NCBI RefSeq assembly: GCF_035474595.1 | Contig: NZ_DATIND010000098.1 | Coordinates: 1 to 64,000, forward strand | Source: Longimicrobium sp. | Lineage (GTDB): Bacteria; Gemmatimonadota; Gemmatimonadetes; Longimicrobiales; Longimicrobiaceae | Reading direction: 5' to 3' | Length of the DNA: 64,000 bases | Translations under genes and position numbers: made by a program | In this document: positions 1 through 64,000 of the stretch, in pieces | Layout of the letters: each line of letters begins with the position of its first letter | How positions within the stretch are numbered: the stretch's first letter is position 1 | The notes under the pieces: generated by a model | Told to the model about the DNA's origin: nothing | The model's input: the letters and a program-made list of their open reading frames with translations, nothing else | Database searches by the model: none

Positions 1-63
1 GCCGATCGCCAGCACCAGCGTGTCCCCGCCCGCCGCGGTTCCCGAGGCCGTCGTGGTTCCCAT
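1..63 (-). CDS. N-terminal fragment of an unidentified protein, cut by the window edge
   Basis: Only the first 21 codons are present, beginning MGTTTASGTAAGGDTLVLAI. A good ribosome binding site (AGGAGGAGC) lies a few bases upstream of the ATG, which supports a real start. The gene runs in the same direction as parA, parB and the coiled-coil gene, about 90 bp downstream of the latter, so it may belong to that transcription unit. Too little is visible to assign a family. Confidence 0.55.
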   Translation of the reverse strand, partial: MGTTTASGTAAGGDTLVLAIG

Positions 64-154
64 AAGCTCCTCCTGGTTGAGTGACTTCCTCCAGGTTCAG
101 CTTATCACCACGGCGGCCTCGCTCACATGGAATCTCACGCATCGGTGCGGGGGG

Positions 155-607
155 CTAGCGCTGCTTGGCGTCCCCCGAATCCACCGCGGCCTCGTCGGTG
201 GCCGTGGAGTCCGCCGGCGGGGCGGTGCTGTCTCCGCCCACCTGCCCGCCCGCGGCCCGCGCCCGCGCCTCGATGCTGTCCAGCGGGGGAAGCTCGCCCT
301 TCAGCATCACCCGGATCTGCTCGTAGGTGGCCTGCATCCGGGCCAGCTGCCGCGCCAGCCGCTCGCGCTCCTGCCGCTCCTTCTGCAGCTCCACCACCTG
401 CCGCTCCAGGAACGGCACCCGCGCGGCCTGTGCCCCCACCCACACGTAGCTGGCCGCCATCAGGAAGAGCAGCACCGCGACCACGCCCCCGGCGATCGCC
501 GCCAGGCGCAGCGTGCGGTACGACAGCTCGTACGAGCGCGTGCTCAGGTTCTTCGAGCCGCCGTGGGGGACGACCACGAACGTCATCCGCCGCTCGTCAC
601 GCGCCAT
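155..607 (-). CDS. Single-pass membrane protein with periplasmic coiled coil
   Basis: 150 residues. A short cytoplasmic N-terminus is followed by a transmembrane segment at about 35-57 (rich in A, V, L) and a charged heptad-like stretch at about 65-105 (ERQVVELQKERQERERLA), then a low-complexity Ala/Asp/Ser tail. The N-terminus resembles the membrane-anchor part of M23-peptidase-type envelope proteins, but no peptidase domain follows, so this is either a stand-alone scaffold or the anchor half of a split protein. It lies downstream of parAB on the same strand. I chose ATG 607 because the longer frame upstream runs through an intergenic octamer repeat and has no ribosome binding site. Exact function is unknown. 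Confidence 0.7.
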   Translation of the reverse strand: MARDERRMTFVVVPHGGSKNLSTRSYELSYRTLRLAAIAGGVVAVLLFLMAASYVWVGAQAARVPFLERQVVELQKERQERERLARQLARMQATYEQIRVMLKGELPPLDSIEARARAAGGQVGGDSTAPPADSTATDEAAVDSGDAKQR

Positions 608-611
608 GGCC

Positions 612-722
612 GTACCGGCGGTGCGAGAGTGCGAAGGTGTGAGAGTGCGAGAGTAGAGGTGCGTGCCGTCGTGGGGGCTGCGCCGCCCCCACGCACTTTC
701 GCACTCTCGCACTTTCGCACTG
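612..722. repeat. Octamer-repeat hairpin between parB and the coiled-coil gene (family A)
   Basis: Tandem degenerate octamers GTGCGARA run one way at about 621-655 and in inverted orientation at about 693-721, so they can pair as a long imperfect stem. Inside sits a second hairpin, GTGGGGGC-TGCGCC-GCCCCCAC (about 671-692). Read in the gene direction the first tract starts about 9 nt after the parB stop, and the second ends about 14 nt before the next ATG. It could act as a terminator or mRNA-stability element. The same octamer recurs at several other gene borders in this window. Confidence 0.8.
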
Positions 723-730
723 TCCGTCCA

Positions 731-1660
731 TCACGCCCGCTCGGCCTCGCTGCCCAGGAGCAGCTCCACCACCCGGTCGAAGTCGTCGGCGTTGTAGAAC
801 GGGATCTCGATCCGCCCGGCCTTTCCGCTGGTCACCCGGATCCGCGCCGCCGTTCCCAGCGCGCGCTGCAGCTCCGCCTCCAGGTGGCGGACGTGCGGGT
901 CGTCCATCGCGTCGCGCAGCCCGGCCATGGTCGAGCGCGGCGACGGGGCGCCCGAGCCGCCGGGGCGCAGCTGCCGCACCCGCTCCTCGATGGTGCGCAC
1001 GCTCATCCCGGCGTCCACCGCCTGGCGCGCCAGGTCGGCCATCTCCCGCTCGTCTTCCAGCCCCAGCAGCGCGCGGGCGTGCCCCATCGACAGGTCGCCC
1101 TCGTTCACCATCCGCTGCACCGACGCGGGGAGCGCCAGGAGGCGGAGGAGGTTGGCCACGGTCGAGCGCTCGCGGCCCACGCTGTCGGCCACCTCGGCCT
1201 GGGTGTAGCCGAACTCGTCGATCAGCTGCTTGTACCCGGCCGCCTCTTCCAGCGCCGAGAGCCCGGCGCGCTGCACGTTCTCGACGATCGCGAGGACGAG
1301 CATCGCCCGGTCGTCGATGTCGCGCACCACCACCGGCACCTGCGACCACCCCAGCCGCCGCACCGCCCGCCACCGCCGCTCTCCCGCAATCAGCTCCCAC
1401 TCCGCCCCCTCCGGCGTGGTCGCCGTTCGCGGGCGCACCACCAAGGGCTGCAGCAGGCCGTTCTTGCGGATCGACTCCTCCAGCTCTGCCAACTGCTCGG
1501 CGCTGAACTCGCGGCGCGGCTGGAACGGGTTGGGCGCGATCCGGCTGGTGGGAACCTCGCGCACCCCGTCGCCGGTCTCGATCGCCTGCTGCGTCTCGGC
1601 CGAGAAGTCGCCCAGCAGGGCGCTGAGGCCCTTCCCCAGCCGGGGCTTGCGGGTGGCCAC
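731..1660 (-). CDS. parB: Chromosome-partitioning protein ParB
   Basis: 309 residues, normal length for chromosomal ParB/Spo0J. The basic N-terminus (KPRLGKGLSALLGD) is typical of the ParA-stimulating tip. The ParB N-domain carries the CTP-binding motifs GERRWRA (93-99) and ENVQRAGL (127-134). A helix-turn-helix follows at about 152-175 (TQAEVADSVGRERSTVANLL), which reads parS, and a C-terminal dimerisation region ends the protein. ParB loads on parS and slides as a CTP-dependent clamp to organise origin segregation with ParA. The gene starts 3 nt after parA, so the two are co-transcribed and probably translationally coupled. Two matching parS palindromes lie at 2565 and 4691. Confidence 0.97.
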   Translation of the reverse strand: MATRKPRLGKGLSALLGDFSAETQQAIETGDGVREVPTSRIAPNPFQPRREFSAEQLAELEESIRKNGLLQPLVVRPRTATTPEGAEWELIAGERRWRAVRRLGWSQVPVVVRDIDDRAMLVLAIVENVQRAGLSALEEAAGYKQLIDEFGYTQAEVADSVGRERSTVANLLRLLALPASVQRMVNEGDLSMGHARALLGLEDEREMADLARQAVDAGMSVRTIEERVRQLRPGGSGAPSPRSTMAGLRDAMDDPHVRHLEAELQRALGTAARIRVTSGKAGRIEIPFYNADDFDRVVELLLGSEAERA

Positions 1661-1663
1661 GGG

Positions 1664-2482
1664 CTACTCTCCCCCCGCCGCGGCCATCGGCTCCGGCTCG
1701 GCGCTCCGCCCCGCCTTCCCCTTCTTGGCGATGACCTCCTTCGCCAGCGAGAGGTAGCTCTTGGCGCCCACGGACAGGATGTCGTAGAGGACGATCGGCT
1801 TCCCGAAGCTGGGCGCCTCGGCGATGCGCACGTTGCGGGGGATGGTCGTCTTGTACACCTTGGGGCCGAAGTACTCCTTCGCCTCGTCGGCCACCTGCCG
1901 CGACAGGTTCAGGCGCCCGTCGTACATCGTGAGCAGCACCCCCTCGATCTGCAGCGCGGGGTTCAGGTTCTTCTGCACGATGGTGACCGTGTTCAGCAGC
2001 TGCGACAAACCTTCCAGTGCGTAGAACTCGCACTGGATGGGGATGAGGACCGAGTCGGACGCGGCCAGCGTGTTCAGCGTCAGCAGCCCGAGCGACGGCG
2101 GGCAGTCGATGAGGATGAAGTCGTAGCGGTCGCGGACGGCCTCGATCGCGCGGCGGAGGATGATCTCGCGCCCCTTGCGGTTCACCAGCTCCACCTCGGC
2201 GCCCACCAGGTCGCGCGTGGCGGGGACCACGTCCAGGTAGGGAAAGTGCACCTGCCGGACGATCACGTCCTCGATCGGCACCTCCTCGAGAAGAACGTCG
2301 TAGATCGACTTCTCGACCTCGTCCTTGTCGATGCCGAGCCCGCTGGTGGCGTTCCCCTGCGGATCGGTGTCGATCACCAGCGTGCGCTTCTCGGCGACCG
2401 CCAGGCAGGCGCCGAGGTTGATGGCCGTGGTGGTCTTGCCGACGCCGCCCTTCTGGTTCGCGATGGCGATGATGCGCGACAC
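1664..2482 (-). CDS. parA: Chromosome-partitioning ATPase ParA (Soj)
   Basis: 272 residues from a GTG start. The deviant Walker A KGGVGKTT lies at residues 11-18, the Walker A' region VIDTDPQGN follows, and Walker B is LIDCPPSLG. This is a MinD/ParA-type ATPase that forms nucleotide-dependent dimers on the nucleoid and pulls ParB-parS complexes. An in-frame extension exists upstream, but it runs through the parS site; GTG 2482 has a clear AGAGGA ribosome binding site and starts at the conserved N-terminus ([14 protein letters not shown]). It is followed directly by parB. The usual rsmG gene is not found between mnmG and parA. Confidence 0.96.
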
Positions 2483-2564
2483 GCGTCCTCTGCGCTTGGA
2501 TGGGGGGATGGGTGCGGGGAATCTACACGGCGGGGTGCGCTTAGTCCAGAAACGCAGGGCGGAA

Positions 2565-2580
2565 TGTTCCACGTGGAACA
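2565..2580. promoter_or_regulatory. parS site 1
   Basis: Perfect 16-bp palindrome TGTTCCACGTGGAACA, two symmetric changes from the widely conserved TGTTTCACGTGAAACA. It sits in the leader region upstream of parA, where ParB binding could also regulate the parAB operon. Confidence 0.93.
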
Positions 2581-2585
2581 TTCAT

Positions 2586-2735
2586 AGGAGACAGGGGAGA
2601 GGGGACAGGGAACAGGTACGGCAAGGCGTCCGGTGGAGGAAATCCACGCGGCCCGTGAGAAATGCGGCTGCCGGAGAGTCACCTCACCGGGAGCAGTTCC
2701 CTGTCCCCTGTTCCCTGTCCTCTGTTCCCTCGCTT
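2586..2735. repeat. Inverted GGGACAGGGAACAGG-type repeats straddling the mnmG stop
   Basis: GGGGACAGGGAACAGG-like units at about 2588-2617 face CTGTTCCCTGTCC-like units at about 2694-2735. A related run lies at about 46853-46882. The right arm is inside the mnmG reading frame, so the last residues of MnmG are repeat-encoded. The arms could pair as an mRNA 3' hairpin. Confidence 0.7.
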
Positions 2736-4601
2736 CCGCACCTCCATCACCAGGTTCTGCAGATCGCTGGGGCTCACGCCGGGAATGCGGCCGGCCTGCG
2801 CGAGCGTGGCGGGGCGGACGCGGTCCAGCTTCTGGCGCGCCTCGAAGCTGAGCGACGCGAGGTCGGGGTAGGGGAGATCGCCGGGAAGCGCGAAGTCGGC
2901 CTGCCGCCGGAGCGTGTCCGCACGGTCGCGCTCACGCGAGAGGTAGCCCTCGTACTTCAGCTCCATCTCCGCGCTCACCAGCGCCTCGGCCGCCGCAAGC
3001 TCGTCCTCCCCCTCCACCGGCGCGCCGCCGACCGCTTCGGCCAGCGCGGCGGCGGTGATGCCCGGACGCTTCAGGATCGCGGCGAGGCGCGTCGGCTCGC
3101 GGAGAGGCTGCGAGTTGGCGGACGCGAGGAGATCGGCCACCTGCCCGGGCGCAGCGTTGGTGCCGCGCAGCCACGCATCCATCCGCGCGGCAAGCTCGAG
3201 GCGGCGATCCAGGACGGCGCGCTGTTCGTCGGTCAGCAGCCCACGCTCGGCGGCGATGGGGGCGAGGCGGTGCAGGGCATTGTCCTGCCGCAGCACCAGC
3301 CGGAACTCCGCGCGCGAGGTGAAGAGGCGATACGGCTCGTCGGTCCCCTTCGTCACCAGGTCGTCCACCAGCACGCCGATGAACGCCTGGTCGCGCTCCA
3401 GGATCAGCGGCTCGCGGCCCAGCGCGTGGAACGCGGCGTTCGCGCCGGCGAGGACGCCCTGGCCCGCGGCCTCCTCGTACCCCGTGGTGCCGTTCACCTG
3501 GCCGGCGAAGAAGAGGCCGTCCAGCGCCTTGCTCTCCAGCGTCGGGCGGAGCTGGTGCGGGGGGTAGTAGTCGTACTCGATCGCATACCCGACCTTGGTC
3601 ATCCGCGCGTTCTCCAGCCCGGGGATGGACCGGAGCATCCGCACCTGCACCTCGGCGGGAAGGGAGGTGGAGAGGCCGTTCACGTACAGCTCCGTCGTCT
3701 CCAGCCCTTCCGGCTCCAGGAAGACCTGGTGGCGCGGCGCGTCGGGGAACTTCACGATCTTGTCCTCGATGGACGGGCAGTAGCGCGGGCCCCGGCCGGA
3801 GATCTCGCCGCCGTAGAGCGCGGACTCGTTCAGGTGGCCGGTGACCAGGTCGCGCAGCGGCTCGCCGGTCCAGGTGATCCAGCACGGCCGCTGCGGGAGG
3901 AGCGGCGCGCGCTCCCAGACCGAGAGGCGATACTCCTCCATCTCCCCCGGCTGCAGCTCCGTCTTCGCGTAGTCCACCGAGCGCCCGTCGATGCGCGGCG
4001 GCGTTCCCGTCTTGAAGCGCGCGACCTCCAGCCCCAGCGCCTCCAGCTGCTCGGCGAGGCGGACGGACGGCGGATCGCCCGCGCGCCCGGCGGGGACGGC
4101 GGGCGCGTGGCCGACGTGGATGCGGCCGCGCAGGAAGGTGCCGGTGGTGACGACGACGGCACGCGCGCGGAACTCGAACCCGCTCTCCGTCCGCACGCCC
4201 GCGACGCGAGCGCCTTCGATGATCAGCGAGCCGACCATCCCCTGGAAGAACTCCAGCCCCTCGTGCCGCTCCAGCAGCGCGCGCGCGGCGCGTGGATAGA
4301 GGCCGCGATCGCACTGCGCGCGCGGCGCCCAGACGGCGGGGCCCTTGGACCGGTTCAGCATGCGGAACTGGATGCGCGCGCGGTCGGTGGCCATCCCCAT
4401 CACGCCGCCCAGCGCATCCACCTCGCGCACGACGGTGCCCTTGGCCACGCCCCCGATGGCGGGGTTGCAGCTCATCTGGCCGATGGCCTCGAGGTTGGCG
4501 GTGACCAGCAGCGTGCGCGCGCCGGCCCGCGCCGCCGCGGCCGCCGCCTCCACGCCGGCGTGCCCGCCGCCAACTACGATCACCTCGTACGCGCTCGTCA
4601 T
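2679..4601 (-). CDS. mnmG: tRNA uridine-5-carboxymethylaminomethyl modification enzyme MnmG (GidA)
   Basis: 640 residues. FAD-binding GGGHAGVEAA lies at about 11-20, followed by the family signatures CNPAIGG, FKTGTPPR, YCPSIEDKIVKF and YEEAAGQG, and a C-terminal helical domain ending in PSDLQNLVMEVRKR. With MnmE (7365-8741) it installs the cmnm5 group at U34 of certain tRNAs using FAD, NADH and methylenetetrahydrofolate. I preferred ATG 4601 (AGGAG 4 nt upstream) to the in-frame ATG at 4616. The last ~15 residues (GNRGQGTGDRELLPVR) derive from a dispersed repeat and are probably not functional. The gene is flanked by both parS sites. Confidence 0.97.
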   Translation of the reverse strand: MTSAYEVIVVGGGHAGVEAAAAAARAGARTLLVTANLEAIGQMSCNPAIGGVAKGTVVREVDALGGVMGMATDRARIQFRMLNRSKGPAVWAPRAQCDRGLYPRAARALLERHEGLEFFQGMVGSLIIEGARVAGVRTESGFEFRARAVVVTTGTFLRGRIHVGHAPAVPAGRAGDPPSVRLAEQLEALGLEVARFKTGTPPRIDGRSVDYAKTELQPGEMEEYRLSVWERAPLLPQRPCWITWTGEPLRDLVTGHLNESALYGGEISGRGPRYCPSIEDKIVKFPDAPRHQVFLEPEGLETTELYVNGLSTSLPAEVQVRMLRSIPGLENARMTKVGYAIEYDYYPPHQLRPTLESKALDGLFFAGQVNGTTGYEEAAGQGVLAGANAAFHALGREPLILERDQAFIGVLVDDLVTKGTDEPYRLFTSRAEFRLVLRQDNALHRLAPIAAERGLLTDEQRAVLDRRLELAARMDAWLRGTNAAPGQVADLLASANSQPLREPTRLAAILKRPGITAAALAEAVGGAPVEGEDELAAAEALVSAEMELKYEGYLSRERDRADTLRRQADFALPGDLPYPDLASLSFEARQKLDRVRPATLAQAGRIPGVSPSDLQNLVMEVRKRGNRGQGTGDRELLPVR

Positions 4602-4690
4602 CACGCTCCTGATCATCCCGCGAAGCCGTTTTTCATCTCCCTATATATAACAATGTCAGCCCGGCCCCCGGTACCGGCATCTCCGTCCGA

Positions 4691-4706
4691 TGTTCCACGT
4701 GGAACA
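4691..4706. promoter_or_regulatory. parS site 2
   Basis: A second perfect copy of TGTTCCACGTGGAACA, 2.1 kb from the first, in the divergent gap between mnmG and the Gly-rich gene. An AT-rich patch (TATATATAAC, about 4642-4651) next to it may hold promoter elements. Confidence 0.93.
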
Positions 4707-4727
4707 TTCCCGCTCTTCGCTCCACCT

Positions 4728-4810
4728 CCGCACTCCCGCACTCCCGCACTCCCGCACTCCCGCACTCCCGCACTCCCGCACTCCCGCACTCCCGCACTCC
4801 CGCACTCCGT
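4728..4810. repeat. Perfect tandem octamer array, nine CACTCCCG units (family A)
   Basis: The 8-bp unit CACTCCCG is repeated nine times without error, with a tenth partial copy, starting 22 bp after parS site 2 and ending 74 bp before the next ATG. Perfect identity suggests recent slippage expansion, so copy number may vary between strains. It has no spacers and is not a CRISPR. Confidence 0.92.
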
Positions 4811-4883
4811 ACATGGCACACCCATTGCACCCCCGCGACAATCCCATACGGACGGGCACCCTTCACGACGAGGGAGGCAACGC

Positions 4884-5639
4884 ATGCAAGACAGTAATTT
4901 CGGCGCCGGGGGCACCGGCGGCGGAACTGGAGAGAGCGGCCGCGGCTCGGGCCTGGGTGACGGATCGCCCAGCCTGGGCGCCACGGGCGGAAGCACCGGC
5001 GGCCTGAGCGGATCTACCGGTTCCACAGGCGGACTCGGCTCCCCCAGCGGCTCCACGGGCGGCAGCAGCCTGGGCGGGACCACCAGAAGCGGCGGCAGCC
5101 TGGGCGGGTCCAGCAGCGGGTTGGGCGGAACGAGCGGCCTCGGCAGCACCAGCGGCACCGGGCTGGGCGGCGGCACCACGGGGAGCACGGGTGGGCTGGG
5201 CGCCACCGGAAGCACCGGCGGGCTGGGCGGGAGCACCGCGGGCTCGGCCAACCGGCCGGAGTTCGGCGGGTCGACCGGCACGGCCACGGGCACCGCGAGC
5301 CGCTTGGGCGGAACGAGCGGCGGCGGGCTGGCCGACACGCTGCAGGAGCTGCAGGGGCGCGCCGACCAGCTGATGGACGAGGCGGCCGACCAGCTGGAGG
5401 AAGTGGCCGGGCGCATCGACGACCTGGCCGAGAAGGTGCCGAACAGGGGGCTGGGCGCTCGCGCCGGCGGAATGGCCTCGGGCGCGGCCGACACGCTGGA
5501 GAGCGTCGCGCGCTTCCTGCGCGACAACGACGTGAACACGCTGCAGCGCGAGCTGGGCCACATCGTGACCGAGCACCCGATCCCGGCCATCCTGGCCGCG
5601 GTGGGAGCCGGCTACGTGGTCGGCAAGGTCCTGCGCTAA
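4884..5639 (+). CDS. Gly/Ser/Thr-rich protein with C-terminal membrane-association region
   Basis: 251 residues with a strong ribosome binding site (GGGAGG). Residues 1-150 are a low-complexity stretch of repeated STGG/LGGS/TGSTG units with no predicted fold. From about 150 an amphipathic helical region (LADTLQELQGRADQLMDEAA) follows, and the C-terminus (AILAAVGAGYVVGKVLR) is a short hydrophobic glycine-containing helix like those of DUF883/ElaB/YqjD membrane proteins. It is the first of three genes (this one, a holin-family protein, another Gly-rich helical protein) with 13-nt and overlapping junctions, clearly one operon. A role in envelope or stress physiology is inference from the YqjD-like context; direct function is unknown. 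Confidence 0.85.
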   Translation: MQDSNFGAGGTGGGTGESGRGSGLGDGSPSLGATGGSTGGLSGSTGSTGGLGSPSGSTGGSSLGGTTRSGGSLGGSSSGLGGTSGLGSTSGTGLGGGTTGSTGGLGATGSTGGLGGSTAGSANRPEFGGSTGTATGTASRLGGTSGGGLADTLQELQGRADQLMDEAADQLEEVAGRIDDLAEKVPNRGLGARAGGMASGAADTLESVARFLRDNDVNTLQRELGHIVTEHPIPAILAAVGAGYVVGKVLR

Positions 5640-5652
5640 GGGAGGCGGAACA

Positions 5653-6117
5653 ATGGCGGACCGAGTCCAGCCGCCGGTGGTAACGGCGGTACCCGCGGAC
5701 GGCCGCGCTCCGGCGGCCGAGCCGCAGCTGGGCGACCTGTTCCGGCAGCTCGCGCAGGACAGCGCCACGCTCGTCCGCCAGGAGATGGCGCTCGCAAAGG
5801 CGGAGCTGCGCGAGAACGTGAAGAGCGTGGCGCGCGACACGGCCAAGATCGCCGTGGGCGCCGTTCTCGCGGCCGTGGGAGCGCTCGTGCTCGTGCTCTT
5901 CCTGGTGCTGCTGCTGGGATCGGCGCTGAACCACTACTGGCTGGGCGCGCTGATCGTGGGCCTGCTGTTCGTGGCCATCGGCGGCTTACTGGCCATGAAC
6001 GCCATGAAGCGGCTGAAGCACGACACCATTACTCCGGACCAGACTCTCCAGACCCTCAAGGAGGACAAGCAATGGCTGCAGAGCGAGATGAAGCAGGTCC
6101 GACGGGACCTGGCCTGA
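5653..6117 (+). CDS. Phage holin family (Holin-X type) membrane protein
   Basis: 154 residues. A Pro/Ala-rich start is followed by an amphipathic helix (LFRQLAQDSATLVRQEMALAKAELRE split over about 27-54), two transmembrane helices at about 70-95 and 98-118, and a charged C-terminal coiled tail. This arrangement matches the family annotated as actinobacterial putative holin-X/phage holin family. Despite the name, chromosomal members are usually housekeeping envelope proteins, and no phage genes are nearby. It begins 13 nt after the upstream gene and overlaps the next by 46 nt, implying translational coupling. Confidence 0.85.
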   Translation: MADRVQPPVVTAVPADGRAPAAEPQLGDLFRQLAQDSATLVRQEMALAKAELRENVKSVARDTAKIAVGAVLAAVGALVLVLFLVLLLGSALNHYWLGALIVGLLFVAIGGLLAMNAMKRLKHDTITPDQTLQTLKEDKQWLQSEMKQVRRDLA

Positions 6118-6914
6118 GCGGCACCGGGCGCGACAACGCCGGCCTTGAGGCCGGCACCACCGGCTCGGGCGCGTGGGGCGACGCGCCGGGGAGCGCCGAC
6201 GTGCACGCGGGGATCGCGTTCAACCCGCAGAGCCAGCAGGACGAGGGGCTCCGCGACCGCACGGTGAACCGGGTGAAGGACGCGGCGGGAACGGTGGCCG
6301 ACACGGCCGGCGACCTGGGGCAGCGGGCGCGCTCGTTCGCGGGCGACGTGGCCGGCCGCGCGGGTGACGTGGCGTCGCGCGCGAAGGACCGCATGGGCGC
6401 GGTGGCCGACCGGGCGCAGTCGGCGCTCGAGGAGCGCGGCTGGCTGGACCGCCTGCGCGAGAACCCGCTCCCGGTGCTCGGGGTGGCGTTCGGCGTCGGC
6501 TTCCTGATCGCGGGCGGGAGCCGCGGCGGCGGCAAGGCCACGCGGGTGCGCGGCGAGCTGCGCAGCGCGCTGGCGGCCGGGCTCTCGGCCGGGCTGGCGC
6601 AGGGGGCGCGCGCGTTCCTGCGCAACGCCGGCGCCGAGGACGGCGTGATCAACTCGGTGATGCAGAACATCCCCGGGCTGGGCGGGAGCGACTTCGGCGG
6701 GCAGCACGGCAGCGGCACCGGCGGGCGCAGCGCGTCGATGCGCGGCTCGGCCGGCACCGGGCGCGGCTCGTCGCAGTACGGCGGTGGTTCGATGGGTGGC
6801 GGATCGATGGGCGGCGGAACGCAGCCGCGCACCGGCCGGTCGCCCATGAGCGGCTCGGCGTCGGGCGGCACGGGGACGCAGCACCGCGGGCCGAGCCATC
6901 GGGAGAACCTCTGA
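6072..6914 (+). CDS. Apolipoprotein-like helical protein with Gly-rich tail
   Basis: 280 residues. ATG 6072 lies inside the end of the holin-family gene and is preceded by AAGGAGG, so the 46-nt overlap is real. Residues about 55-125 form repeating amphipathic 11-mer-like helices ([20 protein letters not shown]), then a short glycine-rich hydrophobic segment ([20 protein letters not shown]). The C-terminal 70 residues are Gly/Ser/Thr-rich. Its composition mirrors the first gene of the cluster, suggesting that the two proteins and the holin-like protein act together at the membrane. No enzyme motif is visible. Confidence 0.82.
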
Positions 6915-6918
6915 CGCG

Positions 6919-7191
6919 ATGGCCGAGGCCGGATACCGCGTGACGGGCCGGGTGCAGGGCGTGGGCTTCCGCTGGTGGACCCGCGCCCAGGCCGCCCGGC
7001 TGGGTCTGGTGGGTACGGTGCGGAACGCGGAGGACGGATCGGTGGAGGTGCAGGCGCGGGGATCCGACTACGCGCTCGCCGAGCTGGAGCGGCTCCTGGT
7101 CGAGGGGCCGCCCCACGCCGCGGTGGCGCGCGTGGACCGGATCCCCGCGTCGCTTTCGTCCACGGCGGCCGCTTTCGAGATCGTCCGCTGA
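6919..7191 (+). CDS. acyP: Acylphosphatase
   Basis: 90 residues, the usual length. The conserved phosphate-binding loop and catalytic Arg lie in [16 protein letters not shown] (about 11-26), and the second signature [13 protein letters not shown] (about 34-46) contains the catalytic Asn. The enzyme hydrolyses acyl phosphates such as carbamoyl- or acetyl-phosphate. It is 4 nt downstream of the Gly-rich gene, so it is probably expressed with the membrane cluster, and it is convergent with mnmE. Confidence 0.93.
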
Positions 7192-7364
7192 TTTTCCGAA
7201 GCTGACCCGAAGAAAAACGGCTTCACCATTTCGCGCAGGGCTCACGATCGCCACCGGGCGAGGGTATCCGGTGCGCCCCCCACCCCAAAATCGATTCTGA
7301 GCGAAAAGAGACCGGGGTTTTCATCCCCCGATCTCCCCGATTTTCTTCGTTCTGCAGTGTCTGT

Positions 7365-8741
7365 CTATTTTCCGACGCAGAAATCTCCGAACACGCGGTC
7401 GAGCACGTCGTCGACCGTAACGGCGCCGATGAGGTCCTCCATTGCGCCGGCGGCGGCGCGGAGATGGGTGGCGGCGAGCTCCATCGGCACCTGCTCGTCG
7501 AGCGCGGCGATGAAGGAGGCGATCTCGTCGCGCGCGTGGCGGAGCGCGCGCGCGTGGCGCTCGCGCGTGACCAGCGGCGCCTCACCCGGGTCGCCCAGGA
7601 TGTGGCCAAAGGCGAGCTGCAGGAGCCGGTCGCGGAGGGCGGGGAGTCCGGTGCCCTCCGTCGCGGCGATGGATACGGAGGGAATGGCGATCGCCGCCTC
7701 GTCCGCCGCCTCCACCGGATGGAGATCGGACTTGGTGCGGACGACAACGGTGCGGGCGGGATCGCGGCCGGCGAGGAAGGCGCGGTCGTCGTCCCCCGGC
7801 TCGCGGCCGGACTCGATGCAGAAGATCACCAGGTCGGCCGCGGCCAGGTAGCGGCGCGCGACCTCGATCCCCATCCCCTCCACCCGGTCCGCCGTGTCGC
7901 GCAGGCCGGCGGTGTCGACCAGGCGGAAGGGATAGCCGTCGAGGGTGACGGAGGCCTCGAGCGCGTCGCGGGTGGTGCCGGGGATCTCGGTGACGATGGC
8001 GCGCTCGGTTCCCAGCAGCGCGTTGAAGAGCGACGACTTGCCGGAGTTGGGCCGTCCGGCCAGGACGGTGAGCGCGCCCTCGCGCAGGAGCTCGCCCTCG
8101 GGCGCGGTGGCCAGCAGCGCCTCGATGCGGCGGAGCACATCGGCGACGGCGGCGCGGACGCGCTCGGGAGGGACGGGTGGCTCGTCCTCTTCGGGGAAGT
8201 CGATCGAGTAGGCGATCAGCGACTCGGCGGAGATGACGGCGCCGCGCAGCTCCTCGATGCGGCGCGACAGGCCGCGCTCCATCTGGTGCACGGCCGCGCG
8301 GTGCAGCGCCCGCGAGCGCCCGTCGATGAGGTCGGCGACGGCCTCGGCCTGCAGCAGGTCCAGCTTGCCGTTCAGGTACGCGCGCCGTGTGAACTCGCCC
8401 GGCTCGGCCGCGCGCGCGCCGGCGGCGAGGAGCGCGTCCAGCACCAGCTGCGGGGTCAGCACGCCGCCGTGGGTGGAGATCTCGGCGGTGTCCTCGCCGG
8501 TGTAGCTGCCCGGGGCGGGGAAGAGGGTGACGAGCCCACGGTCCAGCACCTCGCCCGTCTCCGGATGGCGGAGCGCGACCAGGCGCTGCGTGCGCGGCGG
8601 GATGCCGTCCAATCCCGGCGCGATGCGGCGCAGCACACCGAACGCGCCGGGACCGGAGACGCGCAGCAGGGCGACGGCGCCGCGCCCCGGCGGCGTGGCG
8701 ATGGCGGCGATGGTGTCGGACGCGAGGGGGGAGATGGGCAT
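7365..8741 (-). CDS. mnmE: tRNA modification GTPase MnmE (TrmE)
   Basis: 458 residues. The N-terminal folate-binding domain begins DTIAAIATPPGRGAVALLR. A central G domain carries GRPNSGKSS (P-loop), EIPGTTRD (switch I) and DTAGLRDT (switch II). The helical domain ends in the canonical C-terminal Cys motif FGDFCVGK. It is the partner of MnmG. I chose ATG 8741 (MPISPLASDTIAA) because the upstream extension starts at TTG and is Arg-rich, unlike the family. In most genomes mnmE and mnmG are adjacent; here a four-gene plus-strand block separates them. Confidence 0.97.
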   Translation of the reverse strand: MPISPLASDTIAAIATPPGRGAVALLRVSGPGAFGVLRRIAPGLDGIPPRTQRLVALRHPETGEVLDRGLVTLFPAPGSYTGEDTAEISTHGGVLTPQLVLDALLAAGARAAEPGEFTRRAYLNGKLDLLQAEAVADLIDGRSRALHRAAVHQMERGLSRRIEELRGAVISAESLIAYSIDFPEEDEPPVPPERVRAAVADVLRRIEALLATAPEGELLREGALTVLAGRPNSGKSSLFNALLGTERAIVTEIPGTTRDALEASVTLDGYPFRLVDTAGLRDTADRVEGMGIEVARRYLAAADLVIFCIESGREPGDDDRAFLAGRDPARTVVVRTKSDLHPVEAADEAAIAIPSVSIAATEGTGLPALRDRLLQLAFGHILGDPGEAPLVTRERHARALRHARDEIASFIAALDEQVPMELAATHLRAAAGAMEDLIGAVTVDDVLDRVFGDFCVGK

Positions 8742-8828
8742 GCGCGGGAGAATGGGGCGGCGCGCGCGCGGCGACAAGCGGCGACTCGCTCGGCGATTCA
8801 GCCGGTGAAGCTAGTCAATCCGGGTAGA

Positions 8829-9122
8829 CGTCATCCTGAGTCGGACACCGCGCTGCGCGCGACCACAGAGGATGAAAGTCGGGCGCCCAGAATAACACAA
8901 TCTGGACTGACTTTCTATTCAGGCCGGCCACGCATCCACCGGATCTACACAGAACGTTGCAGGCCGAAGGATCTATAAGCGCGGCCGCACGTCAGCCGGA
9001 GGGAACGCACGGAGCCATCGGCGCGGTGCCGCCGCTCACGTGCTCAGCGGGCAATAGATCCTTCGGCCTGCCGTCATCGGTGCGACGGCACTTCGGTCGT
9101 GGCCGGCCTCAGGATGACGTCT
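8829..9122. repeat. Facing pair of family C elements between mnmE and yidC
   Basis: The 8778-9222 gap has no convincing gene. It begins with GACGTCATCCTGAG (8829) and reaches GCAGGCCGAAGGATCTATA (about 8959-8977). An inverted copy runs from AGATCCTTCGGCCTGC (about 9057) to GGCCTCAGGATGACGTC (9121). The left copy is longer and more diverged. The two could fold into a long hairpin. Confidence 0.8.
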
Positions 9123-9170
9123 TTTCTCCCCATTCTCATCCAAATCCTCCATTCTCATTCCAACGGCGAA

Positions 9171-9200
9171 ACGCCCGCCACTCGTGGGAGAGGCGGGCGT
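9171..9200 (-). terminator. Probable terminator of yidC
   Basis: Nine-bp perfect stem ACGCCCGCC/GGCGGGCGT with a 12-nt loop, lying 22 bp after the yidC stop. On the minus strand the stem is followed by TTTCGCC, a weak U-tract. Confidence 0.65.
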
Positions 9201-9222
9201 CTTTCATCTACCGATGCCGTCG

Positions 9223-10980
9223 TTATCGTCGGCGGACTTCCTTGATCGGGGTGGCGCGCTTCGGGGCCTTGGCGGCGTCGGCGGCCTTCTGGGCGTCCAT
9301 AGCGGCGCGGCGCTCGCGGGCGATCAGGATCTGCTGCGGGAGCGAGGCCAGGTTCGAACTGACGTAGTACAGGTTCAGCCCCGACGGCATGAACCAGAAG
9401 AAGAAGCCCATCATCAGGGGCATCGTGTACATCATGGTCTTGGCCTGCGCGTTCTGCTCCATCCCGCTCATCTTCGTGCTCACCCACTGCAGCGCGAACA
9501 TCGACGTCACCAGCAGGATGGGGAGCAGGTAGATGGGGTCGCGCAGCGAGAGGTCGGGAAGCCACATGAACCCGGTGCCGCGGAACTCGATGGCCCCCTG
9601 GAAGACGAAGAAGAGGGTGATGAGCACCGGCATGGGGATGAGCATGGGGAGACACCCCGACATCATGGAGAAGGGGCTCACCCCCAGCTCCGAATACATC
9701 TTCATCATCTCCTGCTGCTGCCGGCGCGGATCCTCGCCGTACCTGGCCTGGATCTCCTTCATCCGCGCCTGCATCACCGGCTGCACCGACATGTTCTTCA
9801 TCTGCGACCGCATGGCGCGCGCGTTCAGCGGCCAGGTGACCAGGCGCACCACGATGCCGAAGATCAGCAGCACCCACCCGTACGCCAGCCCCATGTTCTC
9901 GTGCATGGCCCGCAGCGCCCACAGCACCACCGCGGCGATGGGGCGAACGATGGGACGGAGCCAGCGGTAGCCGTACGGGTTCACCTCCTCGAGCTGGTGC
10001 CCCACGGCCACCAGGCGGTCGTGCTCCAGCGGGCCCAGGTAGGCCTGGTACCCGAAGGTGCCGTCCGCGCCGATGGGGAGCGACACCGTGCCCGCGGCGC
10101 GCGGCGAAACCAGCGCCTCGTCGCCCACCTTGTAGTTCTCGTCCGGCAGGTCGGTGCCGATCAGGCGCGTGAACTCGCGCCCCTTCGGCACCAGCGCCAT
10201 CAGGAAGTAGCGGTCGCGGAGCCCCGCCCACGCCAGCGGCCCGGCGATGGTGTCCTGCACGCCGGGCTTCACCTTGGCCAGGTACTCGCGCTCCACCCGG
10301 CGCCCGTTCCAGGCCACGAACGACAGCTCGCGCGAGGTGTTGTGCTCCTTGGCGTCGTGCGGCGCCAGGCCGGTGCCCAGGCTGGTGTTCAGCGTGCCCG
10401 CGCCGCCCAGGCCCAGCAGCCGCCCGCTGACGTCGACCAGGTAGTCGTTCGCGCGGAAGGTGTAGGTGATCCGGGCGACGGGCACGCCGCCCTGCGTGGC
10501 CGTGAAGGTGAGCGACTGCGGCGCCCCGCCGGCGCGGAGGTCGATGCGGTTGGCGCTCGGCTGGAACTCGGCGGTGCGCAGGTCCAGCGTGCGCGCGGCC
10601 GAGGTGGCCGTGCCCGAGAGCACGTCGGTGGCGCCGCTGGGAACCAGCTGCACCCGCTCGCCGCGGTGCACGTACGACGGGTACTTCAGCAGCTCCGCCC
10701 AGGTGAGCGCCGCCCCGCGCGTGGAGAACCGGTACTCGTAGAGCGGCGAGCGGACGGTGACCGTCCGCCCGGGCGCCGCCGTCCCCGGCGCGACCGTTCC
10801 CGGCGCGGCGGCGGGAGCCGTCGCCGCACCCGCGGTGGTGGCCGCCGGGGCGTGGGCGGCGGCCGCGGCGCTGTCCGCGCCGGTGCGGGCCGGCCGCGGG
10901 GGCACGGGCGGGAAGAAGGTCTGCCAGACGATCAGCAGCACCGCCGTGAGCACGAAGGCAAGCGCGAGTCGCTTTTCCAT
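9223..10980 (-). CDS. yidC: Membrane protein insertase YidC
   Basis: 585 residues. The N-terminal transmembrane helix (residues 5-22, LALAFVLTAVLLIVW) is followed by an Ala/Pro-rich linker to about 75 and a large periplasmic beta domain to about 340. The conserved five-helix insertase core (about 345-560) includes the cytoplasmic coiled loop (MQARMKEIQARYGEDPRRQQ) and the LPMLIPMPVLITLFF helix. A short basic tail ends the protein. It inserts and folds inner-membrane proteins, alone or with Sec. It sits in the standard rpmH-rnpA-yidD-yidC order; no jag gene follows. Confidence 0.97.
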   Translation of the reverse strand: MEKRLALAFVLTAVLLIVWQTFFPPVPPRPARTGADSAAAAAHAPAATTAGAATAPAAAPGTVAPGTAAPGRTVTVRSPLYEYRFSTRGAALTWAELLKYPSYVHRGERVQLVPSGATDVLSGTATSAARTLDLRTAEFQPSANRIDLRAGGAPQSLTFTATQGGVPVARITYTFRANDYLVDVSGRLLGLGGAGTLNTSLGTGLAPHDAKEHNTSRELSFVAWNGRRVEREYLAKVKPGVQDTIAGPLAWAGLRDRYFLMALVPKGREFTRLIGTDLPDENYKVGDEALVSPRAAGTVSLPIGADGTFGYQAYLGPLEHDRLVAVGHQLEEVNPYGYRWLRPIVRPIAAVVLWALRAMHENMGLAYGWVLLIFGIVVRLVTWPLNARAMRSQMKNMSVQPVMQARMKEIQARYGEDPRRQQQEMMKMYSELGVSPFSMMSGCLPMLIPMPVLITLFFVFQGAIEFRGTGFMWLPDLSLRDPIYLLPILLVTSMFALQWVSTKMSGMEQNAQAKTMMYTMPLMMGFFFWFMPSGLNLYYVSSNLASLPQQILIARERRAAMDAQKAADAAKAPKRATPIKEVRRR

Positions 10981-11033
10981 CTATCTTCCAGATCCGTTCA
11001 GATCTCGGTGTACCAGGGACCGGCCCCGCGGAG

Positions 11034-11246
11034 TCAGGGGACCGGGTCGTAGCCGCCGCGCGCAAAGGGCTGGCAGCGCGCCAGCCGCTTCACCAGCAGC
11101 CAGGTGCCCCGGCCGGCGCCGTACTTCTCGATCGCCTCCAGCCCGTACGCCGAGCAGGTGGGATAGAAGCGGCACACCGGCGGCTTCAGCGGGCTGAGGG
11201 AGCGCCGGTAGAAGCGGATGCCGGCGGTCAGGGCGCGCGCGAGCAC
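11034..11246 (-). CDS. yidD: Membrane protein insertion efficiency factor YidD
   Basis: 70 residues from a GTG start. It shows the full family signature: [20 protein letters not shown], then [10 protein letters not shown], and the C-terminal [14 protein letters not shown]. YidD is a small inner-membrane-associated protein that helps YidC-dependent insertion. It overlaps the 3' end of rnpA by 19 nt and lies 53 nt before yidC, in one operon. Confidence 0.95.
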
Positions 11247-11614
11247 AGTTCCTCCACGAGCTCCTGCAGCTCCTGGCGCAGCGCCGCGAAATCGGCCGCG
11301 TACGCCTCGGGGCGGGCCCGGATCATTACGTCCAGAGCCAGCCCCGAGTTTCCGAGCGCGGGAAGGACCACGGTGCGGCCCAGCTCGCGCAGGCGCCGCT
11401 TCACGCGGTTGCGCTCCACGATCTCGTGCTTGTGCTTGGGCACCACCACGCCCAGCCGGGCAAACGCCACGGGGGAAGGGGAGACGAACGCGTCGAGATG
11501 ACGCGTCTTGCTCCTCTTCCCCCGTCTGAACAGCGCCCGGATCTCGGCCGAGTGCGTGATCCGTGCCGCGCGCGGAAGCGCAAAGCCCCGCGGGGCGGGC
11601 CCCTCGGCGTCCAC
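11228..11614 (-). CDS. rnpA: Ribonuclease P protein component
   Basis: 128 residues from a GTG start. It contains the RNR motif region [15 protein letters not shown] (about 67-81), which binds the P RNA, and the family's N-terminal [21 protein letters not shown]. It matures the 5' ends of tRNAs together with the catalytic RNA, which is not in this window. It lies just downstream of rpmH, as in most bacteria. Confidence 0.96.
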
Positions 11615-11634
11615 CTTGCGGCGGCGGCCGCGTT

Positions 11635-11784
11635 CTACTTGCCGCCGATCTCGACGACCAGGCGGTGGCGGCCCTTGCGCCGGCGGGCGTTCAGGACCTC
11701 GCGGCCGCCCTTGGTGGCCATACGGGCGCGGAACCCGTGCTTGTTGATCCGCTTGCGGTTGCGCGGACGATAAGAAGGCTTCAT
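11635..11784 (-). CDS. rpmH: 50S ribosomal protein L34
   Basis: 49 residues, very basic, with the characteristic start [20 protein letters not shown] and the later [12 protein letters not shown] 11784 has AAGGGG upstream; the longer in-frame extension is not part of the family. It is the first gene of the rpmH-rnpA-yidD-yidC operon and would normally face dnaA directly; here a VOC/PadR pair lies in between. Confidence 0.97.
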
Positions 11785-11901
11785 TGGTACCCCTTCGGGT
11801 GCTGCCCGTAGTCGGTGTTCAGGAGCGGCAAAGACAAGCAAGATAGCCATTCTCAGCCGTTCCGTCAACCGGCGGCGGTCACGCCGATCGCCGTCCCCCG
11901 C

Positions 11902-12279
11902 TCAGGACGGCTGCGCCGTGGGGTGCGCGAAGATGACGAGCGTGCCGGCGGGATCGCGGACGGTGAACTCCGTCATCCCGTAGAAGGTGGTGTGGCGGGG
12001 GAGGACGATGATGCCCTGCATTGCCCGCTCGGCGGCGTCCAGGTCGTCGACCTCGATGAAGAGCTGGATGCTGGGCTCGCGCGTGGCGGGCGGCGCGTCG
12101 GCGCCCATCCCGGCGCGGCTCTGGTACATCACCTCTACGCCGTCCTTCTCCACGATCGCGAAGGCGAGGCCGTCGTCTCCCGGCACCTCGGCGGTGCGCC
12201 GGAAGCCGAGGCGCTGCTCCCAGAACGCGGCGCACGGCTCCACCTGGTCCACGATGATGACGGGCGTCAGCTTGTTCAT
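11902..12279 (-). CDS. VOC-superfamily (glyoxalase/bleomycin-resistance-like) protein
   Basis: 125 residues forming one paired beta-alpha-beta-beta-beta module set. It begins LTPVIIVDQVEPCAAFWEQR, has the typical GLAFAIVEKDGVEVMYQSR strand pair, an acidic EVDDLD turn, and ends in the strand FTVRDPAGTLVIFAHP. Possible metal ligands include the Glu in the second half. The substrate cannot be told from sequence. It has a good GGAGGCAAAGG ribosome binding site, is divergent from a PadR regulator and shares with it an intergenic inverted repeat, so PadR probably controls it. Confidence 0.88.
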   Translation of the reverse strand: MNKLTPVIIVDQVEPCAAFWEQRLGFRRTAEVPGDDGLAFAIVEKDGVEVMYQSRAGMGADAPPATREPSIQLFIEVDDLDAAERAMQGIIVLPRHTTFYGMTEFTVRDPAGTLVIFAHPTAQPS

Positions 12280-12390
12280 CCTTTGCCTCCGGGGTGTGGG
12301 GGACGGAACGGAAGGCCGCCGCGGCGCCGAGCCCCGGCAGCAGTGCGGCGGTGGCGATGCTGGTGCGCAGCGGGCCGCTCGGGTCAGCAG

Positions 12391-12439
12391 GTAGTCTCAA
12401 TAAGACTATTCACGATTCCAATATTCTTATTTAGACTAC
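12391..12439. promoter_or_regulatory. Inverted-repeat operator between the VOC and padR genes
   Basis: GTAGTCTCAATAAGACTAT (12391-12409) faces ATTCTTATTTAGACTAC (12423-12439). The arms match over GTAGTCT-AATAAG with two mismatches further in. It is an AT-rich island in GC-rich DNA, placed where both divergent promoters should be, so it is a plausible PadR operator. Confidence 0.75.
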
Positions 12440-12469
12440 TCGCTGTCAAGAGCTTCATCGCAACGGGAG

Positions 12470-13066
12470 ATGCGGATGGCGGAGCGCGCGTCGCGGCTGA
12501 CGGTGGCGGACCTTGTGGTGCTGGCGCTGCTGCACGAGCGCCCGATGCACGGCTACGCGGTGACGGCGGAGCTGGAGGATCGCGAGGTGCGCGACTGGGC
12601 GGGGATCTCGCGCCCGCAGGTCTACTACTCGCTGAAGAAGCTGGCGGAGCAGGGGTTCACGGAGACGGCGGACGACGCGGGAGACGACGGCGCCGGCGGC
12701 CCCGAGCGCCGCGTCTACCGGCCGACGGCGAAGGGACGCGAGGCGCTGCAGGACGCGCTGGAGCGCGAGGACTGGGCCGAGCAGCGCCCGCCGCCGCCGT
12801 TTCTCACCTGGATGGCGCTGGCCTCTCACGCACGCGAGGGCGCGCTCGCGAGGCAGGTGGCGCGGCGGCGCGCGTTCCTCGGGCGCGAGGCCGCCCGCGA
12901 GCGCGAAACGCTGGCGTCCATGCAGGGCGAGGGCGGCGCCGGCCACGTGGCGGGACGGCTGATGATCGAGCTCACCATCCGCCAGTTCGAGACCGAGCTG
13001 GCGTGGCTGGACGAGGTGGAGCGGGCATTCGGGGTCGCCGGAGGCGGCGGGCAGGTGTCCAGTTGA
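12470..13066 (+). CDS. PadR-family transcriptional regulator
   Basis: 198 residues. The N-terminal winged helix (about 10-90) shows the family pattern LTVADLVVLALLHERPMHGY, then WAGISRPQVYYSLKKLAEQG and the wing RRVYRPTAKGREAL. The C-terminal helical half (Vir_act_alpha_C-like, about 100-190) should dimerise. PadR proteins are usually repressors relieved by small toxic molecules. An ATG two codons downstream (12476) is an alternative start. It probably regulates itself and the divergent VOC gene through the 12391-12439 repeat. Confidence 0.92.
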   Translation: MRMAERASRLTVADLVVLALLHERPMHGYAVTAELEDREVRDWAGISRPQVYYSLKKLAEQGFTETADDAGDDGAGGPERRVYRPTAKGREALQDALEREDWAEQRPPPPFLTWMALASHAREGALARQVARRRAFLGREAARERETLASMQGEGGAGHVAGRLMIELTIRQFETELAWLDEVERAFGVAGGGGQVSS

Positions 13067-13393
13067 TGGAGTGCGCCGGTGATCCGCCCCCCCGCTTGCG
13101 CGGTTCCGAGCGATCCGCGCATCCCCCGCGACCGCCGCCGTCTGTATTCCATCGGCATCTCTCGACTGCATCCCGTGACAGAAGACAAGCCGCACGCTGA
13201 TGCTTGATCCGGATGGTCGACCCTCCATCTCCCCTGCTGCACTTTCTGTATCTTTCCCCTGCTGCTACGCGAGCCGCGGCAGGTGGCGGGTGACGGAGAT
13301 TACACACGGTGTGGACAGCCGCTATACATCGTGAAGTGCACGCGCGCAAGAGTCTTGTAAACCGAAGAAAATCCAGCATTGATGCGGGGTTCC
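13067..13393. other. Gene-free gap upstream of the dnaA promoter region
   Basis: About 330 bp between padR and the dnaA leader. No convincing ORF is visible. It contains a partial DnaA-box-like TGTGGACAG (about 13310-13318). Nothing else stands out. Confidence 0.5.
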
Positions 13394-13422
13394 TTGACTT
13401 ATCCACAGCCCCGGAATAGGTT
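13394..13422 (+). promoter_or_regulatory. Candidate dnaA promoter containing a perfect DnaA box
   Basis: TTGACT (13394-13399), 17 bp, then TAGGTT (13417-13422), a weak -10. A perfect DnaA box TTATCCACA occupies 13399-13407, within the spacer, which would let DnaA repress its own transcription. The box is certain; the promoter is inference. Confidence 0.5.
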
Positions 13423-13468
13423 GCGAGCCTACCGTTTTCAAGGGCTTCGCGTCCCACCCACAGAGGTC

Positions 13469-14878
13469 ATGGAGCACACCGCAGGGGAGGTCTGGTCGCG
13501 CATCCTGGAAGCCGCCAAGGCTGCGCTCCCCGAGCAGGCATACCGGACCTGGCTGGCCCCGACGCAGGCGGTGGCGATCTCTCAGGAGCTTCTGGTGGTC
13601 TCCACCCCCAACCCGTTCGCGGTGGACTGGGTGGAGGACAAGTACGCCGAGATGCTCACCGGAATCGGCGAGTCGCTCTTCGGGCGGCGCTTTACCCTGT
13701 CCGTGCAGTTCCAGGCGAACGGCAAGCCCGCCGCCGTCCCTCCTCCGCCCCTCGAGATCGCGCCGCCGCCCGTGCCCGCCGCCGCGCCGCAGGCCCCCGC
13801 CGCACCCGCAGCCGCCACGCACCCCAACGGGTCGCTGCGGACGGTGCCGCTGAACCCGCGCTACATCTTTCCCCGCTTCGTGGTCGGCAACAACAACCAG
13901 CTTGCCGCCGCGGCCGCGCACGCCGTGGCCGAGGCGCCGGCCAAGCACTACAACCCGCTGTTCATCTACGGCGGGGTGGGGCTGGGAAAGACGCACCTGA
14001 TGCACGCCATCGGGCACGCCATGCTCGACCGCGACCCGGGGAAGCGGGTGATGTACCTGTCGTCGGAGCGCTTCACCAACGAGCTGGTGAGTGCCATCCA
14101 GGAGGGCTCGATGGCCGAGTTCCGCCGCCAGTACCGGCAGATCGACCTGCTGCTGGTGGACGACATCCAGTTCCTGGAGGGGAAGGAGCGCACGCAGGAG
14201 GAGTTCTTCCACACCTTCAACGCGCTCCACGACGCCCAGCGCCAGATCGTGCTGACCTCCGACCGCCCGCCGAAGGAGATCGGGCTGGAGGACCGCCTGG
14301 TCTCGCGCTTCGAGTGGGGGCTGGTGGCCGACATCAAGGCGCCCGACTTCGAGACGCGGATGGCCATCCTGCGCCGCAAGGTGGAGGAAGACGGGCTGGT
14401 GATCCGCGACTCGGAAGACGTGCTGACCTTCATCGCCCGCAACCGCACCTCGTCGGTCCGCGAGATCGAGGGCGCGGTGATCAAGCTGCTGGCGTACTCG
14501 TCGCTCACCGGGCGGCCGATCGACATCTCGCTGGCGCAGGAGGCGCTGGGCGGCGCGCTGCGCCCCGGCGGCGGAGGGATGAACGGCGCCCCCGAGCTGA
14601 GCCCCGAGCGGGTGCGCGAGACGGTGGCGCAGGCGTTCGGCACCACCCCCGAGGCGCTGCAGTCCAAGAAGCGCACCAAGGACCTGACGGTGCCGCGCCA
14701 GGTGGCCATGTTCCTGACCCGCGAGCTCTTCGACCTGCCGCTGGTGGAGATCGGGAAGCTGTTCGGCGGGCGCGACCACTCCACGGTCATCCACTCGATC
14801 AGCAAGGTCGAGGAGGACATGGCCGCGGACCCCGGATTCCGGCAGCGCGTGGACAAGGTCCGGGCGTCCCTGCGCTGA
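13469..14878 (+). CDS. dnaA: Chromosomal replication initiator protein DnaA
   Basis: 469 residues. Domain I (1-80) begins VWSRILEAAKAALPEQAYRTW. A Pro/Ala-rich domain II linker spans about 88-118. The AAA+ domain carries Walker A GGVGLGKT (168-175) and Walker B LLLVDDIQFL. Domain IV has the DnaA-box-binding signature GRDHSTVIHS. DnaA binds DnaA boxes and unwinds oriC. ATG 13469, preceded by AGAGG, gives the standard N-terminus; the upstream frame runs through the DnaA box. A perfect DnaA box lies 62 bp upstream and a box cluster lies downstream. Confidence 0.98.
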   Translation: MEHTAGEVWSRILEAAKAALPEQAYRTWLAPTQAVAISQELLVVSTPNPFAVDWVEDKYAEMLTGIGESLFGRRFTLSVQFQANGKPAAVPPPPLEIAPPPVPAAAPQAPAAPAAATHPNGSLRTVPLNPRYIFPRFVVGNNNQLAAAAAHAVAEAPAKHYNPLFIYGGVGLGKTHLMHAIGHAMLDRDPGKRVMYLSSERFTNELVSAIQEGSMAEFRRQYRQIDLLLVDDIQFLEGKERTQEEFFHTFNALHDAQRQIVLTSDRPPKEIGLEDRLVSRFEWGLVADIKAPDFETRMAILRRKVEEDGLVIRDSEDVLTFIARNRTSSVREIEGAVIKLLAYSSLTGRPIDISLAQEALGGALRPGGGGMNGAPELSPERVRETVAQAFGTTPEALQSKKRTKDLTVPRQVAMFLTRELFDLPLVEIGKLFGGRDHSTVIHSISKVEEDMAADPGFRQRVDKVRASLR

Positions 14879-14896
14879 CGCCTTCCGCACGGCTCC

Positions 14897-14926
14897 TTGA
14901 CAGGCGCCCGGAGCGGCGCGTATTTG
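14897..14926 (+). promoter_or_regulatory. Possible dnaN promoter
   Basis: Perfect TTGACA (14897-14902), then 18 bp, then TATTTG (14921-14926), located 19 bp after the dnaA stop. The -10 matches only in part, so this is tentative. Confidence 0.35.
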
Positions 14927-14984
14927 CGCGCGTCTCCGCACTCCGTTCCCCACGCCTGTCGCCGGACCGTCGCAAGAGCGTCAC

Positions 14985-15195
14985 GAGGCTGTGGAAACAG
15001 ACTGGGGATAGACGGTGGAAAAGGTGTGGGAAACGCGGGGAAGCTGTGGGGATGTGGAGCGCGTGGAGAACCGGCGAGTTCCCCACACCCCGCCCCACAG
15101 CCGTGGAAAGCCCGGAAGACGGTGCGGGAGATGGAGATAGGGGGAGGGAAGCGGAGCTGTCCACAGATCCACACCCTCTACTACTACTACTGAGT
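14985..15195. other. Candidate chromosomal origin oriC
   Basis: The dnaA-dnaN gap holds many DnaA-box-like words: GCTGTGGAAA, GGTGTGGGAAA, GCTGTGGGGAT, TTCCCCACA, CTGTCCACAG (15157-15166) and GATCCACAC (15166-15174). These are followed at once by four CTA triplets (15178-15189), which read TAG on the other strand, and an AT-richer stretch (GTTTTGAAACTCTAAAG). Boxes, then triplets, then AT-rich DNA is the layout of DnaA-trio unwinding elements. No other gap in the window is comparable. Confidence 0.8.
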
Positions 15196-15271
15196 TTTGA
15201 AACTCTAAAGGCACTAGTAAGACTTCCGGTGGAAAAGCGCCGGTCACTCCAGCCTGGGCCGCGGACAGCGT

Positions 15272-16381
15272 ATGCGATTCACCATCACGCGTGAGAACCT
15301 GCAACAGGGGCTGGGCGCGGTCGCGGGGAGCATCCCGACGCGCACCACCCTTCCCGTGCTCTCGAACATCCTGATCGAGGCCGAGGACGGGGCGGTGCGG
15401 ATGAGCGGCACCGACCTGGACACCGCGGTGAGCGTGCGGGTGCCGGCCGAGGTGGCCGAGCCGGGCGCCATCACCGCGCCGGCCAAGAAGCTCCAGGAGA
15501 TCGCGCGCGAGCTGCCCGGGGCCACCGAGCTCTCCACGCAGGGCGACTCGATCCTGATCTCCAGCGGCCGCACCCGCTTCAAGCTGAACGGGCTGCCGCG
15601 CGACGAGTTCCCGGCTTTCCCGAAGGTCGACTTCGGGGGGAGCTGGCGGGTGACCGGGGCCGAGCTGCAGCGCCTGATCACCCACGTCTCGTTCGCCGCG
15701 AGCACCGAGGAGACGCGGCCGATCCTGAACGGCGTGCTCTGGCAGCTGCAGGACGGCGAGATGCGGATGGTGGCCACCAACGGGCACCGGCTGGCCAAGA
15801 TGACGCTGCCGGTGGAGGCGGGGGCCGAGGCGCCGGCGGCCGACCTGATCGTGCACCCCCGGGCGCTGCAGCAGGTGCAGCGCCTGTTCGCCGGCGACGC
15901 GCAGGTGGAGGTGGCGCGCTCGGAGAACCACATCGGCTTCCGCTCGGAGACGGTGCAGGTGTACACGCGGCTCATCGAGGGGCCGTACCCCAACTACGAG
16001 CAGGTCATCCCCAAGGACAACGACAAGTTCATGGTGGCGGACAAGGGCGCGCTGAACAGCGCCATCCGCCGCATGGCCATCGTGGCCAGCGACCAGACGC
16101 ACCGGATCCGCATGTCGCTGGGCGGGCCGTCGCTGAAGTTCAGCGTGGAGAGCCCGGACCTGGGCGCCGCGAACGAGGAGCTGGAGGTGGAGTACGACGG
16201 CGACCCGCTGGAGATCGGCTTCAACGCGCAGTACCTGCTGGAGCTGCTGCGCTACATGCCGACCGACGAGGTGAAGATGAGCTTCAAGGCCCCCGAGCGC
16301 GCCGCCACCATGCAGCCGCTGGGGAACGAGGACACGCCCGACTACCTGTGCCTGGTGATGCCGCTCCGGCTGCTGAGCTGA
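15272..16381 (+). CDS. dnaN: DNA polymerase III beta subunit (sliding clamp)
   Basis: 369 residues, three tandem clamp domains. It begins MRFTITRENLQQGLGAVAGS and shows PTRTTLPVLSNILIEA (first domain), ATNGHRLAKM (second domain) and the conserved C-terminal LVMPLRL that closes the peptide-binding pocket. It forms the ring that tethers polymerase to DNA. It follows dnaA after the oriC candidate. The usual recF neighbour is missing and an unrelated SEC-C protein follows instead. Confidence 0.97.
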   Translation: MRFTITRENLQQGLGAVAGSIPTRTTLPVLSNILIEAEDGAVRMSGTDLDTAVSVRVPAEVAEPGAITAPAKKLQEIARELPGATELSTQGDSILISSGRTRFKLNGLPRDEFPAFPKVDFGGSWRVTGAELQRLITHVSFAASTEETRPILNGVLWQLQDGEMRMVATNGHRLAKMTLPVEAGAEAPAADLIVHPRALQQVQRLFAGDAQVEVARSENHIGFRSETVQVYTRLIEGPYPNYEQVIPKDNDKFMVADKGALNSAIRRMAIVASDQTHRIRMSLGGPSLKFSVESPDLGAANEELEVEYDGDPLEIGFNAQYLLELLRYMPTDEVKMSFKAPERAATMQPLGNEDTPDYLCLVMPLRLLS

Positions 16382-16433
16382 GCGGCGGTCCGGACGGACT
16401 CGACGGGGAAGAGCTGGACGGGAAGGACGGATC

Positions 16434-16461
16434 GCGGGGAGGGGCCGGGGCTTCTCCCCGC
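16434..16461 (+). terminator. Probable dnaN terminator hairpin
   Basis: Perfect 8-bp stem GCGGGGAG/CTCCCCGC with a 12-nt loop, 53 bp after the dnaN stop and followed by TAGCTGTTTCC. The T-tract is poor, so confidence is moderate. Confidence 0.5.
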
Positions 16462-16512
16462 TAGCTGTTTCCGGGCGGGTTCGTGGACGATTTAGACAGG
16501 AGAGAGGGGGGA

Positions 16513-18453
16513 ATGGACGGGCCGCGGCGCAACGATCCCTGCCCCTGCGGGAGCGGCAGGAAGTACAAGGCGTGCTGCATGGAGCGCGACCGGGCCGCCG
16601 GCCGGACGCTGCGCCTGGTGGGCGGCGGGCGCGTGCCCGGCGAGGAGCGGTGGAACCTGGCCGCCCGCGCCGCGGAGGCGTGGGATGCGGACGTGGTTCC
16701 GCTCCAGGGCACCTTCCGCGAGGACCCGGACGCCGCTCCCGCGATCCTCCTCGTTGGCGCGGCGGGGTTCGTCCTGGCCGCCGACGTGCTGGCCCAGCGG
16801 CCCGTGGACGTGGCCGGGCGCGCACGGGCCGTGTCCGAGGCCGTGCTGACCGCGGGGCGCACGGTGGGCGTGCTGCCGCCGGCGCTGCACGTGCGCGACG
16901 AGGCCCTGGTCGAAGCGCTGGCACCGGGGCTGGAGCCGCGCGGCATCGCGGTGGCGGCGGCGCCCATGCCGGAGCTGGACGAGGCGATTTTCAAGGCGCT
17001 GCGGCACATCGAGGAAGACGGCCCCGCGGCGTACATGTCGCGCCCCGACACCTGGCGCGAGACCGAGGCCACGCCAGAGGAGATCGCGGCCTTCCACGCC
17101 GCGGCCGCCGCGTTCCACCGCGCCGCGCCCTGGCTGCACGTGGACGACACCGTCGCGCTGGAGCTGACCTTCGACGACGGGCAGACGTTCATTGCCGCGG
17201 TGATGGGGGGCGCGGGGATCGACTTCGGGCTGTCGCTCTACTCGGATCCCGCCGACATCGAGGACCTGTACGAGAGCTTCGACGGGGAAGACCCGATGGA
17301 GACGGTGCGCCGGATGCGCGGGTTCACCGTCACCGTGAGCTTCGACCGCCGCTCGCACCTGTCGCGCGCCATGCAGCGCGAGGTGGCCCGGGCCGGGTGG
17401 GAGATCGACGGTCCCGGCGGGTATCCCGAGATCTACGGGATGCGCCTGCCGGGCTTTCGCGTGACGGCCGGGCACGTCCGCATGATGACGGGCGCGCTGG
17501 CGGCGGTGACGCGCGAGGTGTGCGGCGATGCGGCCGTCGAGGGGATCCGGGAGATCCTGGAGATGGCGGACGTGAGCATCGCGACGGTCGACGAGCTGGA
17601 CGACGACGATCCCGGGCTCCCCTGGCCGGCGCTGGAGGTGGCGCACCCGATCGGGCCGGTGGGGCCGAACGCCGATCCCGGGGCCGCGCTGCGGAACATC
17701 TGGGCGAGCGGGCTGGACGCGTACGAGGAGCTGCGCGCGCACGAGCTGGCGCGGGTGGGGCGTTTCGAGGCGTGGCTGGCCGCGCGCGGGCTTTCGAAGG
17801 CCGCGCAGCGGCGGCACCTGCGCAACGCGCGGGTCTGGAGCGAGTACCTGGCCGGGATGGAGGTGTCCGCCGGGGCCGCCACCGAGTTCGACCTGCGCAC
17901 GTACCTCTACGACTGGTTCCCGCGGAAGGAGACGCTGCCGAAGGACGTGGAGCGCGCGCTGGACGATTCGCTGCGCACGTTCTTCGGCTGGCTGGAGGCG
18001 GAGGAGGGGATCGGCTACCCGTGGGCGGCCGGGGTGCTGGCGGAGCGCGCCGACGTGGCGCTCGAGCGCGGCGCGGCGCCGGAGGGCGGGTTCTGGGACG
18101 ACGAGGTGATGGACTGGCGGGGGATGCTGTGGGCCGACTTCGACCGGCGGGCGTTCCTGCACGACTCCGAGTTGCCGGGAACGCGGGACGGCTGGCCCAC
18201 GCTGATGAACAACGAGGTCGCGAGGCTCCGCAACGAAGTGCAGCGGCGGTGGCTGGTCTGGTACGACGAGGCGGTGCGCGGCGGCGTGACGGAGCCGGAA
18301 GAGCTGCGCGACACCCTCGCCCTGCGGCAGCGCGGGTGGGAGAACACGCCGCACCCGCAACTGGGCGGACACACGCCGCGCCAGGTCGTCACCGAGTACG
18401 AGCGGCAGCCCGTGGAACCCGGGTTCGCGGATCTGTTCGGCAAGGAGCGGTGA
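16513..18453 (+). CDS. Large protein with N-terminal SEC-C zinc motif
   Basis: 646 residues. The SEC-C motif NDPCPCGSGRKYKACC lies at about 6-21, with three or four Cys ligands for zinc; such motifs often mediate binding to ribosomes or protein partners. The rest is acidic and alpha-helical with no enzymatic signature I recognise. Residues about 410-520 (RFEAWLAARGLSKAAQRRHL, then SLRTFFGWLEAEEGI) resemble the SAM-like core-binding domain of tyrosine recombinases, but no catalytic domain follows. I chose ATG 16513 (purine-rich AGGAGAGAGGGGGG upstream) over a GTG 30 nt earlier. It is convergent with the VirJ-like gene. Function unknown. Confidence 0.85.
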   Translation: MDGPRRNDPCPCGSGRKYKACCMERDRAAGRTLRLVGGGRVPGEERWNLAARAAEAWDADVVPLQGTFREDPDAAPAILLVGAAGFVLAADVLAQRPVDVAGRARAVSEAVLTAGRTVGVLPPALHVRDEALVEALAPGLEPRGIAVAAAPMPELDEAIFKALRHIEEDGPAAYMSRPDTWRETEATPEEIAAFHAAAAAFHRAAPWLHVDDTVALELTFDDGQTFIAAVMGGAGIDFGLSLYSDPADIEDLYESFDGEDPMETVRRMRGFTVTVSFDRRSHLSRAMQREVARAGWEIDGPGGYPEIYGMRLPGFRVTAGHVRMMTGALAAVTREVCGDAAVEGIREILEMADVSIATVDELDDDDPGLPWPALEVAHPIGPVGPNADPGAALRNIWASGLDAYEELRAHELARVGRFEAWLAARGLSKAAQRRHLRNARVWSEYLAGMEVSAGAATEFDLRTYLYDWFPRKETLPKDVERALDDSLRTFFGWLEAEEGIGYPWAAGVLAERADVALERGAAPEGGFWDDEVMDWRGMLWADFDRRAFLHDSELPGTRDGWPTLMNNEVARLRNEVQRRWLVWYDEAVRGGVTEPEELRDTLALRQRGWENTPHPQLGGHTPRQVVTEYERQPVEPGFADLFGKER

Positions 18454-18507
18454 GATACGATGGGCTCGCGCGCTGGCCGGCGCTGCCCTGTCGGCTGATG
18501 CCCACGC

Positions 18508-18558
18508 GACACGGAAAAGGCGCGGGAGATCCGGATCTCCCCGCGGCTTTTCCGTGTC
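18508..18558. terminator. Long bidirectional terminator hairpin
   Basis: Near-perfect inverted repeat of about 25 bp per arm. The outer arms GACACGGAAAAG/CTTTTCCGTGTC and inner arms GCGGGAGATCC/GGATCTCCCCGC meet almost without a loop. It lies between two convergent genes, and the A/T-rich outer segments give U-tracts in both directions. Confidence 0.8.
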
Positions 18559-18562
18559 TGTG

Positions 18563-19351
18563 CTACGCGCCTGCGGCCTGGGCGAACCCTTCTTCACCGT
18601 CCCTCAGCCGCTCGAGGATGAGCTCGGCGGCGGTGAGGTGGTCGCGGGCGAGGTTGTGGCCGGCGTCGAGCAACACGATCTCGGCGAGGCCGGGGGGAAG
18701 ATCGGGAGCCAGCGCGGCGGGGTCTTCCGTGCCGTTCACCACCAGGACGGGGATGCCGCGCAGCGCCTGCAGCTCGGGGATGACGGGAACGTCGGTCTGG
18801 CGCTCGTGGTAGCCGGCCAGGTCGCCCCAGTGGAAGCGGAAGCTGGCCATCCGCGCGGGGGAGAAGAGCGCCATCAGCCGCACCCGATCGCGCAGCTCGG
18901 GCGGGATCCGCCGCGCGACGAACGGCAGCAGGTCCGCGCCGCGCGAAAGGCCGACGAGAACGACCGAATCCGCATTCCACGCCCGCAGGTAGTGCCGCAG
19001 CACCGCTTCGACATCCCGCGCCACGCGGTCGGGACGCTTGCGCAGCAGGAGATACGTGCGCGCCTTCAGCCCCACGCTGCTGATCCCGTGCTTCGCCAGC
19101 TCGCGTGCGAGGCCGCGGATGAGCATCGCCCAGTTCCCATCTCCCGTGAAGACGAAGGCGATGGTGCGCCCCGGCTCCGGTGCGCGCTCCTCCACCAGCG
19201 GCAGATGGCGCAGCGCGCGCGGCCGCTCGTCGCTCGCGCGGCGGAGCAGCTTCCGTGTGGCGTTCAGCAGCCTGGTGAGGCGCACTCGCGCTCCGGATTC
19301 ATGGTGACCGAGCGCGAGGGCGAAGAGCAGGCGGCGTACCATCCTCTGCAT
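18563..19351 (-). CDS. VirJ/AcvB-like alpha/beta hydrolase
   Basis: 262 residues. The VirJ-type domain shows TIAFVFTGDGNWAMLIRGLA, the nucleophile elbow VLVGLSRGADLLPF (Ser), and the late Asp/His region VVNGTEDPAAL and LDAGHNLARDH. Characterised AcvB/VirJ proteins hydrolyse aminoacyl-phosphatidylglycerol at the periplasmic face, usually beside its synthase, which is absent here. The N-terminus (MQRMVRRLLFALALG) may be a short membrane anchor rather than a classic signal peptide. An upstream in-frame extension to 19420 lacks a clear ribosome binding site. The reaction is inferred from family. Confidence 0.78.
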   Translation of the reverse strand: MQRMVRRLLFALALGHHESGARVRLTRLLNATRKLLRRASDERPRALRHLPLVEERAPEPGRTIAFVFTGDGNWAMLIRGLARELAKHGISSVGLKARTYLLLRKRPDRVARDVEAVLRHYLRAWNADSVVLVGLSRGADLLPFVARRIPPELRDRVRLMALFSPARMASFRFHWGDLAGYHERQTDVPVIPELQALRGIPVLVVNGTEDPAALAPDLPPGLAEIVLLDAGHNLARDHLTAAELILERLRDGEEGFAQAAGA

Positions 19352-19451
19352 GTCCGCTCTTCCAAGGGACTTCAACAGAGAAGTGTCACACGGAGGGAAC
19401 GGAGTTAACGGAGAACTCACCCGGAGCCCGGCATTTCCGTTGAGCTGAATG

Positions 19452-19530
19452 GAAGTGCGCCGGCTGGCCCCTCACCGGTGGCTGAAGCCGCAGCAACAAC
19501 TACGGGAAGCCTCGCAAACCGCGCGAGGCT
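19452..19530 (+). repeat. Two-hairpin repeat element (family B), copy 1
   Basis: Stem GGCT-GA-AGCC, linker GCAGCAACAACTACGG, then hairpin AGCCTCGC...GCGAGGCT. Similarity to the copy at 30511-30590 extends about 25 bp upstream (AAGTGCGC, GGCTGGC, CCTCACCGG). It lies in the gap between the VirJ-like gene and a small ORF. Confidence 0.8.
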
Positions 19531-19609
19531 GTTCGGCTCGGCAACCGGTTCCGACTCCGGAGGACGCCTCCTTTCATCCATCGTGGTCGCGCGAAGCGCG
19601 GTGTTCGCC

Positions 19610-19798
19610 TCAGGAGAACAGCCGGATCAGCGCCGCCATCCATCGCGGCCGCCGCCGGCCCGCGAACCGCAGCGGACGCACCGGCCCGCGGCCTGGGATG
19701 CGGACGCCGGCCTCGGCGAGACAGCGGTCGCGCGCCGAAAGGGTCTGGTCATCCAGTGGAAGCGTCACCTGAGGCATCATCGTCTCCGGCATCATCAT
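19610..19798 (-). CDS. Small hypothetical protein
   Basis: 62 residues, starting MMMPETMMPQVTLPLDDQTL and ending in an Arg/Pro-rich half (RFAGRRRPRWMAALIRLFS). A purine-rich GGGGGG precedes the ATG cluster. It has no recognised family and no conserved neighbours. The basic amphipathic C-terminus could bind membrane or nucleic acid. It may be a chance ORF in a repeat-rich gap. Confidence 0.35.
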   Translation of the reverse strand: MMMPETMMPQVTLPLDDQTLSARDRCLAEAGVRIPGRGPVRPLRFAGRRRPRWMAALIRLFS

Positions 19799-19884
19799 CC
19801 CCCCGAGTCCGTGTTTTTCCGTCACGGAGAGAAGCTTCGCGCAGGCGGATCGGGCCGTCAAGTGATTGCGAGTTGAGCGCAGCA

Positions 19885-19926
19885 AACAGGCCACCGGCCG
19901 GACACGAGTCCGGCAAGTGGCCTGTT
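19885..19926 (-). terminator. Terminator of the serine hydrolase gene
   Basis: Nested hairpin: outer stem AACAGGCCAC/GTGGCCTGTT (10 bp), inner stem CCGGAC/GTCCGG with loop ACGA. It begins 21 bp after the stop of the minus-strand gene and is followed on that strand by TTTGCT. Confidence 0.75.
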
Positions 19927-19947
19927 CTTGATGCTGTCCGCAGCCGC

Positions 19948-21234
19948 TCAGTCCGCCGCGGGGACGTGGATGTCGAAGTCGTCGGCGGCGATGGCTACGC
20001 GGTCGTTCACCTTGCGGCGCAACGCCATGATGGTGTTGGGCGCGCGCGGCTGATAGACGCGGTTCGAGAGAAGCACCGTCCACGTGTGGCGCTCGGGGTC
20101 GATCCAGATGGAGGTGCCCGTGAAGCCGGTGTGGCCGAACGAGTCCTTCGACGCCCTGGCCCCGAACCCGCCGCTGCCGTTGGGGCCCGGCGTGTCCCAT
20201 CCCAGCGCGCGCGTCTCCACCTGGCGCCCGGCGAACATCCGCACCGTCTCCTCGCGGAAGATGCGGACGCCGTCCAGCTCGCCGCCGTTGGCCATCATCG
20301 CGGCGAAGCGACCCAGGTCGTGCGCGGTGGAGAAGAGCCCCGCGTTTCCCGCCACGCCGCCCAGGCGCCGGGCGATGGGGTCGTGCACCAGCCCCTGCAC
20401 CGGCGCGTCGTTCTCGTCGCGCAGCGTGGGGGCGCAGGTCTGGCACCCCTCGCCGGGAAGGTACGTGGTCCTGCGCATCTTCAGCGGGCCGTACACGCGC
20501 CGGTCCAGCAGCCCGTACAGCGGCTCGCCCGCGGCGCGCTGGGCGGCGGCGAAGAGCACGTTCATCCCCACGTCGCTGTACACCACCGCCTCGCCGGGCG
20601 CGTGCACCAGCGGCGTGCGCAGGAGCTGCTTCCAGTTGCCCTCCGGCGTGCCCGCGTCCAGCTCCACGCCCGCCGGGAGCCCGGACGAGTGCGTGAGCAG
20701 CTGGCGGATGGTGACGCGGTCCCGGGCGCCGCCGCCGAACTCGGGGAGATAGCGGATGACGGGCGCGTCGAGGTCCATCTTCCCGTCCTCCACCAGCAGC
20801 ATCACCGCCGGCGTGGTGGCAACGACCTTGGTGAGCGAGGCCAGGTCGTACACGGTGCGGTCCGGGTCCACCCGCGCAGCCGACGAGCTCCAGCCGATGC
20901 GGCCGATTCCGCGCTCCAGCACCGGCTGGTCCTCGCGCCCCACGGCCAGCGCGGCGCCGGGAAAGGCACCGGCGTTCACCTGCGCCAGCACGGCGGCCTC
21001 GGCCTGGCTCAGCGGGGCCAGCTCCAGCTTGCGCGTCTTCTTCGCCTGGTGCGCAGCCGCGACGTCGGAGCGCGGCGCCGTGGCGGTTGCGGCCAGGCTG
21101 CGCGTGACGGCGGCCGCGTCCACGGAAGCGGCCGCGCGGGTGCTTCCCGCGATGGCGGCGCCGTACACCAGCGTAGCCACGGTGGTGGCGATCAGCAGTG
21201 ACTTCGCGTCTGCCTGACGACGGTGTCCGTTCAT
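19948..21234 (-). CDS. Exported serine beta-lactamase-like hydrolase
   Basis: 428 residues. A signal peptide or anchor (LLIATTVATLVYGAAIAGST, about 13-32) precedes a PBP4*/class C beta-lactamase-like domain (about 70-415). Active-site motifs are visible: SLTK (catalytic Ser and Lys in YDLASLTKVVATTP), YSD (in AVVYSDVGMNVLF, replacing YxN) and HTG (in SFGHTGFTGTSIW, replacing KTG). These variants suggest an esterase, D-aminopeptidase or cell-wall carboxypeptidase rather than a true lactamase. CQTCAP in the middle could form a disulphide. ATG 21234 has an excellent GGAGGAGG site. A 42-bp nested terminator follows. Confidence 0.9.
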   Translation of the reverse strand: MNGHRRQADAKSLLIATTVATLVYGAAIAGSTRAAASVDAAAVTRSLAATATAPRSDVAAAHQAKKTRKLELAPLSQAEAAVLAQVNAGAFPGAALAVGREDQPVLERGIGRIGWSSSAARVDPDRTVYDLASLTKVVATTPAVMLLVEDGKMDLDAPVIRYLPEFGGGARDRVTIRQLLTHSSGLPAGVELDAGTPEGNWKQLLRTPLVHAPGEAVVYSDVGMNVLFAAAQRAAGEPLYGLLDRRVYGPLKMRRTTYLPGEGCQTCAPTLRDENDAPVQGLVHDPIARRLGGVAGNAGLFSTAHDLGRFAAMMANGGELDGVRIFREETVRMFAGRQVETRALGWDTPGPNGSGGFGARASKDSFGHTGFTGTSIWIDPERHTWTVLLSNRVYQPRAPNTIMALRRKVNDRVAIAADDFDIHVPAAD

Positions 21235-21544
21235 CGCCCTTCCTCCTCCTGCGCTCGTTTCCATCTCCCGGAGCGGGCGCGCCGATCCGGGAGCAATTCC
21301 ATCTGTAACGTGTTGTGGTTGCACAGCTTACAATCTGAGTACACGAAATGTAGCAGAAGGTCCCCTCGCGCTGTACCCTGCGTCGGGGATCTTCACCCGG
21401 CGCTAATCTTGGTCGGACGCCGATTCAGAACGGAGGAAAGCTCTCACGGAGGCGCGGAGGACACGGGAGAAGCGAATCAGTTCTCCGTGGCCATCCCGTC
21501 TTCTGCGAGAGCCTTCTGGATTCAGGCAGTGCGGAAGGAGCTGA

Positions 21545-21706
21545 TACCGAATCCGGCGGAAGAATCAGCGCACCTCGCCGAATCACGTGCTGCGGAAATG
21601 TTAGATCCTTCGGCCTGCAACCTCTTGTGTAGACACTGGTTGCGGTGTGGTCGGCCTCAGGATGACGTCGGGTTGATGCGGCGAGGATGCACGAACTGAA
21701 TTCCCG
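21545..21706. repeat. Long dispersed repeat, copy 1 (partner at 35563)
   Basis: About 162 bp nearly identical to 35563-35724, well beyond the shared ~66-bp family C core (21603-21669). The 21235-21841 gap holds this, another family C copy and no convincing gene. Confidence 0.85.
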
Positions 21707-21754
21707 GATTCGGCATGAGTGCCTGGACTCTGCTGACGTGCTTGGACCGGCTAT

Positions 21755-21821
21755 GGATCCTTCGGCCTGCAAATGCTTGCGCGGGAACAGGTTTCCTCGA
21801 GGCCGGCCTCAGGATGACGTC
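21755..21821 (-). repeat. Family C element
   Basis: Begins GGATCCTTCGGCCTGCAA and ends GGCCGGCCTCAGGATGACGTC; the interior differs from other copies. It lies 20 bp after the stop of the LytTR regulator gene. Confidence 0.85.
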
Positions 21822-21841
21822 TCGAGAGAGCAATCGGAAGG

Positions 21842-22606
21842 TCAGGTCTCGCCGCTGAGGAGGGACTTGAGGGTGTCGCGGTAGCCGCGGGTGGAGGTGA
21901 CCTCGGCGCCGTTCTGCATGATGACCACGTAGTCGCCGCGGAACCACGGCTGGATCTCGCGGATGCGGTCGATGTTCACGATGGCCGAGCGGGAGATGCG
22001 CAGGAAGCGGCGCGGGTCCAGCACCTCGGAGAGCTGCGTCATGGTCTCGCGGATGGTGTGCACGGCGGGGCCGGCGTGCACCTTCACGTACTTCCCATCG
22101 GCCTCCAGCCAGTCGATGTCGGCCACGCGCTGCAGGAAGGCGCGCTCGCCCACGCGGATCACCAGCCGCTCGCGCCAGCTGCGCGTGCCGCGCAGCTCGT
22201 CGAGCAGCGCCAGGATCTGCCGCCGGTCGCCGCCGGCGTCGGGGCGGCGCAGATGGGCGCGCGCCCGGTCGACCGCGCGGGCCAGCCGCTCCTCGTCGAA
22301 CGGCTTCAGCAGGTAGTCCAGCGCGTGCACGTCGAACGCCCGCAGCGCGTACTGGTCGTACGCGGTCACGAACACCACCTCGGGGATGTCGGGGGCGAGC
22401 TGCGAGAGCACCGCGAAGCCGTCCAGCCCCGGCATCTGGATGTCCAGGAAGATCAGGTCGGGGCGCTGCTCGCGCACGGCGTCCACCGCCTGCGTGCCGC
22501 TGCCGCACTCGCCGATCACCTCCACGTCGTCGTGGGCGTCCAGCATGCGGCGCAGGAGCTCGCGGGCCAGCGGCTCGTCGTCGACGATCAGGGAACGAAG
22601 GGGCAT
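21842..22606 (-). CDS. LytTR-type response regulator
   Basis: 254 residues. The receiver domain (1-120) has the acidic pocket VDDEP, phospho-acceptor Asp55 in FLDIQMPG and the conserved Lys in YLLKPF. The LytTR DNA-binding domain (about 145-250) shows DIDWLEADGKYVKVH, FLRISRSAIVNIDRI and the terminal RDTLKSLL. It is the cognate partner of the sensor kinase at 22847-24073, upstream on the same strand. The 240-bp gap between the two genes contains a perfect 30-bp inverted repeat that may lower or separate regulator expression. Confidence 0.95.
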   Translation of the reverse strand: MPLRSLIVDDEPLARELLRRMLDAHDDVEVIGECGSGTQAVDAVREQRPDLIFLDIQMPGLDGFAVLSQLAPDIPEVVFVTAYDQYALRAFDVHALDYLLKPFDEERLARAVDRARAHLRRPDAGGDRRQILALLDELRGTRSWRERLVIRVGERAFLQRVADIDWLEADGKYVKVHAGPAVHTIRETMTQLSEVLDPRRFLRISRSAIVNIDRIREIQPWFRGDYVVIMQNGAEVTSTRGYRDTLKSLLSGET

Positions 22607-22668
22607 GGGGATGGAAGATCTCGATCGATCGGGGTAGATCCGGACTCGTTCGTCCTGCGGATTCCGTT

Positions 22669-22820
22669 GGATCTCACGCGGAGACGCGGAGTCGCGGAGA
22701 ACTCATCTCCATCTCCCGCTTCTTCTCTACTCCGCGACTCTCCACGCGAGGCGGGGCGCCGCGGAGACGCGGGGGTGGTGAACACCGGACCTCCGCGACT
22801 CCGCGTCTCCGCGTGAGATC
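22669..22820. repeat. Inverted repeat with perfect 30-bp arms (family D) inside the two-component operon
   Basis: The arms at about 22670-22699 and 22791-22820 are exact reverse complements, made of GATCTCACGCGGAGACGCGG and its extension. Further CGCGGAGA-like units lie between. It sits between the kinase and regulator genes and would form a very stable RNA stem. Confidence 0.9.
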
Positions 22821-22846
22821 CAGCGATGGATGGAGAAGCGCTATGC

Positions 22847-24073
22847 CTATGCCGCGGTGGAATACGGGGCGCCGGCACCCTCCACCCACTCGTCCCGGTC
22901 CCACCAGGCATCGGCGGAGGGCGCGCGCTCCAGCGTGCCGGCGGGAAGCTCGATGCGCACCTCGCATCCCCCCTCCGGCCGGTCGGAGATGGAGAAGCGG
23001 TGCGAGTCGCCGTACAGCTGCTGAAGCCGCAGCCGGGTGTTCCCCAGCCCCACGCCCTCGCGGGCCACGGCGCCGCCCGCCAGCCCCGCCCCGTCGTCCA
23101 GCACGCGGATCGCCAGCCGGCCGTCGGCCACGGCGCTCTCCACGCGCACGGTGCCCGGCCGCTCCAGCCGCGAAAGGCCGTGGGTGATGGCGTTCTCCAC
23201 CAGCGGCTGCAGGAGGAGGCGGGGGACCATCAGGCGGCGCGTCCCGGGCGCCAGATCGTAGAACACCCGCAGCCGCGCCCCGAAGCGGATGCGCTGGATC
23301 TCCACGTAGCGGTCCAGGAACTCCACCTCTTCCTCGAGCGACACCTCGTAGCGCGAGTCGTTGTCCAGCGACAGGCGCAGCAGGTCGGAAAGCCGCGTGA
23401 TCATCCGCCGCGCCGCGGGCACGTCGCGCTCCATCAGCGCGGAAACGGCGTGCAGGGTGTTGAACAGGAAGTGCGGCTGCAGCTGCATGCGCAGCAGGTC
23501 GCCCCGCGCGCGCTCCAGCTGCGTCTGCAGCCGCGCCCCTCGCACGGCGCGGATGCGGCTCTCGCGCGCCAGCTGCACCGCCGTGCCCGCCCCCAGGATG
23601 ATGAAGTAGAAGGGCATGATCGTGGCGAAGATGCGCTGGAACTCCACCAGCACGCTCTCGGCGAAGGCCGCCATCCCGGGGATCGGCACCTCGCGGAACG
23701 GCGCCTTCACCGCGGCGATCAGGATCAGCGTCAGGAACACCGCCGCCGCGCTGAGCGGCAGGTGCAGCGCCACGTTGCGCCAGCGGTGCGGCCCGTGCAC
23801 GGGAAGGCGGCGCGCCAGCCAGAAGATGGAGGGCGTGGCCAGCAGCCAGATGAACCAGTTGGGAAGCTCGAAGGCGAAGAGGGTGATCCAGGGCTCCGGC
23901 TGCTTCATCCGGATGAGCACCCAGTAGTTCTCGGTGGCGATGAGCGCGGAGACCACGACCGCCGCCGCGACCGCGGCCAGGTAGCCGGAGAGCGGCCACC
24001 GCGTGACGTCGCCGGCGTGGATGTCGCCGCCGGGGCGCGGCGGCCGTCTGGAGGGCGTGGGAGCGGGCTGCAT
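22847..24073 (-). CDS. LytS/YehU-type sensor histidine kinase
   Basis: 408 residues. Four transmembrane segments lie at about 29-46, 70-87, 101-122 and 148-166. The His_kinase domain has the phospho-acceptor His201 in RMQLQPHFLFNTLHAVS, and the ATPase domain has PRLLLQPLVENAITHG (N box) and VLDDGAGL (G1). No extracellular sensor domain is seen, so sensing is probably within the membrane. It pairs with the LytTR regulator downstream; such systems control wall or surface genes. Confidence 0.94.
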   Translation of the reverse strand: MQPAPTPSRRPPRPGGDIHAGDVTRWPLSGYLAAVAAAVVVSALIATENYWVLIRMKQPEPWITLFAFELPNWFIWLLATPSIFWLARRLPVHGPHRWRNVALHLPLSAAAVFLTLILIAAVKAPFREVPIPGMAAFAESVLVEFQRIFATIMPFYFIILGAGTAVQLARESRIRAVRGARLQTQLERARGDLLRMQLQPHFLFNTLHAVSALMERDVPAARRMITRLSDLLRLSLDNDSRYEVSLEEEVEFLDRYVEIQRIRFGARLRVFYDLAPGTRRLMVPRLLLQPLVENAITHGLSRLERPGTVRVESAVADGRLAIRVLDDGAGLAGGAVAREGVGLGNTRLRLQQLYGDSHRFSISDRPEGGCEVRIELPAGTLERAPSADAWWDRDEWVEGAGAPYSTAA

Positions 24074-24273
24074 AGGGCGACGGCGATGCGTATGAAGTGA
24101 ACCCGGCGCGCGGACGTGAGCGGGAAGGAAGCAAATCTACTCCTCCCGCCCCCGCCGTCACGCGCCGGGGAACGAAGCCCGGAGGCCGGGGAGTGAGCGT
24201 GCACGGAAGCGGTATGGACGCGATTTGTCCAATCCTCCCGAACCGCCCGTCTCCCACGATCGGCCGAAACGAC

Positions 24274-24303
24274 CGGACCCCGCACGGTGCCGCGCGGGGT
24301 CCG
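24274..24303 (-). terminator. Terminator of the M3 peptidase gene
   Basis: 10-bp stem CGGACCCCGC/GCGGGGTCCG just after the stop codon of the minus-strand gene. A T-rich stretch is nearly absent, so it may also be a stability hairpin. Confidence 0.6.
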
Positions 24304-24308
24304 CCCTG

Positions 24309-26360
24309 CTACTCCGCGCCCAGGTTGCGGCGCAGCAGCGCCTCGGGGTCGGGGTCGCGCCCCATGAACTCGCGGAAGAGCTGGTCGGGGTCGGTGTCGT
24401 CGCCGCGCGACAGCACGCAGTCCACGAAGGCGCGGCCGGTCTCGCGGTTGAACAGTCCCTCGCGCTCGAAGCGGCTGAAGGCGTCGGCGTCCAGCACCTC
24501 GCTCCACAGGTAGCTGTAGTACCCGGCCGCGTACCCGCCCGAGAAGATGTGCGAGAAGCTGGTGATGAAGTGGTCGCGCGCGAACTCGGGGCGGTGGGTG
24601 AAGCGCCCCATCACCTCCTGCGCGCGCTCCACCACGTCCTGCCCCGACGCGGGATCGTAGGCCACGTGCAGGTCCAGATCCACCGTGCCGAAGGCGAGCT
24701 GGCGCATCTGGAAGTGCGCGGCCATGAAGGTGCGCGCCGCCTGCATCTTGGCGTACAGCTCGTCCGGGATGGGCTCGCCCGTCTGCCAGTGGCGAGCGAA
24801 CAGGTCCAGCGCGGGGCGCTCCCAGGTCCAGTTCTCCATGATCTGGCTGGGAAGCTCCACCCAGTCGGCCGGCACGTGCGTCCCCCCCAGCTCGGCGACC
24901 TCTACACGAGAGAGCATGTGGTGCAGCATGTGGCCGAACTCGTGGAACACCGTTTCCACCTCGCGGTGGGTGAGCAGCGCCGGGCGCGCGCCCTCGGGCG
25001 GCGAGACGTTGGCGGCGATGAGCGCCAGGTGCGGCTCCCACCCCTCCGGGCGCGGCCCGCCGACGATGAGGCCGTTCATCCACGCCCCGGCGCGCTTGCT
25101 CTCGCGCGGGTACCAGTCGGTGTAGAAGCGGCCCAGGACGGTGCCGGACTCGTCCTCCATCTCCCACGCCCGCACCTGCGGGTGCCAGAGCTCGTCGGCG
25201 GGCGCGTCCACCGGGCGCACGGAGACGCCGAAGAGGCGGCGGGTGATCTCGAACATCCCCTCGAGCACGCGGTCCAGCGGGAAGTACGGGCGCAGCGCCT
25301 CGGCATCCAGGTCGTAGCGCGCCAGCCGCATGCGCTCCACCGCGAAGGCCGTGTCCCACGGCTCCAGCCGCTCCAGCCCCAGCTCCTCGCGCGCGAACGC
25401 CTCCAGCTCGGCCTTCTCGCGCTCCCAGAACGGGCGGGTGCGCTCGGTCAGGTCCTCCTCGAAGCGCACGGCGCGGCCGCCGCTGCGGGCCATGCTGTCT
25501 TCCAGCACGTAGTCGGCCCAGTCGCGGTAGCCGAGGAGCCCCGCCAGCTCGCGCCGGATCTCCAGCACGCGGCGGATGATGGGGCGGTTGTCGTGCGGCC
25601 CCTCCGACGCGCGGCTCATGTACGCCTGGTGGATCCGCTGGCGCAGGTCGCGGCGCTCGGCGTACTGCATGAAAGGCTGCCACGAGGGCTGGTGCAGGGT
25701 GAAGCGCCACCCGTCGACGCCCTTGGCCTGGGCGGCGGCGCGCGCCTGCGTGCGGGCGCTCTCGGGGAGCCCCGCCAGGTCGGCTTCGTCGGTCAGCACC
25801 AGCTCCCACGCGTTGGTCGAGTCCAGCACGTGGTTCGAGAAGTCGGCCAGGATGCGCGACTGCTCGATCTTCAATTCCTCCACCCGCGCCTTGCGGTCGG
25901 GGGGCAGGTCGGCGCCGGCGCGGCGGAAGGCCAGCACCGTCTTCTCCAGGTGCCGCGCGCGCACGCCGGAGAGCGCCTTCGCCTCGCCGGTCTCCGCGAA
26001 GTCGCGGATCACCTGCCAGAGGCGCGGGTCCAGCGGGAGGCGGGCGTAGAAGGCGCTGAACTCGGGGAGCACCTCCTCGTACGCGCCGCGCAGCTCGGGC
26101 GAGCTGAGCACGTGCACCAGGTGCGACACCGGCCGGATCACCCGGCCCAGCCGCTCGCCCACCTCGTCGAGGCGCGCCAGCGTGTTCTCGTACGTCCGCT
26201 CGCCCGGATGGGCGACCAGCTCCTCCAGCTCGCGCTCGGCCTCGGCCAGGGCGTGGCGGATCGCCGGCACCACGTGCTCCGGCGTAATGCGGCCGAAGGC
26301 GATGGGCAGCTCCCGCGAGAGAAGCGGGTTGGTGTCGACGAGGTCTTCGGTAACCGTCAC
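24309..26360 (-). CDS. M3-family oligopeptidase (PrlC/oligopeptidase A-like)
   Basis: 683 residues, the expected size. The zinc motif is [10 protein letters not shown] (HEFGH at about 473-477), with a downstream Glu ligand in the following [20 protein letters not shown] region. Most of the N-terminal 400 residues are helical, forming the channel that limits substrates to short peptides. No signal peptide, so it is cytoplasmic and probably degrades oligopeptides and cleaved signal peptides. The GTG start at 26360 gives the family N-terminus ([15 protein letters not shown]); the upstream frame is Arg/Gly-rich and unconvincing. Confidence 0.93.
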
Positions 26361-26514
26361 CTTTCGGCTCTTTCGAATCGTGTCTGAACCTGTGTGGGAC
26401 CGCGAACGGATTTGTAACCCGGCGGGCCGGATGGGGTCCGTTCCCGGAAACCCCGTGCCACGATCCATCGCCTCGCCGCCCGATCGCCATCTTCCCGTTC
26501 CTCGAGCATCGCTG

Positions 26515-26595
26515 GATCTCACGCGGAGACGCGGAGACGCAGAGGAACTGAACGCGAGGTGAGTTCTCTGCGTCTCCGCGTCTCCGCGTGAGATC
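26515..26595. repeat. Inverted CGCGGAGA-type repeat (family D)
   Basis: GATCTCACGCGGAGACGCGG continues to AGACGCAGAG and faces CTCTGCGTCTCCGCGTCTCC through to GTGAGATC. The arms are about 31 bp and nearly perfect. It lies in the divergent gap between the M3 peptidase and sigma-factor genes, unlike typical terminators. Confidence 0.85.
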
Positions 26596-26685
26596 GACGG
26601 AAGTTGGGGGAGGGAAGGAGATGGGGATACACAGCGGGGCCGATCTCGCGTAGCTTTCGGATCGACGATTCACCACCGCGGGGCG

Positions 26686-27375
26686 ATGCCGGAGCGTGTC
26701 ACAATGCGTTGCGGCGGCGCGTTCTCCACATTGGATGACGGGGAAGGATGGGCGACGCGCGCGCCCGCCGGCCCGCCCAGCGGAACCAGCACCCATGGCA
26801 CCACGCCCGTGGCACCCATCCCCACACTCCAGCTCCGCCCCGGAGCCGGACCACGCGTGAGCCGCGGCCAGCCCGTGGACTACGACGGCCTGTTCCGGCG
26901 GCTGTACCCGTCGCTCTTCCGGTACCTGCACCGGATGACGGGCGACACCGACGCGGCCGACGACATCGCGCAGGAGAGCTTCGTGCGCCTGCTGGGGCGC
27001 GACATGCCCGAGGACGAGGCGCGGCTCTGGCTCTTTACCGTGGCCACGAACCTGTTCCGCGACGGCGCCCGCACCCACAAGCGGCGCGAGCGGCTGCTGG
27101 CGGTGCGCCCCTGGGCCCCCACGCCGCTCCCCCGCCCCGACGAGGCCGCCGAGAAGGCGGCCACCGTAGAGGCGGTGCGGGAGGCGCTCACACGCCTGGC
27201 CCCGCGCGACCGGCAGATGCTGCTGATGCGCGAGGAAGGCTTCCGTTACGACGAGATCGCGAAGGTCGCGGGCGTGGCCCCCGGTTCGGTGGGCACGCTC
27301 CTGGCACGGGCCGCACGGCGGTTCGTGGCGGCCTGGGACCCTGAGGAGACCGACGGTGAACAGGCACTTGGGTGA
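26686..27375 (+). CDS. ECF-type RNA polymerase sigma factor
   Basis: 229 residues as drawn. Sigma region 2 (about 68-130) shows YDGLFRRLYPSLFRYLHRMTGD and DDIAQESFVRLL; region 4 (about 165-220) has LTRLAPRDRQMLLMREEGFR and the HTH YDEIAKVAGVAPGSVGTLLARA. The first 57 residues are low-complexity, and GTG 26857 (VSRGQPVDYDGLF) is an equally plausible start giving a normal 172-residue ECF factor. It overlaps the downstream anti-sigma gene by 20 nt. It probably controls the following TonB-type gene. Confidence 0.9.
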   Translation: MPERVTMRCGGAFSTLDDGEGWATRAPAGPPSGTSTHGTTPVAPIPTLQLRPGAGPRVSRGQPVDYDGLFRRLYPSLFRYLHRMTGDTDAADDIAQESFVRLLGRDMPEDEARLWLFTVATNLFRDGARTHKRRERLLAVRPWAPTPLPRPDEAAEKAATVEAVREALTRLAPRDRQMLLMREEGFRYDEIAKVAGVAPGSVGTLLARAARRFVAAWDPEETDGEQALG

Positions 27376-28135
27376 AGGCGCGCTGCAGGCGCTGATGGAC
27401 GGCGAGCTTCCGCCGCCCGAGCGCGCGGCCGCCGAGGCACACCTGGCGGGGTGCGCCCCCTGCGCGGCGGAGCTGCGCGCGCTGCGCTCGGTGCACGAGC
27501 GCGCGGGCGGGCTGCTGGCGCTGGCCGACGTGCCGGCGCCGGTGGCGCAGGCCACCATGGCGCTGCGCGCGCGCCGGCTGCGCGCCGGCCGCTACGCCGA
27601 GGCGCGCCGCACGCTGGCCCGCGCGGCGGTGCTGGTGCTGGCGCTGGCCGGGGTGGCCGCGGCCGTGCCCGGCACCGGCGTGCACGAGTGGGTGGTGAGC
27701 ACGGTCGTCCCCGGCGAGAAGGCCACGGTGGCGCCGACGGTGCACGCGGCCCCCCCGGCCCCCGCGCCGAGGCCCGCCATCCCGCCCGAGGCGTCGCCCT
27801 CGGGGGTGTCGATCCGCGCGGACGGCGGGGCGGTGCGCGTGGTGCTGAGCAACGTTTCCAGCAAGGTGGAAGTGCGCGCCCGGCTGGTGGATGGAGACCT
27901 GGCCGGGGTGCTGGCGCGCGGGCCCGCCGCCACGGCGGCACGTTTCCGCACCGCGCCGGGTAGGATCGAGGTGGTCGGCGCGGGCGCGGGCATCCTGGAG
28001 GTGCAGCTTCCCCGCTCGGCCCGCGCCGCCAGCGTGGAAGTGAACGGCCGCGTGTACGTGGCCAAGGACGGCGACGCGCTGCGGGTGCTGGCGCCCGCGG
28101 CGGGCGAGGGTCCGGTCTTCCGCGTGGGTGGGTGA
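27356..28135 (+). CDS. Anti-sigma factor with zinc-finger domain
   Basis: 259 residues from a GTG start inside the sigma gene, preceded by GAGGAG. The N-terminal zf-HC2/ZAS-like motif is HLAGCAPC (about 35-42). One transmembrane segment lies at about 87-106 (LARAAVLVLALAGVAAAVPG), then a Pro/Ala linker and a periplasmic beta-rich domain (about 150-259). It should hold the partner sigma at the membrane until a signal arrives. The 20-nt overlap implies stoichiometric, coupled synthesis. Confidence 0.88.
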   Translation: MNRHLGEGALQALMDGELPPPERAAAEAHLAGCAPCAAELRALRSVHERAGGLLALADVPAPVAQATMALRARRLRAGRYAEARRTLARAAVLVLALAGVAAAVPGTGVHEWVVSTVVPGEKATVAPTVHAAPPAPAPRPAIPPEASPSGVSIRADGGAVRVVLSNVSSKVEVRARLVDGDLAGVLARGPAATAARFRTAPGRIEVVGAGAGILEVQLPRSARAASVEVNGRVYVAKDGDALRVLAPAAGEGPVFRVGG

Positions 28136-28190
28136 GCGCGGGCCCCGCGCCCGCTCCCTCTTCCCCCGTCCACGCAGGACGACGCTCATC

Positions 28191-30353
28191 ATGCTGGCTC
28201 CGCTCGCCGCTTTCCTCATCCTGACCGCCGCCGCCCCGGATACGTCCTGGGGCGGCATTCGCGGTACGGTGGAAAGCGACCCCAGCGGGGCCCCCCTCCC
28301 CTCGGCCGTGGTGGAAGTCTCGGCCGGCGGCCACACCCTTACCGACAGCTCCGGCACCTACCGGCTGGCCCACGTGGCCGCCGGGCCGCAGACCGTGCGC
28401 GTGCACTCGCTGGACCACGAGCCCTTCGAGGTGCGCGTGGTCATTCCCGCGCGCGGCGAGGTGGTGGTGGACGTGTCGCTCCGCCACCGACCGCTGATGC
28501 TGGACGCCGTCTCGGCGGTGGGCGCGGGCCAGAGCGGGGCGGAGACCGACCCCGCTCCGCGCGGCGAGGCCGCCCTCACCGACTTTCCCGCGCTGGAGGG
28601 GCCGGGAACGGGGATGGACCCGCCGCACGGCTCGTCGGGCGGCGGGGGGACCGGGGGCGACGTGCTGCTGGTGCGCGGCTCGGCGGCCAACCTGAAGCTG
28701 GTGCTGCTGGACGGCGCGCCGGTGTACGCGCCCTTCCACATGGGCGGGCTGATCGAGTCGTTCGAGCCCGGCCTCCTTTCCTCCGCGCGGCTGTACCTGG
28801 GCGGTGCCCCGGCGCGCTACGACGGCGGGGTGAGCTACGTGCTGGACCTGGCCACCCGCGCCCCCGCGCGCGACCGCTGGTCCGGCGGCGCCGCGGCGGA
28901 CCTCGTCGCCGTGCGCGGCCAGGCCGAGGGGCCGCTGTGGAAGGGCGCCGCGCTGCTGCTGGCCGCCCGCGGCGTGCACGGCGCCACGCTGGCACGGCTC
29001 GAGGGGCAGCCTTTCCCCTACGCCTACAACGACGGCTTGGCGCGGCTGGACGTGGGGCTGGGGCGCGGCGCCTCGCTCTCGGTGATGGGGTTCGCCAACG
29101 CCGAGGGGGTGCGCATCGACACCACCCCCTGGCGCGACAACTTCCTGCGCTGGAGCAACGACGCGGGCTCGCTGCGGCTGCGCGGCCCCATCACCGGCGC
29201 CGACGGCGAGCTGACGGTGGCCATGTCGGACTTCGACGCGTGGCTGCCCAACGCGGCCGACCGCTGGGTGCTGAAGTCGCACCTGTCGCGCGCCCGGCTG
29301 GCGCTGGACTTCAACCGCGAGCTCCCGGGCGGCGTGCGCCTGGGGTACGGCTACGCCTACGACCGCATGTGGGCGCACCACCGCGTGCTGGACCGCCGCG
29401 ACGGAGAGCGCCTCTGGTTCCAGCGCGACACCTTCGCCACCGTGGGCGGGTGGTACGTGGACGGGCTGTGGCGCGCCGGGCGCCAGTGGGTGCTGCGCGG
29501 CGGCCTGCGCGGCGACACGTACGCCGGGGGGCCGTTCATCTCCTTCTCTCCCCGCATGTCGGCCACCTGGCTGATGGGGAGCCATGCCACGCTCACGCTG
29601 GCCGGCGGGCGCTACCACCAGCTGGTGCTGGCGCGCACCCGGCCGCCGTTCGACTACGGCGCCACCGACGTCGCCGACTCGCTGGGGATTCCCACCGTGC
29701 CGGTGGTGGCCGCGTCGAACCACCTGGCGCTCTCGCTGGACCAGGAGCTGGTGCCGGGGCTGCGGCTGGGGCTGGAGGGGTACTGGAAGCACTTCCAGGA
29801 CCTTCCCGATCCCGACCTGGTGGGGAACTACGCCTCGGGGGTGGACGTGTGGGTGCGCCGCGGCGAGGGGGCGGTGAGCGGGTGGATGGGGTACGCGCTG
29901 GCGTGGTACTGGTCCGGCCCCGATTCGGCCGGCGTGTCGTCGCGCTTCAGCGGGCGGCAGACGCTGAGCGCGGGGGTGACGGCGAAGGGGCGCCCCGGGC
30001 GGGTGGAGGTGCGGGTGGCCTACGGCTCGGGGCTGCCGTACAGCGCGGTGGGCGCCAGCCCCGGCGGGCTGGACGGGGCGATCACGGCGCCCGCGTCGGT
30101 GGAATTGCAGGAGGGCTCCGCCATCCCCGGCACCGCGCCGCAGGACTTCCTGCGCATCGACGGGCAGGTGTCGCGCACCTTCACCCCGCGCATCGCCAGC
30201 CGCGAGACGCAGCTGACGCCTTACGTGCGCGTGATCAACGCGCTGGACCGCCGCGACGCCCTTTTCTACCGCTACCACCCGGGCGACGAGGAGGCGCGCC
30301 CCGTGGCCACCCTCCCCCTCCTCCCCGTCTTCGGCATCGAGTGGAAGTTCTGA
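28191..30353 (+). CDS. TonB-dependent-receptor-like outer-membrane protein
   Basis: 720 residues. A signal peptide (1-18, LAPLAAFLILTAAA) precedes a carboxypeptidase-regulatory-like Ig domain (about 22-105: GGIRGTVESDPSGAPLPSAV, GTYRLAHVAAGPQTVRV), a plug-like segment (about 140-230: DVLLVRGSAANLKLVLLDGA, VYAPFHMGG) and a long C-terminal beta-barrel with alternating aromatic strands ending VFGIEWKF. The final Phe is typical of outer-membrane proteins. No clear TonB box. It is encoded right after the sigma/anti-sigma pair, suggesting regulated uptake or surface signalling. Confidence 0.87.
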   Translation: MLAPLAAFLILTAAAPDTSWGGIRGTVESDPSGAPLPSAVVEVSAGGHTLTDSSGTYRLAHVAAGPQTVRVHSLDHEPFEVRVVIPARGEVVVDVSLRHRPLMLDAVSAVGAGQSGAETDPAPRGEAALTDFPALEGPGTGMDPPHGSSGGGGTGGDVLLVRGSAANLKLVLLDGAPVYAPFHMGGLIESFEPGLLSSARLYLGGAPARYDGGVSYVLDLATRAPARDRWSGGAAADLVAVRGQAEGPLWKGAALLLAARGVHGATLARLEGQPFPYAYNDGLARLDVGLGRGASLSVMGFANAEGVRIDTTPWRDNFLRWSNDAGSLRLRGPITGADGELTVAMSDFDAWLPNAADRWVLKSHLSRARLALDFNRELPGGVRLGYGYAYDRMWAHHRVLDRRDGERLWFQRDTFATVGGWYVDGLWRAGRQWVLRGGLRGDTYAGGPFISFSPRMSATWLMGSHATLTLAGGRYHQLVLARTRPPFDYGATDVADSLGIPTVPVVAASNHLALSLDQELVPGLRLGLEGYWKHFQDLPDPDLVGNYASGVDVWVRRGEGAVSGWMGYALAWYWSGPDSAGVSSRFSGRQTLSAGVTAKGRPGRVEVRVAYGSGLPYSAVGASPGGLDGAITAPASVELQEGSAIPGTAPQDFLRIDGQVSRTFTPRIASRETQLTPYVRVINALDRRDALFYRYHPGDEEARPVATLPLLPVFGIEWKF

Positions 30354-30390
30354 TCGAGCGAGATCTGCTGCTTGCACTGAGCCTCAAGAA

Positions 30391-30456
30391 GACGTCATCC
30401 TGAGGCCGGCCTCACCGCAACCGGTTTCTACACTGCCACTTGCAGGCCGAAGGATC
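30391..30456 (+). repeat. Family C element
   Basis: Starts GACGTCATCCTGAGGCCGGC and ends TGCAGGCCGAAGGATC, 38 bp after the receptor stop codon. The 30354-30775 gap also holds a family B copy and a terminator, and no gene. Confidence 0.85.
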
Positions 30457-30510
30457 GATCGCCATCCAGCACGTCAGCAGGGGATCCGGCGAAGGATCTG
30501 GCTTCGCGAA

Positions 30511-30590
30511 AAGTGCGCGGGCTGGCTCCCCTCACCGGCGACTGAAGTCGCAGCAACAACTACGGGAAGCCTCGCAAACTGCGCGAGGCT
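30511..30590 (+). repeat. Two-hairpin repeat element (family B), copy 2
   Basis: First stem GCGACT-GA-AGTCGC, where other copies have GCGGCT-GA-AGCCGC: a compensatory base-pair change. Linker AGCAACAACTACGG, then stem AGCCTCGC/GCGAGGCT. Flanking similarity to copy 1 extends upstream. Confidence 0.85.
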
Positions 30591-30714
30591 GATCCGCTCA
30601 CTCCGCGGCATCGGCGCTAGACGGCCGATCTCCTTTTCATCCTCCCCCGGACGTGCGCAGCGCGGGGACGACTCAGGACGACGCCAGCGCTTTACATCTT
30701 TCATCGACGGAAAC

Positions 30715-30761
30715 AAAGAAGCAGGGCAGCAGAGGGAACGCCTCCGCTGCTCTGCTTCTTT
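30715..30761. terminator. Bidirectional hairpin terminator
   Basis: Inverted repeat of about 21 bp per arm, AAAGAAGCAG...GCAGCAGAGG facing CCTCCGCTGC...CTGCTTCTTT, with a GAACG loop. It lies 14 bp after the stop of the minus-strand small gene, and the A/T outer ends suit termination in either direction. Confidence 0.75.
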
Positions 30762-30775
30762 CCGTGAGACCCGCG

Positions 30776-31039
30776 TTACATGCGCGGGTGGCGCTCGTGG
30801 TCGAGGGTGTCGGGATCGCGGCTGCCGGGGCGGGCCTCGGGGGCGTCGCTCTGGTCCTCCTTCCCCTCGCGCTTCAGGTCCAGCCGCTGCTGGTGCGTGG
30901 CGCCGGGCCCGGCATCGGTGTGCTGCTTGCTGGCGCCGGTGGTGGCGCCCACCTCGCTCGGCAGCTTGCCGTGCGCGCGGGCCTCGCGCGCGTCGGCCTG
31001 TTTCTGCTGCTCGTCTCCCTCCATCTTCCTGCCGCCCAT
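30776..31039 (-). CDS. Small hydrophilic hypothetical protein
   Basis: 87 residues, strongly charged and without hydrophobic segments (GDEQQKQADAREARAHGKLP, then RLDLKREGKEDQSDAPEARP). GGGAGG sits 6 nt before ATG 31039, a good start. The composition suggests an intrinsically disordered, hydrophilin-like or stress protein, but no family is recognised. It is followed by a strong hairpin terminator and is divergent from the GNAT gene. Confidence 0.7.
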   Translation of the reverse strand: MGGRKMEGDEQQKQADAREARAHGKLPSEVGATTGASKQHTDAGPGATHQQRLDLKREGKEDQSDAPEARPGSRDPDTLDHERHPRM

Positions 31040-31168
31040 CTCCATCCTCCCGGTTGCGGGTTCGAAAGGATGGTCGGGGGGCGGCAAACATCGTTCCCGC
31101 GCACCGGCAGCGGAGGGAGATGGAGGGCGATCCATCTCCCGATCCCCATTCACTTTACGGCAACTGCC

Positions 31169-31618
31169 ATGGAGATGGAGGACGATGGACGCGTGGTGAT
31201 CCGCGATGCTCGCGAGGACGACGCGCCCGCGCTGGCGATGCTCGCCACGGCGATGGACCACCCGAGCGACGAGGCGGCGATGCGGCGGCGGATGGCGCTC
31301 CTGGCCGGGCGCGACGAGTACCGCACGCTGGTGGCCGAGCGGGAGGGGCGCGTGGTGGGGATGGCGGCGCTGGCGTGGGGCTGGACGATCGTGGACGACG
31401 ATCCGCAGCCGCGCGTCGTCGCATTGTCGGTGGCGCCGGAGGAGCGGGGGAGGGGGACGGGCGCCGCGCTGATGGCCGCCGCCGAGGCATGGGCGCGCGA
31501 TGGCAGCGCGGCGACGCTGCGGCTCACCACGGCGGTGCGGCGCGAGGGCGCGCACCGGTTCTACGAGCGGCTGGGGTACGCGCGGACGGGGTTCCGCTAC
31601 GTGAAGAAGCTGGGCTAG
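31169..31618 (+). CDS. GNAT-family N-acetyltransferase
   Basis: 149 residues. The acetyl-CoA pyrophosphate-binding motif A is ALSVAPEERGRGTGAALMAA (about 85-104). Motif D-like VVGMAALAW precedes it, and the C-terminus REGAHRFYERLGYARTGFRY is typical of GNAT enzymes. The substrate is unknown. The gene's last 4 nt overlap the end of the convergent small membrane gene. Confidence 0.93.
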   Translation: MEMEDDGRVVIRDAREDDAPALAMLATAMDHPSDEAAMRRRMALLAGRDEYRTLVAEREGRVVGMAALAWGWTIVDDDPQPRVVALSVAPEERGRGTGAALMAAAEAWARDGSAATLRLTTAVRREGAHRFYERLGYARTGFRYVKKLG

Positions 31619-31794
31619 CGCGTCCAGGCCAGGAAGGCCAGCCCGCCGCCGACCAGCAGGATCATCCCCAGCATGCGGGCCATGGCGGCGCCGGCTTCGG
31701 GGCCGCGGGCGGCGCGCTTGCCGACGCGGTCGTCGGCCAGCACCAGCACCATGCCGGTGCTGATGGCGAGGAGGGCGGGGAGGAGGAGAAGCAT
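31615..31794 (-). CDS. Small two-helix membrane protein
   Basis: 59 residues with two hydrophobic helices (LLLLPALLAISTGMVLVLA at 2-20 and MILLVGGGLAFLAW at 44-57), joined by a charged loop. A plausible GGAG lies upstream of ATG 31794. It overlaps the end of the GNAT gene by 4 nt. No known family. Confidence 0.6.
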   Translation of the reverse strand: MLLLLPALLAISTGMVLVLADDRVGKRAARGPEAGAAMARMLGMILLVGGGLAFLAWTR

Positions 31795-31943
31795 GGGGGG
31801 AACTCCGGGTGCCACGGGGGCCTTCGGGGGTGAGCTGCGACTGCGATTATCGCCTGCGGGCCGAGCGGCGCGTCCACTCCGCGCCCGGCCGGCTGCTGCA
31901 AGATCACGTCGCAGAGGCGCGGCGGCAAGGGTTCCGTTGCGGG

Positions 31944-32249
31944 GAGTGCGAAAGTACGGAAGTACGAGAGTACGAAACAGCTTGCGTGCACTCGGCGGCG
32001 ACGGCTGTTCTCGTGCGGGGGCTGGCCGGGCGAATGAATTCGCGGCAACAACTGCACAAAGTCCGCCTTCGCGGACTCGCGGGGAGGCATTCGCGCGCGG
32101 AGGCGGGCACCGGGCCAATCTGCTCGTCACCCCCGATCCATTTCACACGATCGAGCGCCCCTCCGAGGATGTGGAAGGGCGCTCGGTCAACTTTGGTGCG
32201 AGCCGTGGCCGTATCGTACTCCCGTACTTTTCGTACTTTCGTACTCCTC
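31944..32249. repeat. Octamer tracts bracketing a two-hairpin element (families A and B)
   Basis: GTACGAGA-type octamers (31944-31976) and inverted copies (32216-32249) flank a family B element at 32030-32077: stem GCGAAT-GA-ATTCGC, linker GGCAACAACTGCACAA, hairpin AGTCCGC-CTTC-GCGGACT. The right tract begins at the M23 gene stop codon. Apart from this, the 31795-32248 gap shows no gene. Confidence 0.8.
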
Positions 32250-32923
32250 TACCGTCCCCCGCTGGCGGCGGTGCGGCGCGCGGCGTCGCCGGCCAGGAGC
32301 GGGAACGGGTTGGTGTTCTCGCTCTCCCACCAGCGCCGCGGGTCGGTGAGGTGGCCCACGGAGAAGTGCAGGTGGTAGTTGCCCGCGCCGGCGTTCCCCG
32401 TGTCGCCCACGTAGGCGATCACCTGGCCGCGCCAGATGGACATCCCCTCGCAGAGGCCGGCGGCATAGCGCTGGAGATGGGCGTAGTAGTACAGCGTGCG
32501 CCCGTCCGGCCCCACCTGGTAAATGGTGATGCCGCCATTGCCGCCCGTGCGCAGCTTCAGGATGGTGCCGTCCGCCGCCGCGATGACGGGGGTGCCGCCC
32601 GGTGCCATGATGTCGATGGCGTGGTGCACGTGCCCGGTGCGCGCCGATTCATAGCTGTCGCGCAGCTGCTCGGCGCGGACGCCCTGCACGGGGATGACGA
32701 GCGATGCACCCGGCGCCACGTATGCATCGGGCCGCCGCCCGGGCGGACGCTCGTAGCGCACCTCGCGCGTGGGTGCCGGCGCCGCTGCGGGCTCGGCGGG
32801 AGAGCCGTGGCCGAAGCATGCGGCCAGCAGCAGGGGAAGGAGTGCCGTGCCTGCCTTCGGAGCGCGCGCGATCAGGGCGTTCGTGGACGCACGAACGCGC
32901 GCGTTTCCGGGGTGGGGAGTCAT
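32249..32923 (-). CDS. M23-family (LytM-type) metallopeptidase, lipoprotein
   Basis: 224 residues. The signal peptide ends in a lipobox LLAAC (Cys36). The M23 domain (about 70-205) has the zinc ligands in HHAIDIMAPGGTPV (His and Asp) and NYHLHFSVG (HLH). It should cleave peptidoglycan cross-bridges or act as an amidase activator at the outer face of the envelope. The ligands look intact, so catalysis is likely. Its 3' end runs into octamer repeats. Confidence 0.92.
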   Translation of the reverse strand: MTPHPGNARVRASTNALIARAPKAGTALLPLLLAACFGHGSPAEPAAAPAPTREVRYERPPGRRPDAYVAPGASLVIPVQGVRAEQLRDSYESARTGHVHHAIDIMAPGGTPVIAAADGTILKLRTGGNGGITIYQVGPDGRTLYYYAHLQRYAAGLCEGMSIWRGQVIAYVGDTGNAGAGNYHLHFSVGHLTDPRRWWESENTNPFPLLAGDAARRTAASGGR

Positions 32924-33255
32924 AAGACCTCCTCATCCGCGGTGAACGGAAGTGCAGTGTTTCCGAAAGGTGGAACGGCAACGGAGGGGGCATCCGTGCG
33001 CACAACATGCGATTGCGGATGCGAGACGCGCAAGGGTGTTATTGCACGGGCGCAATGTCAGGGCGCCGCGATGCGGTTCGGCGGGTGTTCATCAGAGACG
33101 GGATGATGGTTCGCATCGCCCGGGGAACCGCATCGGATCCGCATCGATAACAGGATTGCGCGCGCGGGAGACTGGCGTATGGCCCCGCGGCCGTCTATGC
33201 TCCGGCGCGTCCGCATCTCCCTGATTCCCATCCCCCTGACGGCCGGCGAAGACCG
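32924..33255. other. Intergenic gap without recognised features
   Basis: About 330 bp between divergent genes. It presumably holds promoters for both, but no clear -35/-10 pair, repeat or small gene was recognised. Confidence 0.5.
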
Positions 33256-33729
33256 ATGGCAGCGAGCCCCGAGAGCATCATCCGCAAGCAGTGGGAAACC
33301 TGGAGCGGGCGGCCGGGCGGGAAGAAGATCTTCAGCCTGCTGCTGGGGCGCGTGGTGCCGTACACCGGCAGCATCGGCGCCACGGTGGAGGAGCTGCGCC
33401 CCGGGTACGCGCGCGCCACGCTCCGCGACCGCCGCCGCGTGCGCAACCACCTGCGCTCGGTGCACGCGATCGCGCTGATGAACCTGGCCGAGCTGGCGAC
33501 CGGGCTGTCGCTGAACTTCGCCATGCCGGCGGACGCGCGGTCGATCCTGGTGGGGCTCTCGATCGAGTACCACAAGAAGGCGCGCGGCACGCTCACCGCC
33601 GAGGCCACCGCGCCCGTGCTGCAGAGCAACGAGGAGCGCGACCTGCAGGTGCGCACCGACATCAAGGACGAGGCCGGCGACGTGGTAGCGACGGCGACCG
33701 CGCACTGGAAGGTGGGGCCGCGGAAGTAG
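33256..33729 (+). CDS. Hotdog-fold DUF4442/thioesterase-like protein
   Basis: 157 residues. A central helix and beta layer of the PaaI/DUF4442 type is visible: SIGATVEELRPGYARATLRD, RNHLRSVHAIALMNLAELAT (His in the place of the family's active-site region), then LVGLSIEYHKKARGTLTAEA and the final VVATATAHWKVGP. It probably binds or hydrolyses acyl-CoA esters. It lies 134 bp upstream of an aldehyde dehydrogenase. Confidence 0.85.
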   Translation: MAASPESIIRKQWETWSGRPGGKKIFSLLLGRVVPYTGSIGATVEELRPGYARATLRDRRRVRNHLRSVHAIALMNLAELATGLSLNFAMPADARSILVGLSIEYHKKARGTLTAEATAPVLQSNEERDLQVRTDIKDEAGDVVATATAHWKVGPRK

Positions 33730-33823
33730 CGCCGCAGGCGCGCACGACGCCTGAACCTCATCAGAGTCGACACCGGATCGCCGGGTGCGGATGCGCGCCC
33801 CCGGCGATTGCGTCATCCCGGAC

Positions 33824-33855
33824 CCGCACTCTCGCACCTTCGCACTCTCGCACCC
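33824..33855. repeat. Octamer tract upstream of the aldehyde dehydrogenase (family A)
   Basis: Four units of the form CGCACTCT/CGCACCTT, ending 8 nt before the ATG. It occupies the place where a ribosome binding site would be expected. Confidence 0.75.
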
Positions 33856-33863
33856 TGCAGACG

Positions 33864-35264
33864 ATGCCGATCACCACCATCAACCCCGCCACGGGCGAGG
33901 AACAGCCGACGAAGCTGGAGAAGCTCACGCCGGAGCAGGTCGAGCGGAAGCTGGCGCTGGCCGGCGAGGCGTTCCGCGCGCACCGCCGCACCTCCATCGC
34001 CGATCGTACCGCGAAGATGGCCGCGGCCGGCGAGATCCTGGCGGGCGAGAAGGAGAAGTTCGCCCGCATCATGACGATGGAGATGGGGAAGACGCTGAAG
34101 TCGGCGATCGCCGAGGCGGAGAAGTGCGCGTGGGCGTGCCGCTACTATGCCGAGAACGGCGCGCGCTTTCTGGCCGACGAGGAGGTGGAGACGAAGGCGA
34201 AGCGCAGCTACGTCCGCCATCTCCCCATCGGTCCGGTGCTGGCGGTGATGCCGTGGAACTTCCCGTTCTGGCAGGTCTTCCGCTTCGCCGCGCCCGCGCT
34301 GGTGGCGGGGAACGTGGGGCTGCTGAAGCACGCCTCCAACGTCCCCCGCTGCGCGCTGGCCATCGAGGACATCTTCCGTCGCGCGGGCTTTCCCGAGGGC
34401 GTGTTCCAGACGCTGCTGATCGGCTCGGACGCGGTCGCGGGCGTGCTCGACGACCCGCGCGTGAGGGCGGCCACGCTCACCGGGAGCACGCCCGCGGGGA
34501 GCAGCGTGGCCGAGCGCGCCGGGAAGAATCTCAAGAAGACGGTGCTGGAGCTGGGCGGGAGCGATCCCTTCATCGTCCTTCCCAGCGCCGACCTGGACTT
34601 GGCGGCGGAGACGGCGGCGAAGGCGCGGTGCATCAACAACGGCCAGAGCTGCATCGCCGCCAAGCGCTTCATCGTGCACGCCGACGTCTACGACGCGTTC
34701 ACCGAGCGCTTCGTCCGCGCGATGCGGGCGCAGAAGGTGGGCGATCCCATGGCGGACGATACCGACGTCGGGCCGCTGGCGATGGAGAGCACGCGCGACG
34801 ACGTGGAGCGGCAGGTGCGCGAGTCGGCCGCCAGGGGCGCGAAGGTGCTCACCGGCGGCGAGCGGATCGAGGGGCCGGGATGGTTCTATCCCCCCACCAT
34901 CCTGGCCGAGATCCCCGAGGACGCGCCGGCGTACCGCGAGGAGGTGTTCGGCCCCGTCGCCCTCCTCTTCCGCGCGAAGGACGCCGACGAGGCCATCTCC
35001 CTGGCCAACGACAGCGACTTCGGCCTGGGCAGCAGCGTGTGGACGCGCGACGAGGCCGAGGCGCGGCGCTTCGTGGACGAGCTGGAGGCGGGGATGACGT
35101 TCGTGAACGCGATGGTCGCCTCCGACCCGCGCCTCCCCTTCGGCGGCGTGAAGGAGAGCGGCTACGGGCGCGAGCTGGGCAGCATCGGGATGCGCGAGTT
35201 CATGAACATCAAGAGCGTGTGGATGGAGGACGAGGGCCCGGACGAGCACCCGGCGGCGGAGTAG
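33864..35264 (+). CDS. NAD(P)-dependent succinate-semialdehyde dehydrogenase-like aldehyde dehydrogenase
   Basis: 466 residues. Catalytic Glu229 (VLELGGSDPF) and Cys263 (NNGQSCIAAKRF) are present, as are the cofactor loop MPWNFPFWQ and TLTGSTPAG. The shape (ENGARFLADEEVETKAKRS and VWMEDEG at the end) matches the succinate-semialdehyde dehydrogenase branch. It oxidises a semialdehyde to the acid, feeding the TCA cycle. There is no Shine-Dalgarno in the octamer-filled leader. No GABA transaminase gene is nearby, so the exact substrate is uncertain. Confidence 0.93.
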   Translation: MPITTINPATGEEQPTKLEKLTPEQVERKLALAGEAFRAHRRTSIADRTAKMAAAGEILAGEKEKFARIMTMEMGKTLKSAIAEAEKCAWACRYYAENGARFLADEEVETKAKRSYVRHLPIGPVLAVMPWNFPFWQVFRFAAPALVAGNVGLLKHASNVPRCALAIEDIFRRAGFPEGVFQTLLIGSDAVAGVLDDPRVRAATLTGSTPAGSSVAERAGKNLKKTVLELGGSDPFIVLPSADLDLAAETAAKARCINNGQSCIAAKRFIVHADVYDAFTERFVRAMRAQKVGDPMADDTDVGPLAMESTRDDVERQVRESAARGAKVLTGGERIEGPGWFYPPTILAEIPEDAPAYREEVFGPVALLFRAKDADEAISLANDSDFGLGSSVWTRDEAEARRFVDELEAGMTFVNAMVASDPRLPFGGVKESGYGRELGSIGMREFMNIKSVWMEDEGPDEHPAAE

Positions 35265-35304
35265 AGGTCAGCATCGTGGATTGAACACCGAAAAGATTGG
35301 ATCC

Positions 35305-35355
35305 GCAGAGAAGTGGAGGAGCGGACGAGGATTCGCTGTTTCTCCGCTTCTCTGC
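35305..35355. terminator. Hairpin downstream of the aldehyde dehydrogenase
   Basis: GCAGAGAAG (35305-35313) pairs with CTTCTCTGC (35347-35355), extended by partly matching GGAG/CTCC. It lies 40 bp after the stop. There is no strong T-tract. Confidence 0.5.
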
Positions 35356-35431
35356 GCCTGCGTGAAGCCGTCTTTTAGCGGGATTCATACCGGATCTGGC
35401 AATCATCTGTGCATTACAAACGCCACGGAGA

Positions 35432-35497
35432 GACGTCATCCTGAGGCCGGCCACGCCGTCGTTGCCCTCCGCACAAGCGGTTGAAGGCCGAAGGATC
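35432..35497 (+). repeat. Family C element facing the copy at 35621-35687
   Basis: GACGTCATCCTGAGGCCGGC to GGCCGAAGGATC, in inverted orientation to the copy at 35621. The 35265-35874 gap is built mostly of repeats and shows no gene. Confidence 0.85.
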
Positions 35498-35562
35498 TAT
35501 AGGCGAGGTCACACGTGAGCTTCCGGATTGCACGATCGATCGCCGAATTCGGTATCATATCA

Positions 35563-35724
35563 TACCAGATCCGGCGGAAGAATCAGTGCACCTCGCCGAA
35601 TCACGTGCTGCGGCGGCGATAGATCCTTCGGCCTGCAACCTGTCGTGTAGACACTGGTTACGGTGTGGCCGGCCTCAGGATGACGTCGGGTTGATGCGGC
35701 GAGGATGCACGAACTGAATGCCCG
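35563..35724. repeat. Long dispersed repeat, copy 2 (partner at 21545)
   Basis: About 162 bp, near-identical to 21545-21706, including the sequence to either side of its family C core (35621-35687). The two copies lie 14 kb apart in the same orientation. Confidence 0.85.
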
Positions 35725-35874
35725 TATTTGGGATAAGTGCCAGACGAAGGGACACCCCGTCTGGGCGGCGGTGCGTGCGTCAGGTGGCGTGCGCCACGAT
35801 CCCCGCATCCCCCTCTGGCGCGGAGCGGCCGTTTTCGGTAACTCTGTCTCCCGCCCCCGGTTCGGACCCCGTGA

Positions 35875-37425
35875 ATGCCCCGCCCGATCATGCCCGAACG
35901 CCGCCGCGCCTCCCTTCCCGATCCCACCCCACCTCCGCCCCTGCACTCGCGCGACGAGCTGTACCGGCTGCTGGTGGAGAACGTCACCGACTACGCCATT
36001 CTCATGCTGAGCCCCGACGGCCGCGTGGCCACGTGGACCGAGGGCGCCGAGCGGATGACGCTGTGGGCCGAGGACCAGATCGTGGGCCAGCCCGTCTCCG
36101 TGCTCTACCCGCCGGAAGACGCGGGCGACGGCGCGCCCGAGCGCGACCTGCGCATCGCCGGGGCGCAGGGGCGGTGCGAGGCGGTGGCGTGGCGCGTCCG
36201 CCGCGACGGCTCGCGCGTGTGGGCCAGCGTGGTCCTCACCGCGGTGCACGACGCCGAGGGGCGGATGGTGGGCTACGGCGTGGTGATGCGCGACCTGACC
36301 GAACGGCGGGAAGTGGCGCGGAGATACGAGGAAAGCCGCCAGCGCTACCGCTCGCTTTTCGAGAACAACCCCGACGCCGTCTGCTCGTTCGACCTGGACG
36401 GGCGGCTACGCACCGCCAACCCCGCGGCCGAGGCGCTCACCGGCTACGCGGCCGACGACCTGGTGGGCGAGCCGTTCTGGACGCTGGTGAACCCCGGCGC
36501 CCGCGCCTCGGCGCGCGAGTTCTTCGCCGCCGCGGCGCGCGGCGAGCCGCAGTTCACCGAAACGGTGTTCACGCACTGCAGCGGCACGCGGGTGGAGGTC
36601 AGCGTGCGCCTGCTGCCCATCGTGGTGGACGGGCAGATCATCGGCGTGTACTGCATCGCCGAGGACATCACCCAGCGCAAGCGCGCCGAGGCCGAGCGCG
36701 AGACGCTGCTCCTGCGCGAGCGCATCGCCCGCGCCGAGGCCGAGGCGGCGGCGGCGGCCAAGGGCAGCTTCCTGGCCGTGGTCACGCACGAGCTGAAGAC
36801 GCCGCTGAACGTGATCACCGGCTTCGCCGACCTGCTGCGCGATGGCGAGGCGGGGCCGCTGACGGAGATGCAGGCGCGCCACCTGGACCGCATCCGCGCC
36901 GGCGCCCGACAGCTGCTGGGGATGATCGAGGACGTGCTTTCCTACGCGCGGATGGATTCCGGCGAGGCGGTGCGCCTGGCGCCGGTGGACGTGCAGGCGC
37001 TGCTGGGCGAGGCCGCGCGCGAGGTGCGCCACGACGCCGCGGCGCGGGGTATCGAGGTGGCGGTGGAGATGAACGGCGACTGCATGGCCGACACCGACGC
37101 CGCGCGGCTGCGCCAGATCGTGGGCCACCTTCTCTGCAACGCGGTGAAGTTCACCGAGGCGGGCGCGGTGACCGCGAAGGCGCACCGCGACTCCGGCAGC
37201 GTGGCCGTCACCATCGCCGACACGGGAATCGGCATCCACGCCGACCATCTGGAGCGCATCTGGGAGCCGTTCTGGCAGGCGGAGCACCCGCTGGTCCGCC
37301 GCGCGGGGGGCACCGGCCTGGGGCTCGCCATCGCGCGGCGGCTGGCACAGCTGCTGGGCGGCGACATCGAGGCGCGCTCCGCCCCCGGCGAGGGGAGCAC
37401 GTTCACGGTGCGGCTGCCGGGGTAG
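35875..37425 (+). CDS. Soluble PAS-domain sensor histidine kinase
   Basis: 516 residues, no transmembrane helix. Two PAS domains (about 28-145 and 157-270) each begin with the usual amphipathic helix (DELYRLLVENVTDYAIL; YRSLFENNPDAVCSFDLD). HisKA has His305 in VVTHELKTPLN. HATPase has the N box (LLCNAVKFT), G1 (IADTGIGI) and G2 (GGTGLGLAIARRLA). It probably senses a cytoplasmic signal. No receiver gene is adjacent, so it is an orphan here. ATG 35890 is an alternative start. Octamer repeats begin directly after the stop. Confidence 0.94.
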   Translation: MPRPIMPERRRASLPDPTPPPPLHSRDELYRLLVENVTDYAILMLSPDGRVATWTEGAERMTLWAEDQIVGQPVSVLYPPEDAGDGAPERDLRIAGAQGRCEAVAWRVRRDGSRVWASVVLTAVHDAEGRMVGYGVVMRDLTERREVARRYEESRQRYRSLFENNPDAVCSFDLDGRLRTANPAAEALTGYAADDLVGEPFWTLVNPGARASAREFFAAAARGEPQFTETVFTHCSGTRVEVSVRLLPIVVDGQIIGVYCIAEDITQRKRAEAERETLLLRERIARAEAEAAAAAKGSFLAVVTHELKTPLNVITGFADLLRDGEAGPLTEMQARHLDRIRAGARQLLGMIEDVLSYARMDSGEAVRLAPVDVQALLGEAAREVRHDAAARGIEVAVEMNGDCMADTDAARLRQIVGHLLCNAVKFTEAGAVTAKAHRDSGSVAVTIADTGIGIHADHLERIWEPFWQAEHPLVRRAGGTGLGLAIARRLAQLLGGDIEARSAPGEGSTFTVRLPG

Positions 37426-37426
37426 G

Positions 37427-37557
37427 GAAGTACGGGGAGTACGAAAGTACGGGAGTATGGAACTGAAGTGCGGCAGTGCGTGAGTGCGGGAGTGCGCTGG
37501 CTACGCGGACGGTGAATGAATTCACCGGCTACAACTGCACAAAGTCCCTTCGGGACT
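37427..37557. repeat. Octamer tract followed by a two-hairpin element (families A and B)
   Basis: GTACGGGA/GTGCGGGA octamers (37427-37499) start at the histidine-kinase stop codon. A family B element follows at 37511-37557: stem GGTGAAT-GA-ATTCACC, linker GGCTACAACTGCACAA, hairpin AGTCCC-TTC-GGGACT. The order matches that at 31944-32077. Confidence 0.85.
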
Positions 37558-37657
37558 GCCGGTCGGGTATCGGGGTGATGCACTGCGATCGCGGCGGTAC
37601 AGCCGTGGGGGGATTACACCATTCTGTAGATCAGCTTCTGAATCTGCACCGCACCCC

Positions 37658-37723
37658 GACGTCATCCTGAGGCCGTCCGCACCGCAACTCTCACCCGCAC
37701 AACACTTTGCAGGCCGAAGGATC
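37658..37723 (+). repeat. Family C element
   Basis: GACGTCATCCTGAGGCCGTC through TTTGCAGGCCGAAGGATC, an unpaired copy. The 37426-37827 gap has no gene other than these repeats. Confidence 0.85.
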
Positions 37724-37827
37724 TGTGGGCGCGGCAGCACGTGAGTGGGTCCGATGCGCCGATCTTTCTCCGGAAACCGTAGAGCAGAGGCACATGAAGC
37801 GTAGCGCGCGGCCGATGGCTCGCGCGC

Positions 37828-38190
37828 TTATTCGTCTTCGCCCTGGTAGGTGCAGCCGGAGGTGCAGGTTTCGCGGACTACGATGCGGACGAGGCCGGGG
37901 AGCGCGGGGCGGATCCGCGTCCATAGCCAGCGCGCCAGCACCTCGCTGGTCGGGTTCTCCAGCCCCTCGATCTCGTTCAGGTAGTAGTGGTCCAGCTGAT
38001 GGATGATGGGCTTCACCGCGGCCTTCACGTCGGCGAAGTCCATCACCCAACCCAGCCGCGGGTCGAGGTCGCCGCGCACGTGCACCTCCACGCGGAACGA
38101 GTGGCCGTGCAGCCGCGCGCACTTGTGCCCCTCCGGCACGTTCGGCAGCCGGTGCGCCGCCTCGAACCCGAACTCCTTGAAGATCTCCAT
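37828..38190 (-). CDS. queD: 6-carboxytetrahydropterin synthase QueD
   Basis: 120 residues. Zinc ligands are His13 (FEAAHRLP) and His28/His30 (RLHGHSF), with catalytic Cys24 ([10 protein letters not shown]); later DHYYLN and NPTSE complete the active site. It converts dihydroneopterin triphosphate to carboxytetrahydropterin, the first committed step to queuosine/7-deazaguanine. queC and queE are not nearby. It is a small single-gene unit between repeats. Confidence 0.95.
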
Positions 38191-38285
38191 CCCCCGCCTT
38201 CCACCGCTGTCCGCATCGAAAAGGAACGAGCGGAGAAGATATCCCCCCGGCGGAAAGCCAACAATCGCCCGCTATGGCACCCGAA

Positions 38286-38328
38286 GGCGGCTGGAGGCGC
38301 GGCGCCTCGCAAACAGCGCGAGGCTTCA
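38286..38328 (+). repeat. Partial family B element
   Basis: GGCGGCTGGAGGCGCGG then GCCTCGC-AAACAGC-GCGAGGC and TTCAACTGC. The linker between the hairpins has been lost. Confidence 0.6.
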
Positions 38329-38463
38329 ACTGCATCACCCACGCGCTCCAAGGCCTGTCGAAGGTAAACAGGATCGATCGCCCACCTCCCTAGCCCTCTG
38401 CGCCTCCTTCGCGCTACGTTCGTTCCTCAACTCATCTCACGGTCAGGGCGGCGGTAGAGCAAA

Positions 38464-39282
38464 ATGGCGGAGAACCCGATTCTCGCGCACACGCGCGTGG
38501 TGGCGGCGGGGCGCGAGCCGGAGCGGTGGCTGCTGGTGCTGCACGGCATCTACGGCGCGGGGCGGAACTGGGGCTCCATCGCGCGGCGGCTGGCGGACGC
38601 GCGGCCGGAGTGGGGCGCGGTGCTGGTCGACCTGCGCAACCACGGACAGTCGCGCGGCTTCGCCGGGCCGCACACCATCGCCGCCAGCGCCGCGGACGTG
38701 GACCGGCTGGTGGAGCACCTGGATCTCCACGCGGCCGCGGTGCTGGGGCACTCGTTCGGCGGCAAAGTGGCGCTCACCTACGCGCTCCACCACGGCTCCG
38801 AGCTGCGCCAGGTGTGGGTGATGGACAGCACCCCCGCCGTCCGCGCGCCAGAGGGGACCGCGTGGGAGATGCTGGAGTCGGTGCGCTCGCTCCCGCGCGA
38901 CTTCGACTCGCGATCCGAGCTGGTGGAGCGGCTGGTGGCGTGCGACTACAACGAGGGGGTGGCGCAGTGGATGGCCATCAACCTGGAGCCGCGCGACGGC
39001 CGCTACGTCTGGCGCATCGACCTGGACGCGATGGAGGAGATGCTGCGCGACTTCTTCCGCACCGACCTGTGGGGGGCGATCGAGAACCCGCCCGCCGGCG
39101 TGGAGATCCACGTGGTGAAGGCCAGCCGCTCCGACACGCTGGACGCCGAATCCGCCGCGCGGGTGGAGGCGGCGGCGCAGGCGACCGGCCGTGTGTTCCT
39201 GCATCTCCTCCCCGGCGGACACTGGATCAACACCGACAACCCCGACGGCGTGCTGCGGCTGCTGGTGGACACGCTGCCGTGA
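38464..39282 (+). CDS. Alpha/beta hydrolase
   Basis: 272 residues. The oxyanion region LVLHGIYGAGRNW (25-37), nucleophile Ser97 in VLGHSFGGKVAL, and the late catalytic His in LLPGGHWINTDNP are all present. It lacks a signal peptide, so it is a cytoplasmic esterase or hydrolase of the YbfF type; the substrate is unknown. Two small Cys-rich peptide genes follow on the same strand 120 bp downstream, but a role in their processing is only speculation. Confidence 0.92.
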   Translation: MAENPILAHTRVVAAGREPERWLLVLHGIYGAGRNWGSIARRLADARPEWGAVLVDLRNHGQSRGFAGPHTIAASAADVDRLVEHLDLHAAAVLGHSFGGKVALTYALHHGSELRQVWVMDSTPAVRAPEGTAWEMLESVRSLPRDFDSRSELVERLVACDYNEGVAQWMAINLEPRDGRYVWRIDLDAMEEMLRDFFRTDLWGAIENPPAGVEIHVVKASRSDTLDAESAARVEAAAQATGRVFLHLLPGGHWINTDNPDGVLRLLVDTLP

Positions 39283-39402
39283 CGCACGTCTGAACTCCCG
39301 CGGGGGCCGCGGCGCCTCCGCTCGCCGGCCGCGCGGCCCGGCTGACCACCTCCGCGCGCCATTCCGGACCCACCCCACTCATCCACTTTACGGGAGATGA
39401 AG

Positions 39403-39684
39403 ATGCGGAAGCTGAAGCTGGAGATCGAAGCGCTCACGGTCGAGTCGTTCGAGCCGTCGAAGGCGCCGGGAGATGCCGGAACGGTCCGCGGGTACCTGAG
39501 CGCCTACTACGAGCTCTGCCACGAGGGCGACACCTGGCAGCTGTCGTGCACCTGCGAGCCCACCTGCAACGACCGGACGTGCTACAACTGCGGATCGGGC
39601 GCGGCGTGCCCGGGAACCGGCGGCTGCACCGTCACGTGCCCGCAGCTCTCCGATACCTGCCCCAGCCCGGGCTGGTGCGGCTGA
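39403..39684 (+). CDS. Pinensin-like Cys-rich precursor peptide 1
   Basis: 93 residues. The leader MRKLKLEIEALTVESF and then GTVRGYLSAYYE match the pattern of the second peptide gene downstream and of pinensin-family lanthipeptide leaders (family assignment is inference). The C-terminal core holds nine Cys, with several Ser and Thr (CTCEPTCNDRTCYNCG, CPGTGGCTVTCP), suited to thioether or disulphide cross-links. ATG 39403 has GGGAG 6 nt upstream, so it is preferred to ATG 39397. No lanthionine synthetase, protease or transporter gene is in the window. Confidence 0.8.
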   Translation: MRKLKLEIEALTVESFEPSKAPGDAGTVRGYLSAYYELCHEGDTWQLSCTCEPTCNDRTCYNCGSGAACPGTGGCTVTCPQLSDTCPSPGWCG

Positions 39685-39695
39685 TCCGCCCGGAG

Positions 39696-39714
39696 GAAGG
39701 CTGCCTCTGCCTTC
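39696..39714 (+). terminator. Possible hairpin after peptide 1
   Basis: GAAGGC-TGCCTCT-GCCTTC followed by TATTCT, 12 bp after the stop. It is short and could be a partial terminator that lets some transcripts continue into peptide 2. Confidence 0.4.
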
Positions 39715-39785
39715 TATTCTCTCGTCATCCGTGGCTGGTCACGGGTGATGCACTGCCGGTTCACAATCAGGACGGGAGTTGAAGA

Positions 39786-39983
39786 ATGCGGAAGATCCAA
39801 CTCGACGTGGGCGGCCTGCGCGTGGAGTCGTTCGCCATCGCGAACGAGGAGCGGCAGCGCGGGACGGTGGCTGCGCGGGAAGGGACGTTCGATTGCACGG
39901 GATACGGCACCAGCTGCAGCGGCTCCCCGGCGTGCCTCTGCCTGACCCAGCAGGACCCCAGCTGCTTCGGCCCCTGCCAGTAG
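39786..39983 (+). CDS. Pinensin-like Cys-rich precursor peptide 2
   Basis: 65 residues with GGGAG 7 nt upstream. The leader MRKIQLDVGGLRVESF then GTVAAREG parallels peptide 1 (MRK-x4-L, LxVESF, GTV). The short core has six Cys with Ser and Thr (CTGYGTSCSGSPACLC, then CFGPCQ), different from peptide 1 although the leaders are alike. Conserved leader with variable core is the hallmark of RiPP precursors handled by one shared enzyme set. A strong terminator follows. Confidence 0.8.
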   Translation: MRKIQLDVGGLRVESFAIANEERQRGTVAAREGTFDCTGYGTSCSGSPACLCLTQQDPSCFGPCQ

Positions 39984-40001
39984 CGGAATCGGGTTGCCGG
40001 T

Positions 40002-40052
40002 AGATGAAGATCGGCCGCGCCGGGACAGCATCCCCGCGCGGCCGATTCATCT
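40002..40052 (+). terminator. Terminator after the peptide genes
   Basis: AGATGAAGATCGGCCGCGC (40002-40020) pairs with GCGCGGCCGATTCATCT (40036-40052), 17 bp with a two-base bulge. It lies 18 bp after the peptide 2 stop. Confidence 0.75.
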
Positions 40053-40108
40053 CTCCCTCGGGAAATACCGGATCTGACAATCACCTATGATTGCAAACGC
40101 ACAGAGAT

Positions 40109-40173
40109 GACGTCCTCCTGAGGCGGGTCACACCGTCGCTGCCTCCGCACGAACGGTTGCAGGCCGAAGGATC
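40109..40173 (+). repeat. Family C element, diverged
   Basis: GACGTCCTCCTGAGGCGGGTC through TTGCAGGCCGAAGGATC, with point changes in the left end. It lies between the peptide terminator and the convergent ABC ATPase gene. Confidence 0.75.
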
Positions 40174-40230
40174 TACAGGCGAGGTCGCACGTGCGCTGAC
40201 GGATCGCACGATCGATCCCCGAACTCGGTC

Positions 40231-41298
<1,068 letters not shown>

Positions 41299-41346
41299 CG
41301 GCCCCCCGCCACGGAAGATCCGGAGAGCGATCCCTCACCACCCCAC

Positions 41347-41402
41347 CGGCGGCTGAAGCCGCAGCAACAACTACGGAAAGCCTCGCAAACTGCGCGAGGC
41401 TT
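41347..41402 (+). repeat. Two-hairpin repeat element (family B), copy 3
   Basis: GCGGCT-GA-AGCCGC, linker AGCAACAACTACGGAA, stem AAGCCTCGC/GCGAGGCTT. It lies between the ABC ATPase and solute-binding-protein genes. Confidence 0.88.
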
Positions 41403-41459
41403 CAACTGCGGAACCGCGAGTGCGCGCCCAATCCCGTGCCGCATGGATACCAGCCCGCG

Positions 41460-41506
41460 CTGCAGGCTTCCTCTGGTTGTAGCCGGGGCTTCAGCCACCG
41501 TTTCTT
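41460..41506 (-). repeat. Diverged family B element on the opposite strand
   Basis: On the minus strand: GTGGCT-GA-AGCC, CCGGCTACAACC, then a degenerate hairpin region with AGCCTGCAGCGCGGGCT. Together with copy 3 it forms a facing pair. Confidence 0.6.
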
Positions 41507-41521
41507 GCGGCGCCATTCTCC

Positions 41522-42562
41522 TCACCGCCCGCCCTTTCCGCGCACGTGCTCGTCCCACCAGCGCATCCACTCGGGCGACTTGGCCTGGAACTGGGCCCAG
41601 TCCATCGGCTCGGGGTGGAGGTTCGCCTTCACCGTGCGCAGGCTGGGTGGCAGCGAGTCGTCGGGGACGTCGGTGCGGGCGGGGAGGCGGAAGAACTCGC
41701 GCGCGGCGGGGACCACGCCCGCGCCGCCGATCCACTCCACGAAATCGCGCGCCGCCTGCTGGTGCTTCGTCCCGCGCACTACCGCGACGCCGTCCACCAG
41801 CACCGGCGTGCCGCTCGCGGGGAGCACGTAGTCGATCGGGAAAGCGTTGCCCTTGGCCTTCAGCGCGTCGATGTCCGGCTGGTCCCACAGCGTGATCAGC
41901 CCCTCCTGCCGTGCCAGCTTCTGGTACAGCAGCGTGGGGTTCAGCGTGTACTCCTTGGTCTGCGCGTCCAGCCGGCGCAGCCAGTCGAACCCCGCCGCCG
42001 TGTCGCGCCCCGCGCGGATCCCGCGCTGGATCACCATCCCGAAGATGGCGCGCATCGTCCCGCTGGCCATGGGGTCACGGATCAGCACCTTCCCCTTCCA
42101 CCGCGGGTCCAGCACCTGGTCCCAGTCCTTCGGCGCATCCGCGGCCGGGACGGCGGCGCTGTTCCAGGCGATGACCTCGGGGGTGAGATACGTGCCGTAC
42201 CAGAAGCCGTCCCTCGACTTGGCGTCCGCGCCGACCGCGCCGGCCCACGTCGGCGCCGAGCGCTCCAGCAGCGAGTCGCGCACGGCGTCCTCGAAGGTCT
42301 GCGCCGGGGCGCCCCACCAGACGTCGGCCTGCGGGTTCGCGCGCTCGCTGCGCAGGCGGTCCAGCACCTCCTGCGAGCCCATGTCCAGCACCTGCACGTC
42401 CACGCCGGGGTGCAGCCCCTCGTAGCGCTTCTCGAACGCCTGCTGCATCTCCCGCCCGTGGGTCGAGTAGATGGTCAGCACCTCGCGCTGGTCGCCGCCC
42501 CCGCACGAGGCGAGCAGGGCGATGAGAGCGAGCGGCGCCGAGGGTCGGGAGATGGTCCGCAT
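41522..42562 (-). CDS. Extracellular solute-binding lipoprotein (iron/FbpA-like)
   Basis: 346 residues. A lipoprotein signal with lipobox LLASC (Cys21) is followed by a periplasmic-binding fold of the iron(III)/sulfate/polyamine cluster: VLTIYSTHGREMQQAFEKR, VWWGAPAQTFEDAV, and KDWDQVLDPRWKGKV, which is characteristic of AfuA/FbpA-like proteins. It captures a ligand, perhaps ferric iron, for the ATPase encoded at 40231. Tyr ligands cannot be assigned with confidence. No permease is encoded in the window. Confidence 0.9.
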   Translation of the reverse strand: MRTISRPSAPLALIALLASCGGGDQREVLTIYSTHGREMQQAFEKRYEGLHPGVDVQVLDMGSQEVLDRLRSERANPQADVWWGAPAQTFEDAVRDSLLERSAPTWAGAVGADAKSRDGFWYGTYLTPEVIAWNSAAVPAADAPKDWDQVLDPRWKGKVLIRDPMASGTMRAIFGMVIQRGIRAGRDTAAGFDWLRRLDAQTKEYTLNPTLLYQKLARQEGLITLWDQPDIDALKAKGNAFPIDYVLPASGTPVLVDGVAVVRGTKHQQAARDFVEWIGGAGVVPAAREFFRLPARTDVPDDSLPPSLRTVKANLHPEPMDWAQFQAKSPEWMRWWDEHVRGKGGR

Positions 42563-42593
42563 TCGTCCGTAGATGATTGGTGTAGCCAAAGAC

Positions 42594-42938
42594 TCACGTC
42601 TCGGTGGAGTGGCCGTCGCCCAGGAGACGGTAGATTCGGTCCAGCGCGGCGATGGCCCTGGGGGTGCTCCGCCGCAGCTTGCCGATGTCGCCGCGCGCCG
42701 CGTCCACCGTGCGCCGCCAGATGATCGCCCGGTCGTCCGGCTTCGCATGCGCGGCGATCGACTCGATCAGCGCCTTCGCCTCCGCGCGGTGCTCGGGCGG
42801 AAAGTCCGCGTCGATCTGCTGCAGCGGGTCGTCGTGGTGCACGCGCTTCGGCCGGCCGCGCCGCGCCGCCAGCCACCGCGCGAGGGCGATCGCGGCGGCG
42901 AGAGCGACCAGGATGACGAACAGCGTCCGCGGCGGCAT
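42594..42938 (-). CDS. Small membrane-anchored hypothetical protein
   Basis: 114 residues. An N-terminal transmembrane helix (TLFVILVALAAAIALARWLA, about 4-23) is followed by a basic stretch and a soluble helical domain of about 75 residues (FPPEHRAEAKALIESIAAHA). It starts 8 nt after the map stop on the same strand, so it is co-transcribed with map. No family recognised. Confidence 0.75.
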   Translation of the reverse strand: MPPRTLFVILVALAAAIALARWLAARRGRPKRVHHDDPLQQIDADFPPEHRAEAKALIESIAAHAKPDDRAIIWRRTVDAARGDIGKLRRSTPRAIAALDRIYRLLGDGHSTET

Positions 42939-42946
42939 CGCTACCG

Positions 42947-43690
42947 TCAGGCCGCCGTGAGCAGGATCGGCTTGCCGCGGGTGATGACGATGGTGTGCTC
43001 GTAGTGCGCGGCGAACCCGCCGTCCTCCGTGCGCACGGTCCACCCGTCGGCGTCCTCCACGGTGCGCCCCGAGCGCTCGGTGACGATGGGCTCCACGGCG
43101 ATCACCAGCCCCTCGGTGAGCGGCTGGCGCATGCGGCCGTCGTAGTGGTTGGGCACGCTGGGCGGCTCGTGGATGGTGCGCCCGATGCCGTGGCCGGCCA
43201 GCTCGCGCACCACGTTGAAGCCGCGGCGCCGCACCTCGGTCTCCACCGCGCGGCCGATGTCGCAGACGCGGTTGCCCACGGTGGCGACTTCCATCGCTTT
43301 CTCGAAGGCGCCCTTCGCCGCGGCCACCAGCGCGCGGCGGCGCTCCGGCACGCGGCCGACGGGAACGGTGATGGCGGCGTCGGCCATGTAGCCGTCCTTC
43401 TCCACCGTCACGTCCAGCTTTACCAGATCGCCCTCCACCAGCCGGCGCGCGCCGGGAATGCCGTGCACCGCCTGGTCGTTCACGCTGATGAGCATGTCCG
43501 CCGGGAAGCCGTACACCAGCTTGGGTGCCGAGCGCGCGCCGTACTCGCGCAGCGCCTCGCCGCCGATGCGGTCCAGCTCCGCGGTGGTCACCCCCGGCCG
43601 CACCGCGCGCTTCATCCGCTCGATGCAGATGCGCACGATCCGCCCCGCGCGCCGCATCCCCTCCAGGTCCTTCGCGTTCTCGATCGACAT
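42947..43690 (-). CDS. map: Type I methionine aminopeptidase
   Basis: 247 residues. The five metal ligands of the pita-bread fold are visible: Asp in KLDVTVEKDG and YMADAAITV, His in GHGIGRTIHEPP, Glu in AVEPIVTE and Glu in HYEHTIVI. It removes initiator methionine from nascent proteins. A good GAGGAG site precedes ATG 43690. It lies between a small lipoprotein gene and a small membrane gene on one strand, away from the usual ribosomal-protein cluster. Confidence 0.97.
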   Translation of the reverse strand: MSIENAKDLEGMRRAGRIVRICIERMKRAVRPGVTTAELDRIGGEALREYGARSAPKLVYGFPADMLISVNDQAVHGIPGARRLVEGDLVKLDVTVEKDGYMADAAITVPVGRVPERRRALVAAAKGAFEKAMEVATVGNRVCDIGRAVETEVRRRGFNVVRELAGHGIGRTIHEPPSVPNHYDGRMRQPLTEGLVIAVEPIVTERSGRTVEDADGWTVRTEDGGFAAHYEHTIVITRGKPILLTAA

Positions 43691-43716
43691 GTCGGTTCTC
43701 CTCGGCGGCTCGCTAT

Positions 43717-44124
43717 CTACTGCCCACACCCGGCGGTGTCGGCGAGCGAGACGCGGGTGACGCGGCCGGCGGCGACCTCCACGACGGACTCGCCGCGCGC
43801 GGTGGGGCGGCGGCCGGGCATGGTGTGCACGCAGAACGTGCCGCCGCGCTGCACCAGGTGCAGCGTGCGCGGCGGATGGCCAAGCTTCATCAGCGTATCG
43901 AACGCCAGGCAGGCGGCGCGCGTGCTGTCCCCGCCGCCTCCGCAGCTGGTCCGCGTGCCCTCCGGCTGCGCCGCCGCCCCACCCTCCGTCCGCGCCGCGG
44001 CCGATCCGGCCGCCGCTCGCGTCGTATCCTCCGCGCCCGCCGCCCCCTCGTCCGCCGCTCCGCCGCCGCCACCGCACGCCGCGGCGAGCAGCATCGCCCC
44101 GATCACCATCGCCATCCGCCGCAT
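43717..44124 (-). CDS. Small hypothetical lipoprotein
   Basis: 135 residues. The lipoprotein signal MAMVIGAMLLAAACGGG has lipobox AAAC (about Cys17). A disordered Ala/Gly/Glu linker follows, then a small C-terminal domain (about 70-135) with three further Cys. It lies upstream of map on the same strand, 26 bp apart. Function unknown. Confidence 0.8.
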   Translation of the reverse strand: MRRMAMVIGAMLLAAACGGGGGAADEGAAGAEDTTRAAAGSAAARTEGGAAAQPEGTRTSCGGGGDSTRAACLAFDTLMKLGHPPRTLHLVQRGGTFCVHTMPGRRPTARGESVVEVAAGRVTRVSLADTAGCGQ

Positions 44125-44176
44125 CGTTCCCCCGGGTTCACGGGTACGAAGATGCCTTCATCCCCCCCTGCAGTTC

Positions 44177-44215
44177 CGTACTTCCGTACTCACGCACTCA
44201 CGCACTCACGCACTT
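44177..44215. repeat. Octamer tract at the 3' end of the PIG-L gene (family A)
   Basis: Units CGTACTTC, CGTACTCA, CGCACTCA (twice) and CGCACTTC. On the minus strand the tract begins directly after the PIG-L stop codon as AAGTGCGTGAGTGCGTGA. Confidence 0.85.
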
Positions 44216-46783
44216 CTACCGTCCCGGCTTCGCCCCCAGCGCCAGCAAGTTCGCGAACAGCCGCCACGCGCCGGGAACGCCCTCGGGAAGCTGGCGGAAG
44301 AAGGCGAGGCCGGTGTAGACGTACGTCCCCTGCCCGTACTTCGCGATCAGCAGCGAGCCGCGCATGGGCGCCTCGCCCGGGTCGTTCATCTCCAGCAGCG
44401 GCGTGTACGCGGGGTCCCAGGTGTGCGCGAAGTAGAGGCCGCGCTCCTGTACCCATCCCTCCCAGTCCGCCGCGCCGATGCGGTTGGGCGTGGTGAAGAC
44501 GGGGCTCGCCGGCTGCAGCACCCGCACCGGCGCGGCCTCGTCGGTCACGCGGTCGTGCGGGTTGGCCAGGGTGATGGGAAAGGGGGTGAAGTGCCCCTGC
44601 ACCAGCTCGTACTTGTTGTACTGCACGATCAGCGTGCCGCCGCGGCGCACGTACTCCAGCAGCCGCGCGTTGTTGGCCGCCAGATCTGCCCGCACCTCGT
44701 ACGCGCGGATGCCGGTGACGATCACGTCGTACTTCGACAGGTCCGCCCCCGCGAGCGAGTCCGCCGTCAGCACGCTGGGGGTGATGCCGAGCTGGCCCAG
44801 GATCCCCGGCCCCTCCTCGCCCGCGCCCTCCACGTACGCCACCTTCAGCCCCGCCGGCACCCGCACGTCGAACGCGCGCACCGTCGACGCCGCGTCGTGG
44901 TACAGCGGCCGCGCGCGGATGTGGGGATAGTCCACCACCTGCAGCCCGCGCGTGTAGCGCTCGCCCCCGTCCACCACGAACGCGGCGGAGACGGGGATGG
45001 ACGATGCCCGCACCCCCGCCGGCGGCGTCACCCGCACCTCCACGTCGTGCGGCTCGCCCGCGGCGAGGGTCAGGCGCGTGCCGTCCGCGTCCGCGCGCCA
45101 CCCGGCGGGGACGGTGATGCGCAGCGTGCCGCTCACCGGCCGTGGCGCCTCGCCCATCAGCCGCACGCGGTAGCGCAGGGGCCGCGCGGCGCCGCCCGTC
45201 GGCAGGATGCTGGTCTGCGGCTCCAGCGCCACGGAGACGGCGGGGACGACCAGGACCGGGCGCCGGAGCTCGCCCTGGCGCAGGTCCACGGCGCGAAAGG
45301 TGGCCTCGCGCTCCAGCGGCACCCCCGCGCCGGCGACCGTCACCATCGCGGACGCGCGGACCGGTGCCGGCTCGAACGGGCGGCCGTCCACCGACCAGTC
45401 CGCGGGCCAGCGGTAGAAGTCGCCGTCGCGCGGCTGGCGCAGGAAGTAGGGGATGGTGGGCGATGCGTCCGTCGGCACGCGCACGCGGAAGCGGCGGCGG
45501 ACCAGCGCACCCGGCGCCACCTCGCCGCCGGGAAGCGGGTCCTGCGCCGTGGCCGTCCACCCCGCGGGGAGGCGCGGCTCCAGCGCGGAGACGGTGACCG
45601 CGCGGGCGCCGCCGTTCCAGAGCGTCACCTCCAGCGCGAAGTCCTGCCCGGGAACGATCCGCTCGTCGTCCGCCACGGCGTCCAGCTCCAGCCCCGCGGC
45701 CATCGCCAGCGCCTGCTCGGCCTGCCGCCCTTCGTTGTCGGCGGTGAAGGGAAGCCCGGACGCGCCGCCCTGCCGCGGCTCCAGCGCGCGTACCGCGGCG
45801 GCCAGCGGCTCCACCAGCGCGTCGGGCCGCAGCACGTTCGCGGCGGTGCGCGCCTCGGCCACCGCGCGGTCGTAGCGCGCCAGCGACGCGTCGCGCTCGG
45901 CCAGCGTGGTGTCGATCCCCTCCCAGATCGAGCGCTCGCGCCCGGCCGGCCCGGCGGGAACGATGCGGCGCAGGTAGCCGAAGCGCGGCCCCGCCAGCTC
46001 CGGGCGCCCCATGTCCTGCGAGCGGTGGCGCGAGCGGCTGGCCATCGCCAGCTGGAAGGGCGACCGGCCGATCAGCGGGTCCATTCCCCCCAGCGCGATC
46101 GCGGCCGTCGCGCCGGTGCTGTCTCCCCGCTGCGACTGGTAGTACTTCGCCGCGCGGAAGGGCCTGAGCCCGGCGCGGATCTGCTCGGGAAAGCGCGCCG
46201 AATCCCCCGCCACCTCGAACGCCTCCCGGGCGATGATGGCGGAGACCTGGTGCTGGCCGTGGCCGTCGCGCGGGGTGCCGGTGAACACGGCGATCACCAC
46301 GTCGGGGCGCCAGAGGCGGATGACGCCCACCACGTCGCGCAGCACCTCCTCGCGCGGCCAGTGGCGGAAGGCCTCGTCGGCGTTCTTGCTGAACCCGAAG
46401 TCGTACGCGCGGGTGAAGAACTGCGTGGCGCCGTCCACGCGGCGCGCGGCCAGCAGCTCCTCGGTGCGCAGCAGCCCCAGCGCCTCGTGCAGCTCCGGCC
46501 CGATGCCGTTCTGCCCGCCCTCGCCGCGGGTGAGGGAGAGGTAGGCCACGTCGGCGCCCTGCTCCAGCGCGAGGCCGGCCAGCAGCTGCGTGTCCTCGTC
46601 GTCGGGGTGCGCGCCGATCATCAGCACGCGCTTGGTGGTGCCCAGACGCCGCAGCGCCAGCCCCAGCGCGGCCGCGCCGCGGTACTCGCCGATCCCGTCC
46701 TGCGCGCGGGCCCGGGCGGGCGGCGCGGCGGGGACCAGCGCCAGCGCCAGCATCCCCGTGATTGCGACTCGTTTCATGAACAT
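44216..46783 (-). CDS. Exported PIG-L-family deacetylase, multidomain
   Basis: 855 residues. Signal peptide (about 1-28), then a PIG-L/LmbE domain (about 50-250) with the zinc motif AHPDDE (58-63), TRGEGGQNG and the His in GQHQVSA. The middle (about 330-600) contains an Ig-like/NEW3-type beta domain (VEVRVTPPAGVRASSIPVSA). The C-terminal 220 residues look like a class I amidotransferase-like/ThuA-type module (YDVIVTGIRAYEVRADLAAN). Family members deacetylate N-acetylglucosaminyl compounds; here the enzyme is periplasmic or outer-membrane bound. ATG 46777 is an alternative start. Confidence 0.9.
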   Translation of the reverse strand: MFMKRVAITGMLALALVPAAPPARARAQDGIGEYRGAAALGLALRRLGTTKRVLMIGAHPDDEDTQLLAGLALEQGADVAYLSLTRGEGGQNGIGPELHEALGLLRTEELLAARRVDGATQFFTRAYDFGFSKNADEAFRHWPREEVLRDVVGVIRLWRPDVVIAVFTGTPRDGHGQHQVSAIIAREAFEVAGDSARFPEQIRAGLRPFRAAKYYQSQRGDSTGATAAIALGGMDPLIGRSPFQLAMASRSRHRSQDMGRPELAGPRFGYLRRIVPAGPAGRERSIWEGIDTTLAERDASLARYDRAVAEARTAANVLRPDALVEPLAAAVRALEPRQGGASGLPFTADNEGRQAEQALAMAAGLELDAVADDERIVPGQDFALEVTLWNGGARAVTVSALEPRLPAGWTATAQDPLPGGEVAPGALVRRRFRVRVPTDASPTIPYFLRQPRDGDFYRWPADWSVDGRPFEPAPVRASAMVTVAGAGVPLEREATFRAVDLRQGELRRPVLVVPAVSVALEPQTSILPTGGAARPLRYRVRLMGEAPRPVSGTLRITVPAGWRADADGTRLTLAAGEPHDVEVRVTPPAGVRASSIPVSAAFVVDGGERYTRGLQVVDYPHIRARPLYHDAASTVRAFDVRVPAGLKVAYVEGAGEEGPGILGQLGITPSVLTADSLAGADLSKYDVIVTGIRAYEVRADLAANNARLLEYVRRGGTLIVQYNKYELVQGHFTPFPITLANPHDRVTDEAAPVRVLQPASPVFTTPNRIGAADWEGWVQERGLYFAHTWDPAYTPLLEMNDPGEAPMRGSLLIAKYGQGTYVYTGLAFFRQLPEGVPGAWRLFANLLALGAKPGR

Positions 46784-46852
46784 GCGGCTAAGCTTGAGCG
46801 CTGCCCCGGCGCCGCACAAGGGGGTTGCTTCATGGGTGAACGAATTCTGGAG

Positions 46853-46885
46853 AACAGGGGACAGGTTACAGGGGACAGGGACGGC
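46853..46885 (+). repeat. GGGACAGG-type repeat
   Basis: GAACAGGGGACAGGTTACAGGGGACAGGG, like the repeats near mnmG at 2586-2735. It lies in the 220-bp gap between the PIG-L gene start and the HTH gene. Confidence 0.6.
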
Positions 46886-47003
46886 GAGCAGCGGGACGGG
46901 AGCCCGCGCGAAGAGGGGTGACGCGCGGAAGATCGTGTGGGGGGATGCAGAACCGCCCCGCGGCCGATGGCTGCGAGGCGGGGGAGATCGGTGGATGAAG
47001 ATG

Positions 47004-47378
47004 CTACTCGGCGAGCTGGGTGATCCAGCGGGCGGGCGCGGTGCCGCGCTTCTGGTACAGGGTGGCGGCGTGGTCGCGGAAGACGCGCAGGAGCTCCGCG
47101 CGGTCGTCGTCGGGAAGGCCGGGGAGGAAGCCGTCGAACGTGGGCTGCACCGTGGCCAGCTGCGGCCCGTCTTCCAGCGGCGGGCGCGAGCTGTACCAGG
47201 TGTGGAGCTTCTTGACCGTGCTGGGCCGCGGGTCCGAGCCGCGGAGGAACTTCAGCACCCCGGCGGCCGAAAGCCCGATCGCGGCGCCCAGCGCCGCCAG
47301 CGACACGCCGTCCTGCTGCGCGCGCCGGACGGCGTCGCGCAGCACGTCGATGGACGGATTGCGGCCGGACGAAGCCAT
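47004..47378 (-). CDS. Helix-turn-helix DNA-binding protein
   Basis: 124 residues. The N-terminal HTH (about 8-50: LRDAVRRAQQDGVSLAALGA, GLSAAGVLKFLRG) resembles phage or XRE-type regulators, and the C-terminal half is helical (DRAELLRVFRDHAATLYQ) without known family. A perfect inverted repeat lies 17 bp upstream of the start, suggesting autoregulation. There is no obvious partner operon. Confidence 0.8.
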   Translation of the reverse strand: MASSGRNPSIDVLRDAVRRAQQDGVSLAALGAAIGLSAAGVLKFLRGSDPRPSTVKKLHTWYSSRPPLEDGPQLATVQPTFDGFLPGLPDDDRAELLRVFRDHAATLYQKRGTAPARWITQLAE

Positions 47379-47394
47379 TCAGGCCCGCCCGTCC

Positions 47395-47416
47395 GTAAAC
47401 GCCCCGTGGCGTTTAC
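47395..47416. promoter_or_regulatory. Probable operator of the HTH gene
   Basis: GTAAACGCC-CCGT-GGCGTTTAC, a perfect 9-bp inverted repeat. It lies just upstream of the HTH gene start, in a local AT-richer region, where it would overlap a promoter. Confidence 0.75.
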
Positions 47417-47590
47417 CATGTGAACCTGCAAGTTTAGCACACTGGGTAGCTTATGGGCCCGAACACGCGCCAGCAAGTGTCTACTTGTTGATTTTGCGCG
47501 AAGGTGATGCGGATGAACGTCCGCGGCCCGCGGGCCGGAGGTGGCGCCATCTACCCGGCGGTCCGCATTTCGCGAGAAGCGGCGCGGCCA

Positions 47591-47848
47591 ATGAACCCTT
47601 ACACGGAGATGCACGTGCCGCGCGAAGTGACCGATCACGAGGGAATCCGATGGACCTGCGTAGAGGCGTATGCCGGCCTTTCCGGCGACGCGGGCGACGC
47701 CGCGAAGGTGGAGGGCGAGCGCTATCGCGTGGTGTGCACCCCCAGCGGCGCGTCGAAATCCGTCGAGCTGCACCTCCCCGGCGGGTGGGAGGACTCGCTC
47801 TCGGACGAGGAGCTGCTCCGGGAGATCGCCAAAGGAAGAACCGATTGA
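47591..47848 (+). CDS. Small hypothetical protein
   Basis: 85 residues, mostly beta: YTEMHVPREVTDHEGIRWTC, YRVVCTPSGASKSVELHLPG, then a short acidic helix (DEELLREIAKGRTD). ATG 47591 is chosen because the upstream extension is Arg/Gly-rich. No family recognised. Its stop codon is followed within 4 nt by octamer repeats. Confidence 0.7.
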   Translation: MNPYTEMHVPREVTDHEGIRWTCVEAYAGLSGDAGDAAKVEGERYRVVCTPSGASKSVELHLPGGWEDSLSDEELLREIAKGRTD

Positions 47849-47851
47849 ACC

Positions 47852-47965
47852 GAAGTGCGGAAGTGCGGAAGTGCGGAAGTGCGGAAGTGCGGGAGTGCGC
47901 TTGTCTCCTGCCCGGTAACAGATCCTGCGAGCCGGACCAACGCACTCACGCACTCACGCACTTCC
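47852..47965. repeat. Facing octamer tracts (family A)
   Basis: Five GAAGTGCG units plus GGAGTGCG (47852-47899) face CGCACTCACGCACTCACGCA (47941-47965). The tracts could form a hairpin between two plus-strand genes. Confidence 0.85.
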
Positions 47966-48062
47966 ATTTGATTCCATCCCTTGCCAAGACTATCGTGTGA
48001 TCCCCGCGCGGCGGCTGCCCACCACGCCGGGCCGAAAATCCACCTCCACTCCCGAAATCCCC

Positions 48063-50735
48063 ATGATCCGGAGGACCGTCGTTTCCCTTGCGGCCGTAGC
48101 GGCGCTGGCGGCGCCCGTGCACGCGCAGCGCCAGGGCGAGCCCCGCGGGCTGCCGCCCTTCCGCGCGCCGTTCGACTCCACGCTGCTGACCCCGGCGCTC
48201 CGCGCGCGCAGCATCGGCCCCGCCATCATGGGCGGCCGCGTGTCGGACGTGGAGTACGACCCCCGCGATCCCTTCACCTTCTACGTGGGGCTGGGGACCG
48301 GCGGGGTGATGAAGACCACCGACAACGGCGCCACCTGGTCCGGCATCTTCGAGCACGAGAAGGTGGCGTCCATCGGCGACATCGCCGTCTCCCCCTCCGA
48401 TCCCAAGGTGGTGTGGGTCGGCACCGGCGAGGCGAACGACCGCAACAGCGTGAGCTGGGGCGCCGGCGTCTACCGCTCGACGGACGGCGGGGAGAAGTGG
48501 CAGCCGGCCGGCCTGGCGGGAACGCGGATGATCGCCCGCGTCGTGGTCCACCCCACCGATCCGCGCACCGCGTGGGTGGCCGCCACCGGCGACGTGTGGA
48601 GCGCCAGCGACCGCGGGTGCTACCGGACGACGGACGCGGGCGCGACGTGGCGGAAGACGCTCTCCGCCCCCGCGCCGTACGACACGCGCGTCGGCTGCGG
48701 CGACATCGCCATCGACCCCAAGAACCCCAACGTGCTCTACGCGGCGCTGTACGCGCGGCGGCGCACGCCGTGGTCGTTCGCCGCGGGGCCGGACGCCACC
48801 GACGGGCGCGACTTGGGCGGCATCTTCAAGTCCACCGACGGCGGCGTCACCTGGCGCAAGCTGAGCGCGGGGCTCCCCACGGGAACGGGGCGGATCGGGC
48901 TCTCCGTCTACGCGAAGGACCCGCGCATCGTCTACGCCGTCGTGCAGAGCGACGCGGGCGGGACCAGCAACATCGACGACGTGCACAGCAAGGCTGGGGG
49001 CGTCTTCCGCTCCGACGACGCGGGCGAGCACTGGACGCGGATGAGCAACCTGAACCCCCGTCCCTTCTACTTCTCCCAGATTCGCGTCGACCCGGAGAAC
49101 GACAGGAAGGTCTACGTGCTCGGCTTCATGCTGCACGTCTCCGAGGACGGCGGGCGGACGTGGCGCGAGGACCGGTTCAAGAACGTGCACAGCGACAACC
49201 ACGCGCTGGCCATCGACCCCCGCAACACGAAGCGGCTGCTGCTGGGCACCGACGGCGGCATCTACCAGAGCTACAACGCGGGCGAGGGGTGGGACTTCAT
49301 GAACCGCTTCGCCGCGGGCGAGTTCTACCGCATCCAGGTGGACAGCGGCCGGCCGTACCGCATCTGCGGCGGGCTGCAGGACAACCTGAACTGGGTGGGC
49401 CCCAGCGCCACCCTGAGCAAGGAGGGGATCGCCAACAGCGACTGGACCAACGTGCAGGGCGGCGACGGCTTCTACTGCTTCTTCGACGCGCAGAACCCGC
49501 AGATCGTGTTCGCCGAGAGCCAGCAGGGGTACGTCCACCGCTTCGACCTGCGCAGCGGCGCGCTGAAGGACCTGCGCCCCGAGCCGGCCGAGGGGCAGAT
49601 GGGCTTCCGCTTCCACTGGGACTCGCCGCTCATCCAGAGCCGCCACACGCCCGGCGTGGCCTACCTCGCCGGCAACCGCGTCTTCCGCCTGACCGACCAG
49701 GGCGAGAGCTGGCGCGCCATCTCGCCCGACCTTTCCGCGCAGATCCTCGACCGCATCCAGACCACCGGGAGCGGCGCCGAGAGCTACGGCGTGGTCTACA
49801 CCCTGGCCGAGAGCCCGCTGCGCCGCGGCGTGCTGTGGGCGGGGACGGACGACGGGAAGCTGTGGATGACGGAGGACGAGGGCGGCCACTGGACCGACCT
49901 CACCCGCAATCTTCCAGCGGCCGTGCGCGGGGAGTGGATCAGCCGCGTGGAGGCGGGGCACTTCGACGCGCGAGTGGCCTATCTCGCCGTCGACGCGCAC
50001 CGCAGCGGCAAGTTCGCGCCGTTCGCCTACCGCACCACGGACGGCGGGCGCACCTGGGAGAGCATCGCCGGGAACCTGCCTGCGGACGGGCCGGTGAAGG
50101 TGATCCGCGAGGACGTGAACAACCCCAACCTCCTTTTCGCGGGGACGGAGTTCGGGCTCTGGAGCTCGCTGGACCGGGGGCGGACGTGGCGGAAGATCGG
50201 CGACCTGCCGACCGTGGCGGTAGACGACATCCTCATCCACCCGCGCGACCTGGACCTGATCGCCGCCACGCACGGCCGCTCGCTGTACATCATCGACGAC
50301 ATCCGTGGGCTGGAGATGCTGGGCGACACCCTGCGCGGGCGCGATGCGGTGCTCTTTCCCATCCGCCCGGCGCGTGCGTTCGAGGAGTTCCCGGGGTGGG
50401 CGGACAGCGGCGGCAACGGCGTGTTCCGCGGCGCCAACCCGCCCGCCGGCGCGCTCATCACCTACTACATTCGCCGCCTGACTGGCGACGAGGTGAAGAT
50501 CGCGATCACCGACGCGGCGGGGGCCACGGTGGCCAACATCACCGCGCCGGGCGTCCCCGGCCTCAACCGCATCAGCTGGGACCTGAAGATGAGCAAGGAC
50601 CTGCTGAACGAATATGGCGGCGAGGGCCAGAAGTTCGTCCGCGCCGGCGACTACACCGTCACCCTCACCTACGGCAGCGCCAGGGAAACGCAGAAGGTGC
50701 ACGTCGACGTGCTGCCGGGGATCGAGACGCGGTAG
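48063..50735 (+). CDS. Exported sialidase/VPS10-like beta-propeller protein
   Basis: 890 residues. A signal peptide (1-21, VVSLAAVAALAAPVHAQ) precedes a large propeller of repeated BNR/Asp-box-like motifs such as STDGGVTW, TTDNGATW, SEDGGRTW and RTTDGGRTW, about one per 50-60 residues. The C-terminal part (about 740-890) is an FlgD-like beta domain (GLNRISWDLKMSKD, YTVTLTYGSARETQKVHVDV). This layout is common in secreted proteins annotated as glycosyl hydrolase or sortilin-like; catalysis is unproven. A bidirectional terminator follows. Confidence 0.9.
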   Translation: MIRRTVVSLAAVAALAAPVHAQRQGEPRGLPPFRAPFDSTLLTPALRARSIGPAIMGGRVSDVEYDPRDPFTFYVGLGTGGVMKTTDNGATWSGIFEHEKVASIGDIAVSPSDPKVVWVGTGEANDRNSVSWGAGVYRSTDGGEKWQPAGLAGTRMIARVVVHPTDPRTAWVAATGDVWSASDRGCYRTTDAGATWRKTLSAPAPYDTRVGCGDIAIDPKNPNVLYAALYARRRTPWSFAAGPDATDGRDLGGIFKSTDGGVTWRKLSAGLPTGTGRIGLSVYAKDPRIVYAVVQSDAGGTSNIDDVHSKAGGVFRSDDAGEHWTRMSNLNPRPFYFSQIRVDPENDRKVYVLGFMLHVSEDGGRTWREDRFKNVHSDNHALAIDPRNTKRLLLGTDGGIYQSYNAGEGWDFMNRFAAGEFYRIQVDSGRPYRICGGLQDNLNWVGPSATLSKEGIANSDWTNVQGGDGFYCFFDAQNPQIVFAESQQGYVHRFDLRSGALKDLRPEPAEGQMGFRFHWDSPLIQSRHTPGVAYLAGNRVFRLTDQGESWRAISPDLSAQILDRIQTTGSGAESYGVVYTLAESPLRRGVLWAGTDDGKLWMTEDEGGHWTDLTRNLPAAVRGEWISRVEAGHFDARVAYLAVDAHRSGKFAPFAYRTTDGGRTWESIAGNLPADGPVKVIREDVNNPNLLFAGTEFGLWSSLDRGRTWRKIGDLPTVAVDDILIHPRDLDLIAATHGRSLYIIDDIRGLEMLGDTLRGRDAVLFPIRPARAFEEFPGWADSGGNGVFRGANPPAGALITYYIRRLTGDEVKIAITDAAGATVANITAPGVPGLNRISWDLKMSKDLLNEYGGEGQKFVRAGDYTVTLTYGSARETQKVHVDVLPGIETR

Positions 50736-50774
50736 GAAGGTCGCGGTGCATCGCCGGTGATCGCTGAAAAAATC

Positions 50775-50805
50775 GCGCAGGACGCATTGATCACGCGTCC
50801 TGCGC
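50775..50805. terminator. Bidirectional intrinsic terminator
   Basis: Perfect 11-bp stem GCGCAGGACGC/GCGTCCTGCGC with a 9-nt loop. On the left is GAAAAAAT, a U6-tract for the minus strand, and on the right GTCCTCTTTTA. It separates the convergent propeller and TIM-barrel genes. Confidence 0.88.
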
Positions 50806-50848
50806 GTCCTCTTTTAACTGCGGCGCCTGCGGCCGGAAGGCACTCCTG

Positions 50849-51565
50849 TCAGGCGCTTCGCCGCAACTCCGAAATCGGCTCCAGTGCCCGCCTGGCGGCT
50901 TCGATCTCCGCCCCGATCGCTGCCGGTGGGACCCGCGACTCGATGATGACGGGAACCGACGCGGGGACGAGCCGCGCAACGTACCGGAAGGCCGTAGCCG
51001 CATACCGCGAGATCCGCTCGTGCGTGCTGCGCGACGACACCTCGCTGATGTGGATCTGGGCGATGCGGTTCCCGAAGCGCGTGAGAATGCGGTATGCCTC
51101 CACCATGGTGCCGTCGACCTGGCGCGCATGCGCGATGTCGAAGCAGAGCCGGGCGTCCGGAACGCTCTCGAAAATGACATCCAGCTCGGCCGCGGTGCGG
51201 CCGACCGGCTTCCGCTTGTCCATGTTCTCGATCAGCAGGAGCGGGCCGAACTCACGCCAGGCATGCAGATCGTGGGCGGTATCGGGATGCAGCACGACAG
51301 GCCAACCCCGAGCGGTGAGCGTGCGCAGCTGCGCAATGACGGCAGGCTCCTCGGTGGCCGAGAAACGGGACGGCGCATGCACCGAGACGTAGCGATACCG
51401 GCCCAGGCCGAGCGACGGAACCGCACGCACCAGCACGGGCAGCTCTTCCATTCGCAATGCGGACAGCTCCACTGCTGTAAGCGGATACTCCTCCATCCAG
51501 CGTAGAGCGGATGCAAAGTCGCTGAGCGCCAGCGCGCCGGTCGAAAAGCCGACAGGAGCGTCCAT
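50849..51565 (-). CDS. Xylose-isomerase-like TIM-barrel protein
   Basis: 238 residues. The sugar-phosphate isomerase/epimerase or AP-endonuclease-2-like fold shows candidate metal ligands on successive strands: His in YVSVHAPS and VVLHPDTAHD, Glu in LLLIENMDKRK, Asp/His in LCFDIAHARQ, His/Glu in QIHISEVS and Glu in VIIESRVP. It could isomerise a sugar or cleave damaged DNA or nucleotides; sequence alone cannot decide. It starts 1 nt after the nucleotidyltransferase stop, so the two are translationally coupled, and it ends before a strong bidirectional terminator. Confidence 0.85.
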   Translation of the reverse strand: MDAPVGFSTGALALSDFASALRWMEEYPLTAVELSALRMEELPVLVRAVPSLGLGRYRYVSVHAPSRFSATEEPAVIAQLRTLTARGWPVVLHPDTAHDLHAWREFGPLLLIENMDKRKPVGRTAAELDVIFESVPDARLCFDIAHARQVDGTMVEAYRILTRFGNRIAQIHISEVSSRSTHERISRYAATAFRYVARLVPASVPVIIESRVPPAAIGAEIEAARRALEPISELRRSA

Positions 51566-51566
51566 G

Positions 51567-52616
51567 CTAGAACACTCCGTAGGTGCGCGTGAGCTTGTGG
51601 AACGCTCCCTGGTCATCCGGGAGAAAGAGATCGTTCAGCGCGTCCTGGAAGTCGTGCCCCAGCCGCCTCGCCTCCTCGAAGAGGCCGTTGCCGGGCGCGT
51701 CGGCCAAATCCATTGCAGCAAGGCTGCCGCGAGCGTCGGAATCGAGAATCGCCAGGAACCGGTCATAGCTGCCGAAAAGCCGCCTCGCCGGCTCGTGGAG
51801 GCCGAACCGGTTCATCGCCCAGGCGAGGATGTCGAGCGGCGACTGCACGAGGAATGATTGCATCTCGTCCACGGCGATCCGCGCCCGCTCATCGAGCGGC
51901 AGATCGTCGAAGCCGGGGTACATCTCGCGCAGAAAGGAACAGCGGAAGCAGGCCACCAGCCCGGCAGCATAGGTGAGCTTGCGCGACAGGCGAAGCTTGA
52001 CCGTCTTCAGCGCCCACTCTTCACCCTGGCGTTGCCGGCGCTTGTACGCGAAATCGACCGCCACGGTGCGCCAGTACCGCGCGATGTCGTTCTGGAGAAA
52101 GCGGGGTACGTACAGCTGCTCCCCGGAGTGGCGCCACCCCAGGTCCTCCGCGATGTACCGCTCCAGCAGCGCGCGGATGACCCGGGTATACGCCTCGCTT
52201 CGGCCGATGGGAACGGATTCCAGCAGGAGCAGGATTCGCTGGGTGAGATTGCGGTTGGAGTCTTCGCCCCCGCCGATCAGGTTCACGAGCTCGTGGCTGA
52301 AGGCCATGCCGCCGAACGTCGCCTCGCGCCCCGGGCCGCGGAACCGCTCCCCGACCCACGCTGCGATGTCCTCGGCCGCAGTGGTCTGCTCGGGATAGGT
52401 CTGTCCGTCGATGAGCAGCGTCCAGTCCAGATCACTGCGGGAGGTATATTCGCCACGAGCGAGCGAGCCGAATACGACCACGCTGGCATCGTCGCTGGTA
52501 AAATCGGAAAGACCTTCCTGAAGCTCCTGCAGCTTCTGGCGCGACGCCGATCGGGCGGCCTCGATCGCAGGCCACCGGACTCCCAGCTCTTCGCCGAGCC
52601 GCTGGAGTTCGCTCAC
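51567..52616 (-). CDS. Nucleotidyltransferase-domain protein
   Basis: 349 residues. The polymerase-beta-like motif VVVFGSLARGEYTSRSDLDW (about 46-65) has the GS and the first two catalytic Asp (SDLD). The rest is helical (FLQNDIARYWRTVAVDFAYK about 173-192; KLRLSRKLTYAAGLVACFR about 205-223). The pattern fits minimal/MNT-like or GlnD/DUF294-like nucleotidyltransferases; it is not a standard tRNA or antibiotic enzyme, and a cyclic-oligonucleotide synthase is not excluded. First gene of a two-gene operon with the TIM-barrel protein, with 260 bp upstream of it gene-free. Confidence 0.85.
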   Translation of the reverse strand: MSELQRLGEELGVRWPAIEAARSASRQKLQELQEGLSDFTSDDASVVVFGSLARGEYTSRSDLDWTLLIDGQTYPEQTTAAEDIAAWVGERFRGPGREATFGGMAFSHELVNLIGGGEDSNRNLTQRILLLLESVPIGRSEAYTRVIRALLERYIAEDLGWRHSGEQLYVPRFLQNDIARYWRTVAVDFAYKRRQRQGEEWALKTVKLRLSRKLTYAAGLVACFRCSFLREMYPGFDDLPLDERARIAVDEMQSFLVQSPLDILAWAMNRFGLHEPARRLFGSYDRFLAILDSDARGSLAAMDLADAPGNGLFEEARRLGHDFQDALNDLFLPDDQGAFHKLTRTYGVF

Positions 52617-52876
52617 CCGGTCATCCTTTCAGCAGGTGCTCACGGTCGTATCGCGGATCGAATCGTGAGAATCTATCATCGTCCTGGCGCATCTCCAAAG
52701 AGCGCCCGGCACGATTGCCGCGCGTCTGCTACCCTTTCGCCGGAACCTCGCGCGGTGTGCGGGGTCCATCACGGCTCACGGTTGGAGCGCGGCCGGCGCC
52801 TGTCGACAAGCGGGCGCCGGTTCGCTAGCTTCCATCCGTTTTTCCCACAACGACCTATCCCCCGCAGGGCCGCTTC

Positions 52877-55198
52877 ATGACCCAGGCCACGAAGACCGAG
52901 CGCGTGCGTACCGCCGCGCCCGAGACCCCCGCCGTAGAGGCGGGGCCGCAGCGCCCGCCGTACCTGCTGGCGCTGGTGGCGGCGCTCGCCGTGTTCGCGC
53001 TGTACGCGTTCACGCTGGCGCCCACCACCGCCTTCTGGGACACCAGCGAGTACATCGCGACCAGCCACATCCTGGGCATTCCGCACCCGCCCGGGAACCC
53101 GCTGTTCGTCCTGCTCTCGCGCGCCTGGGACATCCTGCTCACGCCCACGGGGCTGCCCACGGCTGTGCGGATCAACCTGTTCAGCGCGCTGATGAGCGCG
53201 GGGACCACGTTCTTCTGGTACCTGCTGGTGCACCGCATCCTGGGCTTCTTCGACAGCCGCGAGACGGTGCGCCGGGTGGGCGCGGCGGTGTCGGTGCTGG
53301 TGGCGGCCACGGCGTACACGGTGTGGAACCAGAGCAACGTGAACGAGAAGGTCTACACCGTCAGCATGTTCACCATCGCCGCCATGAGCTGGCTGGCGTT
53401 CCTCTGGCGCGACCACGTGGAGGAGCACCGCGGCGTGCGCGGCCCCAGCCGCTTCCACGACGATAACGTGCTGGTGCTGCTGGTGTTCATGCTGGCGCTC
53501 TCCGTCGGCAACCATCTGATGGCGTTCCTGGCCGCTCCGGCGCTGGTGCTGTTCATCTTCGTCATCCGCCCGCGGGCGCTGGCCAACTGGCGCCTGTACG
53601 CCTTCGCGGCGGTGTTCGGCTTCCTGGGGCTGTCGGTGCACTTCTTCCTGTCCATCCGGGCGGGGCTGCACCCCATCATCAACGAGGCCAACCCCAGCTG
53701 CCCGTCGATGGGCTCGGCCTTCCTGGCCATCCTGGGCTTCGGCAACATCAAGTTCCCCGGCGCCTGCGAGAACCTGTACGCGGCGCTGGCGCGCGAGCAG
53801 TACGCCAAGCCCAGCATCGTCTTCCGCCAGGCGCCGTTCTGGGCGCAGATGGCCAACTACTTCCAGTACTTCGACTGGCAGTGGGCGCGCTCGCTGTCGG
53901 GAACCAATGGGTACCTGGGCGGCGGCCGCATCTCCATCACCCTGCTGTTCACGGCGCTGGGCGGGTACGGCGCGTTCCACCACTTCAAGCGCGACCGGAA
54001 GAGCTTCCTGTACATGGGGCTGCTCTTCTTCACGCTGTCGGTGGGGCTGACCATCTACATGAACTTCAAGTACGGCTTCGCGCAGGTGCAGCACCTGGGG
54101 CTCAGCGCCGAGCTGTCGGAGGTGCGCGAGCGCGACTACTTCTTCCTGGTCTCGTTCTCCCTGTGGGGGCTGTGGGTGGGGATCGGGCTGACGCAGCTGT
54201 GGCTGGAGCTGGCCGAGGCGATGGGCGGCGGCAACCGCAAGCTGGTTCCCGCGGCGGCCATCTTCGCGCTGGCCTTCGTGCCCATGGCGCTGAACTGGAG
54301 CTACGCCAGCCGCCGCGGCGACTACGCGGCGCGCGACCTTGCGTACAACCTGCTGCAGTCGGTGGAGCCGTACGGGGTGCTGTTCACCAACGGCGACAAC
54401 GACACCTTTCCGCTCTGGTACGCGCAGGAGGTGGAGGGGGTGCGCCGCGACGTGACGGTGATCGTGCTGAGCTACCTGAACACCGACTGGTACCCCAAGC
54501 AGCTGCGCGACCTGACCAGCCCGTGCAACGGGCGGAACCCGGCCAGCGACCCCACGCGCATCATCTGCCAGCGCGCGTACGACCCGGCCACCTCGCCGCG
54601 CTTCTACAACGGAACGCGGGCGCCCACGCGCCCCATCCTGGCGCTCAGCGACGCGCAGATCCTGGGAACGGCGCAGACGCCGGCCATCCAGGTGGCCGAC
54701 ACCAGCACCTACTTCCGCGCGCGCAACATCGAGGTGAAGCTGCCGCAGGGCGCGTACGTGGAGCCCAAGGAGCGCTTCGTCCTGGAGATCATCCGCAACG
54801 CCTGGGGCGACCGGCCGATCTTCTTCGCCAGCACCACCAACGAGCAGTACGACCTGGGGCTGGCGCCGTACGTGGCGCGGCAGGGGCTGGCGTTCAAGCT
54901 GGTGACGCCCGAGGAGTCGCGCGCGCTGCAGCCCATGCCCACGGGGCGCGACTTCAACCCGGTGCTGGGCGCGTACTACGACATCCGGCAGGGGCAGCAG
55001 CTGCTGGACAACGTCTTCCAGTTCCACGGCCTGGCCGACAAGCCGCACTGGGCCGACGACGCCACGCGCAACATCCCCACGCACTACTTCTACGCGTACG
55101 AGGCGCTGGCCAGCGCGCAGGACCTGAGCGGCAACCGCGCCGCGGCGCAGAAGTACGACACCGAAGGCCGCAAGTTCGAGGCGCTCGCCCGCCGCTGA
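52877..55198 (+). CDS. DUF2723 multi-pass membrane protein (TMEM260-like)
   Basis: 773 residues. About 10-12 transmembrane segments in the first 480 residues, beginning YLLALVAALAVFALYAFTLA. The conserved loop after TM1, TTAFWDTSEYIATSHILGIP, with Asp and Glu, followed by HPPGNPLFVLL, is the diagnostic DUF2723 region and resembles GT-C type glycosyltransferases. The C-terminal part (about 500-770) is soluble. Related TMEM260 proteins are O-mannosyltransferases, so protein or lipid glycosylation is plausible but inferred. A TTCG-loop hairpin follows the gene. Confidence 0.9.
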   Translation: MTQATKTERVRTAAPETPAVEAGPQRPPYLLALVAALAVFALYAFTLAPTTAFWDTSEYIATSHILGIPHPPGNPLFVLLSRAWDILLTPTGLPTAVRINLFSALMSAGTTFFWYLLVHRILGFFDSRETVRRVGAAVSVLVAATAYTVWNQSNVNEKVYTVSMFTIAAMSWLAFLWRDHVEEHRGVRGPSRFHDDNVLVLLVFMLALSVGNHLMAFLAAPALVLFIFVIRPRALANWRLYAFAAVFGFLGLSVHFFLSIRAGLHPIINEANPSCPSMGSAFLAILGFGNIKFPGACENLYAALAREQYAKPSIVFRQAPFWAQMANYFQYFDWQWARSLSGTNGYLGGGRISITLLFTALGGYGAFHHFKRDRKSFLYMGLLFFTLSVGLTIYMNFKYGFAQVQHLGLSAELSEVRERDYFFLVSFSLWGLWVGIGLTQLWLELAEAMGGGNRKLVPAAAIFALAFVPMALNWSYASRRGDYAARDLAYNLLQSVEPYGVLFTNGDNDTFPLWYAQEVEGVRRDVTVIVLSYLNTDWYPKQLRDLTSPCNGRNPASDPTRIICQRAYDPATSPRFYNGTRAPTRPILALSDAQILGTAQTPAIQVADTSTYFRARNIEVKLPQGAYVEPKERFVLEIIRNAWGDRPIFFASTTNEQYDLGLAPYVARQGLAFKLVTPEESRALQPMPTGRDFNPVLGAYYDIRQGQQLLDNVFQFHGLADKPHWADDATRNIPTHYFYAYEALASAQDLSGNRAAAQKYDTEGRKFEALARR

Positions 55199-55221
55199 CG
55201 GATTCGATCGATCGGGATGAC

Positions 55222-55256
55222 GAAGGGCCTCCTCCGGTTCGCCGGGGGAGGCCTTC
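55222..55256 (+). terminator. Terminator with TTCG tetraloop
   Basis: GGCCTCCTCCGG-TTCG-CCGGGGGAGGCC, about 15 bp per arm with outer GAA/TTC, 23 bp after the stop. No strong T-tract. Confidence 0.7.
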
Positions 55257-55330
55257 GCTCATCTTGGGATGCTGAGTCGGTACGCAACCGGTCTTGTCGA
55301 CTTTCATCGTCGCTCGACCGCTACATCGTT

Positions 55331-55400
55331 GATCTCACGCGGAGACGCGGAGGATTCGTCACGGCACGGAGTTCTCCGCGTCTCCGCATCTCCGCGTGAG
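55331..55400. repeat. Inverted CGCGGAGA-type repeat (family D)
   Basis: GATCTCACGCGGAGACGCGG faces CTCCGCGTCTCCGCATCTCC and then GCGTGAG. The arms are imperfect. The 55199-55662 gap contains this, the terminator at 55222 and nothing else recognised. Confidence 0.8.
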
Positions 55401-55662
55401 AAATCACCGTTGGGGAGACGCGGAGATCGAGGAGATCGCGCTGAGTTCACTGGGTAGTGAGGATCGCTTCCGCCAATCGACAAAACTTCTGGCTACTTAC
55501 TTAGCGACAACCGGCGCCCCGCTTGTCGAAAGGCGCCCGCAGGTTCCTGCGAAGGGGTAGCAGGCGAGAACGGGCAGGATGCACGCGACATCCCGCCCGT
55601 CGTCGAGGTCATGGATTCAGACAGGCCCGCGGAGCTCGCCCTGCCATGAGCCGGCCCGCGAG

Positions 55663-55863
55663 TCATGCCGCGGGCTTCCTGCGCGAGGCCGCTTCGGGAA
55701 CGTGTACGTCGGGAGCAGGGACGAGGCGGTCGCCGAACTGCTGCTGGAACTCCATGTAGTACTCGCACAGCCTGGCGAAGTCGTAATCGAACCGGGATGC
55801 GATCCGCTCACGAGTCGCCCAGATCTCCTCGAGTACCGGGTCATTCAGCACTTCGTCCTTCAT
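55663..55863 (-). CDS. Small toxin-linked partner protein (candidate antitoxin)
   Basis: 66 residues: MKDEVLNDPVLEEIWATRER then ASRFDYDFARLCEYYMEF, and a Pro/Ala/Lys tail. Short proteins with an EEIW helix and a FDYD segment typically accompany PIN-domain toxins. It overlaps the PIN gene by 4 nt (ATGA type), which implies coupled translation. Toxin-first order is unusual for VapBC, so whether this is the antitoxin or an auxiliary protein is open. Confidence 0.75.
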   Translation of the reverse strand: MKDEVLNDPVLEEIWATRERIASRFDYDFARLCEYYMEFQQQFGDRLVPAPDVHVPEAASRRKPAA

Positions 55864-56339
55864 GACAGCCTCTCCAGCAGCTCCAGCGGAGTGAGGATGT
55901 GCGGCACGTGCAGGCCGAGCATCCCGTTGATCTTTGAAATGTGATGGAATTTAAGGGCGTTCGCCAGATGACGCGTATCCCAGCTCACCAGGTAATCGCA
56001 CAGGTGGACCGAAGCGAGCGCGAGGTGCAGCGCATCCGCTCCGCTTCTGGGCATGAGCCGATGGCGCAGATACACCTCGGCCACGGCCTGCACGCCACTG
56101 GAGAGGGCGAGAACAGGGAGGGGCCGAACCAGCGCCATCCATTCCTCATGCCGCGACTCGGGGCCGTCCAGAAGCTCGGTCAATACAGGAGGCCCGGTAA
56201 CGAGCTCGAAGCGCTCCAGCGCGATCTCCCACCAGGGGCGCGTCCACTGCCTCCGTGCCACGATCGTCGGCGACTTCCGCTGATCGAAGTAGAAGCTCGG
56301 GATCGTCGTCTCGACGTAGACTCGGGGCCTGTGCATCAA
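55860..56339 (-). CDS. PIN-domain ribonuclease-like toxin
   Basis: 159 residues. The PIN domain starts PRVYVETTIPSFYF with an acidic residue at the first metal site, and has LTELLDG, GADALHLALASVHLCDYL and SWDTRHLANA with the later Asp sites. These match the VapC-like family that uses YxETTIPS, common in mobile toxin-antitoxin modules. It is likely an RNase restrained by the partner encoded downstream. The first acidic position is Glu rather than Asp, a known variant. Confidence 0.88.
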   Translation of the reverse strand: MMHRPRVYVETTIPSFYFDQRKSPTIVARRQWTRPWWEIALERFELVTGPPVLTELLDGPESRHEEWMALVRPLPVLALSSGVQAVAEVYLRHRLMPRSGADALHLALASVHLCDYLVSWDTRHLANALKFHHISKINGMLGLHVPHILTPLELLERLS

Positions 56340-56398
56340 ATCAATCTAGGCACTTCAGTGACACAGATCAACAGAGTGCACACGCGGCGCAAAACGGG

Positions 56399-56420
56399 CG
56401 GGGTGCTGTGGAGCACCCCG
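56399..56420 (-). terminator. Terminator of the NarL-type regulator
   Basis: 9-bp stem CGGGGTGCT/AGCACCCCG with loop GTGG, 68 bp after the stop. On the minus strand it is followed by GCCCGTTTTGCG. Confidence 0.75.
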
Positions 56421-56488
56421 CTCGTTCATCATCCAGTCGCTCGTCCGTGACCGATTGGGAGCTACCCGCGGTTTCGGCGGAACCGGAA

Positions 56489-57154
56489 TCACACCCCGCC
56501 GGACTTGAGCAGCCCGGTGTCGAGCGCCAGCCGGACCAGCTCGGAGCGGTGGCTGAGGCCGAGCTTCTGCATCAGGCGGGCGCGGTAGGTGTCCACCGTC
56601 TTGGGCGAGAGGAAGAGCTTCTTCCCGATCTCGCCGCTGCTGTAGCCCTCGGCGGTCAGGCCCAGCACCTCGCGCTCGCGCTCGCTCAGCTTCTCCAGCG
56701 GCCCGTTCCCGTCCTTCTGCTCGGCCAGCTTGTACTGGCGCAGCAGCAGCTTGGTGGCGGTGGGGTACAGGAACACCTCGTCGCGCGCCACGGTCTGGAT
56801 GGCGCGGATCAGGTCGTCGTCCGCGCTGGTCTTGCGCACGAACCCGCTTCCGCCGGCCTCCAGGACGGGAAGGAGGAACTCCTCCTCGGCCTGGCTGGTC
56901 AGCACCAGCACCTTCGCGTCCAGCCCCAGCTCGCCGATCTTCCGCGTGGCCTCCAGGCCGCCCATCCCCGGCATGGCCAGGTCCATCACCACCACGTCGG
57001 GGCGCAGCAGGCGCGTCTTCTCGATGCCCTCCTCGCCGGTGGAGGCCTGCCCCACCACCTCCAGGTCGGGCTCCAGCTGCAGCAGCGCGTCCAGCCCGCT
57101 GCGCAGCACCGGGTGGTCGTCCACCAGCAGGATGCGGATCTTCTTCTCGGCCAT
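56489..57154 (-). CDS. NarL/FixJ-family response regulator
   Basis: 221 residues. The receiver has Asp58 in VVMDLAMPGM, the acidic pair VDDH and the Lys in FVRKTSADDD. The LuxR-type HTH (about 155-215) reads LSEREREVLGLTAEGYSSGE, LFLSPKTVDTYRARLMQKLG. No kinase gene is adjacent; the nearest orphan kinase is at 35875. It is 45 bp downstream of a PPOX-like gene on the same strand and ends in an intrinsic terminator. Confidence 0.95.
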   Translation of the reverse strand: MAEKKIRILLVDDHPVLRSGLDALLQLEPDLEVVGQASTGEEGIEKTRLLRPDVVVMDLAMPGMGGLEATRKIGELGLDAKVLVLTSQAEEEFLLPVLEAGGSGFVRKTSADDDLIRAIQTVARDEVFLYPTATKLLLRQYKLAEQKDGNGPLEKLSEREREVLGLTAEGYSSGEIGKKLFLSPKTVDTYRARLMQKLGLSHRSELVRLALDTGLLKSGGV

Positions 57155-57199
57155 GAGAGGTTTTCCTGAAGCGGTTGGGGATGATGAAGATCGGGTGCG

Positions 57200-57676
57200 T
57201 CAGCCGCCCGACGCGCCGCCCGCCACGCCGGGCACGGCCTCGCGCCCGGTGACGTCCTGCACGGCGATGCGGAAGATGACGGTGCGGAAGGCCACGGGGT
57301 CGTCGGCCGACAGCGTCTCGGGAACCAGGGCGCGCAGCAGCTCCACGCCGCGGCGCCATTCCTCGGCCTCCCACTCCGCCCCTTCGGCGGGGATGGTGTA
57401 GAAGCCGCCGTGCACCACCACGCTGCGCCAGCGGAAGATCTCCTCCACCTCGTCGACCTCGAAGGCCACCGGCCACCAGGTGTAGCCCACGGAGTCCATC
57501 TTGGTGCCGTGGCTGGTGCGCCCGTAGATCCACCCCTCGTGGAAGACGTAGTGCAGCGGCTCGATGTCGACGTGGTTCTGCGACGCGTACGCCAGCCGGC
57601 CCACGTGGTTGCGGGCCAGGATCTGCTCGCACTCGGCGCGGTCCAGGGCGCGGATCACGGGCTGCATGGGGCTCAT
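57200..57676 (-). CDS. Pyridoxamine-5'-phosphate-oxidase-like flavin-binding protein
   Basis: 158 residues. The split-barrel FMN-binding pattern is ARNHVGRLAYASQNHVDIEP (about 22-41), YVFHEGWIYGRT, then MDSVGYTWWPVAFEVDEVEE. This subfamily acts on nitro compounds, F420 or FMN; the substrate is unknown. ATG 57676 has AGGAGG upstream; the longer frame to 57826 is not conserved-looking. It lies upstream of a NarL regulator, a common pairing in stress regulons. Confidence 0.88.
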   Translation of the reverse strand: MSPMQPVIRALDRAECEQILARNHVGRLAYASQNHVDIEPLHYVFHEGWIYGRTSHGTKMDSVGYTWWPVAFEVDEVEEIFRWRSVVVHGGFYTIPAEGAEWEAEEWRRGVELLRALVPETLSADDPVAFRTVIFRIAVQDVTGREAVPGVAGGASGG

Positions 57677-57846
57677 TCCATCCTCCTCTTCCCCGTCGGT
57701 GATCACGGCCGTTACCGGGCCGCCGCGGTGCTCCACGAGCTGCGTCCTGAGATTACCCGCTCCGCCACCGCGCGTCAGTCGGGGAAACCGGCGGCGGGAT
57801 GCGTAATTTACCCTACACGGAAGCACGACTTCGGCTAACCGATAGA

Positions 57847-58093
57847 GACGTCATCCTGAGGCCGGCCACGCCGGAACCCGAGTCGGCGCAAGCGCTTGCA
57901 GGCCGAAGGATCTATCGCCGGCTCCGCACGTCAGCTGAGGAATCGCGGCGACGTTCCCGATCGATCCTCAGAACGACGGCATGGCGGAATCGGCGTGAAT
58001 CTCCGGCTCACGTGCTCGGCGAGTATGGATCCTTCGGCCTGCAACCATCTGCGCGGGAAGAGTTTGCGGTGTGGCCGGCCTCAGGATGACGTC
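57847..58093. repeat. Facing pair of family C elements
   Basis: Forward copy 57847-57912 (GACGTCATCCTGAGGCCGGC to AAGGATC) and inverted copy 58027-58093, about 115 bp apart. No gene is visible in 57677-58183. Confidence 0.85.
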
Positions 58094-58183
58094 TCTTTCG
58101 CGCGTCGCATCGTCGTCGTGCTCGAGCGCCGCCAAGTGAATCGCGACCAGATCACGCCACCAATCCGGTGATTCCGCCCGGAA

Positions 58184-60895
58184 TCACTCCGCCGCCACCG
58201 CGGCGGCGCGCACGCGCAGCAGCTTCATCACCTGCCCGACGACGGCGGGGGCAACGGAGAACGGGAGGATCAGCAGCCAGTCGCGCAGATCCGGGACGGC
58301 GACGCGGAGGATGGAGGGGATCGGCTGCAGGTACGCGGCGGCGAGCTGCAGGACGATGACGCCCAGGACCGCCGCGAGCGCCCAGCGGTTGCGGGTGATG
58401 GCCTCGCGGCTGAGGACGGGCGCGGTGCTGCGCGCGTTGCCCAGGTGGAAGACCTGCGCCAGCGACAGCGTCTGGAACGCCACCGTGCGCGCGTGCTCCA
58501 GCGGCACCGTACGCAGGGCGATGAGGTACGCCGCCAGCGCGCAGGCGGTGATCATCAGCCCGTACAGCGCGATCCTTCCGAGAAACGCGCGCGACAGGAT
58601 GGCGGCGCGCGGATCGTGCGGCGGGTGGCGCATCACGTCCCCGTCCGCCGGCTCCATCGCCAGCGCCAGCGCGGGGAAGGTGTCGGTGACCAGGTTCATC
58701 CACAGGATGGGGAGCGGCCCCAGTGGCGCCGGGAGCCCCGCCAGCCCGCAGAGGAGGAGCACCAGCACCTCGGCCACGTTGCAGCTGAACAGGTAGAAGA
58801 CGAAGCGGCGGATGTTGGCGTACACCACGCGCCCCTCTTCGACCGCGGCGGCCACGGTGGCGAAGCGGTCGTCCTGCAGCACCACGCTGGCCGCCTCCTT
58901 GGCCACGTCGGTCCCCCGGATCCCCATGGCCACGCCCACGTCCGCGCGGCGCAGCGCCGCGGCGTCGTTCACGCCGTCGCCCAGCATGGCCACGATCTCG
59001 CCGGCCTGCCGGTACCCCTCCACCAGCCGCAGCTTGTCCTCGGGGCTCACGCGGCTGAACGCGCCGGCCTGGCGCACGCACTCCAGCCACTCGTCGCCCT
59101 CCAGCGCGCTGAGCGCCGCGCCGTCGAACACCTGCTCGCCGCCCGCCACGATCCCCAGCTCGCGCCCCACCGCCTCGGCCGTGGCGCGCTGGTCGCCGGT
59201 GATCATCACCGTGCGGATCCCCGCGTCGCGGAGGGTGCGGATGGTCTCGGGGACGCCCTCGGCGGGCGGGTCCATCATCCCCGCGAAGCCCAGGAAGACC
59301 AGGTCGCGCAGCGCGTCGGGCCCGGCCGATTCGGCGCCCTCCTTCCACGCCATCGCCAGCACGCGCAGGCCGTGCGAGGCCATCTCCTCGTTCTCCGCCC
59401 GCAGCGCGCGCCGCTCGTCTGATTCCAGCGGACGCTCCCCGTCGGAGAACAGCGTGCGAGTGCAGCGCTCCAGCAGGCGGCCGGGCGCGCCCTTCACCGC
59501 GGCGAAGACGGAGCCGTCGGCGCGGCGGTGGAAAGTGGCCATCAGCATCCGCTCGCTGGAGAAGGGAACCTCGCCCACCTCCGGCGTCTCGGCCAGCAGC
59601 TCGTGGCGCTCGATCCCCGCCTTCGCGGCGGCGGCCAGGAGCGCGCCCTCGGTGGGGTCGCCGCGGACGGCCCATGCCCCTTCGACTTCGAGCAATTCCG
59701 CGTTGTTGGCCAGGACGGCGGCCGTGAGGAGGCGGCGGAGGACAGGGTCGGCGGAACTTTCGGCAGATGAATCGCCCTCCATCACCCCGCCCTCGGGCGC
59801 GTAGCCCACGCCGGTGACGGTCCAGCGGCGGCCGGGGGCGCGCAGCTCGGTGACGGTCATCTCGCCGCGGGTGAGCGTCCCCGTCTTGTCGGTGCAGACG
59901 ATGGTGGCGGAGCCGAGCGATTCGACCACGGGCAGGCGGCGGATCAGCGCGTGCCGCCTGGCCATCCGCCGGACGCCGACGGCGAGCGCGATGGTGGCCA
60001 CGGCGGGAAGCCCCTCGGGGACGGCGGCGATGGCGAGGGCGATGCCGGTTTCCAGCGTCTCCGCCAGCGCGACCCCTTGCAGCCACCCGAGGAACGCCAC
60101 CGCGGCCGCCGCGGCGAGCGCGACCCAGACCAGGCGTCGGCCGAGATCGTCCAGGCGGCGCTCCAGCGGGGTGGGCTCGTCCGCCACGCCGGCCACCAGC
60201 GTGCCGATCTTCCCCACCTCGGTGCCCATTCCCGTGGCGTAGACCACGGCGCGGCCCGTGCCCGTGGCGGCGAAGGTGGAGCGGAAGACCAGGTTGGTGC
60301 GCTCGGCCAGCGACGTGGGCGCGGGGAGCGCCTCGCCGGAGCGCTTGTGGACGGGGAGGGACTCGCCGGTGAGCGCGGATTCGCGGGTGACCAGCTCGCG
60401 CGCGTCCAGCAGGTAGGCGTCGGCGGGGACCATGGCCCCCGCCTCCAGCGCCAGCACGTCGCCGGGAACCACCTCGCGCGCGTCGATCTCGCGGCGGCGG
60501 CCGTCGCGGACCACGACTGCGCGGGGGACTTCGAGGGAGAGGAGCGCCTCCATCGCGCGGTTGGCGCGCAGCTCCATCACGAAGCCGAGCAGCGCGTTGA
60601 GGATCAGGACGACGGCGATGGCCGCGGCTTCCGCGCGGTCGCCCATCAGCAGCGCGACCGCCGCCGCGGCGATGAGGAGCCAGACGACCACGCCGCGCAG
60701 CTGGGCGAGCAGGATGCGCCACGCGGAGACGGCGGGCGTGGTCTGGAGTGCGTTGGGGCCGTGGCGGGAAAGCCGCGCCTCCGCCTCGGCCGCGGAGAGC
60801 CCGTCGCGGCCGGTGCGGAGGCGTTCGAGCGCCTGGTCGGGCGCCAGCGCGTGCCAGGCGGCGGCGGGCTCCGCTTTCGGGCGAGGCCCGGGCAT
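58184..60895 (-). CDS. P-type cation-transporting ATPase (IIA-like, probably calcium)
   Basis: 903 residues. It has the cation ATPase N-terminal domain, the actuator loop with TGES (176-179), the phosphorylated Asp336 in [12 protein letters not shown], the [11 protein letters not shown] nucleotide-site motif and the hinge [20 protein letters not shown]. Ten or so transmembrane helices include PEGLP (293-297) and [13 protein letters not shown], the M4/M6 cation-site motifs of calcium pumps. It has no CPC metal motif, so copper transport is unlikely despite the adjacent multicopper oxidase. Upstream in-frame sequence to 61249 is repeat-derived. Confidence 0.94.
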
Positions 60896-61089
60896 CAGCC
60901 GCCGCCCCGGGCGGATGCGGATAGCGCACGATCCCGCGGTCGGCGCGGTCTCCCCACAGCACCTCCTCGCACGCCCTGGATGGGGCGCGCCGCCTCCACC
61001 TCGCGGTTCATCCCCCGGCAGCGCCGTAGCACAATCGACCAGGAGGCCGTCGGGCGCAAGGACGCGGAGGCCGCCGCCTCGATCGGAAG

Positions 61090-61143
61090 GCGGCTGAAGC
61101 CGCGGCAACAACCACGGAAAGCCTCGCAAACTGCGCGAGGCTT
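61090..61143 (+). repeat. Two-hairpin repeat element (family B), copy 4
   Basis: GCGGCT-GA-AGCCGC, linker GGCAACAACCACGGAA, stem AAGCCTCGC/GCGAGGCTT. It occupies the gap between the P-type ATPase and multicopper oxidase genes, along with a terminator and octamers. Confidence 0.88.
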
Positions 61144-61172
61144 CAACCGCGACAACGGGGGGAGGACGGAAA

Positions 61173-61200
61173 CGGGCCCGCGGACAAATCCGCGGGCCCG
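61173..61200 (-). terminator. Terminator of the multicopper oxidase gene
   Basis: Perfect 12-bp stem CGGGCCCGCGGA/TCCGCGGGCCCG with loop CAAA. On the minus strand it is followed by TTTCCG. It lies 73 bp after the oxidase stop. Confidence 0.8.
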
Positions 61201-61234
61201 GCCTCGGCGCGCGCAGGTGTGATCCCGATGCGAT

Positions 61235-61275
61235 CACGCACTCACGCACTCACGCACTTTCGCACTTTCGCACTC
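61235..61275. repeat. Octamer tract at the stop of the multicopper oxidase gene (family A)
   Basis: CGCACTCA (twice) and CGCACTTT (twice) with a final CGCACTCA. On the minus strand the first octamer overlaps the TGA stop codon itself. Confidence 0.85.
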
Positions 61276-62401
61276 ACTTCACCACCAGCGCCGTCACCAT
61301 CCCGAACATCCCCATCGGCCCCTCGGCGTGCGGGAGGATGTGGCAGTGGAGCGCCCAGGTGCCGGGGTTGTTGCAGTCGATCATCACGTCCCAGCGCTCG
61401 CCGGGGGCGATGTTCAGCGTGTCGCACTTCCAGGGCTGCGGCTGCGCGTAGCCGTCCTTGTGCGTCACCGTCATCGGCATCCCGTGCAGGTGCATGGGGT
61501 GGATCATCATCCCCTCGTTCATGAAGCGGATGCGCACCTTCTGCCCCAGGCTGGCCACGATCGGCTCGGTGGCCGGGAAGCCCTTGCCGTTCAGCGTGTA
61601 GCCGTGCGGGCCGTCGTTCAGGATCATCACGTGGTCCACGTCGGCCCTGCGCGTCTCGCCGCCCCTGGGCTCCACGATGAAGGCGCCCAGCAGCCCCATC
61701 GGCACCTGCCTGGACGAGTTGAGGTGCGAGTGGTACATGTGCGAGCCCGGGTTGGGCACGGTGAACTCGTACACGAACTTCCCGCCCGGCTTCACCGGCG
61801 GCTGGGTGATGAAGGGCACGCCGTCCATGGAGATGGGGACCGCCAGGCCGTGGAAGTGGATGGCGCTGCTCTCGTCCAGGTTGTTGGTGAAGTTCACGCG
61901 CACCCGGTCGCCCTCCTTCACGCGGATCTGCGGGCCCGGCACCTGGCCGTTGTACGCCCACGCCTCCACCGTCTGCCCCGGCGCCACCTCCCACATGGTC
62001 TTCGCGGCGGTGATGTCGAACACCTTCACGCCGTTCTCCATGCGCGGCGCGAAGGGCTGGTTCCCCTTCCCCTTCGTCGCCGCGGGGAAGCTCTTGATCC
62101 CCGCCTCGTGGTGGCGGTCCATCTCGTCGGCCGCGGCGGCGGCGGTGGCCGGGCCCTTGGGGTTGGCCGCCATGGTGCCGCCGCTGTGGTCGCTGTCGGG
62201 GTGCACGGCGCCCGGCGGGGTGCCGGCGGGCTCGGTGCCGGCGCTCTTCGGCGCGCCGCGGCCGGCCTCGCCGGTGTTGCACGCGGCCAGCGCGCCGGCC
62301 ACCGCCGGCACCGCCACCGCCACGGCGGCGCCGCGCAGGAAGTCGCGGCGCGACGGGCGGGCGGGCGCCCGGGTCTCGGTCTTGTCGAGAATGTCCGACA
62401 T
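61274..62401 (-). CDS. Tat-exported two-domain multicopper oxidase
   Basis: 375 residues. A twin-arginine signal PSRRDFLRG (16-24) ends near a lipobox LAAC (Cys41), so it may be a Tat-exported lipoprotein. Copper ligands occur in HFHGLAVPI, HMYHSHLN, HPMHLHGMPM and the Cys/His-rich ALHCHILPHAEGPMGM, with type 1 and trinuclear sites. At this length it is a small-laccase or two-domain copper oxidase type, oxidising phenols, metal ions or similar. It ends at an octamer tract and a strong terminator. Confidence 0.94.
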   Translation of the reverse strand: MSDILDKTETRAPARPSRRDFLRGAAVAVAVPAVAGALAACNTGEAGRGAPKSAGTEPAGTPPGAVHPDSDHSGGTMAANPKGPATAAAAADEMDRHHEAGIKSFPAATKGKGNQPFAPRMENGVKVFDITAAKTMWEVAPGQTVEAWAYNGQVPGPQIRVKEGDRVRVNFTNNLDESSAIHFHGLAVPISMDGVPFITQPPVKPGGKFVYEFTVPNPGSHMYHSHLNSSRQVPMGLLGAFIVEPRGGETRRADVDHVMILNDGPHGYTLNGKGFPATEPIVASLGQKVRIRFMNEGMMIHPMHLHGMPMTVTHKDGYAQPQPWKCDTLNIAPGERWDVMIDCNNPGTWALHCHILPHAEGPMGMFGMVTALVVK

Positions 62402-62636
62402 CGGTCTCTCCGTTCCGGTAGCTGAAAGGGGCCACGCCTTCCGATTCGCGCCGTGCGGCCCCGGTGGGTCGGTCGCTGATCGGCCACGAAGCTACCGGCC
62501 GCGTGGGGAGGGGTCTGTAGGACAGCGGCGGAACCTGCGGCGGGCCCGCCCCCGCGCGCCGGGCGGAAAGCGCCCCACGGCGGGGAGGGGCGATGTGGGG
62601 AGATGCCGGACGGACCCGCATCAGGGGAATGAAAAG

Positions 62637-62670
62637 ACGCGGCGCGGCCATCCTCCCTGCCGCGCCGCGT
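62637..62670 (-). terminator. Terminator between the small gene pair and the multicopper oxidase
   Basis: 12-bp stem ACGCGGCGCGGC/GCCGCGCCGCGT with a 10-nt loop, followed on the minus strand by CTTTTCATTCC. It ends the 62725 gene. Confidence 0.85.
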
Positions 62671-62724
62671 TTCGCTCATCGCCCGAACCATCCCGGTGCC
62701 TCCCGCAGACTTCTTTTCGGCGGA

Positions 62725-63198
62725 TCAGCCCGCCCCGGCGGCGGCGGGATCGCGCATGCGGGCCGGCTCGCGCGCGATGAAGGTGAGGCGCATCGTCGCG
62801 GTGGCGGCGGCGGCGCTCTCGCCCAGCCGCGCCGGGCGCGCGCGGTCGACGGGGTGGACGTGGACGGCGACGGGGATCCAGCGCGCCATCCACAGCTCGC
62901 ACCCCGCGTCCCGCCCGTGGACCGCGACCTCCCGCCAGGTGATGCGGGGATGCGGATCGAGATGGATCACGGCGACGGCGCCCTTCCTCCGCGCCTCGCG
63001 GGCGGTGGAGACGGCGTCGGGGAGGATCTCGCGGATGATGCCTTCCACCGTGGCCCCGGCGAGCGCCGGGTCCGCCGCCTCGCCGATCTCCAGCCGCACG
63101 CGCGCGCCCGAGAGGCGGGCGTTCAGCGCGCGCGCGTCGCCGCCGGCGAGCCACGCCAGCGCGCCCAGGGCGCGGCCGAGCACGGGCGGAGGCTTCAT
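62725..63198 (-). CDS. Hypothetical protein
   Basis: 157 residues, mixed alpha/beta and Arg/Ala-rich: LNARLSGARVRLEIGEAADP, EGIIREILPDAVSTAREARR, then VAVIHLDPHPRITWREVAVH. It has no signal peptide or known motif. Its start overlaps the upstream lipoprotein gene by 4 nt (ATGA), so it is co-translated with it. Function unknown. Confidence 0.75.
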   Translation of the reverse strand: MKPPPVLGRALGALAWLAGGDARALNARLSGARVRLEIGEAADPALAGATVEGIIREILPDAVSTAREARRKGAVAVIHLDPHPRITWREVAVHGRDAGCELWMARWIPVAVHVHPVDRARPARLGESAAAATATMRLTFIAREPARMRDPAAAGAG

Positions 63199-63638
63199 CC
63201 CGGGCGGCGCGCGGAGTCCGCCGGGGCGGCGGGCGCGTGCTCGAAGGGGTCGGCGGGCGACGCGGCGGGCCCGGCGGGCGCGCCGCCGTTGGGGTTGCAG
63301 TCGATCCGCGTCCCCCGCCCGCCGTCGATCGCCACCCAGCACGACCACATCGCGTGGCGCGACACGGCCAGGTACCCGTCGCGCCCGCTCTTCGTCAGCG
63401 CGACGGTGACGCCGCGCCGCGCGCGGTGGGGGAGGTTCGCGGCGGTGGCGGGGAGCGCCGGATCCAGCGTGTCGGGGTAGCGGCCGAAGCGCGTCCGATG
63501 CTGCTCCATCTCCCCCTGCAGCTGGCGGAGCTCGCCCGCGGCCCGGTCGCGCGGGTTGGCGCAGGCGGCGGCGAGCAGCGCCAGCGCGGCGATCAGGGCG
63601 CGGCGCGGCCGCATCGTCATCCCCATCGGTATCCCCAT
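63195..63638 (-). CDS. Hypothetical lipoprotein
   Basis: 147 residues. A lipoprotein signal (RRALIAALALLAAACANP, lipobox AAAC) is followed by a helix (ELRQLQGEMEQHRTRFGRYP) and a compact beta region with two Cys (SCWVAIDGG, TRIDCNPNGG), reminiscent of a prepilin-like C-terminal domain. Several closely spaced ATGs make the exact start uncertain. It overlaps the next gene by 4 nt. Confidence 0.75.
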   Translation of the reverse strand: MGIPMGMTMRPRRALIAALALLAAACANPRDRAAGELRQLQGEMEQHRTRFGRYPDTLDPALPATAANLPHRARRGVTVALTKSGRDGYLAVSRHAMWSCWVAIDGGRGTRIDCNPNGGAPAGPAASPADPFEHAPAAPADSARRPG

Positions 63639-63822
63639 TCGTCGGGCGGGAATCGCGGAGCCGGAAGGCGGCGCCGGGAACCATCGGCGCCGCCCTGGAA
63701 TCTAAAGCGTGCGGCGGGCACAGCCAGAGCGGCGCGCGCCGGAACCGATCTTGCCGCGCAGCCTCCGCCACCCGGGCACGTGCCCGCCGATCGCCCCTGT
63801 GTAAACGCTGAACGAAACCGGA

Positions 63823-64000
63823 ATGCCTGGACGGTACGACGCCACCCTGGTGGCGGTTTCCGTGCTGATCGCGATCTCCGCGTCGTACGCGGCGCTGGCG
63901 CTGGCGGCGCGCATCGGCGCGGCGCGCGGGCGCTTCCGCGCGGCGTGGCTGCTGGGCGGCAGCGTGGCCGTGGGGCTGGGGATCTGGTCCATGCACTTCG
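63823..64000 (+). CDS. MHYT-domain sensor protein, N-terminal fragment
   Basis: 59 residues are visible and the gene runs off the window. Two hydrophobic helices (TLVAVSVLIAISASYAALAL and AWLLGGSVAVGLGIW) end with SMHF, the diagnostic first MHYT motif of the seven-helix membrane sensor, thought to bind metal or small gases. Such sensors are often fused to histidine kinase or GGDEF modules, which would lie beyond the edge. Confidence 0.8.
   Translation, partial: MPGRYDATLVAVSVLIAISASYAALALAARIGAARGRFRAAWLLGGSVAVGLGIWSMHF

Follow-up and report, generated by a model that had tools for sequence, protein, structure and literature searches.

Xanthomonas and Nostoc carry GGGNATC heptamers in tandem, mostly between genes (Rehm et al. 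2015, PMC4692102). Their G-rich strand is the sense strand up to 50 bp past stop codons and the antisense strand up to 50 bp upstream of start codons, and some of the repeats overlap the stop. Inverted pairs in convergent gaps were counted 70 and 75 times, and related species show the same gene neighbours together with extensive variation in length and sequence. The function was left open and a G-quadruplex interpretation was given. TAACTGA heptamers of the Beggiatoaceae are likewise oriented and lie mainly just upstream of start codons (MacGregor 2015, PMC4679880). In E. coli, ribosomes stall at REPs located no more than 15 nt from a stop, and REPs can also be obstacles to exoribonucleases (PMC12306157).

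We analyzed a window of 64,000 nucleotides (contig C98:1-64000) from the genome of a member of the Longimicrobiaceae, a soil-type bacterium (G000; 6.57 Mb, 163 contigs, 71% GC). ParB relatives placed it with the Gemmatimonadota of this family. A preliminary description of this window had reported tandem GTRCGNRA octamers that follow a strand rule relative to gene ends, and knew of no named element with this rule. The rule itself is already known, since Rehm et al. give it for the heptamers of Xanthomonas and Nostoc. What is new is that octamers lacking G-tracts follow it, that a single genome holds many families and that the anchoring to stops is strict.

Position tables were compiled for 1.49 Mb of the genome in 48 pieces, the window included; this sample represents 23% of the genome, contains an excess of contig starts and is 79% coding according to the called genes. 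Genes were called with a purpose-written, codon-periodic caller, which recovered the genes named in the preliminary description; its stops are exact and its starts approximate. Repeat families were found with Tandem Repeats Finder on the same sample, from which both the motif definitions and the distance tables were drawn, and three relatives (G008, G001 and G009) served as replication. For the random-placement null, each array was re-placed within its own gap in 1000 placements.

The window contains 29 tandem dimers of GTRCGNRA, compared with an expectation of 0.01. Trimers occur 477 times in forward and 464 times in reverse orientation in the whole genome, and the reversed-pattern control yielded 16 and 28. 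Each of the octamer tracts reported earlier, including the six sense tracts 3' of stops, was found at its place (Table 1), and no curated covariance model of Rfam matches the window. The tracts are not equally common inside genes: despite the coding share of the sample, only 5 of 145 lie within called genes, four of them no more than 21 nt from the gene end, so that a single one is truly interior. Reading outward from the nearest gene was observed for 120 of 137 intergenic tracts (binomial p=3e-20), with 81 outward and 10 inward where the nearest edge is a stop and 39 outward and 7 inward where it is a start. Within 15 bp of a stop, all 71 tracts point outward. Orientation is therefore tied to gene edges and not independent of stops and starts. 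The view that the tracts are more orderly than satellite DNA and constitute a gene-border element is supported by their position, polarity and stop anchoring as well as by their recurrence in relatives.

Table 1. Tandem repeat arrays in the window (distances in bp past the stop).
Feature	Position	Strand	Context
GTRCGNRA array, 3-4 units	690..721	-	sense, 9 bp past parB stop (731)
facing partner, imperfect array	621..652	+	ahead of the start (586/607) of the next gene, which is on the minus strand
AGGGGAC heptamer array, a relative of the rule with period 7	2586..2616	+	~5 bp outside the start of the ParA gene 1664-2581
inverted partner GTTCCCTGTCCCCT of the 2586 array	2696..2730	-	in the last ~50 bp of the GidA/MnmG gene 2679-4601
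10-unit GTGCGGGA array	4727..4808	-	lone; antisense in a divergent gap, 75 bp before the start at 4884
GAG-core octamer facing pair ACGCGGAG ... CTCCGCGT	22676..22814	.	palindrome class, without stop anchoring
GAG-core octamer facing pair	26521..26589	.	
GTRCGNRA array	31942..31977	+	faces 32214-32247
GTACGNRA array	32214..32247	-	sense, 1 bp past stop (32249) of M23 peptidase gene
degenerate octamer array	33825..33856	-	upstream of aldehyde dehydrogenase start at 33864
two adjoining arrays, GTACGNRA then GTGCGNRA	37435..37497	+	sense, 9 bp past PAS histidine kinase stop (37425)
array	44174..44216	-	sense, abuts PIG-L gene stop (44216; -1)
heptamer array ACAGGGG	46854..46880	+	gap outside the start of gene 44216-46783
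6-unit GTGCGGAA array	47852..47900	+	sense, 3 bp past stop at 47848
facing partner array, GTGCGTGA units	47940..47965	-	upstream of gene with start 48063/48117
GAG-core octamer facing pair	55337..55397	.	
array	61234..61277	-	sense, overlaps multicopper oxidase stop (61274; -4)

The two arms downstream of parB fold as a single long hairpin with the inner stem GTGGGGGC/GCCCCCAC (predicted fold -71.3 kcal/mol). Beside parA, parB and gidA we also observed two perfect TGTTCCACGTGGAACA palindromes, which are parS-like (2565-2580 and 4691-4706); none is expected by chance.

Taking the octamers and related heptamers together, 159 of 307 arrays are no more than 15 bp away from a stop; the random placements gave 36 on average and never more than 52. 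No anchoring was found at starts (23 arrays within 15 bp, 27 expected by random placement). Accordingly, the part of the rule that concerns starts is one of direction, without anchoring. Control arrays with a period of 10-60 and a stop as the nearest edge have a median distance of 80 bp from it. Only 10 of 154 arrays contain the whole stop codon, and anchoring is thus not created by stop codons within the repeats. The same count, together with the many units that lack a stop codon, led us to reject the idea of backup stops. In convergent gaps with a facing GTRCGNRA pair (78 to 278 bp long), both arms lie no more than 11 bp from their own stops in six of seven cases, irrespective of gap length, and 46 of 56 arrays of the AGT and GGG classes in convergent gaps are found within 15 bp of the stop that they point away from. 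Array-free gaps display the same outward composition skew upstream of starts, and weakly after stops, so the arrays may exaggerate a general trend.

The strand rule holds for GTRCGNRA, but it is not specific to this unit, and other families of 7-9 bp follow it to some degree. In the 1.49 Mb sample, tandem repeats of period 7 and 8 are almost all intergenic (130 of 142 and 222 of 253, respectively). Besides GTRCGNRA they comprise the families ACGCGGAG, GGGGACA, RAGTSCY and GCYNAGT, to which a nonamer, AACGGAGGG, is added. The units of the AGTnC class (GTRCGNRA, RAGTSCY and GCYNAGT) are 7 or 8 bp long; RAGTnC is common to these AGT-core families, which mix within single arrays. Each AGT-core family has one orientation and a median onset 1.5-6 bp past the stop, and the GGGGACA class behaves likewise. 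The GAG-core families (ACGCGGAG and the nonamers) are mostly compact palindromes with an inner spacing of 15-30 nt and without stop anchoring. Their octamer palindromes, TCTCACGCGGAGACGCGGAG...CTCCGCGTGAGA, are a separate class that lies free in the gap, often with loops of about 20 nt, and has nonamer relatives in other species. Most variants of GTRCGNRA, RAGTSCY and GCYNAGT have no run of three G, and only GGGGACA contains G-tracts. Most families have an antisense strand rich in C and poor in G; AAGTSCY is an exception. We assign the tracts in the window to a group of short, polarised tandem repeats at the borders of genes, in which the stop-associated arrays start about 0-15 nt past the stop on the mRNA strand.

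According to the preliminary description, the two tracts between same-strand genes face each other and can pair. This applies to about one third of the array-bearing gaps, in which a plus-strand array is followed by a minus-strand array (93 gaps; same class in both arms in 79, 29 expected); the remaining arrays are lone. In the main sample, facing pairs occupy 82 gaps and a back-to-back pair only one. Lone arrays form the majority and point outward in 165 and inward in 40 cases. They are not readily regarded as decayed pairs, because no excess of partner octamers was found at one mismatch, though lone arms keep the inner end motif GTGCGYNGG (20 of 92 lone and 19 of 58 paired arms). The GTAC and GTGC subtypes are matched between facing arms. 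No such match is seen at position 6 (G or T) or at position 7, nor is there an asymmetry of G-U over A-C in the transcribed orientation. We therefore see no selection on a precise RNA helix and discard fine compensatory pairing between the arms. The most plausible origin of the arms is a palindromic element of which they are the halves, or else inverted duplication, followed by independent change through slippage. With most arrays lone and the arms independent, hairpins formed gap by gap do not suffice to explain the polarity rule.

Hairpins of paired octamers (e.g. L067:18128-18269) often carry the apex GTGCGYTGG-WTTCG...CCARCGCAC, which suggests common descent for part of the pairs. Regions of 130 nt at the 3' side of genes are more stable than their composition predicts where they contain arrays (z -3.4 to -3.8, compared with -1.7 to -2.6 in regions lacking them), and shuffled units fold at least as well as most of the actual unit sequences. 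A GNRA-tetraloop hairpin of the type [GURC][GNRA] was considered and rejected: the sense strand of the GTGC variants folds no better than shuffled sequence, only the rarer GTAC variants do better, and GCAA and GTAA are nearly absent.

Subtracting the array from its gap leaves a length close to that of array-free gaps (tandem 160 vs 139 bp, convergent 182 vs 168 bp, divergent 315 vs 301 bp; none significant), which indicates that arrays are added DNA. They are present in about 22% of tandem, 34% of convergent and 16% of divergent gaps, close to additive per gene end. Counted per stop, AGT and GGG arrays follow 14-17% of stops in tandem gaps with a residual length of at least 20 bp, 3.7% below 20 bp and 13% of convergent stops. 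Tightly coupled gene pairs are avoided, and junctions of 20-100 bp bear arrays as often as long ones. A flat profile per stop of this kind suits an element of intercistronic gaps and 3' ends better than it suits a terminator. In tandem gaps some arrays end 4-20 nt before the next start, and several of these starts seem to lack a Shine-Dalgarno sequence, similar to the TAACTGA case in the Beggiatoaceae.

The strand rule was also observed in the related species G008, G001 and G009, with unit repertoires that differ. In the gap 3' of parB, facing octamer arrays are present in G000, G001, G002 and G005; G003 has a degenerate pair, and G009 retains remnants on the antisense side. ParB of the relatives with arrays or remnants is 70-82% identical to that of G000, and loops and unit variants differ throughout. 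The array is absent in G008 (ParB 90% identical) and in the other genera inspected, several of which have a short gap. A comparison of orthologous stops between G000 and G008 resulted in 5 with an array in both genomes, 10 with an array in one only and 52 with none (odds ratio 10.8, p=0.004). At one ortholog stop both arms have changed, from AAGTGCC/GGCACT to AAGTCCT/AGGACT, and at another the family is a different one altogether. No shared arrays at orthologous stops were seen in the small sets available for G001 (31 pairs) and G009 (24 pairs). Within the phylum, 4 of 249 genomes have any match to the octamer; outside the Longimicrobiaceae there are only two hits, both in a single genome, and array presence within the family is patchy.

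G000 contains six Y1_Tnp genes, and such genes are found in most array-bearing relatives. Two RAYT-type loci were inspected, C46:148725-149063 (L110) and C46:79048-79389 (L106). Both are flanked by inverted palindromic repeats of 55-60 bp (CCGGCGACTGAAGTCGCAGCAACAACTACGGG..., AAAATGCCACTGAAGTGGCGGCTACAACGGCACGCAGTCCGCC...), apparently their REPs, and no array lies within 900 bp of either gene; we therefore do not identify the arrays with RAYT-associated REPs. The palindromic repeats are also scattered between genes elsewhere and sit in the loops of several pairs of facing arrays.

We tentatively propose a role at the 3' border of genes similar to that of REP/BIME elements, on the grounds of where the arrays lie and how they point, of their avoidance of coupled junctions, of the folded 3' regions and of their partial conservation. 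The array in the mRNA, with its facing partner if there is one, would form a structured 3' border like the REP/BIME elements of E. coli. Such a border would block 3'-to-5' decay, slow the terminating ribosome, or both, and would not act as a transcription terminator. Slippage would let arrays grow and change, and partner arms could originate from inverted duplication or from palindromic copies. In the course of this the sequence would drift, with position and polarity kept. This proposal accounts neither for the fixed polarity nor for the placement at stops. Weighing against it are the predominance of lone arrays without an excess of decayed partners, the unmatched fine variants of the arms, the poor folding of most units, the lack of shared arrays in the small ortholog sets of G001 and G009 and the missing parB array in G008.

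Almost as likely is a repeat that expands by itself and is tolerated. Here, a self-expanding or palindromic repeat without host function would pile up where it does least harm, being excluded from coding regions, coupled junctions and promoters, and the polarity would stem from a palindromic founder and from selection against GTG or Shine-Dalgarno-like G-rich repeats upstream of starts. The unchanged residual gap lengths are expected of tolerated added DNA as well. The arms diverge independently, and lone and paired arms share the inner GTGCGYNGG, as would the two halves of a single element; unit repertoires specific to each species and the patchy presence within the Longimicrobiaceae point in the same direction. 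Placement 0-15 bp from the stop is not accounted for in this way (random placement gives 36 of 307), nor is the separate hugging of both ends in most convergent gaps with octamer pairs, or the persistence of an array in one gap across relatives with 70-82% ParB identity. The preliminary description had thought of 3'-end stability, which may apply, or of termination, which gains no support here. Bidirectional terminators or insulators could arise from long hairpins of facing arms, or the C-rich strand produced as RNA polymerase runs into a gene could serve as a Rho-loading (rut-like) site. The strong excess of facing over back-to-back pairs, the C-rich and G-poor antisense strand of most families, a mild T enrichment 4-7 nt past the outer end of the 3' arm (0.33-0.41, background 0.17) and the lack of arrays in all 35 divergent gaps below 200 bp would agree with this. 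Convergent stops, however, are not enriched (13% vs 16% per stop in tandem gaps of at least 100 bp, p=0.25), short junctions of 20-100 bp are not avoided and the AAGTSCY family breaks the C-rich rule. Stringent terminators (a GC-rich hairpin followed by a T-run) were detected at 6 of 142 array genes and at 44 of 545 genes without arrays. Canonical intrinsic terminators thus do not coincide with the arrays, a consistent U-tract is missing and arm variants are not matched in detail, and we regard termination or insulation as improbable. Much less probable still is a G-quadruplex element as proposed for the GGGNATC heptamers. GGGGACA arrays with their repeated G-tracts show the same polarity and stop anchoring, but GTRCGNRA, RAGTSCY and GCYNAGT obey the same rule, mostly without runs of three G, and a quadruplex is no general reason. 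Mobilisation of the arrays as REP elements by the RAYT (Y1) transposases of the genome is equally hard to credit: the genes are present here and in most array-bearing relatives, but the two inspected ones have other palindromes at their flanks, and RAYT-type repeats are instead nested inside the loops of array pairs.

Stop-anchored, gene-outward short tandem repeats could even be a general feature of bacterial gene borders that is independent of the unit sequence, although we are inclined to doubt such a broad statement. In bacteria from the Longimicrobiaceae to Xanthomonas and Nostoc, a shared process, or selection coupled to the end of translation or transcription, would then repeatedly give rise to unrelated families of 7, 8 and 9 bp at stops with one polarity.

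Facing arms resemble intrinsic (bidirectional) terminators in that they can form intergenic hairpins; in contrast to these, the arrays have no consistent U-tract, are not enriched between convergent genes and often lack a partner arm. With REP/BIME elements they share the intergenic location 3' of genes, often no more than 15 nt from the stop (159/307), as well as inverted pairing and 3' hairpins. They differ in being arrays of 7-8-bp units instead of a discrete short palindrome, in being unlinked to the inspected RAYTs and in often having a single arm. Like the TAACTGA repeats (PMC4679880) and the cyanobacterial heptameric STRR, they are intergenic tandem repeats with a preferred orientation to their neighbours and variation in copy number, but they are anchored at stops and not at starts; TAACTGA lies mainly just upstream of the latter.

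Closest are the GGGNATC repeats. Both kinds are mostly non-coding (5/145 in genes for the octamer), lie in sense orientation past stops and in antisense orientation before starts, and form inverted facing pairs (82 gaps here). Unlike GGGNATC, the arrays described here have units of 7, 8 and 9 bp, belong to several unrelated families per genome, mostly lack G-tracts, occur in Gemmatimonadota and are anchored to stops with a median within about 5 bp. The G-quadruplex argument made for GGGNATC, based on G-tracts and a preference for four repeat units, cannot be transferred to the octamer. The coexistence of several unrelated families with the same polarity, most of them without G-tracts, removes the quadruplex as a general reason and provides natural replicates within one genome for testing what matters. 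The strict stop anchoring defines a place for the mechanism, whether ribosome release, protection of the mRNA 3' end or the birth of arrays. As their units are neither GGGNATC nor defined by G-tracts, the arrays are a variant of the kind described by Rehm et al. and not the same repeat family.

Follow-up and report, generated by a model that had tools for sequence, protein, structure and literature searches.

What is the short sequence of two hairpins that recurs in the genome of Longimicrobium sp., and, if it is mobile DNA, which enzyme serves it? An initial annotation of the 64,000-nucleotide stretch analysed here (the window) had listed seven copies and had proposed that they are either a structured RNA or a REP-like mobile element. 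All seven are present, and their exact limits could be set, although two of the starts first given were too far upstream, missing the conserved core by about 20 nt. The elements are built in a common order, in which hairpin 1 (6-8 bp, with a GA or GGA loop closed by T-A; the stem is 6 bp in most subfamilies and 8 bp in a few) is followed by the linker GCAACAAC or GCTACAAC (GC(A/T)ACAAC), a spacer of 6-8 nt and hairpin 2, with a stem of 6-8 bp. A subfamily A element occupies 19473..19530 on the plus strand (CACCG-GTGGCT-GA-AGCCGC-A-GCAACAAC-TACGGGA-AGCCTCGC-AAACCGC-GCGAGGCT), and another, the copy singled out in the initial annotation, lies at 30533..30590 (+) and carries GCGACT-GA-AGTCGC. Further plus-strand elements are found at 32029..32077 (hairpin 1 GCGAAT-GA-ATTCGC, hairpin 2 AGTCCGC-CTTC-GCGGACT), at 37511..37557 (hairpin 1 GGTGAAT-GA-ATTCACC, linker GCTACAAC, hairpin 2 AGTCCC-TTC-GGGACT) and at 61089..61142 (hairpin 1 GCGGCT-GA-AGCCGC, hairpin 2 AGCCTCGC-AAACTGC-GCGAGGCT). 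Finally, a subfamily A element of the GCGGCT type at 41344..41401 (+) forms the left half of an inverted dimer, the right half of which is a degenerate element at 41452..41499 (-), with a degenerate hairpin 2.

The window copies belong to a much larger population. Across the genome, the 17-nt core GAATTCGCGGCAACAAC was matched 606 times with at most three mismatches, as compared to 5 times for the reversed pattern, and in 0.85 Mb of the genome, taken as stretches, 89 linkers lay between two hairpins of 5 bp or more, whereas the reversed sequence yielded 5 such places. Four subfamilies dominate: A (CACCG, GCGACT or GCGGCT, GCAACAAC, AGCCTCGC), B (GCGAAT, GCAACAAC, GGCCCGA, AGTCCGC), B' (GCGAAT, CCCCGAAT and others, GCAACAAC, (A/T)GCACAA, AGTCCC) and C (GAAAA, TGC(C/G)A(C/G)T, GCTACAAC, AGTCCGC). 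On the left side, sequence conservation breaks off abruptly before hairpin 1; on the right, it declines gradually beyond hairpin 2. Since the cores within a subfamily are 77-95% identical while their flanks share only 28-30% identity, the copies have been dispersed rather than duplicated together with their surroundings.

The stems had been described as compensatory, and this was borne out when circularity was avoided by choosing 65 copies solely for their linker and hairpin-2 5' arm. In 62/65 of these copies hairpin 1 was perfectly paired over 6 bp, with 12 different arm sequences in use, while re-dealing the hairpin 1 arms in 1000 trials left 14 paired on average and 22 at most. Because MAFFT alignments that mixed both hairpin-2 types misplaced hairpin 2, models were built from single-type sets. 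The covariation is real, and it fits selection on a hairpin that is recognised as single-stranded DNA.

None of 85 copies lies inside a called gene, at 77% coding (gene positions were taken from a simple codon-based gene caller written for this analysis). Gaps between convergent genes are enriched for the element (26/85 copies, 17% expected), gaps between divergent genes are depleted (10/85, 21% expected), and in 66/85 copies hairpin 1 is the one turned towards the nearest gene. A bias of this kind would suit a structured RNA, with the elements acting as 3' UTR stabilisers or transcription terminators that are held in place by selection at the level of the transcript. However, the same 3' bias is known for REPs (PMC3733652), no Rfam family reached its gathering score in a search of the window, and in the listed copies hairpin 2 is not followed by a run of T. 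Nor are the elements conserved in position at the window sites examined: three of them are missing from the syntenic region of the relative G008 (the gaps corresponding to 30533..30590 and 32029..32077 were aligned, and the third was judged by a linker scan of 80 kb), even though the genes beside the compared sites are 75-90% identical, with the intergenic DNA there completely turned over. We therefore regard a structured RNA as very improbable, and the part of the initial proposal that survives is the REP-like mobile element, a reading that is favoured by high copy number, extragenic location, inverted dimers and, as described below, the flanking of Y1 transposase genes and a REP-style tetranucleotide.

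With respect to dimers, an inverted partner was found on the hairpin-2 side in 28/86 copies and on the hairpin-1 side in 2. The partners lie 70-310 nt away, so that the second hairpins point inward, and the same inverted arrangement recurs around tnpA genes and, within the window, at 41344/41452. Turnover was also seen in Planktothrix, where a dimer is present at site L248 in G041 and G061 and is missing, with both flanks kept, in G063, G064, G067 and G069, host DNA at this site being partly lost too; another Planktothrix site differs by one extra partial copy. Among the two G008 window gaps and four Planktothrix sites compared, there was no clean empty site with both junctions exact. At the Planktothrix site L254 (L276, L278, L279, L280), a GAATA microsatellite adjoins hairpin 1 (GCGAATAGAATTCGC) and varies in length between species. 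Hairpin 1 and linker also occur as tandem arrays, both in the Longimicrobium genome itself (G000:C44:143854-143891, 37-nt unit) and in Planktothrix (G041:C1:1223989-1224600, 123-nt spacing), which suggests local amplification in addition to dispersal.

The window holds other repeats as well. Another dispersed repeat, about 75-88 nt in length (GACGTCATCCTGAGGCCGGCC...GCAGGCCGAAGGATC) and frequently arranged as inverted pairs spaced 150-190 nt apart, lies at 8908, 21600(-), 21752(-), 30390, 35432, 35618(-), 37658, 40108, 57847 and 58024(-), and 48 copies of its GGCCGAAGGATC were counted in 0.85 Mb. Intergenic 8-bp tandem repeats, (CACTCNCG)n on either strand, are found at 678, 4715, 33824, 44163, 47836, 61223 and elsewhere, with similar stretches in the syntenic gap of G008. 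In addition, CTCACGCGGAGACGCGGAGA repeats, partly in inverted pairs, are located at 22670, 26499 and 26566; CGCGGAGACGCGGAGA, of this type, has 23 copies in 0.85 Mb.

Turning to the enzyme, a search of the genome with PF01797 (Y1 transposase) identified six genes, one of them interrupted, and all six have at least one flanking copy of the element. Genes with copies on both sides have them in inverted orientation and from a single subfamily, and upstream of one gene there is a second copy. The gene at C46:148725 is flanked by subfamily A, that at C73:8856 by subfamily B, those at C91:105520 and C39:10086, as well as the interrupted copy, by subfamily B', and that at C46:79048 by subfamily C. 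For the C91 gene, the inverted copy on the second side came to light when upstream and downstream flanks were aligned. Identities between the proteins mirror the relationships between element subfamilies (84% for the B' pair, 63-68% for B to B', and 44-51% for A and C); in this genome, gene and element are paired by subfamily. In the subfamily C reading frame at L035 1162-1968 (-), the transposase is followed by a putative addiction-module domain at residues 166-225 (TIGR02574, E 4.8e-14).

The initial annotation had suggested looking for a RAYT-type transposase; a Y1 transposase partner does exist, but it is IS200-like and is not a class 2 RAYT. The three proteins tested score 59.8-78.2 bits with the NCBIfam IS200/IS605 model (cut-off 55), and the fold predicted for the TnpA of a same-genus relative (pLDDT 91) is closest to the TnpA of IS608 and ISDra2 (Z about 15), followed by E. 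coli TnpA-REP 4er8 (Z 12.5). Both results would be in keeping with the elements being internally deleted, MITE-like copies of an ordinary IS200/IS605 insertion sequence, with the tnpA flanks as its left and right ends. The end hairpins of IS200/IS605 elements lie on the same strand, however, whereas the two tnpA flanks here are inverted copies of one element. Moreover, the five intact genes are 44-84% identical, in place of the multiple near-identical copies of an insertion sequence, and the elements outnumber the six genes by about 100:1 and occur as singles. Deleted insertion sequences are thus an unlikely source of the elements.

When the element is read on the opposite strand, the order becomes hairpin 2, spacer, GT(A/T)G, 2 nt and hairpin 1, as the linker (GTTGTTGC or GTTGTAGC on this strand) places GT(A/T)G 2 nt 5' of hairpin 1. 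Cleavage of REPs and of IS200/IS605 elements is guided by a tetranucleotide that precedes the palindrome on its 5' side (PMC8266576). In REPs this tetranucleotide is GT(A/G)G, placed 0-2 nt before the hairpin. The 2-nt offset is nearly constant among loci with a tag. GTTG accounts for 68/86 copies in the Longimicrobium genome and the canonical GTAG for 18/86, while most cyanobacterial loci carry GTAG. In light of this REP-style tag, the elements might be taken for GTAG REPs of the ordinary kind, served by a class 2 RAYT, with hairpin 2 as an accidental neighbour. Yet the class 2 motif Y---NP is present in 0/101 proteins, the REP_Tyr_transpos model of NCBIfam gives 22-30 bits, far below its cut-off of 80, the element flanks every PF01797 gene of the genome, and hairpin 2 covaries across phyla as strongly as hairpin 1. 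This explanation we consider scarcely credible.

The proteins instead carry Y---Q--HH (95/101) and WQ (99/101). Judged by published motifs, rather than by a tree with published references, they would belong to TnpA-Y1 subclass 1.2, with which they share DH(I/V)H, WQ, Y---Q--HH, a length of about 140 aa, low copy number and a common occurrence in Cyanobacteria (PMC6006769). In Quentin et al. 2018, this subclass is placed mainly in Cyanobacteria and Bacteroidetes and has no REP assigned to it (PMC6006769). Because their scan required GTAG or GTGG together with a stem of at least 7 bp (PMC6006769), elements with GTTG and 6-bp stems would have escaped it. In our data, most genes of this type are flanked by double-hairpin elements, and they are also found in Chloroflexi, Gemmatimonadota, Armatimonadota and others. 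We found no earlier description of these elements in the openly accessible literature.

The association between gene and element extends well beyond this genome. Within the taxonomic family, 14/14 genomes with tnpA carry at least 9 elements, compared with 1/7 genomes without it (Fisher p 1.3e-4), and the sole tnpA-negative genome with elements is 72% complete. A scan of named genomes gave 80 tnpA loci in Chloroflexi, Cyanobacteria, Armatimonadota, Planctomycetes, Deltaproteobacteria, Verrucomicrobia, Bacteroidetes and Gemmatimonadetes. When the DNA upstream of each gene was aligned to the reverse complement of the DNA downstream, with a score threshold of 50, a gene's own inverted flanks exceeded this score at 73 of 108 tnpA loci and mismatched pairs did so in 3.6% of cases; the score was missed by 35/108 loci, and Bacteroidota loci were weak. 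The two-hairpin plan is visible in many of the aligned flank segments, an association with tnpA across phyla that a structured RNA would leave unexplained.

The initial annotation had also called for a statistical test of covariation, and the cross-phylum alignment, composed of 29 flanks hand-picked from the flank-alignment list, gave 66 double changes as compared to 18 when shuffled (0/500 as high). In this alignment 98.4% of cells are paired, and slid structures give at most 4 double changes. In a test on unpicked loci, in which the upstream and downstream copies of the same gene were compared at 81 loci and the upstream copy alone was folded, 137 compensatory changes were observed against an expectation of 46 (64 at most). 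Model R2, built from the 29 cross-phylum flanks, had matches in 15/20 named genomes (Cyanobacteria, Chloroflexi, Armatimonadota and Deltaproteobacteria; 12-111 each) and none in the remaining 5/20. The type of tetranucleotide is moderately clustered on the TnpA tree (6 changes against a shuffled mean of 9.4; 2/200 as low).

Several known systems resemble this one. REPs and REPINs with their TnpA-REP (RAYT), that is, REPtrons, likewise comprise hundreds of extragenic hairpin repeats with inverted dimers and a tetranucleotide 5' of the hairpin, along with a low-copy Y1 transposase that is flanked by cognate repeats, and a genome may hold several subfamilies, each with its own gene (PMC2817692, PMC3116915, PMC6006769). 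The present element differs in having two hairpins per unit, with a hairpin 1 of mostly 6 bp, and a GTTG or GTAG tag (CCAG in some relatives), and its transposase has Y---Q--HH instead of Y---NP. IS200/IS605 elements (IS608, ISDra2) share the transposase family and fold and the presence of hairpins beside the gene; here, by contrast, the flanking copies are inverted, non-autonomous elements dominate, and the genes are few and diverse. TIRYT genes are Y1 transposase genes flanked by palindrome-bearing inverted repeats that are long and sometimes double-palindromic, with dispersed copies in some genomes (PMC3733652). Many TIRYT repeats share GGGGWSAS, a difference from the present element (PMC3733652), and Quentin et al. 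put the 26 TIRYTs in subclasses 2.1, 2.2 and 2.5 (PMC6006769).

Taken together, these data indicate that the elements are very probably REP-like, non-autonomous mobile DNA that is mobilised in trans by a cognate IS200-like TnpA-Y1 of subclass 1.2. Because most features that define REPs are present (high-copy, palindromic, extragenic repeats and tnpA genes flanked by inverted cognate elements), while the transposase, although an HUH/Y1 enzyme of IS200 type, is not of class 2 with Y---NP, they are most aptly classed as a REP-like system belonging to subclass 1.2 on the IS200 side; in most subfamilies the stem of hairpin 1 also falls short of the 7-bp minimum applied by Quentin et al. In a mechanism of this kind, TnpA would bind hairpin 1, and perhaps also hairpin 2, in single-stranded DNA and cleave the element at a site set by the adjacent tetranucleotide, as in IS200/IS605 and known REPs, with GT(A/T)G as the putative guide. 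It would then copy or move elements, either singly or as inverted dimers, into other intergenic sites, and the dimer may be the unit of movement.

REP repeats are among the commonest repeats of bacterial genomes. Here, in many phyla, a subclass that had been reported without IS or REP features is accompanied by double-hairpin repeats of its own, which flank its genes and are found in the genomes that carry them. On balance, we favour the view that subclass 1.2 constitutes a second, multi-phylum class of REPtron, in which every gene is paired with a double-hairpin element of its own, the tetranucleotide lying between the two hairpins; REP-type systems would then have arisen from, or persist within, the IS200 side, and these genes would hold an intermediate position between insertion sequences and REP transposases that have become domesticated. 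The four subfamilies within a single genome provide testable enzyme-substrate pairs on the IS200 side, and the system explains a large group of intergenic repeats from cyanobacteria, Chloroflexi and Gemmatimonadota that had lacked an explanation.
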